DNA of 40,063 nucleotides from Candidatus Caenarcanum bioreactoricola (GCA_001899385.1 MOYB01000005.1:163956-204018), one strand, 5' to 3'. Positions 1 through 40,063 are shown, counted from the first letter of the stretch. Numbers and translations: made by a program. Notes: generated by a model from the letters alone, not told the origin.

Positions 1-3000
1 TTGTTAATGGTATTACTTCAAATACATTTACACAAACAGACATAAATAATGGGGTAGTTAGTTTTGTTCATAATGGTTCTGAAACAACAACTGCTAGTTT
101 TGATTTTACAGTTAATGATGGAATTAATACATTAACTTCTCAGTCTTTTGATATTGATGTTAATCCGGTTAATGATATTCCGATAATTTCAGGAAATGCT
201 AGAGTAAATGAATTTGGAAGATATATCTTAGCAACTTCGGATTTAAATATTACTGATCCTGACTCAGCAAGCAATAATTTTGTTTATACAGTATCAAATA
301 TAAATAGTATAACATTACAAGAATGGAATGGTACTGCATGGACTATCTCAGATAATCAATTCACACAAGCACAGTTAGAAGCTAAAGAAGTTTCAGCATT
401 ACACACTGGAAATGGAAGTGGAAGTTTTAATATTCGAGTCAATGATGGAAGTATAAATAGCTCTAATACAAGTTTTAGTATAGCTGTTAATCATTTTAAT
501 GATCCTTTACCACTTTTATTATTTAATGTTCCGCCAGCTAGTGATTCTTCTAATGCATCTGGTGAAGCTAATCATGGTTATGCTAACATGTTTTATAATA
601 GATCTACATTAGTAACGTTAACAAATGGAAATGTTGTTGCAACTACACATAATACAAATGGTGTCTTTATAAGTATATTGGATTCAGCAGGATCATTTAT
701 AAACTCTACTATATCTATTACTAATACTTCTTTATCTTCTTATAAGATTACAACAACTTCATTATCAAATGGTAATTTCTTAGTTACTTGGGGAAACAAT
801 GGGAAAATATTTGATGCTCAAGGAAATATTGTTGTAAATGATTTTCAAATTTCAACTACTTCTTCTTTGCTAAACAATACCTTAGATTTAGGGAATAATA
901 AATTTATTTCTATTTGGGATAATTCTTCTAGTAATGAATATTTAACTTGGAGAATATTTAATTATGATGGAACAGCTAGTAGTTCTGAAAATAGTATAAC
1001 ACTTACAAGAGGTATTTTATGGCAAAATGCTACGTTATTAAGCAACGGAAAAATTGCTATAGCTTGGCAAGATGATACTAATGGATATGGCACTGATGAT
1101 ATAAAAGGATGTATATTAAATGCTGATGGGACTATAAGTTCTTCAGCTTTCGCTATATCAACAACAAATACTGATAAACAAATAAATGTAGAATTAAGAG
1201 CCTTAGCAAATGGCAACTTTGTTGCTGTTTGGACTTCTAATGATTATTCTGCAAGTGATGGTGTTTATGACAATATAAGAGCTAGAATATTTGACTCAAG
1301 CGGAATAGCGCTTACTACGCAAGACTTTTTAATTTCTCCTCAAAATTTAAACTTATATAACAATGGTTTTGATGTAGATACATTAGCTAATGGTAGTAAA
1401 TTTATAGTAACTTGGACGGATTGGAATACTAGAGCGAATAATTTCTCTATTTACAATTCAGATGGATCTGTATTTTTAAGTAATAAGAATGTAATTACAG
1501 GAGGATATTTTAATAATCCACAAATTTTAGAATTATCAAATGGTAATTTTGTGATTGCTTGGGGTAATGGAGGAGTAAATTTTCAAATATACAATAGTAG
1601 TGGAACTTTAATAAATTCTAAATCCAGCTTATCCATGGAATATTCAACAGATGGAGCATCTATAATAGGAGATGAGAATATTCAATTAACCAAATTAACA
1701 AATGGTTTTATGATTTCTAATAATAATGTTAAAGCCCATCTCTTTAATAATACTGGAGATTTAATAAATACTAATTATGACAATCAAACTGGTACATTTT
1801 CTGCTGATCTATTAAGATCAATGAATAATTCTTCAGAAACCTTAATGGGTTTGGGAGGTAATGATTTTTATGTTTTTCGAAATGTTTTTGGTAATGATAC
1901 GATTCAAGATACTGGAGGCAATGACACTATAGATTTAACAGACTTTATTATAGGAAATGCTACTTTTACAGTACAAGAAGGAAGTGCTACAGCAGGAGAT
2001 GATTTATTGATAAGTATAGGCACAAATGGAAGCATATTAATTCAAAATTATTTTACAGAAAATAGTAATAGTATTGTTGGTACTGGATGTATAGAAATAA
2101 TTAATTTTCAAAATGGTATTTTATCATCTGCTGATATTGCAAGCATTCTTACATATAATGCAACTAATGGAAACGATATAATAATTGCTGGAGTAGGAAA
2201 TGACATATTATCTGGATTAAAAGGAGATGATGTTATTGATGGGGGAGCTGGAACAGATACAATAAGTTATGCTTCTGCAATATCTTCAGTAATAGTTAAT
2301 CTCATTACAGGCAGTGCTACAGGAGGAGGTGGAAGTGATACTCTTTCAAACATTGAGAATATAATAGGTTCTTCTTACGATGATACTTTAACTGGTAATA
2401 CTGCTAATAATATTATTGATGGGGGTTCTGGTATAGATACAATAAACTATGCTTCTACGACATCTGCAGTAACAGTTAATCTCATTACAGGTACTGCTAC
2501 AGGAGGAGGTGGAACAGATACACTTTCAAATATCGAAAATATAATAGGTTCTAATTACGACGATACTTTAACTGGTAATTCTAGTAATAATATTATTGAT
2601 GGTGGCACTGGTAATGATAATATTGATGGGGGAACTGGAACAGATACAATAAGTTATGCTTCTACAACATCTGCAGTAACAGTTAATCTTTCAACCGGTT
2701 CTGCTACTGGTGGAGCTGGGAACGATACATTGCTAAATATTGAGAATATTACAGGTTCTTCTTACGATGATACTTTAACTGGTAATGCTAATGACAATAT
2801 AATAGATGGAGGAATTGGTAATGATACTATTGATGGTGGTACTGGAACGGATACAATAAGTTATGCTTCTACAACATCTGCAGTAACAGTTAATCTTATT
2901 ACAGGTACTACTACAGGTGGAAGTGGAACAGATACACTTTCAAATATTGAAAATATAATAGGTTCTTCTTATGATGATACTTTATTTTTAACTAATGATG

Positions 3001-4289
3001 TTAACACTATTGATGGCGCTAATGGTACGGATACAATAAGTTATGTAGGTGCAACTGCTGGTATTATATTTACAGGGTATATTAATTATATCCGTGCTAC
3101 TGGAATAAGCGTTGGGACAGATTATTTATATAATATAGAAAATATTATAGGTTCTTCCTATAACGATACTTTAAATTTATCTGGTGCTGCTAATAATAAT
3201 ATTATTGATGGTGGTGCTGGAACGGATACAATAAGTTATGCTTCTACGACATCTGCTGTTACAATTAATCTTTCAAATTATACAGCAATTGGAACAAGCA
3301 TAGGTACAGATATTTTAATTAATATAGAAAATATTATAGGTTCTTCTTATAACGATACTTTAACTGGTAATTCTAGTAATAATACTATTGATGGTGGTGC
3401 TGGAACAGATACAATAAGTTATGTTACTTCAAATTTTGCTGTAATAATTGATCTTACAACAGGAACTGCTACTGGAGATGGAAATGATACTTTTTTAAAT
3501 ATCGAAAATATGATAGGTTCTAATTATAATGATACTTTAATTGGCAATACTGCTAATAATACTATTGATGGAGGTGCTGGTAATGATAATATTGATGGAG
3601 GTGCTGGTACAGATACAATAAGTTATGCTTCTACGACATCTGCAGTAACAGTTAATCTTTTTACAGGTACTGCTACAGGTGGAAGTGGAACAGATATATT
3701 TTCAAATATAGAAAATATTATAGGTTCTTCTTATAATGATACTTTAATTGGTAATTCTAGTAATAATACTATTGATGGCAGCGCTGGAACAGATACAATA
3801 AGTTATTCAACAGCTACAGCTGCAGTGACAGTTAATCTTTTTACAGGAACTGCTACTGGAGATGGAACAGATACACTTTCAAATATCGAAAATATAATAG
3901 GTTCTTCTTATAATGATACTTTAACTGGTAATACTGCTAATAATACTATTGATGGTGGCGCTGGTAATGATACTCTTATTGGTGCTACTGGTAATGATCT
4001 TTATATCTTTAGAGACACTTTTGGTAATGACATAATTCGAGATACTTCAGGCACAGACTCTATAGATCTTTCAGATTTCATGTTAGCTAGTGCGATATTT
4101 ACAAGACAAGAAGGAAGTACTACAACTGGTGATAATTTATTAATAATTTTACAAACTAATAGTATATTAATAGAAAATTATTTTGCAGAGAATAGTGGAA
4201 ATACTGCTGGTACTGGATTAATAGAAAATATTAGTTTTCAAGATGATTCTTCTGTTGATTTAACTCAGATTGCTGCTATGGGATTGTAA
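1..4289 (+). CDS. RTX/cadherin-like large surface or secreted protein (5' partial)
   Basis: The frame is open from base 3 through the stop at 4287-4289, giving 1428 residues with the start beyond the left edge; the ATG at 588 is internal. In order I see: two cadherin-like stretches ending in 'VNDG' motifs (residues about 19-59 and 138-167); about eight degenerate repeats of the type 'LSNGNFxVxW...G' (about 200-600), suggesting a beta-propeller-like region; a haemolysin-related module at bases 1850-2120; nine repeats of about 60-69 residues at 2250-3970 with RTX-like 'GGxGxD' turns; and a second copy of the haemolysin-related module at 3985-4250. RTX repeats usually bind calcium and mark proteins exported by type I secretion with an uncleaved C-terminal signal, which fits the C-terminus here. 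No protease or lipase motif is visible, so adhesin is the favoured role. No secretion genes are adjacent. Confidence 0.85.
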   Translation, partial: VNGITSNTFTQTDINNGVVSFVHNGSETTTASFDFTVNDGINTLTSQSFDIDVNPVNDIPIISGNARVNEFGRYILATSDLNITDPDSASNNFVYTVSNINSITLQEWNGTAWTISDNQFTQAQLEAKEVSALHTGNGSGSFNIRVNDGSINSSNTSFSIAVNHFNDPLPLLLFNVPPASDSSNASGEANHGYANMFYNRSTLVTLTNGNVVATTHNTNGVFISILDSAGSFINSTISITNTSLSSYKITTTSLSNGNFLVTWGNNGKIFDAQGNIVVNDFQISTTSSLLNNTLDLGNNKFISIWDNSSSNEYLTWRIFNYDGTASSSENSITLTRGILWQNATLLSNGKIAIAWQDDTNGYGTDDIKGCILNADGTISSSAFAISTTNTDKQINVELRALANGNFVAVWTSNDYSASDGVYDNIRARIFDSSGIALTTQDFLISPQNLNLYNNGFDVDTLANGSKFIVTWTDWNTRANNFSIYNSDGSVFLSNKNVITGGYFNNPQILELSNGNFVIAWGNGGVNFQIYNSSGTLINSKSSLSMEYSTDGASIIGDENIQLTKLTNGFMISNNNVKAHLFNNTGDLINTNYDNQTGTFSADLLRSMNNSSETLMGLGGNDFYVFRNVFGNDTIQDTGGNDTIDLTDFIIGNATFTVQEGSATAGDDLLISIGTNGSILIQNYFTENSNSIVGTGCIEIINFQNGILSSADIASILTYNATNGNDIIIAGVGNDILSGLKGDDVIDGGAGTDTISYASAISSVIVNLITGSATGGGGSDTLSNIENIIGSSYDDTLTGNTANNIIDGGSGIDTINYASTTSAVTVNLITGTATGGGGTDTLSNIENIIGSNYDDTLTGNSSNNIIDGGTGNDNIDGGTGTDTISYASTTSAVTVNLSTGSATGGAGNDTLLNIENITGSSYDDTLTGNANDNIIDGGIGNDTIDGGTGTDTISYASTTSAVTVNLITGTTTGGSGTDTLSNIENIIGSSYDDTLFLTNDVNTIDGANGTDTISYVGATAGIIFTGYINYIRATGISVGTDYLYNIENIIGSSYNDTLNLSGAANNNIIDGGAGTDTISYASTTSAVTINLSNYTAIGTSIGTDILINIENIIGSSYNDTLTGNSSNNTIDGGAGTDTISYVTSNFAVIIDLTTGTATGDGNDTFLNIENMIGSNYNDTLIGNTANNTIDGGAGNDNIDGGAGTDTISYASTTSAVTVNLFTGTATGGSGTDIFSNIENIIGSSYNDTLIGNSSNNTIDGSAGTDTISYSTATAAVTVNLFTGTATGDGTDTLSNIENIIGSSYNDTLTGNTANNTIDGGAGNDTLIGATGNDLYIFRDTFGNDIIRDTSGTDSIDLSDFMLASAIFTRQEGSTTTGDNLLIILQTNSILIENYFAENSGNTAGTGLIENISFQDDSSVDLTQIAAMGL
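2250..3970 (+). repeat. Nine-unit intragenic tandem repeat in the RTX-type protein
   Basis: Nine consecutive units begin with GTDTISY or a close variant, continue through a 'TVNL.TGTATG' strand and the 'NIENIIGSSY.DTL' core, and end with 'NxIDGG'. Three units (second, third and seventh) carry an extra 'GNDNIDGG'-type turn. Units four and five have the most divergent middles. The near identity of several units at the DNA level suggests recent duplication or gene conversion, so copy number may vary between strains. Confidence 0.85.
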
Positions 4290-4315
4290 AAAGAGAATTT
4301 ATCTTAAAGTAATTT

Positions 4316-6445
4316 TTAATTTTTAAAACCTCTAAAAATATTATCTATTTCTTGAAGAATATTTTTAAACTGTATAAATCTTCTATTTAAATAAGCTTCA
4401 AAATTTGATCTTTTAGGAATTTTTTCTTTTCTTTTTTCAATTATTAAATTAATTATATCTTCTGCTAAACAAAAACTATTTATGTCAAGATTATAATAAG
4501 TAGGATATAAAATTAAACAAACTGCAAGAAGTTGATTTAAACTAAGTTTTCTTTTACGGTTAGATATATTAAGCTTATCATGAGTAAGTCCCCATCCTGA
4601 ATAAAAAGGACGTCTATAAGTAATTACTTTTTTATTTCTTATTAGAGCTTCAAACCCAGTTAAAGAACTCATTGTATGAATTTCATCTACTCTTTCTATT
4701 AAATCAATAGAATTACTTTTAAAATCTATATAATCAGCATATTTTAAAAAACTTTCTTTTGGAATATTATCTCTAGAACGATTCCTTGAAACAAGATCTG
4801 GATGGATTTTAAAAATTATAAAAGCAGATGGATTATCTTCTCTTACTTTTTTTAAAAGTCTATAATTACTATTAATAGGAAATTCACAAGATTTTTTTAT
4901 AGAAGCATCTTTAGGTACTTGTCCTACAACAACTATTCTTTTTTTATTTTCAGCTTTAGCAAAAATCTTTTCATTAAAATTTTCCTGAACTTGAACATTA
5001 TATTTATTAATTTTATTTTTTATTATTTTTTCTTTTAATTCTATTGTTCTTTGAATAAGTTCTTCATCAAATTCATAATAATTTAATAAAATTTCTAAAT
5101 CATTAGAAGTTGTTGCATCATAATATATACCTGTTTGATCTAAGACTAAAGAATAAGGAAAAATAAAATCAGTACCTAAACCAACAGATCTTATAAAACC
5201 GTCCTCTATACGACTTATTTTAATTTTAAGATTATAAGCTAATTCTTTAAGATATTTAATTTTTTCATCTCTTATTCCCCAAACAAAGATTTTACTTTTA
5301 GAATTTATACCTAATCTTTTAGCTTGTTCTACATTTGAAGGAAAATAAATTTCATTTGCAGTTGAAAATAAAAATTTCCTCATTCTATGTCTTTTCCAAA
5401 ACTGACTACTCCAAAATGAAAATCCAAAACAAAAAATCTTCCCTGAATTTCTAATATTAATCCTTTTATTTTCTTTTAGAAATTCAAGTGCATAAAATAT
5501 ATCTGTTTCTTCTCCAGTACAAGGATTTATATATTTAGAATAAAGCATATAACTAGAAACAAAAACTTCTTCTATACTTTTTTTTGTTTGTCGAGAAAAA
5601 TCTTGTATATCTTCTGTAAAACCCCAACCCGCATAAAAAGATTTTGCATAACATTTTACTTTTTTCTTTAGTAGACAAGCTTCAAAACCTAATTGTGAAG
5701 AAACAACATAAACTTCATCCATTTTTTTAATTAAAGAAATAGGATTTATTGCTTCTTTTATAATTTTTATATTTTTACTCTGAATTAATGGATTTTTATA
5801 CAATAAACCTTCAAGATAATTAAATTCATCTTTTTTTCTAGATGGATGAAGTTTAATATAAATTTCTGCATTATTTAGGTTTAAAGCATCTTCTAGCATA
5901 AGTTCAAAAGAATGAAGACTTGCACCACTATATTGCACAGATAAATCATCTTTTACTTGATCTATTAATAATATTTTTTTAGTTTTTTCTTCTGATTTAA
6001 GAATAAAACTTTCAGTAAAATGATTATATTTACTTAACTCATGTAAATTTTTAAATTCAATAGCTTTTTGAGCTTTTTTTAACAAATCTTCTTTATTTAT
6101 ATTTTGTTCTTTTAAATAAACATCTAAATTATTTATTAAAAATTCAAGCTTTGATTCTTTAGAAGTATCATAATATATACCTTTATCATCAAGAATAAGA
6201 CTTATTCCTATATTTTCTTCTCCGGGTAAAAGAGATTTAAGAAAACCATCTTCTATTCTTAAAAGTTTTAATCCTAGTTTTTGAGCAAGAAGCTCAGATT
6301 CTTTTATTCTTTTATTACCCCAAGCAATTACTCCTTTAAAATTATTAAAATTCTTAATATATTTTGAATATTTTATTATTTGTGCATTCAAAAATTTTTC
6401 AATATTATGAATATTCTGAATACCACCTGATAAAGTTAAGTACAT
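4316..6445 (-). CDS. kpsC: KpsC-like capsule polysaccharide beta-Kdo glycosyltransferase, two-module
   Basis: The 709-residue protein is an internal duplication. Module one has 'AWGNKR' near residue 41, RIEDGF at 63-68, 'LDDKGIYYD' at about 85-93, 'DQVKDD' near 162 and YAGWGFT at 271-277. Module two repeats these as 'VWGIRDEK' near 388, RIEDGF at 412-417, 'LDQTGIYYD' at about 435-443, 'GQVPKDAS' and 'YSGWGLT'. Known KpsC proteins are about 675 residues and contain two retaining Kdo transferase modules that build the beta-Kdo linker joining capsule to lipid. That role is inferred here because no KpsS, Kdo synthesis or ABC exporter gene is in view. The start lies 4 bases after the metG stop, so it is probably co-transcribed with rpmG-hisA-metG. 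Confidence 0.85.
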   Translation of the reverse strand: MYLTLSGGIQNIHNIEKFLNAQIIKYSKYIKNFNNFKGVIAWGNKRIKESELLAQKLGLKLLRIEDGFLKSLLPGEENIGISLILDDKGIYYDTSKESKLEFLINNLDVYLKEQNINKEDLLKKAQKAIEFKNLHELSKYNHFTESFILKSEEKTKKILLIDQVKDDLSVQYSGASLHSFELMLEDALNLNNAEIYIKLHPSRKKDEFNYLEGLLYKNPLIQSKNIKIIKEAINPISLIKKMDEVYVVSSQLGFEACLLKKKVKCYAKSFYAGWGFTEDIQDFSRQTKKSIEEVFVSSYMLYSKYINPCTGEETDIFYALEFLKENKRINIRNSGKIFCFGFSFWSSQFWKRHRMRKFLFSTANEIYFPSNVEQAKRLGINSKSKIFVWGIRDEKIKYLKELAYNLKIKISRIEDGFIRSVGLGTDFIFPYSLVLDQTGIYYDATTSNDLEILLNYYEFDEELIQRTIELKEKIIKNKINKYNVQVQENFNEKIFAKAENKKRIVVVGQVPKDASIKKSCEFPINSNYRLLKKVREDNPSAFIIFKIHPDLVSRNRSRDNIPKESFLKYADYIDFKSNSIDLIERVDEIHTMSSLTGFEALIRNKKVITYRRPFYSGWGLTHDKLNISNRKRKLSLNQLLAVCLILYPTYYNLDINSFCLAEDIINLIIEKRKEKIPKRSNFEAYLNRRFIQFKNILQEIDNIFRGFKN

Positions 6446-6449
6446 AGGC

Positions 6450-7973
6450 TTATTCCAGTCTAGAAAAGACTATACCTGTATTATTAAGCTTTTGTCCTTG
6501 TTTTAAATATCCCCAAGTTTTTTGAGCCCCCCAGCGCCCTAAAGGGGGAGTATTAAATATTTTTGAAATTTTTTCTGTAAGATTTGGCATAAATGGCATA
6601 AGTAAATTATTTATTATTCTTAAACTTTCCATTATTTCAACTAAAAGAATAATTGCTTTTTCTTTTTCATTATTATCTTCTGATTTAAGTAATGTCCAAG
6701 GCTTTCTTTCAGTAAAAATAAGATTTAATGAATCTATTACAGTAAATATTTCTTTTAAAGCATTATGAGGTTCAAGATTGAACATTGCTTGCTTTACTTT
6801 TTCAGGTAAATTCAAGCTCATCTGTGCTATTTGAGAGTTTTTTGAAAGTTTTATATTAGGTATTTCCAAATTTAAATAAGTTTCAAAAAGCTTTAAGACT
6901 CGTGAAAAAAGATTACCTAAACGATTTGCAAGATAAGCATTCACAAGTTCAATAAAAACATTTTCACTATAATCTCCATCTGCCCCAAAAGGAATATTAA
7001 AACAAAAATAAAATCTTACAGCATCAGTTCCAAATTTTTTATTTAATTCATAAGGATCTATAGTATTACCAGTGGTTTTACCCATTTTTTGTCCGTCTTT
7101 TGTTAAGAATCCATGACCAAAGATTTTTTGTGGAAGAACTACTCCTGCAGACATAAGCATTGCAATCCAATAAACAGCATGAAATTTTAATATATCTTTG
7201 CCTACAATATGATAATAACCCTCGAAATCTTTTAATTCATCAAGACTTTCAGGATTTTTTACAAGTGGGGATAAATATCCTAACAAAGCATCAAACCAAA
7301 CATATATTGTTTGAGAAGGATCATTAGGCACTTTTACACCCCAATTTACAGATCGCCTAGAAATAGGGAAATCCCTTAAACCTTCAGAAATCCAATTTTC
7401 TATTTCAGACATTCTATATTGAGGTTGAATAAAATCAGGATTATTTTTAAGAAATTGTTTAATTTCTTCAGTATATTTAGAAAGTTTAAAGAAATAATTT
7501 TTTTCAGAATATTCTTGGACTTTTGTTTTATGTATAGGACATAAATTTCCATCAATTAATTCTCTTTCATTTTTAAAATCTTCACAAGCAAGACAGTATA
7601 AGCCTTTATATTCTCCTTCGTATATATCACCATTATCAAAGACTTTTTTAAAGAAAGTTTCTACAAATTTTTTATGATGTTCTGATGAAGTTCTAGAGAA
7701 AACATTATAATTTATATTTAGATCAGTCCATAGTTCTTGGAATTTATCAGACATTAAATCACAATGAATTTGTGCTTCAAGATTTTTTTGTTTTGCAGTG
7801 TTTTCTATTTTTCCGCCATGTTCATCAATTCCAGTTAAAAAATAAACTTCATTACCATAAAATTTTTGAAATCTACAAATAGCATCACAAATAATAGTAG
7901 TATAAGCACTGCCAATATGAGGTTCAGCATTTACATAATATAAAGGAGTTGTTAAATAGAAGTTTTTATTCAT
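6450..7973 (-). CDS. metG: Methionine--tRNA ligase
   Basis: Charges tRNA-Met with methionine in the cytoplasm. The 507-residue class I synthetase shows 'PHIGSAYTT' near the N-terminus (HIGH box), a zinc-type cluster 'CLAC...CPIH' around residues 126-147, and 'KMGKTTGN' in the KMSKS position. It is the short form without the C-terminal tRNA-binding (Trbp111-like) extension. Start and hisA stop overlap by one base (TAATG), implying translational coupling. The C-terminus contains an odd peptide, PPLGRWGAQ, encoded by a GC-rich island at 6522-6550 just before the expected 'WGYLKQGQKL' segment. It looks like an in-frame repeat insertion at a variable surface position and probably leaves the enzyme functional. 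Confidence 0.95.
   Translation of the reverse strand: MNKNFYLTTPLYYVNAEPHIGSAYTTIICDAICRFQKFYGNEVYFLTGIDEHGGKIENTAKQKNLEAQIHCDLMSDKFQELWTDLNINYNVFSRTSSEHHKKFVETFFKKVFDNGDIYEGEYKGLYCLACEDFKNERELIDGNLCPIHKTKVQEYSEKNYFFKLSKYTEEIKQFLKNNPDFIQPQYRMSEIENWISEGLRDFPISRRSVNWGVKVPNDPSQTIYVWFDALLGYLSPLVKNPESLDELKDFEGYYHIVGKDILKFHAVYWIAMLMSAGVVLPQKIFGHGFLTKDGQKMGKTTGNTIDPYELNKKFGTDAVRFYFCFNIPFGADGDYSENVFIELVNAYLANRLGNLFSRVLKLFETYLNLEIPNIKLSKNSQIAQMSLNLPEKVKQAMFNLEPHNALKEIFTVIDSLNLIFTERKPWTLLKSEDNNEKEKAIILLVEIMESLRIINNLLMPFMPNLTEKISKIFNTPPLGRWGAQKTWGYLKQGQKLNNTGIVFSRLE
6522..6550. repeat. GC-rich palindromic repeat translated within metG
   Basis: A G/C-run island stands out from the AT-rich coding sequence. 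It begins with TTGAGCCCCCCAG (6522-6534), whose exact 13-base reverse complement occurs at 8466-8478 in hisA, and continues with a 'CCCTAAAGGG' hairpin. Read in the metG frame it encodes roughly PPLGRWGAQ. Confidence 0.6.
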
Positions 7974-9190
7974 TATGTTGACCCATCTTTAAAGCCCTCA
8001 CCCCGCCCTTCGGGCGACCCTCTCCTAAAAGAGAGGGTAAAAACAATTTTTTCTTTAACTTCTTTTATATTATTTAAAATCTCTTCATTAGAAAACCTAA
8101 TAATTTTACAACCAAGACTTCTAAGAAATTCTTCTCTTAAACTATCATATTCTTTTGTTTTTTCATGGATTTCTCCATCAACTTCTATTATTAATTGAGT
8201 TTCTACACAGAAAAAATCAACAATAAATTTATCTATTAGATGTTGTCTTCTAAATTTAAAACCTAATTTATTATTTCTCAATTCTTGCCATAAAAGATTT
8301 TCTGCTTGTGTAGCTTTTTTTCGCAGTTCTTTTACAAAAGGTTTTAATTTTTCAATTAAGAAAATATCTGTCCCTTTTATCTTTACTCCCCTCTCTTTTA
8401 GGAGAGGGGGTGGGGGTGAGGGTTTCAAAGAATTAGGAGAGGGGGTAGGGGATAAATGTTCGAGACTGGGGGGCTCAATAACCTCTTCTAATTTAAACTT
8501 ATTTTCATATAAAGCTTTTCCACAAATAATACCCTCAAGATTTTCAAATTTAGAACATTTTTCTCTTATATTTTGAATATCTTGAATTGAACCTATCCCT
8601 CCAGAAGCAATAGCTTTTATTGTTGGAAATTTTTCACATAATTCACTTAATTTTTCAATATTATGTCCCGTAAAATTCCCATCCCTAGAAATATCTGTGT
8701 AAATAAATCTTTTTAAACCAAAAGTTTTTAGTTGTGTAAGTAAATCTTCTGTTGTAATTTCAGATTCTTCTTGCCAACCTTGAACTGCTATTTTATTATT
8801 CTTTGCATCTAAACCTAATATTATTTTTTCAGAATAAAAATAAAGTGCTTCTCTTACAAAGTCAGGCTCTTTTATAGCAGAAGTTCCTAAAATAGTAAAA
8901 TTAACTCCTATACTTAAAATTTGTTTAAGAGTTTCTATAGAACGAATACCTCCACCAAATTCAATTTCAATATTTAAAGAACAAATTTTTTCTAAAGTTT
9001 TAAAATTTACTGGAAAACCCTGTTTTGCGCCATCTAAATCAACAATATGAATTCTTTCTGCACCTTGGTCTATCCAGCTTTTTGCAAAATCAAGAGGATC
9101 TCCATAATAATCAACTCGGCTATAATCGCCTTGTGTGAGCCTAACAGCTTTACCGTCAATAATATCTATTGCTGGAATTATTTTTATCAA
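7973..9190 (-). CDS. hisA: HisA isomerase fused in frame to a DUF559 endonuclease-like domain
   Basis: Residues 1-239 form a complete HisA (phosphoribosylformimino-AICAR-phosphate isomerase, histidine pathway): PAIDIIDGK at 6-14, 'EFGGGIR' near 77-83, 'LGLDAK' near 125-130, 'YTDISRDG' at 164-171, and the phosphate-binding 'ASGGIGS' near 195-201. Normal HisA ends at about 240. Here the frame runs on through a Pro/Ser-rich linker (240-270) into a DUF559/Vsr-like PD-(D/E)XK-type domain (about 272-388) with 'AENLLWQELR' at 296-305, RRQH at 314-317, 'IVDFFC' at 323-328 (D325) and 'IEVDGEIH' at 335-342 (E336, D338, H342). The fusion has no internal Met codon, so the domain depends on hisA translation. 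The linker and the C-terminal tail are translated inverted repeats of a GC-rich element. The stop overlaps the metG start, and rpmG ends 2 bases upstream. Whether both halves are active is unknown. Confidence 0.93.
   Translation of the reverse strand: MIKIIPAIDIIDGKAVRLTQGDYSRVDYYGDPLDFAKSWIDQGAERIHIVDLDGAKQGFPVNFKTLEKICSLNIEIEFGGGIRSIETLKQILSIGVNFTILGTSAIKEPDFVREALYFYSEKIILGLDAKNNKIAVQGWQEESEITTEDLLTQLKTFGLKRFIYTDISRDGNFTGHNIEKLSELCEKFPTIKAIASGGIGSIQDIQNIREKCSKFENLEGIICGKALYENKFKLEEVIEPPSLEHLSPTPSPNSLKPSPPPPLLKERGVKIKGTDIFLIEKLKPFVKELRKKATQAENLLWQELRNNKLGFKFRRQHLIDKFIVDFFCVETQLIIEVDGEIHEKTKEYDSLREEFLRSLGCKIIRFSNEEILNNIKEVKEKIVFTLSFRRGSPEGRGEGFKDGST
7995..8037 (+). repeat. Left inverted repeat of the DUF559 cassette
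   Basis: CCCTCACCCC, then a GCCC/GGGC hairpin, then a CCCTCTC/GAGAGGG hairpin with a 6-base loop. It is translated as the C-terminal tail of the HisA fusion ('SFRRGSPEGRGEGF'). Confidence 0.75.
8388..8422 (-). repeat. Right inverted repeat of the DUF559 cassette
   Basis: A CCCCTCTC/GAGAGGGG hairpin (8388-8409) followed by GGGGTGAGGG (8413-8422). It is the inverted counterpart of 7995-8037 without the extra hairpin. It is translated as the Pro/Ser-rich linker between HisA and the DUF559 domain. Confidence 0.75.
8433..8478 (-). repeat. Partial extra repeat copy flanking the DUF559 cassette
   Basis: Bases 8433-8451 repeat 8398-8416 directly with one mismatch over 19 bases. Bases 8466-8478 (CTGGGGGGCTCAA) are the exact reverse complement of 6522-6534 in metG. 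This suggests nested or successive repeat insertions at the hisA 3' end. The span is translated as about 'EPPSLEHLSPTPSPN'. Confidence 0.55.
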
Positions 9191-9192
9191 GA

Positions 9193-9381
9193 CTATTTGC
9201 TTTCTATATGAATAGTATGTTGTCTTTTATGTTTATTATATTTTTTTATTGATAATTTAGTAGTAGTTTTTTTCTTATTTTTTTCAGTCCAATATATAGA
9301 AGGGGTATAAGTTTTACCTTCTGTATCAGGCTCTTTATCTACAACTTTTATTATTATTCTATCTGTTTTTTTCTTTGCCAT
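9193..9381 (-). CDS. rpmG: 50S ribosomal protein L33 (cysteine-free form)
   Basis: A 62-residue basic protein opening 'MAKKKTDRIIIKVVD' with 'WTEKNKKKTTTKLSIKKYN' in the middle and 'HTIHIESK' at the end, matching the bL33 pattern (TEKNRRNT..LELKKYC..C.KHT.HKE). The cysteine pairs of zinc-binding L33 are absent (the KKYC position is KKYN), so this is the zinc-free type. It heads the minus-strand cluster and ends 2 bases before hisA. In many bacteria rpmG precedes secE; here the divergent neighbour is secG instead. Confidence 0.85.
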   Translation of the reverse strand: MAKKKTDRIIIKVVDKEPDTEGKTYTPSIYWTEKNKKKTTTKLSIKKYNKHKRQHTIHIESK

Positions 9382-9469
9382 TTTATGCTTCCATCAAATA
9401 AATATTTTAATAGATCCTATAGATTAACATATATTATTAAATTTTTCTAGTTAAAAAGCTTTTAATAAT

Positions 9470-9498
9470 TTGTCTTTTTTTATAGTTAAAGTTATTAT
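9470..9498 (+). promoter_or_regulatory. Candidate sigma70-type promoter for secG
   Basis: TTGTCT at 9470-9475 and TATTAT at 9493-9498 with a 17-base spacer, in the 150-base divergent gap between rpmG and secG. The AT-rich background makes chance matches common. Confidence 0.4.
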
Positions 9499-9531
9499 AT
9501 TCTTTAAATCTTAATATTTTTAATATTTTTA

Positions 9532-9756
9532 ATGTTTATATTTTTTGAAATAATTCAAATGATTTCGGCAATTCTTCTAGGCTTTTTAATTCTTGTGCAT
9601 TCTGCTAAAGGAGAAGGCTTAGGAAGTATAGGAAGTACTGCACAAATGTTTCAAAGCACTAGTACTGTTGAAAAGGGTTTAAATATAATTACTGCAATAA
9701 TAGCGTTTTTATTTGTAATGAGTTCTGCTGTTATTGGCTGGGGCTTAATTAAATGA
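9532..9756 (+). CDS. secG: Preprotein translocase subunit SecG
   Basis: A 74-residue protein with two hydrophobic helices (about residues 3-22 and 50-72) joined by a Gly/Ser-rich loop 'AKGEGLGSIG', the standard SecG pattern. SecG assists SecYEG-dependent export across the inner membrane. The start has no clear Shine-Dalgarno sequence. It is followed 4 bases later by ispE, so the two are probably co-transcribed from a promoter in the divergent gap with rpmG. Confidence 0.9.
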   Translation: MFIFFEIIQMISAILLGFLILVHSAKGEGLGSIGSTAQMFQSTSTVEKGLNIITAIIAFLFVMSSAVIGWGLIK

Positions 9757-9760
9757 AAAA

Positions 9761-10693
9761 ATGGATATTTCAAAATCTTTAAGAATATTTACTGCTGCAA
9801 AAATTAATCTTTATTTAGAAGTTGGAGCAAAAAATCTTAATGGTTATCATAGTTTAAAAACAATATTTCAATCAATAGACTTATTTGATCAACTTGAAAT
9901 ATCTCTTGATTTAAATACTCAAGATAAAAATATAAATATAAACATAGAAAATTTAATTTATAAAGATGCTCTTCCTCAAAATATAAAAGAAAATTTAATT
10001 TATAAAGCTTCAAAAGCTTTTTTTAAAAAAGCAAAGATAAGTAATTATAATTTAAATATAAATCTTTTTAAAAATATAGCAGTAGCTGCTGGTTTGGGCG
10101 GTGGTAGCGCTGATAGTGCTGGAATAATTTTTGCACTTAATTATATTTGTGGGGAAATTCTTAATCAAGAAGAATTACTTGAAATAACGAAAGAAATTGG
10201 CTCAGATGTACCTTTTTGTCTTTTGGGGGGGCGTATGATTGGTACGGGAAGAGGAGATCAATTAATTAGACTTCCTCTTAGGAATAATTTAATAATACTT
10301 TTAATTTCACCACCTATTGAATTAGAAACAAAAACAAAAGATATTTATGAAGCATATGATCAATTTGAAAATAAAATTTTTAAACCAAAAATCTCTTTTG
10401 AATCATTTGTTTCTTTACTTAATAATGCTGGTCCAGAAGAAATACGAAATAATTTATATAATTCTTTAGAAGAAGTTGTAATTAATAATTGTTTTTGGGT
10501 TGAAGAATTAAAAAGTTTTCTTGAATCAAAAAATATAAATGCAATTATTTCTGGTTCAGGAGCAAGTGTTTTTTCTGTTTTTGGAGATGTAAATCACGCA
10601 CAAATTATAGCGGAAGAATTAAGACTTAAAGGTTATAAAGTAGGAATTCATAATTGTATTGAAAATCCTTTTGAAATTGAAATTAATTCATAA
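9761..10693 (+). CDS. ispE: 4-diphosphocytidyl-2-C-methyl-D-erythritol kinase
   Basis: Phosphorylates CDP-methylerythritol in the MEP route to isoprenoids. The 310-residue GHMP kinase shows 'AAKINLYLEV' at 12-21 (substrate-site Lys), the ATP-binding GLGGGSADSAG at 111-121, 'GSDVPFCLLGG' in the middle, and 'ISGSGASVF' near 265-273. The length is typical. It follows secG with a 4-base gap; mtnN begins 50 bases downstream behind its own likely -10 element (TATAAT at 10715-10720). Confidence 0.95.
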   Translation: MDISKSLRIFTAAKINLYLEVGAKNLNGYHSLKTIFQSIDLFDQLEISLDLNTQDKNININIENLIYKDALPQNIKENLIYKASKAFFKKAKISNYNLNINLFKNIAVAAGLGGGSADSAGIIFALNYICGEILNQEELLEITKEIGSDVPFCLLGGRMIGTGRGDQLIRLPLRNNLIILLISPPIELETKTKDIYEAYDQFENKIFKPKISFESFVSLLNNAGPEEIRNNLYNSLEEVVINNCFWVEELKSFLESKNINAIISGSGASVFSVFGDVNHAQIIAEELRLKGYKVGIHNCIENPFEIEINS

Positions 10694-10743
10694 TTAAATT
10701 TTATAAAGCTTAGTTATAATAAATAAACATTGAGGAATTTATT

Positions 10744-11439
10744 TTGATAGGAATTATTTGTGCAATACCTGATGAAATAGCTTATTTTAAAGACTTACAT
10801 ATCCAAAAGCAAAGTCAAATAGCTAAATTTACTTTTTTTGAAGGTGAAATTGCTAATAAAAAAGTTATTATAGTTGAATCCGGCATGGGAAAAGTTAATG
10901 CAACTATAATTACTACTCTTTTAATTCAAAAATTTAATTGTAATTTTATAATTTTCTCTGGGGTTGCTGGTGGACTTGATCCGTCACTTAAAGTAAAAGA
11001 TATTGTAATTGCTCAAAATATTATTCAATATGATTATGGACTTATTAGAAATAAAGAATTTGAAACTTATCAGGCAGGTTATTTGCCTTTTTATATGCCT
11101 ACAGATGAGATTGGTTATAAATTAAAAGACTCTTTATTAAATAAAATAAAAATTTGTTTAAATAATATAGAAATAAATTACGGTACTATTTTAACAGGAG
11201 ATCAGTTTATTCATTGTCCTGAAAAACGAAAAGAACTTTTTGAAAAATATAAAGCACAAGCAGTTGAAATGGAAGGAGCGGCTGTTGCTCAAGTGGCAGA
11301 GTCTTTCAATGTAGATTGGCTTATTATTCGTGCTTTAAGTGATCTTGCAGGGGAAGATTCAAGTTTTGATTTTATAAACTTTTTAAAAGAAACTGCATCT
11401 TTAGCAGCAAAAATAGTTTGTAAAATAATAGAAAAATAG
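10744..11439 (+). CDS. mtnN: 5'-methylthioadenosine/S-adenosylhomocysteine nucleosidase
   Basis: Cleaves MTA and SAH to adenine plus the thioribose compounds. The 231-residue protein begins 'IGIICAIPDE' with the conserved Glu at 11, has 'SGVAGGLDP' and the catalytic-region motifs 'VEMEGAAVAQVA' and 'RALSDLAG'. Start is TTG, chosen because GAGGA at 10732-10736 lies 7 bases upstream and the N-terminal motif begins immediately. Together with ahcY at the right edge, this genome has two ways to remove SAH. Confidence 0.93.
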   Translation: MIGIICAIPDEIAYFKDLHIQKQSQIAKFTFFEGEIANKKVIIVESGMGKVNATIITTLLIQKFNCNFIIFSGVAGGLDPSLKVKDIVIAQNIIQYDYGLIRNKEFETYQAGYLPFYMPTDEIGYKLKDSLLNKIKICLNNIEINYGTILTGDQFIHCPEKRKELFEKYKAQAVEMEGAAVAQVAESFNVDWLIIRALSDLAGEDSSFDFINFLKETASLAAKIVCKIIEK

Positions 11440-11491
11440 TTTTATAAATGCTATTCTATTCTTGTTTCTTGTAAATTTTTAATTATTTTAT

Positions 11492-14400
11492 TTGTACATA
11501 GAATCTATAGAATTGGATAATTTCAAGTCTTTTGGAGAGAAGATTCTTATTCCTTTGTTTCCGGGCTTTACTAGCGTCTCGGGTCCTAATGGCTCTGGTA
11601 AATCAAATATAATAGATAGTTTACTTTTTGCTTTTGGGCTTTCTACAAATAAAACAATGAGAGCTGAACGAGTAACTGACTTGATGAATAACTTGTCAGG
11701 CAAAAGCGAAACAAATGTATCTGTTGTTTTATTTGATGAAAAAGATAATTCCCAAATCAAAATATCTAGAAAAGTAAGACTTAAAAAGAATAATCAACAT
11801 GAAAGCTCTTATTTTTTAAATGATAAATTAATTACTTTAGCGCAAATGCATGATTATTTAGCATTAAAGAATATTTCGTCTAATGCTTATAACATAGTAA
11901 TGCAAGGCGATGTTACAAGAATAATTACGATGTCTGGCTTGGAAAGACGAAGAATTATTGATGAATTAGCTGGTGTTGCACAGTTTGACCGTAAAATAGA
12001 TGAAGCAAAAAAAGAAATTGAAATCGCTGTTGATAAGCTAAATACTCAGGCGATTTTATTAAGTGAACTTAGTGAAAGACTTGAAGTACTTAAAAAAGAA
12101 AGAGATATTGCCATTAAATATCGCGATCTTCGAAATAATCGAAATTATCTTGAAAGAACACTTAAAGAAGTAAGACTTAGAGAGCTAGAAAATAAAATAA
12201 CTAAGATTCAAGCAGAAATAGGTGTAAAAGCACAAGAAAAAATCGATTTGAATTCTGCTTTAGGTGATTATTCTGAAGAAATATTTAAAATAGAAAAAGA
12301 AATAGAAGAAATAGAAAAACTTCTTGAAGAAAAAAATAATAATGAAAGAAAAGCTCTTAGACAGGATTTTGATAATGCAAAAGAATATACAAACAAAATA
12401 GAATCTTCTATTGAATATATAAAAAAGCAAGAAGAAGATTATAAAAGACAAATAGACAAAAATTTCAAAGAAAACAAATCTAAACAAGCTAAAATAGAAG
12501 AAAGTCAATGCAAAGTAGACGAATTAAACCAAAAAGAAATTATTGTAAAAAATAATCTTAAAGAATATCAGTTTGAATATGAAAAAGTACAAAAGAAAAT
12601 CCTTCAACAAAGTGGTAGTATAAGTAATTCAAAGATATTTGAACTTCAGGAAGAACAAAATAATCTCCAAAAAGTCTTGTCCGAAGCTAAAACTCAAAAA
12701 GCCCTTACAGAAGAAAAACTTAGACAAAATGAAGAAACTATAATTACTGCAAGAAAAGATCTTGAAAATCTTCTTAATTATCTTAAAGAGAGCGAAAGTA
12801 AAATGAAAAAAAGTGCTCTCCAGACTTTACAAGATAAAATAGAATCTTTGAATAAATATCTTGTTAGACTTAGAGATGAAAAAAGAGAAGCTGAATCTGA
12901 AATAAAAGAATTAGTAGAGCATTTAAGAGATATAGAAAGAAAATTATCTAAAATGCAAATGAAAAAAGAAGTTAGTGAAGAACATAATTTCGGACGAAGT
13001 ATAGAAGCAGTTCTGAAAAGTGGAATAGACGGAGTCCATGGTGTTTTGGCACAGCTTGGCAACACTGCCTCTGAATATTCTTTGGCATTGGAAATTTCAG
13101 CAGGTGCACGATTAAAATCAATAGTTGTTGAAGATGATTCTATCGGAGCTAAACTTATAGAATTCTTAAAGAAAAATAATTTAGGTAGAGCTACTTTTTT
13201 ACCTTTAAATAAATTCCAAGATATAGGAAGCTTTCCGTCAATAAAAAATAGATTTTCTGGTGTAATAGATTGGGCTTTTAATCTTGTAAAATGTGATTCT
13301 TTATATTTGCCTGTATTTGCTTATGCTTTTGGAAGTACCCTTATAATGAAAGACCTCTCAAGTGCAAGAAAAATACTTGGTAATTATAGAATGGTAACTC
13401 TTGAAGGGGATCTTCTTGAAAAGAGTGGTGCAATGACTGGAGGCAGTTATAATTCAAATGCAGGCATTGCTTTCGGAAACAAAGAAAATCGTGAATTAGA
13501 AGATTTAAAGAAAAAATATGATATATTAAATAGTAGAATTAACAATTCACAAGCTTCCCTTAGAGAAACACAAGCAGAGATTGCTCAAAACGAAAGAGAT
13601 TTACAAGTTTTAAGAGAAGAATTTGTTAAACTTAGAGCATTAGAAGAGGTTGATTTTTCTAATTATGAAACAGCAAAAACAAAGAGCGAAGAAGGACGGA
13701 ATTATTTATTTTCTTTATCTAAACAAAGAGATGAATTTGAAAATGAATTAAAGCTTTTAGATAAGAATTTATTTATTACAGAAAAAAATCTAAAAAGAGC
13801 TTCAGATATGCTTGTTGCTGAAACCTGCAAAATGAAAGATTCTGGTTTAGAGCTTTTAATAAATAGTTCTCAAGAAATTGAATTTGAAAGAAAGGCTTGT
13901 GAAAGTAATCTCCACAATCTTGAAATAGAAAAAAATGACTTCCTAAAAGAAATTGAAATGATGAAAGCCTCAGTACTTCAAAACAATAATGAAAATGAAG
14001 AATTTAGGCTTAAAATAAATGAATTAAAGAACAAAGCAGTTGAACAGGAAGCACTCTTAAAAGATTCTTGCTTAAGATTAAAAGAACTTGAAGATACTTT
14101 AATTATTCTAGAGCAAGAAATAAATAGTTTTAATAGCAAGAAAAATAATCTTTCAAAATCTTTAATTAATTTAACGCAAAAGAAAACAGAATTAGTTGAA
14201 AAACTAAAAAGAAATTCTCAAGAAATTGCTGAATTAAAAATGAATCTAATGGATTTAGAACAAAGGGTTAATGCATTAAAACAAGAAGAAGTAATAGACG
14301 AAGAGCTTGACTTAGAAATGCAAAAGCAAATAAATATAAATCTTAAAGAATGTTCAGAGTCCGAGTTAAAAGCAGAGTTAGACAGGCTTGAAAGAGAAAT

Positions 14401-15049
14401 GAAAAAACTTGAGCCAGTTAACATGAAAGCAATTACAGAATATGATGAAATCTTTGATAAAGTAAATGAAGTAAGAAATCGTTGTGATAATATTCAAGAA
14501 GAAAAGCTTGAAATCGAAAAAAGAATCTTAGATTATAGTGAGCATAAATTCAGATCATTCTTTGAGGCTTACGATTCAGTTAATAAGCATTTTCAGGAAA
14601 TTTTTGCAGAGTTATCTTTTGGGCATGGGGAGCTTATGTTAGAAAACTCGTCAGATCCTTTTTCGGGAGGTTTATTTATACAAGCGCGTCCAAGGAACAA
14701 AAAAATGCAAAGACTTGAATCAATGAGTGGAGGAGAGAAATCTTTAACAGCACTTTCTTTTCTTTTTGCATTACAGTGGCACAATCCAGCGCCGTTTTAT
14801 GCTTTTGACGAAGTAGACATGTTTCTTGACGGTTTAAATGTAGAAAGACTTTCAAGAATGATAAAGAAACAATCAGAGTTAGCACAGTTTATAGTTGTAA
14901 CGCTTAGAAAACCGATGTTAGAAAGGAGTAAAAGAGCAATAGGGGTTTGTTTAGGAAAAGAAGGTTTTAGTAAAGTTTCTGGAGTAAAGCTTAATGTTCA
15001 TGAAGAAGAAAAATATAAAGAAAAAGAAAAACAAGAGGCTTTAGTTTAA
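11492..15049 (+). CDS. smc: Chromosome segregation protein SMC
   Basis: ATPase of the bacterial condensin, organising and resolving sister chromosomes. The 1185-residue protein has the N-terminal Walker A GPNGSGKSN at 31-39, a long coiled coil, a hinge at about 513-655 ('GVHGVLAQLG' to 'TGGSYNS'), a second coiled coil, then the ABC signature MSGGEKS near 1077 and Walker B 'FYAFDEVDMFLDG' near 1100. Length and order are canonical. A TTG start at 11492 gives 'MYIESIELDNFKSF', the expected N-terminus; no good Shine-Dalgarno is visible. No scpA or scpB is adjacent. It converges with cdaA, with only 16 bases between stops. Confidence 0.97.
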   Translation: MYIESIELDNFKSFGEKILIPLFPGFTSVSGPNGSGKSNIIDSLLFAFGLSTNKTMRAERVTDLMNNLSGKSETNVSVVLFDEKDNSQIKISRKVRLKKNNQHESSYFLNDKLITLAQMHDYLALKNISSNAYNIVMQGDVTRIITMSGLERRRIIDELAGVAQFDRKIDEAKKEIEIAVDKLNTQAILLSELSERLEVLKKERDIAIKYRDLRNNRNYLERTLKEVRLRELENKITKIQAEIGVKAQEKIDLNSALGDYSEEIFKIEKEIEEIEKLLEEKNNNERKALRQDFDNAKEYTNKIESSIEYIKKQEEDYKRQIDKNFKENKSKQAKIEESQCKVDELNQKEIIVKNNLKEYQFEYEKVQKKILQQSGSISNSKIFELQEEQNNLQKVLSEAKTQKALTEEKLRQNEETIITARKDLENLLNYLKESESKMKKSALQTLQDKIESLNKYLVRLRDEKREAESEIKELVEHLRDIERKLSKMQMKKEVSEEHNFGRSIEAVLKSGIDGVHGVLAQLGNTASEYSLALEISAGARLKSIVVEDDSIGAKLIEFLKKNNLGRATFLPLNKFQDIGSFPSIKNRFSGVIDWAFNLVKCDSLYLPVFAYAFGSTLIMKDLSSARKILGNYRMVTLEGDLLEKSGAMTGGSYNSNAGIAFGNKENRELEDLKKKYDILNSRINNSQASLRETQAEIAQNERDLQVLREEFVKLRALEEVDFSNYETAKTKSEEGRNYLFSLSKQRDEFENELKLLDKNLFITEKNLKRASDMLVAETCKMKDSGLELLINSSQEIEFERKACESNLHNLEIEKNDFLKEIEMMKASVLQNNNENEEFRLKINELKNKAVEQEALLKDSCLRLKELEDTLIILEQEINSFNSKKNNLSKSLINLTQKKTELVEKLKRNSQEIAELKMNLMDLEQRVNALKQEEVIDEELDLEMQKQININLKECSESELKAELDRLEREMKKLEPVNMKAITEYDEIFDKVNEVRNRCDNIQEEKLEIEKRILDYSEHKFRSFFEAYDSVNKHFQEIFAELSFGHGELMLENSSDPFSGGLFIQARPRNKKMQRLESMSGGEKSLTALSFLFALQWHNPAPFYAFDEVDMFLDGLNVERLSRMIKKQSELAQFIVVTLRKPMLERSKRAIGVCLGKEGFSKVSGVKLNVHEEEKYKEKEKQEALV

Positions 15050-15065
15050 TCTTAATATTTATTGC

Positions 15066-15926
15066 TTAATATTGTTCAGATAAAGCTTTTTTAATAAGAT
15101 TTTTTAAATCAACAGTACTTGATATCTTAGTTATTTTTGCATTATCTGCAATTGAAACACTTCCTGTTTCTTCTGATACAATAATAGAAAGACTCGTATT
15201 GCTAATTTCCGAAATTCCTAATCCAGCTCTATGTCTTGTTCCATACTGCCAAGGATTCAATTTAGAATTCTCTGTAATAGGAAGAATGACGGCGGCAGAA
15301 TATATTCGTCTATTGAGAATAAGTACTGCGCCGTCATGAAGAGGAGATTTAGGGTAGAAGATATTCAGGAGTAACTCAGTACTGACAACCGCGTCTAATT
15401 TCCTTCCGGAACTTATATACAATTTATCAGACCAAGTACTATCAAAGACAATAAGTGCCCCGATTTTGTTCCCAGATAAAATTTTAATTGATTTAATTAT
15501 CTCCTCTGAAATTTTATCTATGGATTGGTTGTCTTCATCAGCCTTAAAATCTTTATCGCTTATTGAATACAATAAATTCACCCAAGAAAAGCCATCTTTG
15601 CCTATTTGGTGAAGAAAGCGCCTTAATTCTGGAGCAAAAAGTATTATTATTCCAACGAAAAAAGTAGGTAAAAGTAATTCAAAAACTTTTATAAGTATTG
15701 TTAATTTTAAAATATAAGAAATTATTGCAAAAGGTAATAAAACAAGCATTCCATTTAAAATAGTTGCTGAATAGCTTCCTTTTATATATTTATAAAGACG
15801 AAAAAGAAAATAACCGATAATTAAAAATTGTAAAAAATATAAAACAAAATCTTGCCAAGTTAAATTAGATGAAAAAAAACCTTTTATATAATTAAATATT
15901 TCTAAAAATTTATTTGCATTATTCAA
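15066..15926 (-). CDS. cdaA: Diadenylate cyclase CdaA
   Basis: Makes cyclic di-AMP from two ATP. The 286-residue protein has three N-terminal membrane helices (about 27-48, 53-74, 76-97) and a cytoplasmic DAC domain with DGA at 198-200 and RHRAG at 231-235, the catalytic signatures. This is the membrane CdaA type, not DisA. In many Firmicutes cdaA is followed by cdaR (YbbR) and glmM; neither is present here. Cyclic di-AMP usually governs potassium/osmolyte balance and wall homeostasis. Confidence 0.95.
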   Translation of the reverse strand: MNNANKFLEIFNYIKGFFSSNLTWQDFVLYFLQFLIIGYFLFRLYKYIKGSYSATILNGMLVLLPFAIISYILKLTILIKVFELLLPTFFVGIIILFAPELRRFLHQIGKDGFSWVNLLYSISDKDFKADEDNQSIDKISEEIIKSIKILSGNKIGALIVFDSTWSDKLYISSGRKLDAVVSTELLLNIFYPKSPLHDGAVLILNRRIYSAAVILPITENSKLNPWQYGTRHRAGLGISEISNTSLSIIVSEETGSVSIADNAKITKISSTVDLKNLIKKALSEQY

Positions 15927-16304
15927 TTTATATTTTCTCTTATTAATATTTAATTATTATAAAAGGAAAATAAAAAAAACTCGTTAAAAAATAATAGTTT
16001 TTTTATAAATATGCTAATATACAGACTAATAAATAAATAATAATCTTATTTGATTTTCAAAATTCAAAATATTAAAAAATCTTAAGCTAAATATTATTAA
16101 AATTTAATATTTTAAAATAAAAAATTCTTATTTTCACTATTTTTACCCTAGATTAAGAAAAATTAATGTTTAAATTAAAGAAAAATTATCTAAAAATTAA
16201 AACAAAATTATAATTTAAGATTATAATATCTATAGAGAAAGTATTATAAATAAAAATATTTATATGCAAATTTAAATTAGTACAAATTTTAATAAAACAA
16301 TATT
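15927..16304. other. AT-rich intergenic region between divergent genes
   Basis: 378 bases with no supported gene. It separates cdaA from the 1567-aa gene and should hold promoters for both. TATAAT at 16222-16227 is a possible -10 for the plus-strand gene, but no convincing -35 accompanies it. No tRNA, riboswitch or strong hairpin is visible, though the extreme AT content limits confidence. Confidence 0.5.
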
Positions 16305-19300
16305 ATGACTAAAGTTCAAAATATATTAAATGTACCATATATAGCCCCCCCTCCTCTTCATCCTGATTTGGATATATTATTTCCACCTCAAATTGATGAT
16401 GATAGTAAAAAAACTAAAAAAACTAAAAAACGTGATGATGATCAAGCAGTCTATCTTCTTCCGCAAGATTATTCACAATTATTAAAGAGTCCTTATCCTA
16501 TAGCTGGAGCTTTTGCACTTTCTTCCCTTGCAGTACTTGGATATGAAAAAATTCAAGAAAAAAGATTAGATTCTAGATTTGACAAAGATCTTAGTACTAA
16601 ACTTGCTGGGGAATTACTTGCTAAGGAATATTTTTCTGCTAAAGATATGGCTGCAATGGCTGATAGAGCTTTAGAATTTCTTCTTAACCCTGATAAAATT
16701 ATAATTCCAGATAGGTATATACAAACGCTACATACAACTCCAGAACAAAGAGAACAAGGTATTAAAGCTTTAAAAAGATATGTACAAAACTATTCAGCTA
16801 TATTACTTTCTGGACGTATGCCCATGCTTGCTTATGATTTTGATGGACATACAGGTTATAAAAATGCAATGTGGACTAATTCAATAGGTTGTTCAAATCA
16901 TAATGAAGACATTGCTAATTTAGGTAAAATAATGCTTTTTCAAAGAAGACTTAGAGGTTATGCTGATGTTATGTGGGATTTACCTAAAGAAAAAATAGAT
17001 CAAATAGGACTTTATTATGGACTTTCAATGAGACCAACTGCTTTTAGCGGTGAAACTTTTACTAGAATTTTTAGAACCCCTTCTGATCCAGGAGTCTTTG
17101 TTAAAACTTCAGTAGATGCAGTTGCTTCTGAAATGCTTTTTGGGACAGATTCTAATAGTCCTTTTCTCGATGCTATCTCTTATGCGGGTTTTGGCGGACC
17201 TCTTCAAGTAACTAATGGTGGTAAAATTACTTTTGCTCCCAATAAAAAATATATAGAAAATGCAAGTGCAACATGGGATTTTTTAAGTAATACTGTTAAA
17301 GAAGGTGGTATTATAACTCCTGAAGCAGAAGCTAGATTAGCATATTTAGATTCATTAAATCCAAAAGCACCTAATGAATTAAAAGCTGAAAAACAAAGAG
17401 CAGAATACAATTTAAATATTTTAAAAACAAAAGGTGCTACTGAACAAGAAATAAAGGCCGCAGAAGCCAGATTAAGTGCTACAGAGCAAGCTCTTAAAAA
17501 ATACAATCTTAGTCCATCAGAATTTAATAAAAAATTTGCAGAATACCAAAAAGAAGTTTTTAGACATTTAGCAGGAGGAGATCTTACTCATTTAAAGCTT
17601 GGTTTATTACAAACTTTAGCACATTGGTCTGAGGCAGTAGGTGCTGCAGCTTTTGAAATAAAGAGTATTCCTGCTTGGGCTCTTAAAGTTGATGAACCTT
17701 TATATAAAGACTTTATGAAAATGGCTGATATATTAGAAAAAGCCACTATAGAAAGTCAAACTTATGTGAAAGATATATATCATAATTATATAGTTGATAA
17801 AAAAGGGAATTTAATAGTAAATCCTGATTATAAAGCAGATTGGTTCGAAAAACTTGTTGTTAATTTTACTGATGCATCTAAACCTCAAATAGGTAAAATA
17901 CCTCTTCCTACTGAATGGTATCAAAAATTAATTAAAAAACAATATGAAAATCCATACGAAATGTACCGTGAATGGTTTTCAATGCGACTTTTCAATCTTT
18001 GTTTACATGCAATGGATGGGAAAAGTTCTTCTGCTGGAACAGGAACTGATCTTATAACAAAAAGAGCTCATGGTGAATTGTTTGATAAAGATGGTAGGGT
18101 TATAAATAATCCAGTTGTAATTGAACAAGGTATCCCAAGAGTAACTGTTTCTCATGTGGACGAGACAGTTGGAACAGCATGGTCTGATGTGTATAAAAGA
18201 ACTCATCTTGCTGGTATATTTAATTTATATGGGCAAGATAAAAGAACAAAAGAATTTATAGGAAATCTTACACATCATTATGCTGATTTAAAAGATTTAC
18301 CAAAGGATTTACAAGAAAAATTAAAATATGTTGATTTTAGTCATGGATATAAAAATTTCATGAATTTTGCTGATAGTAATGTAAATTATTCAGGTATTAC
18401 GCAGTTTGTATATTTACAAAATCTAAAAAAAGAATATGCAGAAAGATTATTTACTTTAGATCCTAAATATAAAGATTTTCAAAATTTAATAGGAAAAGAA
18501 AGAGAAGCAAAAATAAAAAAAATTGCTGATGCATTAAGTATTAAAGATATAACAATAATAGCTCAATCTCAAATGATGCAGGTTGATAATGGACCTAAAG
18601 CTCCTTATAGTGAATTTCAGCCAGTTGCAAGTAAAGCTGAAGGATATAGAGAGACTTCTACTTATAAAGATTATAAAGATTATATAACTGCTGTTGTAGG
18701 AGGAGATAGTCAAGGTACAGATTTAATAGCTGTATATGATTGTATTCTTCGTGGAGAAAGAAAACAAGAAGAAATAAAACAAGGTTTTATAAACTTTTTT
18801 ACACAACTTAAGAAAAAAGGAGGTATAACAGAAGCTAAATTTAATGAAATAATTGCTAAAGCAGATCAAATAGCACCTTTATTAGTTGAACATGCTTTAT
18901 TAGGTAATGTTGATAGAGGACAAATAGATTTTTATAATGATAAATCTAAAGGTCATATAATACAATTAGGATTAGAAAATCCCTTTCCTACTTTTAGATT
19001 TGGATTAGAAAAATTAGATAAAGGACATGTTAAACTTGTTGGTTTTGGATGGGGAGAATATAGAAATCAAGTAATGGATCCAGATAAAGAATTTAGAGGA
19101 AAACCAGTAGAAAAAGCAATAAAATATTTAGAAGCAAAAATAAGTAGATCTTTTGATGTGCATCAGAATCTAGCAAAACATGGAATAATGGTAGATCTTC
19201 TTTTAAACTATGATCCAAATAAAATAGATTACAATGTCTTAACTGATAAAATGATAAATTATGAAGGAAGAAAAAATCTTGAAAAAAATAGATATGGTGC

Positions 19301-21008
19301 TGGTTATATAATGCTTCCTCATAAATGGAGCAAACAACTTGATAGAATTATGCGAGTTCAATTACCTGAAAATGTATATGGTAATACTGCTCATATAATA
19401 AAAAATGCTCCTGTTATTTCTGGTAAATTAGCTTTATCTGCAGTTGGACTTATTGGTATGGGTACTTTAGGTAAAGTTGTAATTGATTATTTAGATAAAA
19501 ACAAAGAAGATAAAGATTTAGATAATCCTCCTGATGAAAATCTAAATATTATTAAATTTAAAAGTCATTTGAGTTTAAGAGATAATGCTTCTAATGCAAA
19601 TTCAATAGAAACACAAAATTCTGAAATTAAGAAAAATAAAAAAACAGCAAAACAACAAAAAGATGATGAAGCAAAGAAAAGTCTTCTTACAAGAATGATA
19701 TATTTAGGAAACGCTTTTGCAATGGGAGCTTTAGGACTTTCTACTTCTTTTATAGAACCAGTATTATGGCCCTTTCAACTTATAGGTTCTGGCTTAGGTA
19801 TAGCTTCTGGTTTTATGCCAATGGGCTTTACTCAACAAATGGCTTCTATGTTATCTTTTCCTATATGGCTTTTAGGAAATGCACAGAAGCAAGGTCAAGA
19901 AGGTGAAAGTGCTTATATTGATGAATATTTGGGACTTGAAAAAAATCCAGAAGCAAAATTTAAAGAAAAAGGTTTTTTAACAAAAATTGCAAATAATATA
20001 ACAATAAAAGAAAATGAATTTGGAAAACATTTAGATAAAGATTTAATAGCATTACCTCCTAATAAAAGAACTTATGAAGATTTAAAACCTATTAATGCTT
20101 TATTAATGAAGAATATGGAGCGGAAACAATTATATCTTGAAAATGAATTTAAACTTCCTAGATTTATTTCAAGAGGTATCGCAGGAGCACAATGGAATAC
20201 TCAAATGTTAAAGAAAACAATTGATAGTAATTTTCTCCTTATAAGACCTTCTTGGAGAAGATCTGCTACTAATGGGGTAAAATGGTGGGGACCTCATAGT
20301 CAAGCAGCTTTTCTTAATTTAGCTGGTTTAGCTTCTTTAGGTACTATTAGTTTATTTAGCGTATTAGAATATATTAGAGAAAGATGGGCTAGAACAGAAT
20401 ATAAAAAACAAGAAGGTCTTAATTATAATAAAGAAAAAGAAGATAAATTTATTCGTGGACAATCCTTTATGGAAAAACTTTCTAGAATAACTATAACTGG
20501 AGCTTCTTTAATTTCACCAATAGTTTATGGAGTACAAGGACATTTATTTTATCAGAATGCTTTTGCAAATAGACTAAGATGGGCAGTTGAAGCTTCTAAT
20601 GGAAAGAGACAAAAAGAATTTGATCCTGCTAAACTTGGAATACCTTTAATGATTACATCAGGATTACAAGGTTTAACTGCTTTAGGTGCAGGCTTTACAG
20701 ATCTTTCTGGAATGAGTAATATTTGGAGTAATAATTTAACTAATTTCTACAATTTATTAAGTGCGGCTTCTATTGCTATTATGGCAAAAGGAATAGAAAA
20801 TGGAACTTCAATGGGAACAGTTAGACAAGCATTAGGTGCCAGAAAAAATCTTCCTTTTGGATTAAGCTCTCAATCAGCAGGATTTATGGCAGATTCCAAA
20901 CAATTCTTTCAACAACAAATAGAAAATAATGGTAGAAAAAATGGTAGAAGAGTTTCAATTATAAATGCTTCTGATAAAGATCAAATAATTGCTTCTTTAA
21001 ATAGTTAA
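16305..21008 (+). CDS. Unrecognised 1567-residue membrane-associated protein
   Basis: I do not recognise the family. The N-terminus is Pro-rich ('APPPLHPDLD') followed by a Lys/Asp stretch and one hydrophobic segment near 63-80. Residues 90-1030 look soluble and mainly helical, with a charged helical stretch at about 345-405. Hydrophobic segments recur at about 1040-1062, 1130-1192 (two or three), 1334-1358, 1394-1419, 1443-1470 and 1481-1501, so the last third is membrane-embedded. A Lys-rich linker lies at about 1065-1128. No Walker, protease, nuclease or glycosyltransferase motif is evident. No Shine-Dalgarno is seen before the ATG. Codon use resembles the neighbours, so there is no sign of recent acquisition. 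It converges with the next gene, leaving 3 bases between stops. Confidence 0.8.
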   Translation: MTKVQNILNVPYIAPPPLHPDLDILFPPQIDDDSKKTKKTKKRDDDQAVYLLPQDYSQLLKSPYPIAGAFALSSLAVLGYEKIQEKRLDSRFDKDLSTKLAGELLAKEYFSAKDMAAMADRALEFLLNPDKIIIPDRYIQTLHTTPEQREQGIKALKRYVQNYSAILLSGRMPMLAYDFDGHTGYKNAMWTNSIGCSNHNEDIANLGKIMLFQRRLRGYADVMWDLPKEKIDQIGLYYGLSMRPTAFSGETFTRIFRTPSDPGVFVKTSVDAVASEMLFGTDSNSPFLDAISYAGFGGPLQVTNGGKITFAPNKKYIENASATWDFLSNTVKEGGIITPEAEARLAYLDSLNPKAPNELKAEKQRAEYNLNILKTKGATEQEIKAAEARLSATEQALKKYNLSPSEFNKKFAEYQKEVFRHLAGGDLTHLKLGLLQTLAHWSEAVGAAAFEIKSIPAWALKVDEPLYKDFMKMADILEKATIESQTYVKDIYHNYIVDKKGNLIVNPDYKADWFEKLVVNFTDASKPQIGKIPLPTEWYQKLIKKQYENPYEMYREWFSMRLFNLCLHAMDGKSSSAGTGTDLITKRAHGELFDKDGRVINNPVVIEQGIPRVTVSHVDETVGTAWSDVYKRTHLAGIFNLYGQDKRTKEFIGNLTHHYADLKDLPKDLQEKLKYVDFSHGYKNFMNFADSNVNYSGITQFVYLQNLKKEYAERLFTLDPKYKDFQNLIGKEREAKIKKIADALSIKDITIIAQSQMMQVDNGPKAPYSEFQPVASKAEGYRETSTYKDYKDYITAVVGGDSQGTDLIAVYDCILRGERKQEEIKQGFINFFTQLKKKGGITEAKFNEIIAKADQIAPLLVEHALLGNVDRGQIDFYNDKSKGHIIQLGLENPFPTFRFGLEKLDKGHVKLVGFGWGEYRNQVMDPDKEFRGKPVEKAIKYLEAKISRSFDVHQNLAKHGIMVDLLLNYDPNKIDYNVLTDKMINYEGRKNLEKNRYGAGYIMLPHKWSKQLDRIMRVQLPENVYGNTAHIIKNAPVISGKLALSAVGLIGMGTLGKVVIDYLDKNKEDKDLDNPPDENLNIIKFKSHLSLRDNASNANSIETQNSEIKKNKKTAKQQKDDEAKKSLLTRMIYLGNAFAMGALGLSTSFIEPVLWPFQLIGSGLGIASGFMPMGFTQQMASMLSFPIWLLGNAQKQGQEGESAYIDEYLGLEKNPEAKFKEKGFLTKIANNITIKENEFGKHLDKDLIALPPNKRTYEDLKPINALLMKNMERKQLYLENEFKLPRFISRGIAGAQWNTQMLKKTIDSNFLLIRPSWRRSATNGVKWWGPHSQAAFLNLAGLASLGTISLFSVLEYIRERWARTEYKKQEGLNYNKEKEDKFIRGQSFMEKLSRITITGASLISPIVYGVQGHLFYQNAFANRLRWAVEASNGKRQKEFDPAKLGIPLMITSGLQGLTALGAGFTDLSGMSNIWSNNLTNFYNLLSAASIAIMAKGIENGTSMGTVRQALGARKNLPFGLSSQSAGFMADSKQFFQQQIENNGRKNGRRVSIINASDKDQIIASLNS

Positions 21009-21011
21009 TTT

Positions 21012-21596
21012 TTAAAACTCTTTATTTAATTCTCTTATATGATTTTCAATAAAATCTCTATTAATATAAATTTTTAACTTATCAAACTCTTTAAAACTTA
21101 AGTTCTCTGGCTTCTCTTTAAGCATATTAACAGGCATTTTTATTATGCTTGTTATTAGAACTGGAATTCCAAGCATATTTTTTTCTTTATTTTTTTCATC
21201 ATTATTTGTTTTATCAGATTGAAAACTAATTTGACTATTTATAGGAATTAAATTTCCATTAGGAATAATTAAATAATCTATATTTATAGTTAATTTAGAA
21301 GATTTATTAAACATATTAGATAATTCATTTTCACTGACTGTAGCAGTAATCCAACTACCTTTTGAAATTAATAATATATTATCTTTTTGTGAATAAATAT
21401 TATTTAAAATTCTTGTAGAAAAAATATCTCCTATTTCTGAAGTTTCATTATCAATGCCTTTTTCAACAATTAATTCTAAAACTATAGGATCTAAATCTTC
21501 TTTATAATCTTTAATTTCCTCTTTTGCAATTAATGCTGAATTCAATACTGAAAATAATAAAATACTAATTAATTTAGACAAAAATCTTTTTTTCAT
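21012..21596 (-). CDS. Secreted protein of unknown function
   Basis: A 194-residue protein with an N-terminal signal peptide (KK charge, hydrophobic core, cleavage near 'LIAKEE'). The middle has a beta-rich pattern 'GDIFSTRIL...ILLISKGSWITATV...LIIPNGNLIPI', which loosely resembles the TrbI/VirB10-type or other envelope beta domains where a strand is followed by 'G' and 'P.G..I'. That resemblance is weak and function is not assigned. It is the third gene of a minus-strand set; the preceding gene ends 8 bases upstream. Confidence 0.7.
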   Translation of the reverse strand: MKKRFLSKLISILLFSVLNSALIAKEEIKDYKEDLDPIVLELIVEKGIDNETSEIGDIFSTRILNNIYSQKDNILLISKGSWITATVSENELSNMFNKSSKLTINIDYLIIPNGNLIPINSQISFQSDKTNNDEKNKEKNMLGIPVLITSIIKMPVNMLKEKPENLSFKEFDKLKIYINRDFIENHIRELNKEF

Positions 21597-21604
21597 AATT
21601 TTTA

Positions 21605-23476
21605 TTATAAACTAGATAAATTAGTATTTAAAATTTTTGAAATTTCTTTATTTAAAAACATAAAAGTATTTTTTTCTTCTTCTTTATTTGTATTAGATAT
21701 ACTTTCAAATAAAATTATATTTAATATTTTTAATTTTTCTGAAATATAATCTCTGTAGAATTTTATTTTATCAGTATTTTCTGTTTCTAATTCAAGAAAT
21801 TTAAGGATTTTACTATAAAAATATAAGCTTTTTTTACTATGTTCACTAAGCCTGCTAATATCATCTATTTTTCCTAATTTTATATAAGTTTCTGCTAATA
21901 ATAAAATCAAATTTATATATCTTTTACTTGCTTCTTGTTCAAAAGACAAGGCTTTCCCTAGAGCCTTAATTGCTGCATTTAAAGAAGCTTTTTCATTTAT
22001 AGTATGTTCTGCTAATTCTATATAAATTCTACCTATTTGTTCAAAAGAAAAACTATATTTATACTTTTCTTTTTCATGATCATAAAATTTAAGGGATTTT
22101 TGAAAAGCAGATAATGCTAATTCTAAATTTAATTCTTTATTAGAAAAAATGCTTAGATCTTTATATACTGTACCTAAAAGATTATACCAAGAACCTCTTT
22201 CTTCATTATTTTTAGACTCCGCTATTTCACGATGGCATAAAGGTAAAATAAAATCTCTTATTTCATCTATATAATGCATTTCAAAAAATAATGTTTCTAT
22301 ATAAAGAGTTTGAGAAGCTTTTAAGTTTTCTTTCCAAAAAATATTTCGCTCTAAACTTTTTTTCAAAGCATCTAAACATTCTTCAATTTGTGAAAGCCAT
22401 AAAGTTTTTCTAATTTTTAAATTTTGATCTTTAACTATACTTAATAAACCTAAATTCAAATTATTAATTTCTGAAGATGAAAAAGAAAGATTTATTAGTT
22501 GTTTTAATTTTTTTTGTATGAACTCTGGAATAGTGTATATAACAATTATACCTGTTCGTTTTCTCTCGAAAAACAATAATTTAGCTAAAAAATCAAAAAT
22601 ACTTTCAAAATCTTTCTTTATAGGAAATTTATCTTTGCAAAGTCTATAAATTTGTTCAACACTAAAACCAATATTAGAAAGATATAAAACATTTTTTAAT
22701 ATAAACAATGCTTCTTTTGAAAGATTCTTAATAATTACATTAAAAAAACTTTTTATAGGATCTTTTGAATTTTTTTCTAATTCTTTAACAAATTTTGAAA
22801 AATTATATTTCTTGTATTTTATAAAAACTAATATAGAAAATATAAATTTAGGAAAACTTGAAAATATATTAAATATTAATTGAAAATCTCTTTGATAACG
22901 AATTTCCGAACCTCTATTATGTCCATATAAAACACAAGCTAAATCCATTATTTTTTCAATTTCACAAGCTTCTATATTAATTAAATGAAAATCTTCTAAT
23001 TCTTCTTTTTTTTCATCTATACAAATTAGGTGAAAATCTTCACATTTTCTTAAAAAATTTTTAAATTCATTATCTACTATATTTGAAATCCCCTTTAAAA
23101 TTAATATATCTTTATTTTCTTTAAAAATTCTAAAAAAATCTTCTTCTGGATTCTTACTTTCAATCTGCATTTCTTTAAGCAAAGCATAACATAATTGAAA
23201 AGAATCTCTTATTAAATAAGGAATTTCAAAAAATAAAAATTTCTTTGTTTTTAATAATTCATTTAATAAATAATTTTCAAAACCATATAATTCATTTACT
23301 TTTATTAATATTTTATTCTTCTCTTGAATTATTTTTGGTAATTCTGTTTTTTGAGAAGAAAATTCCCAATTAAAAAAATCAAGCAAATATTTGTCCATTA
23401 GCTCGATTTCAGATTTTAAACTATTTATTCTTTTAAGAGAAAAAGAAAGTGTTGTTATTCTATCTTTAAAAAACAT
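21605..23476 (-). CDS. Putative degenerate NB-ARC (STAND-like) protein with TPR region
   Basis: A 623-residue protein. Residues 60-330 follow the spacing of an NB-ARC ATPase: a 'KILIKVNELYGFENYLLNEL' stretch where a P-loop would sit, 'KDILILKGIS' where Walker B (LLVLDD) would sit, 'DFHLINIEACEIEKIMDLA' like the 'L.pL...EA..L' segment, and 'LSKEALFILKNVLYLSNIGFSVEQI' like the winged-helix start. The Gly-Lys-Thr of Walker A and both Asp of Walker B are missing, so ATP use is unlikely. Residues about 430-590 form TPR-like helical pairs ('LELALSAFQKSLKFYDHEK', 'SLNAAIKALGKALSFEQEA'). The domain reading is inference from pattern only. It sits between two secreted proteins with 8-base gaps. Confidence 0.7.
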   Translation of the reverse strand: MFFKDRITTLSFSLKRINSLKSEIELMDKYLLDFFNWEFSSQKTELPKIIQEKNKILIKVNELYGFENYLLNELLKTKKFLFFEIPYLIRDSFQLCYALLKEMQIESKNPEEDFFRIFKENKDILILKGISNIVDNEFKNFLRKCEDFHLICIDEKKEELEDFHLINIEACEIEKIMDLACVLYGHNRGSEIRYQRDFQLIFNIFSSFPKFIFSILVFIKYKKYNFSKFVKELEKNSKDPIKSFFNVIIKNLSKEALFILKNVLYLSNIGFSVEQIYRLCKDKFPIKKDFESIFDFLAKLLFFERKRTGIIVIYTIPEFIQKKLKQLINLSFSSSEINNLNLGLLSIVKDQNLKIRKTLWLSQIEECLDALKKSLERNIFWKENLKASQTLYIETLFFEMHYIDEIRDFILPLCHREIAESKNNEERGSWYNLLGTVYKDLSIFSNKELNLELALSAFQKSLKFYDHEKEKYKYSFSFEQIGRIYIELAEHTINEKASLNAAIKALGKALSFEQEASKRYINLILLLAETYIKLGKIDDISRLSEHSKKSLYFYSKILKFLELETENTDKIKFYRDYISEKLKILNIILFESISNTNKEEEKNTFMFLNKEISKILNTNLSSL

Positions 23477-23484
23477 TCTTTAAT

Positions 23485-23883
23485 TTAAGGCATAATATGA
23501 CAAGTTGGGCAAGGCATACCTACATTTCCATATGGAGAATACCACCCATTATAACTAGGACAAGCTGCAGGATATGGGCAAGGAGCAACATATCTTACTG
23601 GTTGGCAAGCAGCTTGACTCATCATTGGCGCTGGTGCCATTGCAACAGGGGCTGCTACAGGCATAGCTTGCATGCATCCACCACCACAACATCCATTAGA
23701 ACAATTATTGCTACTAAGATCTTTAAGCCAATGTAAAGAAGTTAAACCTAAAGCAGTTCCTCCAAGAGCAGTACCAATTATTCCTAAAGTAACAGGTTCA
23801 GCTTTATTTTGATTTGGACAAAAGAAAATGCCAGTTAATATAAGACTTAAGCATAATATTTTGTAAATTATTTTATTGTTCAT
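23485..23883 (-). CDS. Small secreted Cys/Pro/Ala-rich protein
   Basis: A 132-residue protein with a signal peptide (hydrophobic core at about 8-21, cleavage near 'NKAEP'), a Gly-rich hydrophobic stretch 'GIIGTALGGTALGLTS', then a 'CSNGCCGGGCMQ' cluster and a low-complexity tail rich in Pro, Ala, Tyr and Cys ending 'CPTCHIMP'. About ten cysteines lie in the mature part, suggesting disulfide cross-linking or metal binding at the cell surface. It is the first gene of the three-gene minus-strand operon. No family recognised. Confidence 0.7.
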   Translation of the reverse strand: MNNKIIYKILCLSLILTGIFFCPNQNKAEPVTLGIIGTALGGTALGLTSLHWLKDLSSNNCSNGCCGGGCMQAMPVAAPVAMAPAPMMSQAACQPVRYVAPCPYPAACPSYNGWYSPYGNVGMPCPTCHIMP

Positions 23884-24010
23884 TTGGTAAAAAAATTAAG
23901 CTTTAACTATATAGTAAATTCCCCGAGATTAGATTTATAAACTATTGTTTACCCTAAATAATTTATAGAAATAATATCATTATTATTAGATCTTACTCAA
24001 GTACGAAAAA

Positions 24011-24229
24011 TTAATGCCTTATAATAAAAAAAGTTAATAAAAGAGTTATTAAAGGATGTTCTTTTATTTTTTCCATAAGTATTTGAAATAATTCTTGTTC
24101 TTTATTTAATTTTGGTTTATTAGATTCATCATTAATATTAGTTGCTTCTAAAATATTTAAAGGAACTGCTCTTTTATTGCTAGCTAAATGATAATTTGAT
24201 TTTAAAATTATCAGAGAAACTTTACGCAT
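24011..24229 (-). CDS. Possible small tail-anchored protein
   Basis: A 72-residue frame with a charged middle ('NKPKLNKEQELFQILMEKIKEH') and a C-terminal hydrophobic segment 'PLITLLLTFFII'. It lies in the gap upstream of groES with no clear Shine-Dalgarno and no recognised family. It could be a chance frame, but the amphipathic helix plus tail anchor is protein-like. Confidence 0.35.
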   Translation of the reverse strand: MRKVSLIILKSNYHLASNKRAVPLNILEATNINDESNKPKLNKEQELFQILMEKIKEHPLITLLLTFFIIRH

Positions 24230-24291
24230 CTTTAATATATCTGTATTTTACTCTTAATATAAATATAACATTATTTTCCGAATTTTATTTC

Positions 24292-24320
24292 TTTTGATTT
24301 TTAAATTTTTAAGTTATAAT
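24292..24320 (+). promoter_or_regulatory. Candidate promoter of groESL
   Basis: A perfect TATAAT at 24315-24320 with TTTTGA at 24292-24297, spacer 17, upstream of a strong Shine-Dalgarno (AAGGAG near 24344) for groES. No CIRCE inverted repeat (TTAGCACTC-N9-GAGTGCTAA) is present in the upstream gap, so HrcA control at this site is not supported. Confidence 0.45.
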
Positions 24321-24362
24321 TTTATTTGGTTTCAAAATTTTTAGAAGGAGACTATATATAAA

Positions 24363-24662
24363 ATGACAAAATGCAACTTGAATCCCACAGAAGACAGGGT
24401 AGTTGTTGAAAAGGTTGAATCTGAAGAGAAAACAAGCGGTGGTATTCTTCTTCCTGATACAGCAAAAGAAAAACCACAAATTGGAATAATCTTAAAAACA
24501 GGTCCAGGGAAAAAAGATGAAAAAGGAAATCTTATTTCTACTGACTTGAAAGTCGGAGATAAAGTTGTTTATGCCAAATACAGCGGTACTGAACTCAAAC
24601 TTTGTGGAAAAGAATATCTTATTCTTAGAGCTAGTGATGTGCTTGCCGTTATAGAAGGATAA
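24363..24662 (+). CDS. groES: Co-chaperonin GroES
   Basis: A 99-residue ring co-chaperone that caps GroEL. It shows 'LNPTEDRVVVEKVE' at the N-terminus, the mobile loop 'EEKTSGGILLPDTAKEKP', and 'GDKVVYAKYSGTELKL' near the C-terminus. A strong AAGGAG lies upstream. groEL starts 58 bases after the stop. Confidence 0.97.
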   Translation: MTKCNLNPTEDRVVVEKVESEEKTSGGILLPDTAKEKPQIGIILKTGPGKKDEKGNLISTDLKVGDKVVYAKYSGTELKLCGKEYLILRASDVLAVIEG

Positions 24663-24720
24663 TTGGGTATTTGGTTTTTAAAAAAAATTTTTAAGTTGAT
24701 TTAATTAATGAGGTAAAAAA

Positions 24721-26385
24721 ATGACAGGGAAAAAGATTCTGTATAATGAAGAAGCAAGAAATGCTATTTGTGAAGGTATAAATAAACTCGCAGATGCTGT
24801 TGCTGTAACACTTGGACCTAGAGGTAAGAATGTTTTACTTAAAAAGAAATTCGGTTCTCCTCAAAGCGTTAGAGATGGAGTTACAATTGCTAAAGAAATT
24901 GAATTTGAAGATCCAGCTGAAGACACAGGTGCTCAGCTTATAAGAGAAGCAGCAAGTAGAGCTAATGATAAAGCAGGAGATGGTACTACTACTTCTGTTG
25001 TTTTAACTCGTACAATGATAAATGAAAGTCGTAAAGTTATTGCTGCAGGTGCAGATCCTCGTGAAGTAAAAAGAGGAATGGAAAAAGCAGTTGAAAAAGT
25101 TGTAGCAGCTCTTTCTGCTCAATCAAGAGAAGTAAAAGATCGTAATCAAATTAAACAAGTTGCAACTGTTGCTGCTGGAAACGATGAAGTAATCGGGGAA
25201 ATCATAGCAGATGCAATGGACAAAGTAGGTAGAGATGGTGTTATAACAGTTGAAGAAGGTAAAAGTTTAACAACTGAACTTAAAGTTGTTGAAGGTATGC
25301 AATTTGACAAAGGTTATATTTCATCATATTTTGCAACAAACATGGAAAGACAAGAAGCTGAATTAAAAGATGCTTTTGTTTTACTTTGTGAAAAGAAAAT
25401 TAATTTGATTTCTGATTTAGTACCTCTTTTAGAAAAAATTGCAAGAACAGGCAAACCTTTATTAATAATATCTGAAGATATCGAAGGTGAAGCTTTAACA
25501 ACTCTTGTAATAAACAAACTTCGTCAAGTTCTTAATGTTTGTGCGGTAAAAGCACCTGGTTTCGGAGATCGTAGAAAATCAATACTTCAAGATATCGCAG
25601 TATTAACAGGCGGAGAAGTAGTTAGTGAAGATCTTGGAACTAAGCTTGAAAATGTAGGCATTGAACAATTAGGACACTTAGACCGTGCTCTTATAACTAA
25701 AGAAAATACTACTCTTGTTGTAGATATAAATAAAGCTAATCTTAAAGAAGCAGTAGAATCTCGTAAGAAACTTATAATCAGAGAAATAGAAGAAAGTACT
25801 TCTGATTATGATAAAGAAAAATTACAAGAAAGACTTGCAAAACTTTCAGGTGGAGTTGCAACAATACAAATAGGTGCAGCAACTGAAAGTGAACTTAAAG
25901 ATAAAAAGCTTAGAGTAGAAGATGCTGTAAACGCAACAAAAGCTGCTTGTGAAGAAGGAATTGTTCCGGGTGGTGGACGTGCACTTTTAAATGCTCAAAA
26001 AGAAGTAGAAGCATTTATTCATCAATTAGAAGGTGATAGACAAATAGGTGCAAAAATCATTTACAAAGCGATTGAAGGACCTGCTCGTCAAATAGCAGAA
26101 AATGCAGGTAGAGAAGCATCTGTTATAATTCACAAATTAAAAGAAGAAAAGAATTTGAATATTGGTTATAATGCTGCTGCAAATACATTTGAAGATATGT
26201 TTGCTGCTGGAATCGTAGATCCATTAAAAGTAACCAAGGCTGCAATACAAGTTTCTTCTTCAATAGCAGGATTAATAACAGAAACTAGTGCTATTGTATT
26301 TGAAGTACCTGAAAAATCTAGCTGTGGAGCTGGTGGAATGGGTGGCGGTATGCCTGGTGGAATGGGTGGTGGAATGGATTTCTAA
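24721..26385 (+). CDS. groEL: Chaperonin GroEL
   Basis: 554 residues; folds client proteins in the GroEL/ES chamber. Visible features: 'TLGPRGKNV' and '[10 protein letters not shown]' near the N-terminus (ATP site), 'VAAGNDE', '[12 protein letters not shown]' in the apical region, '[11 protein letters not shown]' near 415, and the Gly/Met-rich tail '[17 protein letters not shown]'. A GAGG Shine-Dalgarno precedes the ATG. Only this copy is seen in the window. Transcription probably ends at the hairpin at 26453-26485. Confidence 0.98.
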
Positions 26386-26395
26386 TTCCAAAGAA

Positions 26396-26425
26396 GCTCA
26401 ACCCCCTAAATCCCCCTGACAGGGG
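26396..26425. repeat. GC-rich repeat downstream of groEL
   Basis: GCTCAA followed by C-runs and a CCCCT-GAC-AGGGG hairpin (26413-26425). It shares the GCTCAA plus G/C-run design of the islands in metG and hisA, but is intergenic. It may also help terminate groEL transcripts. Confidence 0.5.
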
Positions 26426-26452
26426 ACTTTTAAGGATATAAATTTTTATATA

Positions 26453-26485
26453 AGCTCTCTTTTATAATAAAGGAGGGCTTTTTTT
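26453..26485 (+). terminator. Rho-independent terminator of groESL
   Basis: An 11-base-pair stem (26453-26463 with 26469-26479, two G-U pairs, 5-base loop) followed by a run of seven T (26479-26485). It overlaps the last codons of the convergent 471-aa gene. Confidence 0.8.
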
Positions 26486-27877
26486 ATTGGGAAACAAAGA
26501 ATTATCTCTTCCAAAAAGAACTTCCATTTGATTTTCTGCTTCTATCCAAGGATCACCAGCTTCTTTTCCTTGAGCTTCTTTAATTATTTCTGTTAGTATT
26601 TCTTTTACAGATAATTCAGGCTTTTCTAAGCGTTTTGCAAAGAAAATAATAGATATTTGATTTTTAATAGGCTCACCTATTTCTATTGAGTTTTTTAATA
26701 AATCATAAAAATCATTATCTGTAGAATCACGAACAACTTCACCTAAAAGACTTTTTAAAACCGCAATATCTTTAAAATCTTTTTTTATTCCTTCTGCTTG
26801 TTTTATTAAAAAATCTTTACCTTTAGTTATTAATTGGTTTATTGTAGGAAATTCAGGCATAGGTGGAATAGGAACATCAGGTTTTAGAGGAATATCTCTT
26901 GCCCAATCATCAATATCTGCTGTTGATACTGGGACTTCTTTAATATTTTCTTTTATAGGTGATGTATCTGGAGTATATTTATCTTTAACTTTAGAAATAA
27001 AATTTTGAACCTCTGTAAACGCTTTTTTTCCTTTTTCTTTTATTGCTTGTTTTTTTTCTTCTGTATCAAAAAGTATTTGAACGCAATCATCTATTAAAGC
27101 TTGTCTTCTATTTTCAAAATTATTTAATGTATAGTTGGCTTTATTAGGCTCTAATATAGTAAGATCTAACTTGGGTTTTTCTGTTGTTTTTTTTATTACT
27201 ATATCTATCGTAATATTAGGATTTAAAACTTTTTCAATTTCAACTAAATATTTTATTAAATCAGAAGTTTTAATACCTTTAATACTAGAATCTATAGAAT
27301 CTATAGAATCTAAAAATTTTTGATAAGAAAATTCTTGAGGATTATCTTCTAAAGCTTTACTTAATGGTTTAATAACTTGTTCATTATATTCTTCTCTATT
27401 TTCTTTTATAAATCCTAAGATACAATTTTTTTCAAAAGTTAATTTTTCTTTATATTTATCAATTTTTGCCTTTAAAGCTTCAAACAAAGGATTATTTTCT
27501 TCTTTAGTTGTTGATTTGATTAAACTAGGCATCATCTTTGCCATAACTTCTTTTATATAAGCTTTCTTTTTATCTTCAGGTAAATAATCTAATTTTTGAA
27601 CTTCAAAAAATTCTTTTAATAATTTCTCAAATAAACTTTCAGAACTATAAGTATCATCTTGTAAATGTCTTCCAAGAAGTTTTGAAGTTTCTTCTACAAA
27701 AGGCTCAATTATTTGATTGCAAACACCTTTTGATTGTACTTGTCCAGCACCTAATGCTCCTAAACAAATATTATATGATCTAAGAAAAGATTCTCCATTT
27801 AAATCTTGCACTTCAAAACATTGTTCTAAAGATTCAAGTAAACAATATTTATTATTTTTATATTTAAAACTCTTCAT
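26462..27877 (-). CDS. Unrecognised 471-residue helical protein
   Basis: No signal peptide or membrane segment is evident. The N-terminal 55 residues carry four Cys ('YCLLESLEQCFEV', 'YNICLGALGAGQ', 'GVCNQII'). Most of the rest is charged and helical, with a short 'DSIDSID' duplication and a Pro-rich stretch near 340 ('LKPDVPIPPMPEFP'). No catalytic motif is recognised. Its 3' end is shared with the groEL terminator. It probably has its own promoter in the gap at 27878-27961. Confidence 0.7.
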   Translation of the reverse strand: MKSFKYKNNKYCLLESLEQCFEVQDLNGESFLRSYNICLGALGAGQVQSKGVCNQIIEPFVEETSKLLGRHLQDDTYSSESLFEKLLKEFFEVQKLDYLPEDKKKAYIKEVMAKMMPSLIKSTTKEENNPLFEALKAKIDKYKEKLTFEKNCILGFIKENREEYNEQVIKPLSKALEDNPQEFSYQKFLDSIDSIDSSIKGIKTSDLIKYLVEIEKVLNPNITIDIVIKKTTEKPKLDLTILEPNKANYTLNNFENRRQALIDDCVQILFDTEEKKQAIKEKGKKAFTEVQNFISKVKDKYTPDTSPIKENIKEVPVSTADIDDWARDIPLKPDVPIPPMPEFPTINQLITKGKDFLIKQAEGIKKDFKDIAVLKSLLGEVVRDSTDNDFYDLLKNSIEIGEPIKNQISIIFFAKRLEKPELSVKEILTEIIKEAQGKEAGDPWIEAENQMEVLFGRDNSLFPNKKSPPLL

Positions 27878-27961
27878 ATATTTCTCTCCAATAAAAAAAT
27901 ATTAAAATCCTATATTTATAAAAATTTTTCTTTAATAAAAATTATAAATTGTTAAATTAAT

Positions 27962-28639
27962 TTAATTTTCAATATAACCTACAAGTCTATATTCTTTAGT
28001 TTTAATACTTAACATAACTTTGATTGCATCTTCATTAATAATTGCTAAAGGATATTTTTTAAGTATTTTTTCTTTTACTTTTGATAAAGTTAAGGGTTCT
28101 AAATTATAAGGATCTTTATAAATAGCTAAAGCAATATTATTATCTTCTAATAAATCTATTTTAAGTCTTTCATAAAAAACTAATACAGGTGTATCTATTT
28201 CTATAAGATCAAATAATTCTTCTATATCTTCTATATACATACGTACACACCCATGAGAAGAATATTTCCCTACTGATGGATAATTATAAGTACCATGAAT
28301 ACCGAATTCTATATTTGTAGCACTATCTTTATGAAAAGTAATCCATCTTGTTCCTAAAGGACTATTTTCACCAGGTTTTATAGTTTCAGCTTTATTATAT
28401 GGATTAATCCAACCTGGATTTTTACTTTTTTCTATTACTAAAAATTTACCTATTGGCGTTTTAAATGAATTCATACCCAAACCGACATAATATTGTTTTA
28501 GAATTTCGTTTTTCTTAGTATCTATTAAAGACAAAATCCGCTGAACTACATCTATTTGAATTTCAACGGATTCATTTGCTTTTACTATGCTATGAAAGGA
28601 AAAGATTAATACAATAATTAGTATTAATTTCTTTACCAT
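27962..28639 (-). CDS. L,D-transpeptidase, YkuD family
   Basis: 225 residues with an N-terminal signal sequence (about 1-22). The YkuD catalytic motif is intact: HGTYNY at 115-120 and SHGCVRM at 128-134 with nucleophile Cys131. The family forms 3-3 peptidoglycan cross-links or anchors lipoproteins to peptidoglycan in the periplasm. No LysM domain is present. A C-terminal extension of about 70 residues lies after the catalytic domain. The start overlaps the end of the upstream coiled-coil gene by 7 bases, so the two are translationally linked. Confidence 0.93.
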   Translation of the reverse strand: MVKKLILIIVLIFSFHSIVKANESVEIQIDVVQRILSLIDTKKNEILKQYYVGLGMNSFKTPIGKFLVIEKSKNPGWINPYNKAETIKPGENSPLGTRWITFHKDSATNIEFGIHGTYNYPSVGKYSSHGCVRMYIEDIEELFDLIEIDTPVLVFYERLKIDLLEDNNIALAIYKDPYNLEPLTLSKVKEKILKKYPLAIINEDAIKVMLSIKTKEYRLVGYIEN

Positions 28640-29103
28640 GCACCTCTATAATATTTTGATTCTTTTACTTCTTGTTTCTTCTCTATCTTTTCTACTTTTT
28701 TCTCTGTTTTTTGTTCTACTTTCTGTTCTATTTTTTCTTCTTCTTGACAATCTTTAAGAGAAGTTTTTACTTTGTTTACTTCTTCTTGAGATTTTTTCAA
28801 CTTAGCTTTAAGTTCAGCTACTTCTTTTTCTAACGCTATAACATCATCAGAACTTTCTACAACAGAATCTTTTACTTCTTGTTTTTCTTCAATTCTCTCT
28901 ATTAAAGCTAATTTGTGTTCCAATTCTGCAATTTTTGCTTTTGCAAGTTTTAATTCTTCTTGACAGCTTAATTTTTTTTCAGGCTTTACTGTTGCACAAG
29001 GATCACAACATGGATTCGTATAAAATTTCCTTGCAGAGACATTTATACTAGAACATAAAACTAGAAAACTAGCTAATATAAATACTATTGTTTTTTTACT
29101 CAT
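28633..29103 (-). CDS. Secreted coiled-coil protein
   Basis: 156 residues with a signal peptide (about 1-24, ending 'INVSA'). A short Cys cluster 'NPCCDPCATV' follows, then heptad-type Lys/Glu-rich helices ('CQEELKLAKAKIAELEHKLA', 'LEKEVAELKAKLKKSQEEV') and a 'KVEKIEKKQEVKE' tail. Expected in the periplasm. Its 7-base overlap with the L,D-transpeptidase suggests a structural or partner role in the wall. Specific function unknown. Confidence 0.75.
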   Translation of the reverse strand: MSKKTIVFILASFLVLCSSINVSARKFYTNPCCDPCATVKPEKKLSCQEELKLAKAKIAELEHKLALIERIEEKQEVKDSVVESSDDVIALEKEVAELKAKLKKSQEEVNKVKTSLKDCQEEEKIEQKVEQKTEKKVEKIEKKQEVKESKYYRGAW

Positions 29104-29263
29104 AAATTTTTTAATGAACTATTGATAATCTATTTAATAATAAATCTATATATGCAAATTAGCAAGTAAATTTACAACATATTAACTTTAATTTAGTGTA
29201 TAATTTAATTAGAAGATAATATAATATTAATTAGACAATAAATTTTTATAAGAGAGATTATAT

Positions 29264-29578
29264 ATGGGTACTTTTTTAAAAATAGAAGCAGGAAAAAGTA
29301 ATTTTCGTCGATTAGCTTCGTCAAATAACTCTCAGCAAATATTATTAGACGATAAGCCTGTTAATAAATTAATAATGAAAGATGTTTCAGCGAGAAAAAA
29401 AACAAAAAAAAGAGATCTTCTTTCTAGTGTTTCTCAGTTTTTTAGTACTACCACTAATAAAGTGACATCTGCAGGTGCTGTTGCTTTAGTTATAATTGCA
29501 ACATTTGGTAGAAGCTTTAGTGGTGGTAATAATATTAAACCTAAAATGGCTACCGCTTTAGTAAGAAAGTCACATTAG
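29264..29578 (+). CDS. Small basic protein of unknown function
   Basis: 104 residues: a polar basic N-terminal half with 'SARKKTKKRD' and one hydrophobic stretch 'SAGAVALVIIATFG' at about 69-82, followed by a basic tail. AGAGAG lies just upstream of the ATG and TATAAT at 29199-29204 could be its -10. No family recognised. It is transcribed against both neighbours. Confidence 0.55.
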   Translation: MGTFLKIEAGKSNFRRLASSNNSQQILLDDKPVNKLIMKDVSARKKTKKRDLLSSVSQFFSTTTNKVTSAGAVALVIIATFGRSFSGGNNIKPKMATALVRKSH

Positions 29579-29615
29579 AAATAAATTTTTCAAAAATCAG
29601 TTTAAATTCTTTTTA

Positions 29616-30548
29616 TTATGATAATATTCCTTGAAATTCTTGCATAATTTGATTATTTACTTTTTGCAAAGAAAGTGCGGTAGTTAAAGTTAATTTTAAT
29701 TTCTTAAAATCATTTGCAGTAAATTTAGTGTTTACATTACTATTAAGCAAAGTTTCTGGTCTAACTGTAACACCCTCTGGTGGCTTTTGTCTAAGCCCAC
29801 TTTCTTCTGTTTCTTTAAAATAAGGAGTATCTCCTATAGAAGCTAAACCTTGCGGATTAGGGATTGAAGCTAAAGCAAGCTTATAAAGTGGAACTAAAAG
29901 TCCTTTTCTGTTTCCATATACTATCCCTTTAGAATCCAACTCAACTTCTGTATAACGTCCCAAAATAAGACCATTAGAATCTCTTGTTAAATCAATAGGT
30001 ACCATTGGTCCAAATTTATATTCTAAGTCTTTTCCAATAATTTTTTCTTGAGTTAAAATAGGAGATTCTCCTAAAATAGGATGCTCTACATTATTAAAAG
30101 GATCTTTATATCTTTGTTTTTGCTTTACTTGACCACTCCCAATAGGGTAGCCCATTACTAAATAATCTTTTTGTGTTGTTAAATAAGTTCTTTCTTCATT
30201 TTGTTTTCCTATATAAGTATCTTCTACTTTTTTAGTTCTTGTATATTTAAAATCTCCTAGTTGTGTAAGATATTCATTCTTATCATCTTTTACAAGGAAA
30301 TATACAAAAGGATATTTATCATCAATACTAACTTTAGTTAATTTTTCCCCTTTCATAAAAATAGCTGCTTTTGGATCTTGTGTTTTTTGATTTTCCTCTA
30401 AAATTAAACCAAAACCACTGTTTCTTAATTTTCTATTTGTATATTGATAACCGGGAGTATTAACATTTAAAAGATCTTCTTGTTTATATTTAAGCGCATC
30501 CTGTATAGTAAGTGAACTGTTTACAGAATTATTATAAGCATCAAACAT
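29616..30548 (-). CDS. FlgG/FlgF-like flagellar rod/hook-basal-body protein
   Basis: 310 residues. The N-terminal rod motif reads 'LLNVNTPGYQYTNRKL' (about 27-42), corresponding to 'NLANVNTTGFK'. The middle has 'YFLVKDDKNEYLTQLGDFKY' like the FlgG 'G.F.V...G...YTR.G.F', then 'LVMGYPI', 'VELDSKGIVYG', 'LASIPNPQGLASIGDTPYF', and 'PETLLNSNVN' in place of 'QG.LE.SNVD', so the order of FlgG is kept. In known systems this builds the periplasmic axial rod. No other flagellar gene is in the window and the C-terminal helix is divergent, so a repurposed periplasmic role is possible. Confidence 0.75.
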   Translation of the reverse strand: MFDAYNNSVNSSLTIQDALKYKQEDLLNVNTPGYQYTNRKLRNSGFGLILEENQKTQDPKAAIFMKGEKLTKVSIDDKYPFVYFLVKDDKNEYLTQLGDFKYTRTKKVEDTYIGKQNEERTYLTTQKDYLVMGYPIGSGQVKQKQRYKDPFNNVEHPILGESPILTQEKIIGKDLEYKFGPMVPIDLTRDSNGLILGRYTEVELDSKGIVYGNRKGLLVPLYKLALASIPNPQGLASIGDTPYFKETEESGLRQKPPEGVTVRPETLLNSNVNTKFTANDFKKLKLTLTTALSLQKVNNQIMQEFQGILS

Positions 30549-30709
30549 AAAAATTAGATTATTTGTTGTACTTTCTATATACTCAATTTTTTATATTAAA
30601 AATAAACTTTTAAGATGAATTTAAAAAATTATTGAATTTTTCTTGTCAACATATAAGGAGTTGAGTTAAACTAATTATAGTTATCTTTAATTCTTTAGGG
30701 AGCAATATT

Positions 30710-32095
30710 TTGTATACAGAAGAATCCGGTATAATTTCAACTCAAGTTAATGAAGGTTTAGCTTGCATAAAAGTATTTGGTGTAGGTGGTGGCGGTTCTA
30801 ATGCTGTAGATCGTATGATTTCTGCAGGACTTCCTGTTGAATTCTGGGTTGCAAATACTGACAGACAAGTTCTTAACAGATCTCTTTCAAAAAACAGAAT
30901 ACAACTTGGTAATAAATTAACAAAGGGATTAGGCGCAGGGGGGAATCCTACTGTTGGAACAAAAGCTTCTGAAGAAAGTCGTGAAGAGATTTCTAAAGCC
31001 ATGAAAGGTGCTGATATGATTTTTATAACAGCAGGTATGGGTGGCGGTACTGGTACTGGATCTGCTCCTATTTTTGCAGAAATTGCTAAAGAAATGGGAA
31101 TTTTAACTGTTGCTGTTGTCACAAGACCTTTTTCTTTTGAGGGTAGACGTAGACAATGTCAAGCAGAACAAGGTTTAGAAATTTTAAAAGATGCAGTTGA
31201 TGCTCTTATTATAGTACCTAATGATCGTCTTTTACAGATAATTAATAAAAATACTTCTATGAATGAAGCTTTTAGAATTGCTGATGGAGTTCTTTTAGAT
31301 GGAGTTCAAGGTATTTCTGACATAATAACTATACCTGGCTTAATAAATGTTGATTTTGCAGATGTTAGATCTATAATGTCTCTTTCTGGATCTGCTTTAA
31401 TGGGAGTAGGCTATGCGTCTGGAGAGAATCGCGCAATAGAAGCCGCAAATCAAGCAATAAGCAGTCCTCTTTTAGATGCTCCAATAAATGGCGCCCAAGG
31501 CATAATATTCAATGTTACTGGCGGTTCAGATTTAACTTTACATGAAGTAAATGAAGCAGCAGATGTTATTTACAAAAATCTTTATAATGATGATGCAAAT
31601 GTTATAATCGGCGCAGTAATTGATGAAAGTTTGGAAAATCAAATTAAAATAACTATTATTGCAACGGGTTTTGAACAAAATCAAGGACAAGATGTATTTA
31701 GCAATAATAGTCAAATGAATTTTTCTACACATCACAGAACCCCAGCAACAAATACTTCTTATAATCTCTTTTCTCTAAAAAATAAATCTAGTTCTAGTAG
31801 TAGTGGTTTTAATTTAAATAGAAATACTTCTTCTAATCAGCAACAACAAAGTGTACAAATGGAATCTTTATTAAAAGAAGTTACACCTGTTTCAAAAATT
31901 ATTAATGAGACTTCAGAAAGAAAGCCTATTATAGAAAGAGTTTTAAATTTTGAAAATAAAAAAGAAAAACAAGAACAAGAAAATATAGAACAACTTTCTT
32001 TAGAAGAAGAAGCAACAATTGGCGCAAACTCTGGACAAAAAAGAATAAGAATAGATATCCCAAGCTTTTTAAGAGCTGATTTATATGAAGATTAA
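30710..32095 (+). CDS. ftsZ: Cell division protein FtsZ
   Basis: A 461-residue tubulin-like GTPase that forms the division ring. It has '[14 protein letters not shown]' near 21-34, 'NTDRQVL' near 49, the tubulin signature '[12 protein letters not shown]' near 108-119 and 'NDRLL' near 171. The last 15 residues contain the conserved tail peptide 'IDIPSFLR', used to bind FtsA/SepF-type partners, after a long Ser/Gln/Glu-rich linker. TTG start at 30710 is preceded by AGGGAG (30697-30702). The 3' end overlaps the ubiX-like gene by 11 bases. ftsA and ftsQ are not adjacent. Confidence 0.98.
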
Positions 32096-32642
32096 TATTG
32101 CTATCACAGGAGCTAGTGGCAGTATTTATGCATTAAAACTTTTAAATTTTCTTTTAAATATAGATTATAAAATTAATCTTATTATTTCAGATAATGGATA
32201 TAAAGTTCTTGAACATGAATGTAAAGGATTTAAAATAAATCATAAAAATTTACAAATACATGATAATAAAAATCTTTGTGCTGATATTGCAAGTGGTTCA
32301 AATAAAATAAAAGCCATGATTATAATTCCTTGTAGTATGGGGAGTTTAGCAAGAATTGCAAATGGTATTTCTAATGATTTAATTTCAAGATCTGCAGATA
32401 TATGTTTAAAAGAAAAATACCAATTAATAATTTGTCCTAGAGAAACTCCTTTTAATACTATTCATCTTAGAAATATGCTTTCTTTATCTCAAGATGGTGC
32501 TGTAATTCTTCCTTGTATGCCAGCATTTTATCATTTGCCAAAGAGTTTAGATGATATTAGTGATTTTCTATGCGGAAAAGTTCTTGATATTTTAAATATA
32601 AAACATGAATTATTCAAAGCTTGGAAAGAACCTTCTTTATAG
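32085..32642 (+). CDS. ubiX: UbiX-family flavin prenyltransferase
   Basis: 185 residues. TGASGS at 8-13 is the flavin-binding loop; '[31 protein letters not shown]' in the middle and '[27 protein letters not shown]' match UbiX. The family makes prenylated FMN, the cofactor of UbiD-type decarboxylases. No ubiD is in the window. It starts inside the end of ftsZ (11-base overlap), so it depends on ftsZ translation. Confidence 0.9.
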
Positions 32643-32644
32643 CT

Positions 32645-33799
32645 TTATAATCTTGCCAAATAAGAATTAGGATATAGATCTTTTAATAAAGATTTATAGT
32701 TTTGACTTGGGTAACTAATAGAATCTTCCAAAGAAGTAATAAGATTTAAAATAGATTGATATTGTCCTTTTTCATTATAACCTGCTAAATTCCCCATAAA
32801 TTGAATAATATCTTTATTATTTTTATCTTTATAAGAATATATTCTAAAGAATTGACTAGGAAGTCCAAAAATTTTCTGCATATCAAACATTGATAAATTA
32901 ATTTGTCCTTTATCCGTTATTATTGCAATCATTATTTTACTTGTTTGAGGCATAATCCTTTTTTCTATTTCTAAAATATTATTTATTTTATAATTTGCTT
33001 CTTTTAATTCATAAGTTATTTCATCAAAAGAAAAAGTCTTTTCCCATGAATCATTTGCTTCTCCAATTAATACAAAAGGAAAAGCTTTTTCTGTAAAAGC
33101 AGTCTTAAAATCAGTACAAATTAACTTACCCCTGCTATCTAATAATATTTCTCCTTCTGTAGCTTTTATAAATCTTTTAACAATATCTTTTTCTGATTCA
33201 ATACCAATATAATCAATGTCTCTTGCATTTATATCATAATCTTTTATTCTAGTTTTTGATTGAGTTAAACATGAAAAGGAAGATCGCATTATTACAATTC
33301 CTGCTTTTATTGCTTCTGTTGCTGTGTCATTTTCAACCAACGCCCCTATAATCGAACTTAAAAGATGTTCTTTGTATACATAATTTACAGCTATAATGCC
33401 TGAATTATTTTTAATTATTTCTATTTTGCCTCTATACCAGCGATTTCCTAGATAAATCAAAGAATCATCTTTAGTTTTAATACTAAAAGGCACAGATAAA
33501 TCAGTTATTTTATATTCTTTTCCATTTTTTATAAATAATAAATCATAATCACCAAGACTATTTATTTTTATTTTATATTTAGTCATAGCTTTTAATGCTA
33601 TGCTTTGATCTTTATTTTCTTGTTCAAGAAACTTTATTTCACCATTGTCAGAAGTGCCTAATAAACTATTTGCAGAATCAAAATCTATTTTTAATCTTAT
33701 TACATCTGGATTCTCCGGTATTTCAAGAGGACTTCCACAAAAAGCTTTAAGATTAAAAAAGAAGAATATTAAAAGTCCACATAATAATTTTTTTCTCAT
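32645..33799 (-). CDS. SpoIID/LytB-like secreted protein, active site apparently altered
   Basis: 384 residues with a signal peptide (about 1-21, 'LLIFFFFNLKAFCGSP'). The centre follows the SpoIID layout: 'RWYRGKIEIIKNNSGIIAVN', then the core 'SSIIGALVENDTATEAIKAG', then 'ATEGEILLDSRGKLICTDF'. SpoIID proteins are lytic transglycosylases using a Glu in a 'GEMP..WP.EALKAQ' motif; aligned from 'EAIKAG', that Glu position is Leu, so activity may be lost or altered. Its start overlaps the lysA end by 4 bases (ATGA). Confidence 0.75.
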   Translation of the reverse strand: MRKKLLCGLLIFFFFNLKAFCGSPLEIPENPDVIRLKIDFDSANSLLGTSDNGEIKFLEQENKDQSIALKAMTKYKIKINSLGDYDLLFIKNGKEYKITDLSVPFSIKTKDDSLIYLGNRWYRGKIEIIKNNSGIIAVNYVYKEHLLSSIIGALVENDTATEAIKAGIVIMRSSFSCLTQSKTRIKDYDINARDIDYIGIESEKDIVKRFIKATEGEILLDSRGKLICTDFKTAFTEKAFPFVLIGEANDSWEKTFSFDEITYELKEANYKINNILEIEKRIMPQTSKIMIAIITDKGQINLSMFDMQKIFGLPSQFFRIYSYKDKNNKDIIQFMGNLAGYNEKGQYQSILNLITSLEDSISYPSQNYKSLLKDLYPNSYLARL

Positions 33800-35103
33800 C
33801 TTAATCTCTCTGGCAATAAATCATTTCTAAGTAAATCTTCTAAATTTTCTCTTTTTAAAATTAAATCAGCTTGCCCATCTTTAACTAAAATCATTGCAGG
33901 TTTTGCAACACGATTATAATTAGAAGACATAGAATAATTATAAGCTCCTGTACTAAATATAACTAATAAATCTCCTTGTTTTAAATTCTTTGGTAATTCT
34001 ACTTCTTTAATTAATACATCTCCTGATTCACAAAATCTCCCTGCTAAACAATAAGTTATTTGTTCTTCTTGCTTTAAAGGATCCTCAATACTAACACAAG
34101 AATATTTTGCACCATAAGTAATACTTCTTGGATTATCTGCCATGCCTCCGTCAACTGCTATATAATGTTTCCCTTCTGGTATTTTTTTGGAACTACCTAC
34201 TGTATAAAGTGTAATGCCTGCTCTTCCAACAAGACTTCTCCCTGGCTCTAAAATTAATTTTGGGAGTTTTAAATTTAGAATTTTTACATTTTCTTTTATG
34301 CTATTTGTAATTCTTTCTATAACTTCTCTTATACAAGGTGGTTCATCTTTTTCTGTATAGTATATACCAATACCACCACCTATATCAAGTTCTTCAAATT
34401 CAAGATTATATTTTCTTTTTATATCAGCATATAGATTCATTAAGATTTTGGCTTCATCTTCATAAGGTTGAATTTCAAATATTTGTGAACCAATATGTGC
34501 ATGTAATCCTAAAATTTCAATATGTCTATGTTCAAGAAGTTTTTGAAGAGCTGAATCTAATTGTTCAAGATCAAAGCCAAATTTACTATCAAGATGACCT
34601 GTTTTTATATATTCATGAGTATGACATTCAATACCCGGTGTAACTCTTAATAATACTTTTGCAGGAGTATTTAAAGAAATTAAACGATCTATTTCATCAA
34701 AATTATCTAATACTATTTTAGTTTTATATAAACAAGCTTTTTGAAGTTCTTTAAGAGATTTATTATTACCATGAAAATAAATTTTTTCAGCAGGAAAGTT
34801 TATTGATTGAGCAGTATAAAGTTCCCCTTCTGAAACTACATCAACACCTATTTCTTGTTTATTTAAAATAGAAAAAATTGCTTTTAAACAAAGAGCTTTG
34901 CCTGCAAATAAAACTTGACTATTTGGATAGAATTCTTTTAAGGCAGATTTATATTTATTTATAGCATTAAGAAGAGTTGTTTCATCTATTATATAAAGAG
35001 GTGTCCCAAATTTTTGTGCAATTTCTTTTAAATTACAACCACCTATTTCTAATATATTATTATTTATTTGAGCACTATCAGGAAAATATGGAGCTAATTT
35101 CAT
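33796..35103 (-). CDS. lysA: Diaminopimelate decarboxylase
   Basis: 435-residue PLP fold-type III enzyme making lysine from meso-DAP. 'VLFAGKALCLKAIF' carries the PLP Lys69; 'LGLHAHIGSQI', 'ELDIGGGIGI', 'LEPGRSLVG' and 'CESGDVL' are family landmarks. DAP is also the peptidoglycan cross-linking residue, linking this gene to the wall enzymes nearby. It is divergent from clpX (95-base gap) and overlaps the SpoIID-like gene. Confidence 0.96.
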   Translation of the reverse strand: MKLAPYFPDSAQINNNILEIGGCNLKEIAQKFGTPLYIIDETTLLNAINKYKSALKEFYPNSQVLFAGKALCLKAIFSILNKQEIGVDVVSEGELYTAQSINFPAEKIYFHGNNKSLKELQKACLYKTKIVLDNFDEIDRLISLNTPAKVLLRVTPGIECHTHEYIKTGHLDSKFGFDLEQLDSALQKLLEHRHIEILGLHAHIGSQIFEIQPYEDEAKILMNLYADIKRKYNLEFEELDIGGGIGIYYTEKDEPPCIREVIERITNSIKENVKILNLKLPKLILEPGRSLVGRAGITLYTVGSSKKIPEGKHYIAVDGGMADNPRSITYGAKYSCVSIEDPLKQEEQITYCLAGRFCESGDVLIKEVELPKNLKQGDLLVIFSTGAYNYSMSSNYNRVAKPAMILVKDGQADLILKRENLEDLLRNDLLPERLR

Positions 35104-35198
35104 AAATTATATAAATTTGTAATAAAAAATAATTATACTAGAACTTTTAATTAGGAATTAATATTAAAATACTAACTATAAATAAATTAAAAAATTAT

Positions 35199-36596
35199 AT
35201 GGAGAAATCCGGAAAAAAACTTAAATGTTCTTTTTGCGGTAAACTTCAAGACCAAGTAAAAAAATTAATTGCTGGTCCTGGAGTTTATATTTGTGATGAA
35301 TGTGTTGAACTTTGTAATGAAATTTTAACTGAGGAATTTTATAAATATAAAGGCTCTCAAAATTCTTCTAGAAGAACTGAAAAACTTTCAAAAAATATAG
35401 ATGATGATTATATAACAGAACAAAAAGAAGAATATATTGAACCAATAGATCTTAATAAAATCCCCCTCCCTAAAGCTATAAAAGATTTTCTTGATCTTTA
35501 TGTTATAGGTCAAGATGATGCAAAGAAAATTTTATCTGTTGCTGTTTATAATCATTATAAAAGACTTTCATTCCTTGAGAAAAAAAGCCCCATTGAAATC
35601 CAAAAATCAAATATATTACTTATAGGTCCAACTGGTTCCGGAAAGACTTTTTTAGCACAAACTCTTGCTAAACTTCTTAATGTACCTTTTGCGGTAGCAG
35701 ATGCAACAACTCTTACAGAATCTGGATATGTAGGTGAAGATGCTGAAAATATTTTATTGAGATTATATCAAGCAGCTGATTCAAATGTGAAAAAAGCAGA
35801 AAGAGGTATTGTTTATATAGATGAAATAGATAAAATATCAAGAAAATCTGAAAGTCCTTCTATTACTCGAGATGTATCAGGAGAAGGAGTTCAACAAGCA
35901 TTGCTTAAGATGATTGAAGGGACAGTTGCAAATGTGCCTCTTGCCGGCAGAAAACATGCTCATAGTGAATGTATTCAAATAAATACTTCTCATATTTTAT
36001 TTATAATGGGCGGAGCATTTTGTGGCCTAGAAAAAATAACTTCTGACAGAGTAAATGCAAAAAGTTTTGTAGGATTTTCAGCAATACCAATAGCAAAAAA
36101 TATAAAAGAACAAAAACAAAGTGAAACTCTTAAAAAAGTTTGTCCTGAAGATCTTATAAAATATGGTTTTATTCCTGAATTTATAGGGAGACTACCTGTT
36201 GTAGCAGTCTTAGATCCTCTTGATACAGATTCTTTAAAGAAAGTCCTTTGTGAACCAAAAAGTGCTTTAACAAGACAATATCAAGAACTTCTAAATTTAG
36301 ACGGAGTTGATTTAGAATTTGAAGAAGATGCCTTAACAACAATTGCAGAGCTTGCTGTTAAAAGACAAATGGGGGCACGAGCATTAAGAAGCATCGTAGA
36401 AAAAATAATGCTTGATATTATGTATGAAGCACCTTCTTTAGTAAAAAATAAAAAAATTACAAAATATACAATTACTAAAGAAATGGTTGAAGCAATAGAC
36501 CATGATAAGAAAAAAGAAGAAAATCAAGATGCAGAAGTTTTAGATATTTTAGATGCTAAAAAAAGAGATAAAAAGAAAAGGAGTTTTTCTAAATAA
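35199..36596 (+). CDS. clpX: ATP-dependent Clp protease ATP-binding subunit ClpX
   Basis: 465-residue AAA+ unfoldase that feeds substrates to ClpP. Zinc-binding Cys10, Cys13, Cys32, Cys35 at the N-terminus; Walker A GPTGSGKT near 143-150; pore loop '[10 protein letters not shown]'; Walker B '[10 protein letters not shown]' near 205; 'VGFSAIP' near the ClpP-binding IGF loop position; C-terminal '[13 protein letters not shown]'. clpP is not adjacent, though it precedes clpX in many bacteria. No Shine-Dalgarno is visible before the ATG. Two glycan-type genes follow with a 5-base gap. Confidence 0.97.
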
Positions 36597-36601
36597 ATTA
36601 A

Positions 36602-38509
36602 ATGTTTAAATCCATAAAAAATCACATAAAAATTATTAAGAAAAAGCTGAAAGCTCCTTTTCAAAAACATAAAAATGAAAGTAAAATAAAAGTTTCTATT
36701 ATAATACCTATATATAATGGTGAAAAATATTTAGAAGAATGTTTAAATTCTCTTATAAATCAAACACTTAAAGATATTGAAATTATTTGCATAGATGACT
36801 ACTCTAATGATAAATCTTTAAAAATTCTTAAAGATTTTCAAGAAAACGATAAAAGAATAAAAATAATAAAAAACATAGAAAATTTTGGTGGCGGAGAATC
36901 AAGAAATAAAGGGCTCGAACAAGCACAAGGGCAATATATTGGTTTTGTAGATGCTGATGATTATGTTGAATTTGACTTTTATAAAAAATTATATAATAAA
37001 GCAATAGAAGAAAATGCTGATATAGTACGTGGATATGAAAGAAGAATCTCTGAAGATAACGATAAAATAACTGTTCATAAAGGTTCAACTATGTTTAAAC
37101 ATAAGCATAAAAAACTTCATCGATGGGTAGTTTGGGATAAAATTTACAGAAACTCTCTTCTTAAAAAACATAATATAAAATTCTTTAATAATTCTTGTCT
37201 TCAAGATGGTCCTTTTTCTTTAAAAGCTTTTTATTATGCAAATAAACTTCGTGTAGCAGAAGATACTTTTTATATTCATCGTATTCAAGCAGATTCAATA
37301 AGAAAAACAATGAATATAAAAAAATTTTTTGATGAATTTAAGTCTTTTGAGTTAATTATTAATTTTATAAATTCTGTTAATTTTAATACAGAAGATTATT
37401 TATTTAATTTTAAGAGAATTATAAGAGAGTTAGACTTAGCTTATGATAAATTTTGGAGATTAACAAGTCCCTCTTCTGAAGAGCTAGAAAAATATATTCA
37501 AAAAGTAATGAATTTTTATCATCAATGTAAATATAGAAATTTATTATATAAAAAATATTACAAGCCTTATTTTGATTTTTTTGAGAAGAAAGATATAGAG
37601 GGATATATTGATTATTCAAAATCTCAACATATTGAATTACTTAGAATAAAACAAAATGAATTAATAGAAAGTTTTGAAGAAGATATTAAGAATTTTAATG
37701 GAATAGGCTTAAATTCAAATAATATAAATCATAGAAATAAAAAACTAATAATTTCTTTAACTTCTTTCCCTCCTAGAATGAATGATATACATTATTGTTT
37801 ATTTTCACTGCTTAATCAGAGTCTTAAGCCAGATAAGCTTATTTTGTGGTTAGCTGAAGAACAATTCCCAAATAAAGAAAAAGATATTCCTGAAAAAGTC
37901 TTGGAATTAAAAAAATATGGCTTAGAAATTAAATTTTGCAATGATATTAAATCTTATAAAAAGCTTATTCCAACATTAAAAGAATTTCCTAATGATATTA
38001 TAATCACTGCTGATGATGATGTATATTATCCACAGAATTGGCTTGAGTTATTATATGAATCATGGCAAAAAGAACCTGAATTTATTCATTGTCATAGAGC
38101 ACATAAAATAATGTTTGATAATAATAAAATTCTTTCCTATCAAGCAAATTGTAAAGGAAGCCATCATGCTAACTTTTTAAATTTTTTTACAGGATGTGGT
38201 GGTGTTTTATATCCTAATAATTGTTTTTATAAAGATATTTCAAGAGAAGATTTGTTTATGGAATTATGTCCAAATGCTGATGATATATGGTTTTTTGCTA
38301 TGGTGGTTTTAAATAATACAAAGATTAAAGTAGTTAAAAATAATATAAAGAAATTAACACATGTAAACTTGCTTCGTTCCAAGGGTTTCACAGATGATCA
38401 TATTTTAATGAAATTAAATGTACATGGAAATCAAAATGATATACAATTGCATAATGTATTTAATCATTATAAAGACTTAGAGGCGAAATTAAAAAGTAAT
38501 TTATGTTAA
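36602..38509 (+). CDS. Two-domain glycosyltransferase (GT2 plus second GT-A-like domain)
   Basis: 635 residues. Domain one (about 29-300) is GT2: 'KVSIIIPIYNGEKYLEECLNS', 'CIDDYSNDKSL', and the metal-binding 'VDADDYVE'. Domain two begins near 380 ('LIISLTSFPPRMNDIHYCLF') and has 'IITADDDVYYPQNWLELL' near 466, a DxD-type site. It is probably cytoplasmic and transfers two sugars to a surface glycan; donor and acceptor are unknown. It follows clpX by 5 bases and overlaps the next gene by 7. Confidence 0.88.
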   Translation: MFKSIKNHIKIIKKKLKAPFQKHKNESKIKVSIIIPIYNGEKYLEECLNSLINQTLKDIEIICIDDYSNDKSLKILKDFQENDKRIKIIKNIENFGGGESRNKGLEQAQGQYIGFVDADDYVEFDFYKKLYNKAIEENADIVRGYERRISEDNDKITVHKGSTMFKHKHKKLHRWVVWDKIYRNSLLKKHNIKFFNNSCLQDGPFSLKAFYYANKLRVAEDTFYIHRIQADSIRKTMNIKKFFDEFKSFELIINFINSVNFNTEDYLFNFKRIIRELDLAYDKFWRLTSPSSEELEKYIQKVMNFYHQCKYRNLLYKKYYKPYFDFFEKKDIEGYIDYSKSQHIELLRIKQNELIESFEEDIKNFNGIGLNSNNINHRNKKLIISLTSFPPRMNDIHYCLFSLLNQSLKPDKLILWLAEEQFPNKEKDIPEKVLELKKYGLEIKFCNDIKSYKKLIPTLKEFPNDIIITADDDVYYPQNWLELLYESWQKEPEFIHCHRAHKIMFDNNKILSYQANCKGSHHANFLNFFTGCGGVLYPNNCFYKDISREDLFMELCPNADDIWFFAMVVLNNTKIKVVKNNIKKLTHVNLLRSKGFTDDHILMKLNVHGNQNDIQLHNVFNHYKDLEAKLKSNLC

Positions 38510-39432
38510 ATCATTTATTAAAAATTCTATATAAAATTTTATTTGAAATTAATTTTTTAGATAAAAAAGATAAATATTTTCAAAAATATAGTATATATAA
38601 AAATAAAATTGAGATCTTAGATAATATTTATGAAAACTTAAAAACTAAAGATAAAGTATTTAATAAAATCTATGAAAATTTAAAAATTAAAGATAAAAAG
38701 CTTAATGAAATTAATAATATTTTATTAGAAATTAAAAAAACTAAATCTGTAAAAAGTATTATATCTACTCATACTACACCAGAAAAAATTAAAACTATTC
38801 ATAAAAAATATTTAAACCAAAAATGTTTTATTTTAGGTTCAGCACCTTCTATTAATGATTTTGATTTATCTAAACTTGAAAATGAATTTGTGTTTTGTGT
38901 AAATAAAGGTTATCTCCTAAAAGATAAAGGCTTAAAAAATATAAATGCTTATTGTATTGCGGATCCAGAAGCTTTTCGAGATTATGGAATAGAAGCTCTG
39001 CAACAAAATTCAAAGTATTTTTTCTTAAATACAAGTGTATTATATGATTTAGAGGATAAAGAAAATCTTTTTATATATGAAACCTTGATGGAACCTAAAA
39101 TATCAGAAGGTTTTTTTCAATTTGATTTAACAAAGCCTATATATGATAATAATACTGTTATTTTACATGCATTACAAATAGCTGTTTATATGGGGTTCAG
39201 AGAAATTTATTTAATGGGAATTGAACTTAATTTCAATCCAGATAAGCCTCATTTTTATGATTCATCAGAAAGAGAAAAAGAATCTTGTCAAAAAAGAAGT
39301 ATTAACAATGCCCCTAAAATGCTTAAAGGACTTAAAAAAGCATATTTTATTTTAAATGAAAGAGGAGTAAAAATATATAATTGTTCAAAAAATACAGAAA
39401 ACCTAGATTTTATTCCTTTTAAAAGCCTCTAA
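38503..39432 (+). CDS. MptE-like/DUF115 family protein, probable glycan enzyme
   Basis: 309 residues. The N-terminal 85 are charged helices with a repeated 'IYENLKxKDK' motif. The main domain opens 'CFILGSAPSINDFDLSKLENEFVFCVNKG' near 107-135, the 'G.GPSL...D...L' pattern shared by DUF115 (MptE-like) proteins and by GT42 sialyltransferases, then 'AYCIADPEAF' and 'REIYLMGIELNF'. Bacterial members act on flagellin or capsule glycans; the archaeal MptE pterin function is unlikely here. The 7-base overlap with the glycosyltransferase suggests the same pathway. Confidence 0.75.
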   Translation: MLNHLLKILYKILFEINFLDKKDKYFQKYSIYKNKIEILDNIYENLKTKDKVFNKIYENLKIKDKKLNEINNILLEIKKTKSVKSIISTHTTPEKIKTIHKKYLNQKCFILGSAPSINDFDLSKLENEFVFCVNKGYLLKDKGLKNINAYCIADPEAFRDYGIEALQQNSKYFFLNTSVLYDLEDKENLFIYETLMEPKISEGFFQFDLTKPIYDNNTVILHALQIAVYMGFREIYLMGIELNFNPDKPHFYDSSEREKESCQKRSINNAPKMLKGLKKAYFILNERGVKIYNCSKNTENLDFIPFKSL

Positions 39433-39438
39433 ATCCAA

Positions 39439-39636
39439 TTAAATATTTTTATCTTCATTATCTTTGTCTTTATCTTTTTTATTCCAACATTTATCAAGAT
39501 ATTTTATTTTTAATTCACGATTTTCTTTTTCTAATTCTTCTATTTTTTTATTTTTATCTTTTTCAGTTTTACCCAAAAGTACAAGACAAAGAGAAAATCC
39601 CAATCCAAAACTTGCTAAAAATAAAGCTATAAACAC
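39439..39636 (-). CDS. Small single-pass membrane protein
   Basis: 65 residues with one N-terminal hydrophobic helix (about 1-21) and a Lys/Glu/Asp-rich coiled-coil tail ('KIEELEKENRELKIKYLDKC'). A GTG start at 39636 is supported by AAGGAG at 39645-39650 with an 8-base spacer; that Shine-Dalgarno abuts the ahcY stop, so it is probably co-transcribed with ahcY. No family recognised. Confidence 0.65.
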   Translation of the reverse strand: MFIALFLASFGLGFSLCLVLLGKTEKDKNKKIEELEKENRELKIKYLDKCWNKKDKDKDNEDKNI

Positions 39637-39651
39637 GATTTTTTCTCCTTA

Positions 39652-40063
39652 TTATCCTTTCCAAGAATTCATATATTCAATCATTTCTTTACTAGGCTTA
39701 TCTATATTTATTCCCATTGATTCTAATTTTATCCTTGAAAGTTCTTGATCTATTTCTTTTGGCAAGGTATAAACTTTTTTTTCAAGGGAATTCCTATTTT
39801 TTATTATATATTCCACAGAAAGCGCTTGATTAGCATAACTTAAGTCCATTACTGAAGAAGGATGTCCTTCTGCTGCACATAAATTAACTATTCTACCCTC
39901 TGTTAAAACAAAAATAGATTTATTATTCTTTAAAACAAATTCCTGTACTGAAGGTCTTGCTTCTTTTATTTCTAAAGCTCTTTCTTTTAATGCTTTTACA
40001 TTTATTTCAAAGTCAAATGCCCCTGTGTTGCATACGATAGCATTGTTTTTCATTGCTTCAAGA
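39652..40063 (-). CDS. ahcY: Adenosylhomocysteinase (3' part only)
   Basis: The frame runs off the right edge ('LEAMKNNAIVCNTGAFDFEI'), so only the C-terminal part is present. It matches SAHH: 'MKNNAIVCNTGAFD', 'LTEGRIVNLCAAEGHPSSVMDLSY' region, 'VYTLPKEID', and a short end 'EYMNSWKG'. SAHH splits SAH into adenosine and homocysteine using bound NAD. The C-terminal 'KPDHYRY' of the eukaryotic/proteobacterial type is missing, as in the short Thermotoga/archaeal type. The conserved 'GHFD' reads GAFD here. Confidence 0.93.
   Translation of the reverse strand, partial: LEAMKNNAIVCNTGAFDFEINVKALKERALEIKEARPSVQEFVLKNNKSIFVLTEGRIVNLCAAEGHPSSVMDLSYANQALSVEYIIKNRNSLEKKVYTLPKEIDQELSRIKLESMGINIDKPSKEMIEYMNSWKG

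Follow-up and report, generated by a model that had tools for sequence, protein, structure and literature searches.

In the bacterium Candidatus Caenarcanum bioreactoricola, the hisA gene runs in frame into a DUF559 nuclease domain that is enclosed by inverted, C-rich palindromic repeats, and elements of this type recur within other genes of the same genome, of related genomes and of other phyla. The account that we regard as likely is a mobile gene for a homing-type nuclease, whose terminal repeats are read as protein linkers and which is tolerated in the surface loops of its host proteins without being spliced; cleavage of DNA by the nuclease is inferred. In the following we show how the element is built and fused in frame, that empty sites exist, that two genes hold sister copies, that hosts recur, that the nuclease is under purifying selection, that some copies are internally deleted, and that a conversion-like tract lies at hydE.

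The analysed window is a stretch of 40,063 nucleotides with a GC content of 27%, in which the fusion ORF occupies positions 7973-9190 on the minus strand (Table 1). It starts with TTG, codes for 405 amino acids and contains no internal stops. Pfam recognised both parts of the frame, His_biosynth with an E value of 5.5e-71 and DUF559 (PF04480) with 5.6e-35, the latter scoring 119.9 bits versus a curated cut-off of 20.6. An earlier note, made from the sequence alone, had claimed that the HisA frame continues into an intact DUF559 domain between inverted repeats sharing a perfect 20-base arm, which held for the ORF, the Pfam domains and the repeats. The perfect 20-nt inverted arms are located at 8018-8037 and 8389-8408, and outer inverted arms matching at 89% at 7986-8004 and 8413-8431; the repeats of the HisA element represent two of the five GC islands of the window. 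The claims that HisA is complete by residue 239 and that D325, E336 and D338 are intact also held: the HisA orthologues of the family end at the normal HisA end, those of the relatives lacking the extension, and the three residues are invariant columns in an alignment of 57 sequences, together with E297 and H342. The asserted lack of an internal Met codon was confirmed for ATG and GTG, neither of which occurs in frame after residue 239, but two TTG codons are present at residues 255 and 304, the latter within the DUF559 domain. The statement that the nuclease is made only as a HisA fusion held in part: it fits the HisA copy, barring a TTG start, but stand-alone DUF559 genes that have a start of their own are common elsewhere. 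We corrected the bounds of the element to about 7994-8451, using the block common to the ValS copy described below. Because the stop codon of the fusion overlaps the ATG of metG by its last base, the original end of the hisA gene may have been kept.

Table 1. Features of the hisA fusion and its surroundings (positions counted from the first letter of the window)
Feature	Position	Strand	Basis
hisA core, residues 1-239, complete TIM-barrel enzyme	8474..9190	-	Pfam His_biosynth 3-232; orthologues of G001, G003 and G004 stop about there
Inserted element, ~458 bp (5' repeat block, DUF559 frame, 3' repeat)	7994..8451	-	block common to the ValS and methyltransferase copies of the same genome
Outer partial copy of the 5' repeat	8433..8451	-	direct repeat D1 and alignment; otherwise found in the ValS copy only
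5' palindromic repeat (CCCTCACCCC...CCCTCTCCTAAAAGAGAGGG), read as Pro/Leu/Lys-rich linker	8389..8422	-	inverted repeats I2 and I4, genome repeat family
DUF559 nuclease domain, residues 282-385 (E297, D325, E336, D338, H342)	8036..8347	-	Pfam, invariant columns, AF2 model, Foldseek
3' palindromic repeat (GCCCTCACCCCGCCCTTCGGGCGACCCTCTCCTAAAAGAGAGGG on the plus strand), translated LSFRRGSPEGRGEG	7994..8037	-	inverted repeats, also in the ValS and methyltransferase copies
Tail FKDGST and stop TAA, overlapping the metG start (TAATG)	7973..7993	-	sequence
Further palindromic repeat of another type, in frame near the metG 3' end, read as TPPLGRWGA	6525..6551	-	GC island

Pfam gave only HisA and DUF559-type domains for the fusion and no Hint splicing domain, by which an intein was ruled out. 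The palindrome in metG, 27 nt long and of another family, appears to have taken the place of about 12 host residues, leaving the length as it was, and the metG genes of relatives have unrelated residues of equal length at its position. Arms of this type also flank a DUF559 domain in genome G004 (L071).

A profile search of the source genome found five places with PF04480, four of them in frame within larger genes and one stand-alone. The in-frame hosts are HisA (open frame of 417 codons), ValS (insert in the middle, 1081 codons), a DNA methyltransferase (851 codons) and an SNF2-type helicase protein, whose copy is flanked by other repeats. The insert-bearing ValS is the sole full ValS match in this 91% complete assembly of 67 contigs, and the insert is absent from ValS orthologues. 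On the tree, the copies in HisA and ValS group as sisters (100/99); their nucleotide identity is 92% and their dN/dS 0.11. Searching the genome with the palindrome pattern yielded 37 matches per strand and none with the reversed control. Because the pattern is nearly self-complementary and finds the same 37 on each strand, these correspond to about 37 places, as compared with only three DUF559 copies carrying this palindrome type. The solo palindromes are mostly located outside long frames, and some of them are in frame. A PabB/TrpE-like gene (L016/L017, G000 C1, ~297124-297294) carries no nuclease but has two solo palindromic repeats within its reading frame, and one more solo repeat lies in frame in the region of the methyltransferase gene.

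We surveyed 60 genomes of relatives and then 289 genomes of the class, and strong DUF559 matches were located in frames of at least 230 codons in 54 of the 151 cases listed for these class relatives. Their hosts comprise PriA, IspE, PrmA, HydE, HydF, an M14-type peptidase, a UvrD-like helicase, IleS, HsdS and several methyltransferases; here as in the named genomes, hosts were named from sequence motifs without a database call for each. IspE carries either internal or N-terminal inserts, and both together in G056. In the latter case (L062, from 2157 onward on the plus strand), a single IspE frame contains an N-terminal and an internal DUF559 domain which belong to different tree branches. KsgA-like and IspE sequences are found in one open frame of 730 codons, also with DUF559, at positions 703-2892 on the plus strand of L230 (G249). 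One DUF559 domain from family f5 is identical to that of a Candidatus Gastranaerophilales contig, from which we infer that the surveyed class is probably Vampirovibrionia/Melainabacteria.

A scan of named genomes added 80 DUF559 loci from many phyla. In-frame hosts among these are HisF of three Pedobacter genomes, a PurL-like protein of Hymenobacter, an EpmA-like protein of Pseudoxanthomonas spadix, an Elusimicrobia HsdR and restriction-modification proteins of Planktothrix, Algoriphagus and Chloroflexota. In the three Pedobacter genomes (L107, L110 and L127), DUF559 is placed at the N-terminus of HisF, a protein related to HisA, but the tree does not group the HisF inserts closely with that of HisA. 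Pedobacter sandarakinus (L095, 4422-5891) contains a tandem array of three stand-alone DUF559 genes, which are nearly identical, regularly spaced at 561 nt and each enclosed by palindromes. Only 3 phage records and 39 records of a plasmid collection matched, all of them with less than 60% identity, and therefore no carrier was found. The earlier note had proposed searching for further repeat-flanked DUF559 copies, which indeed exist in the same genome and in large numbers in related and unrelated ones. Its author underestimated the scope, as insertions are often internal and affect probably essential enzymes rather than being confined to C-termini.

The association between repeats and nuclease was evaluated in two ways. 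Exact inverted arms of at least 14 nt between the two 200-nt flanks were present at 34 of 107 DUF559 domains (relatives plus named genomes) versus 5 of about 320 control pairs, for which flanks of different loci were combined; the 34 cases are not all independent because some loci are related or represent tandem copies. A composite repeat (CCTCACCCC-N0-20-CCCTCTCC) was found in 79 and strong DUF559 matches in 80 of the 289 genomes, with 58 genomes containing both. This co-occurrence corresponds to a Fisher p of 5e-25 over all 289 genomes, of 8e-17 within family f5, and of 1e-15 if at least three composite repeats are required. The test ignores phylogeny, and the counted repeats include some that flank DUF559. 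The reversed composite repeat had no match in any of the 289 genomes, and chance repeats were rejected by the reversed-pattern and flank-pairing controls. Some genomes contain many repeats without strong DUF559 matches, and others show the reverse. Composite repeats are especially numerous in G225 and G249 (53 and 58, respectively), the DUF559 match of G225 being only weak. It is possible that in cases like G225 the repeats outlast the nuclease or use another enzyme. Moreover, the flanking repeats at one host site differ between species, for which simple homing gives no account.

Occupied and empty alleles at the same site were found in close relatives for PriA, IspE, M14 and hydE, which meets a criterion for homing. 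Within one genus, G013 and G048 carry the insert in PriA, whereas G033 and G023 lack it; a comparison over 219 residues of PriA showed G033 and G013 to be 90% identical. For IspE and for M14, most of the roughly 30 genomes compared in each case lack the insert, whose place is a loop of variable length. The same loops contain short insertions resembling the repeats without a nuclease in IspE of L277 and M14 of L290. For HisA and ValS, empty orthologues were seen only against other genera. A tree uniting the inserts of one host gene in a single clade was rejected for internal IspE (AU p 0.008) and PrmA (p 0.029), was borderline for M14 (p 0.054) and was not rejected for PriA and HydE; these values are optimistic because the groups had been viewed on a first tree before testing. 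One ancestral insertion per host gene was accordingly rejected for the internal IspE and the PrmA inserts. At PriA and in most M14 pairs the inserts are less alike than their hosts, which indicates that many copies are old or arrived independently.

The end of hydE presents all states of the element. It is cleanly empty in L316, L317, L322, L323 and L328, and the full element is present in L311-L313, L315, L318 and L324. In L330 the element is internally deleted, both ends and a DUF559 tail being left; L321 contains a decayed copy, and L319 and L320 only a short palindrome. The terminal inverted repeats and the deletion derivative with both ends meet a criterion for IS/MITE elements, and no target-site duplication was evident on reading the hydE sites, the other sites being too diverged. 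A different repeat with ends like ACTTGTTTCTGATATTTGTTTTCTCGG...CCTCGAAAACAAATACC occupies the same hydE end in genus g40 (L325-L327 and L329). Comparing G075 with G150, the hydE insert is 98.2% identical versus 80.6% for the upstream hydE sequence. In 60-nt windows, most of hydE shows an identity of about 0.65-0.90; within the final 240 nt of the gene it is for the most part 0.95-0.97 (with one window at 0.80), across the insert 0.95-1.00 and beyond it 0.73-0.87, and the tract spans nuclease and repeats together. This is the pattern expected of break repair from an occupied allele and possibly arose in this way, but ordinary lateral recombination would look alike. The signal comes from one pair and one gene: G107 and G234 show no such rise in identity beside their hydE inserts, and none was seen at PriA. 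The claim of the earlier note that the cassette is selfish and keeps the host frame is thus supported at hydE as to selfish mobility, and remains an inference for HisA itself; the repeat-only and deletion derivatives and the homing-like conversion tract go beyond what it had described.

Of the 65 embedded copies of the nuclease, all keep the acidic residues D, E and E-x-D and 64 the His, the exception being the ValS copy with Gln. Pairs at the same site have dN/dS values of 0.09-0.24, and the embedded nuclease is under purifying selection. An AF2 model of the DUF559 domain has a mean pLDDT of 84, with most of the core above 90, and Foldseek matched it to NGO0050 (3hrl), the catalytic domain of I-Bth0305I (3r3p, E 1e-4) and, more weakly, E. 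coli Vsr (1vsr). The model predicts a Vsr-like PD-(D/E)XK fold with the acidic active-site residues present. DUF559 has already been linked to EDxHD (PMC9403480), and the DNA damage response of a Caulobacter methyltransferase mutant depends on the DUF559 protein VsrA (PMC12907096). Therefore, the family plausibly acts on DNA in cells.

From these observations we propose the following mechanism, in which it is inferred that the nuclease cuts DNA, what it cuts, that the fusion protein is stable in the cell, and how the element reaches new genes. The element is a unit of ~0.45 kb, consisting of the DUF559 nuclease frame between inverted C-rich palindromic repeats, with neither intron nor intein and without any splicing. 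Because the repeats contain no stop in the nuclease frame and are read as Pro/Gly/Ser-rich linkers, an in-frame copy in a surface loop or at a terminus would yield a host enzyme with a tethered nuclease. Translated within the host protein, the nuclease would cut either an element-free allele or DNA close to its repeats, after which repair of the break would copy the element in, which amounts to homing. Moves to a new gene would be rare, with selection retaining only in-frame, tolerated insertions; the shared repeats may act as landing places for such moves. Internal deletion would leave repeat-only palindromes.

The main rival account, which we consider unlikely, takes the palindromic repeats themselves as the mobile agents, using another enzyme as in Rickettsia palindromic elements (RPEs) or REPs, with DUF559 as a passenger or trans helper between two inverted copies. 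It draws support from the about 37 palindrome places facing only three DUF559 copies with this repeat type, from the in-frame solo repeats without nuclease in the PabB/TrpE-like gene, the methyltransferase and metG, and from the variation of flanking repeat types at one host site. Against it stand the strong purifying selection on an embedded nuclease with intact catalytic residues, the co-occurrence of DUF559 and repeats, the inclusion of both nuclease and repeats in the hydE tract, and the retention of both ends in deleted copies.

A domesticated fusion, in which the nuclease is selected for because it benefits the host protein or cell by Vsr-like repair of deaminated bases or by phage defence, seems very unlikely to us. 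The purifying selection on the nuclease, the many restriction-modification proteins among the hosts and the connection of Caulobacter VsrA to DNA damage and a methyltransferase (PMC12907096) would fit this explanation, but the hosts are unrelated in function, the inserts sit in variable loops and are missing in most relatives, the same sites hold decayed and deleted copies, and the repeats are common to unrelated genes. Finally, a chance read-through or an assembly or sequencing artefact wrongly joining a neighbouring DUF559 gene to HisA can be practically dismissed. The assembly (67 contigs, 91% complete) contains runs of N near other repeats, but none at the HisA locus; the architecture is found in many independent assemblies, including those of the isolates Pedobacter sp. 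Leaf216, Pseudoxanthomonas spadix and Planktothrix rubescens, and dN/dS is well under 1. A sequencing error that would restore a stop near residue 240, by which the earlier note would have been refuted, was likewise judged unlikely because the same architecture occurs in dozens of independent assemblies and under purifying selection.

The mobile nuclease element favoured here resembles several known systems, and each of its ingredients has been described before, in-frame palindromes in the RPEs (PMC10969869) as well as EDxHD homing enzymes. Like the element, RPEs are palindromes inserted in frame into unrelated protein-coding genes, which are translated and remain unspliced (PMC10969869), but they measure ~150 bp and contain only a short conserved peptide (as reviewed in PMC10969869; Ogata et al. 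2000, 2002), compared to ~0.45 kb, a conserved nuclease and an occurrence in many phyla. To our knowledge, there is no account of how RPE-like in-frame palindromes spread. With EDxHD homing systems the element shares occupied and empty alleles and, at one site, a conversion-like tract, I-Bth0305I (3r3p) being the closest solved homing enzyme by fold. Homing genes are usually located in introns or inteins or free-standing between genes, whereas the DUF559 element has no splicing element and its nuclease stays fused to the host protein. The REP/RAYT system (PMC3733652, PMC3686654) similarly consists of a gene for a DNA-acting enzyme between inverted palindromes which are also found alone throughout the genome. 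However, the RAYT enzyme belongs to the IS200-like tyrosine transposases, and REPs, which bear a GTAG/CGTC tag, mostly lie outside genes; the cassette instead encodes the DUF559 nuclease, and its C-rich repeats are often found within genes. No IS200-like Y1 transposase (RAYT) was present in the cassette, whose flanked frame is DUF559, and the GTAG/CGTC tag was absent on reading the cassette repeats and solo copies. A mobile homing-type endonuclease gene without intron or intein is fused to the mitochondrial atp6 gene of Allomyces. As far as is known, this is a single mitochondrial case carrying a copy of the host C-terminus, and it is neither bacterial nor placed mid-gene in many genes.

We did not find the combination of these ingredients, the range of hosts and phyla or the placement in the middle of probably essential enzymes in the open-access literature searched, which largely leaves out subscription papers and preprints. 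Papers connecting DUF559/COG2852 with in-frame or repeat-flanked insertion were likewise not found in the open literature (mostly titles and abstracts), and the inspected hits of a literature text search with the repeat core were unrelated. Most DUF559 genes have no assigned role.

In this system, palindromic repeats and a nuclease can be traced together with empty sites, decayed copies and a conversion tract. A bolder reading, which in our view may equally well prove right or wrong, is that of a widespread class of mobile elements in multiple phyla, in which a homing-type nuclease maintains itself as a constituent of host proteins, essential ones included, that is always translated and never spliced out. 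In that case, the C-rich palindromic repeats that are scattered in many bacterial genomes and sometimes code for protein would have DUF559 as their active partner. The finding would account for annotated proteins with unusual fusions or with proline/glycine-rich linkers, and it would offer natural examples of enzyme sites accepting insertions of 120-170 amino acids. If it is true, a selfish nuclease can persist within essential enzymes without a splicing machine.
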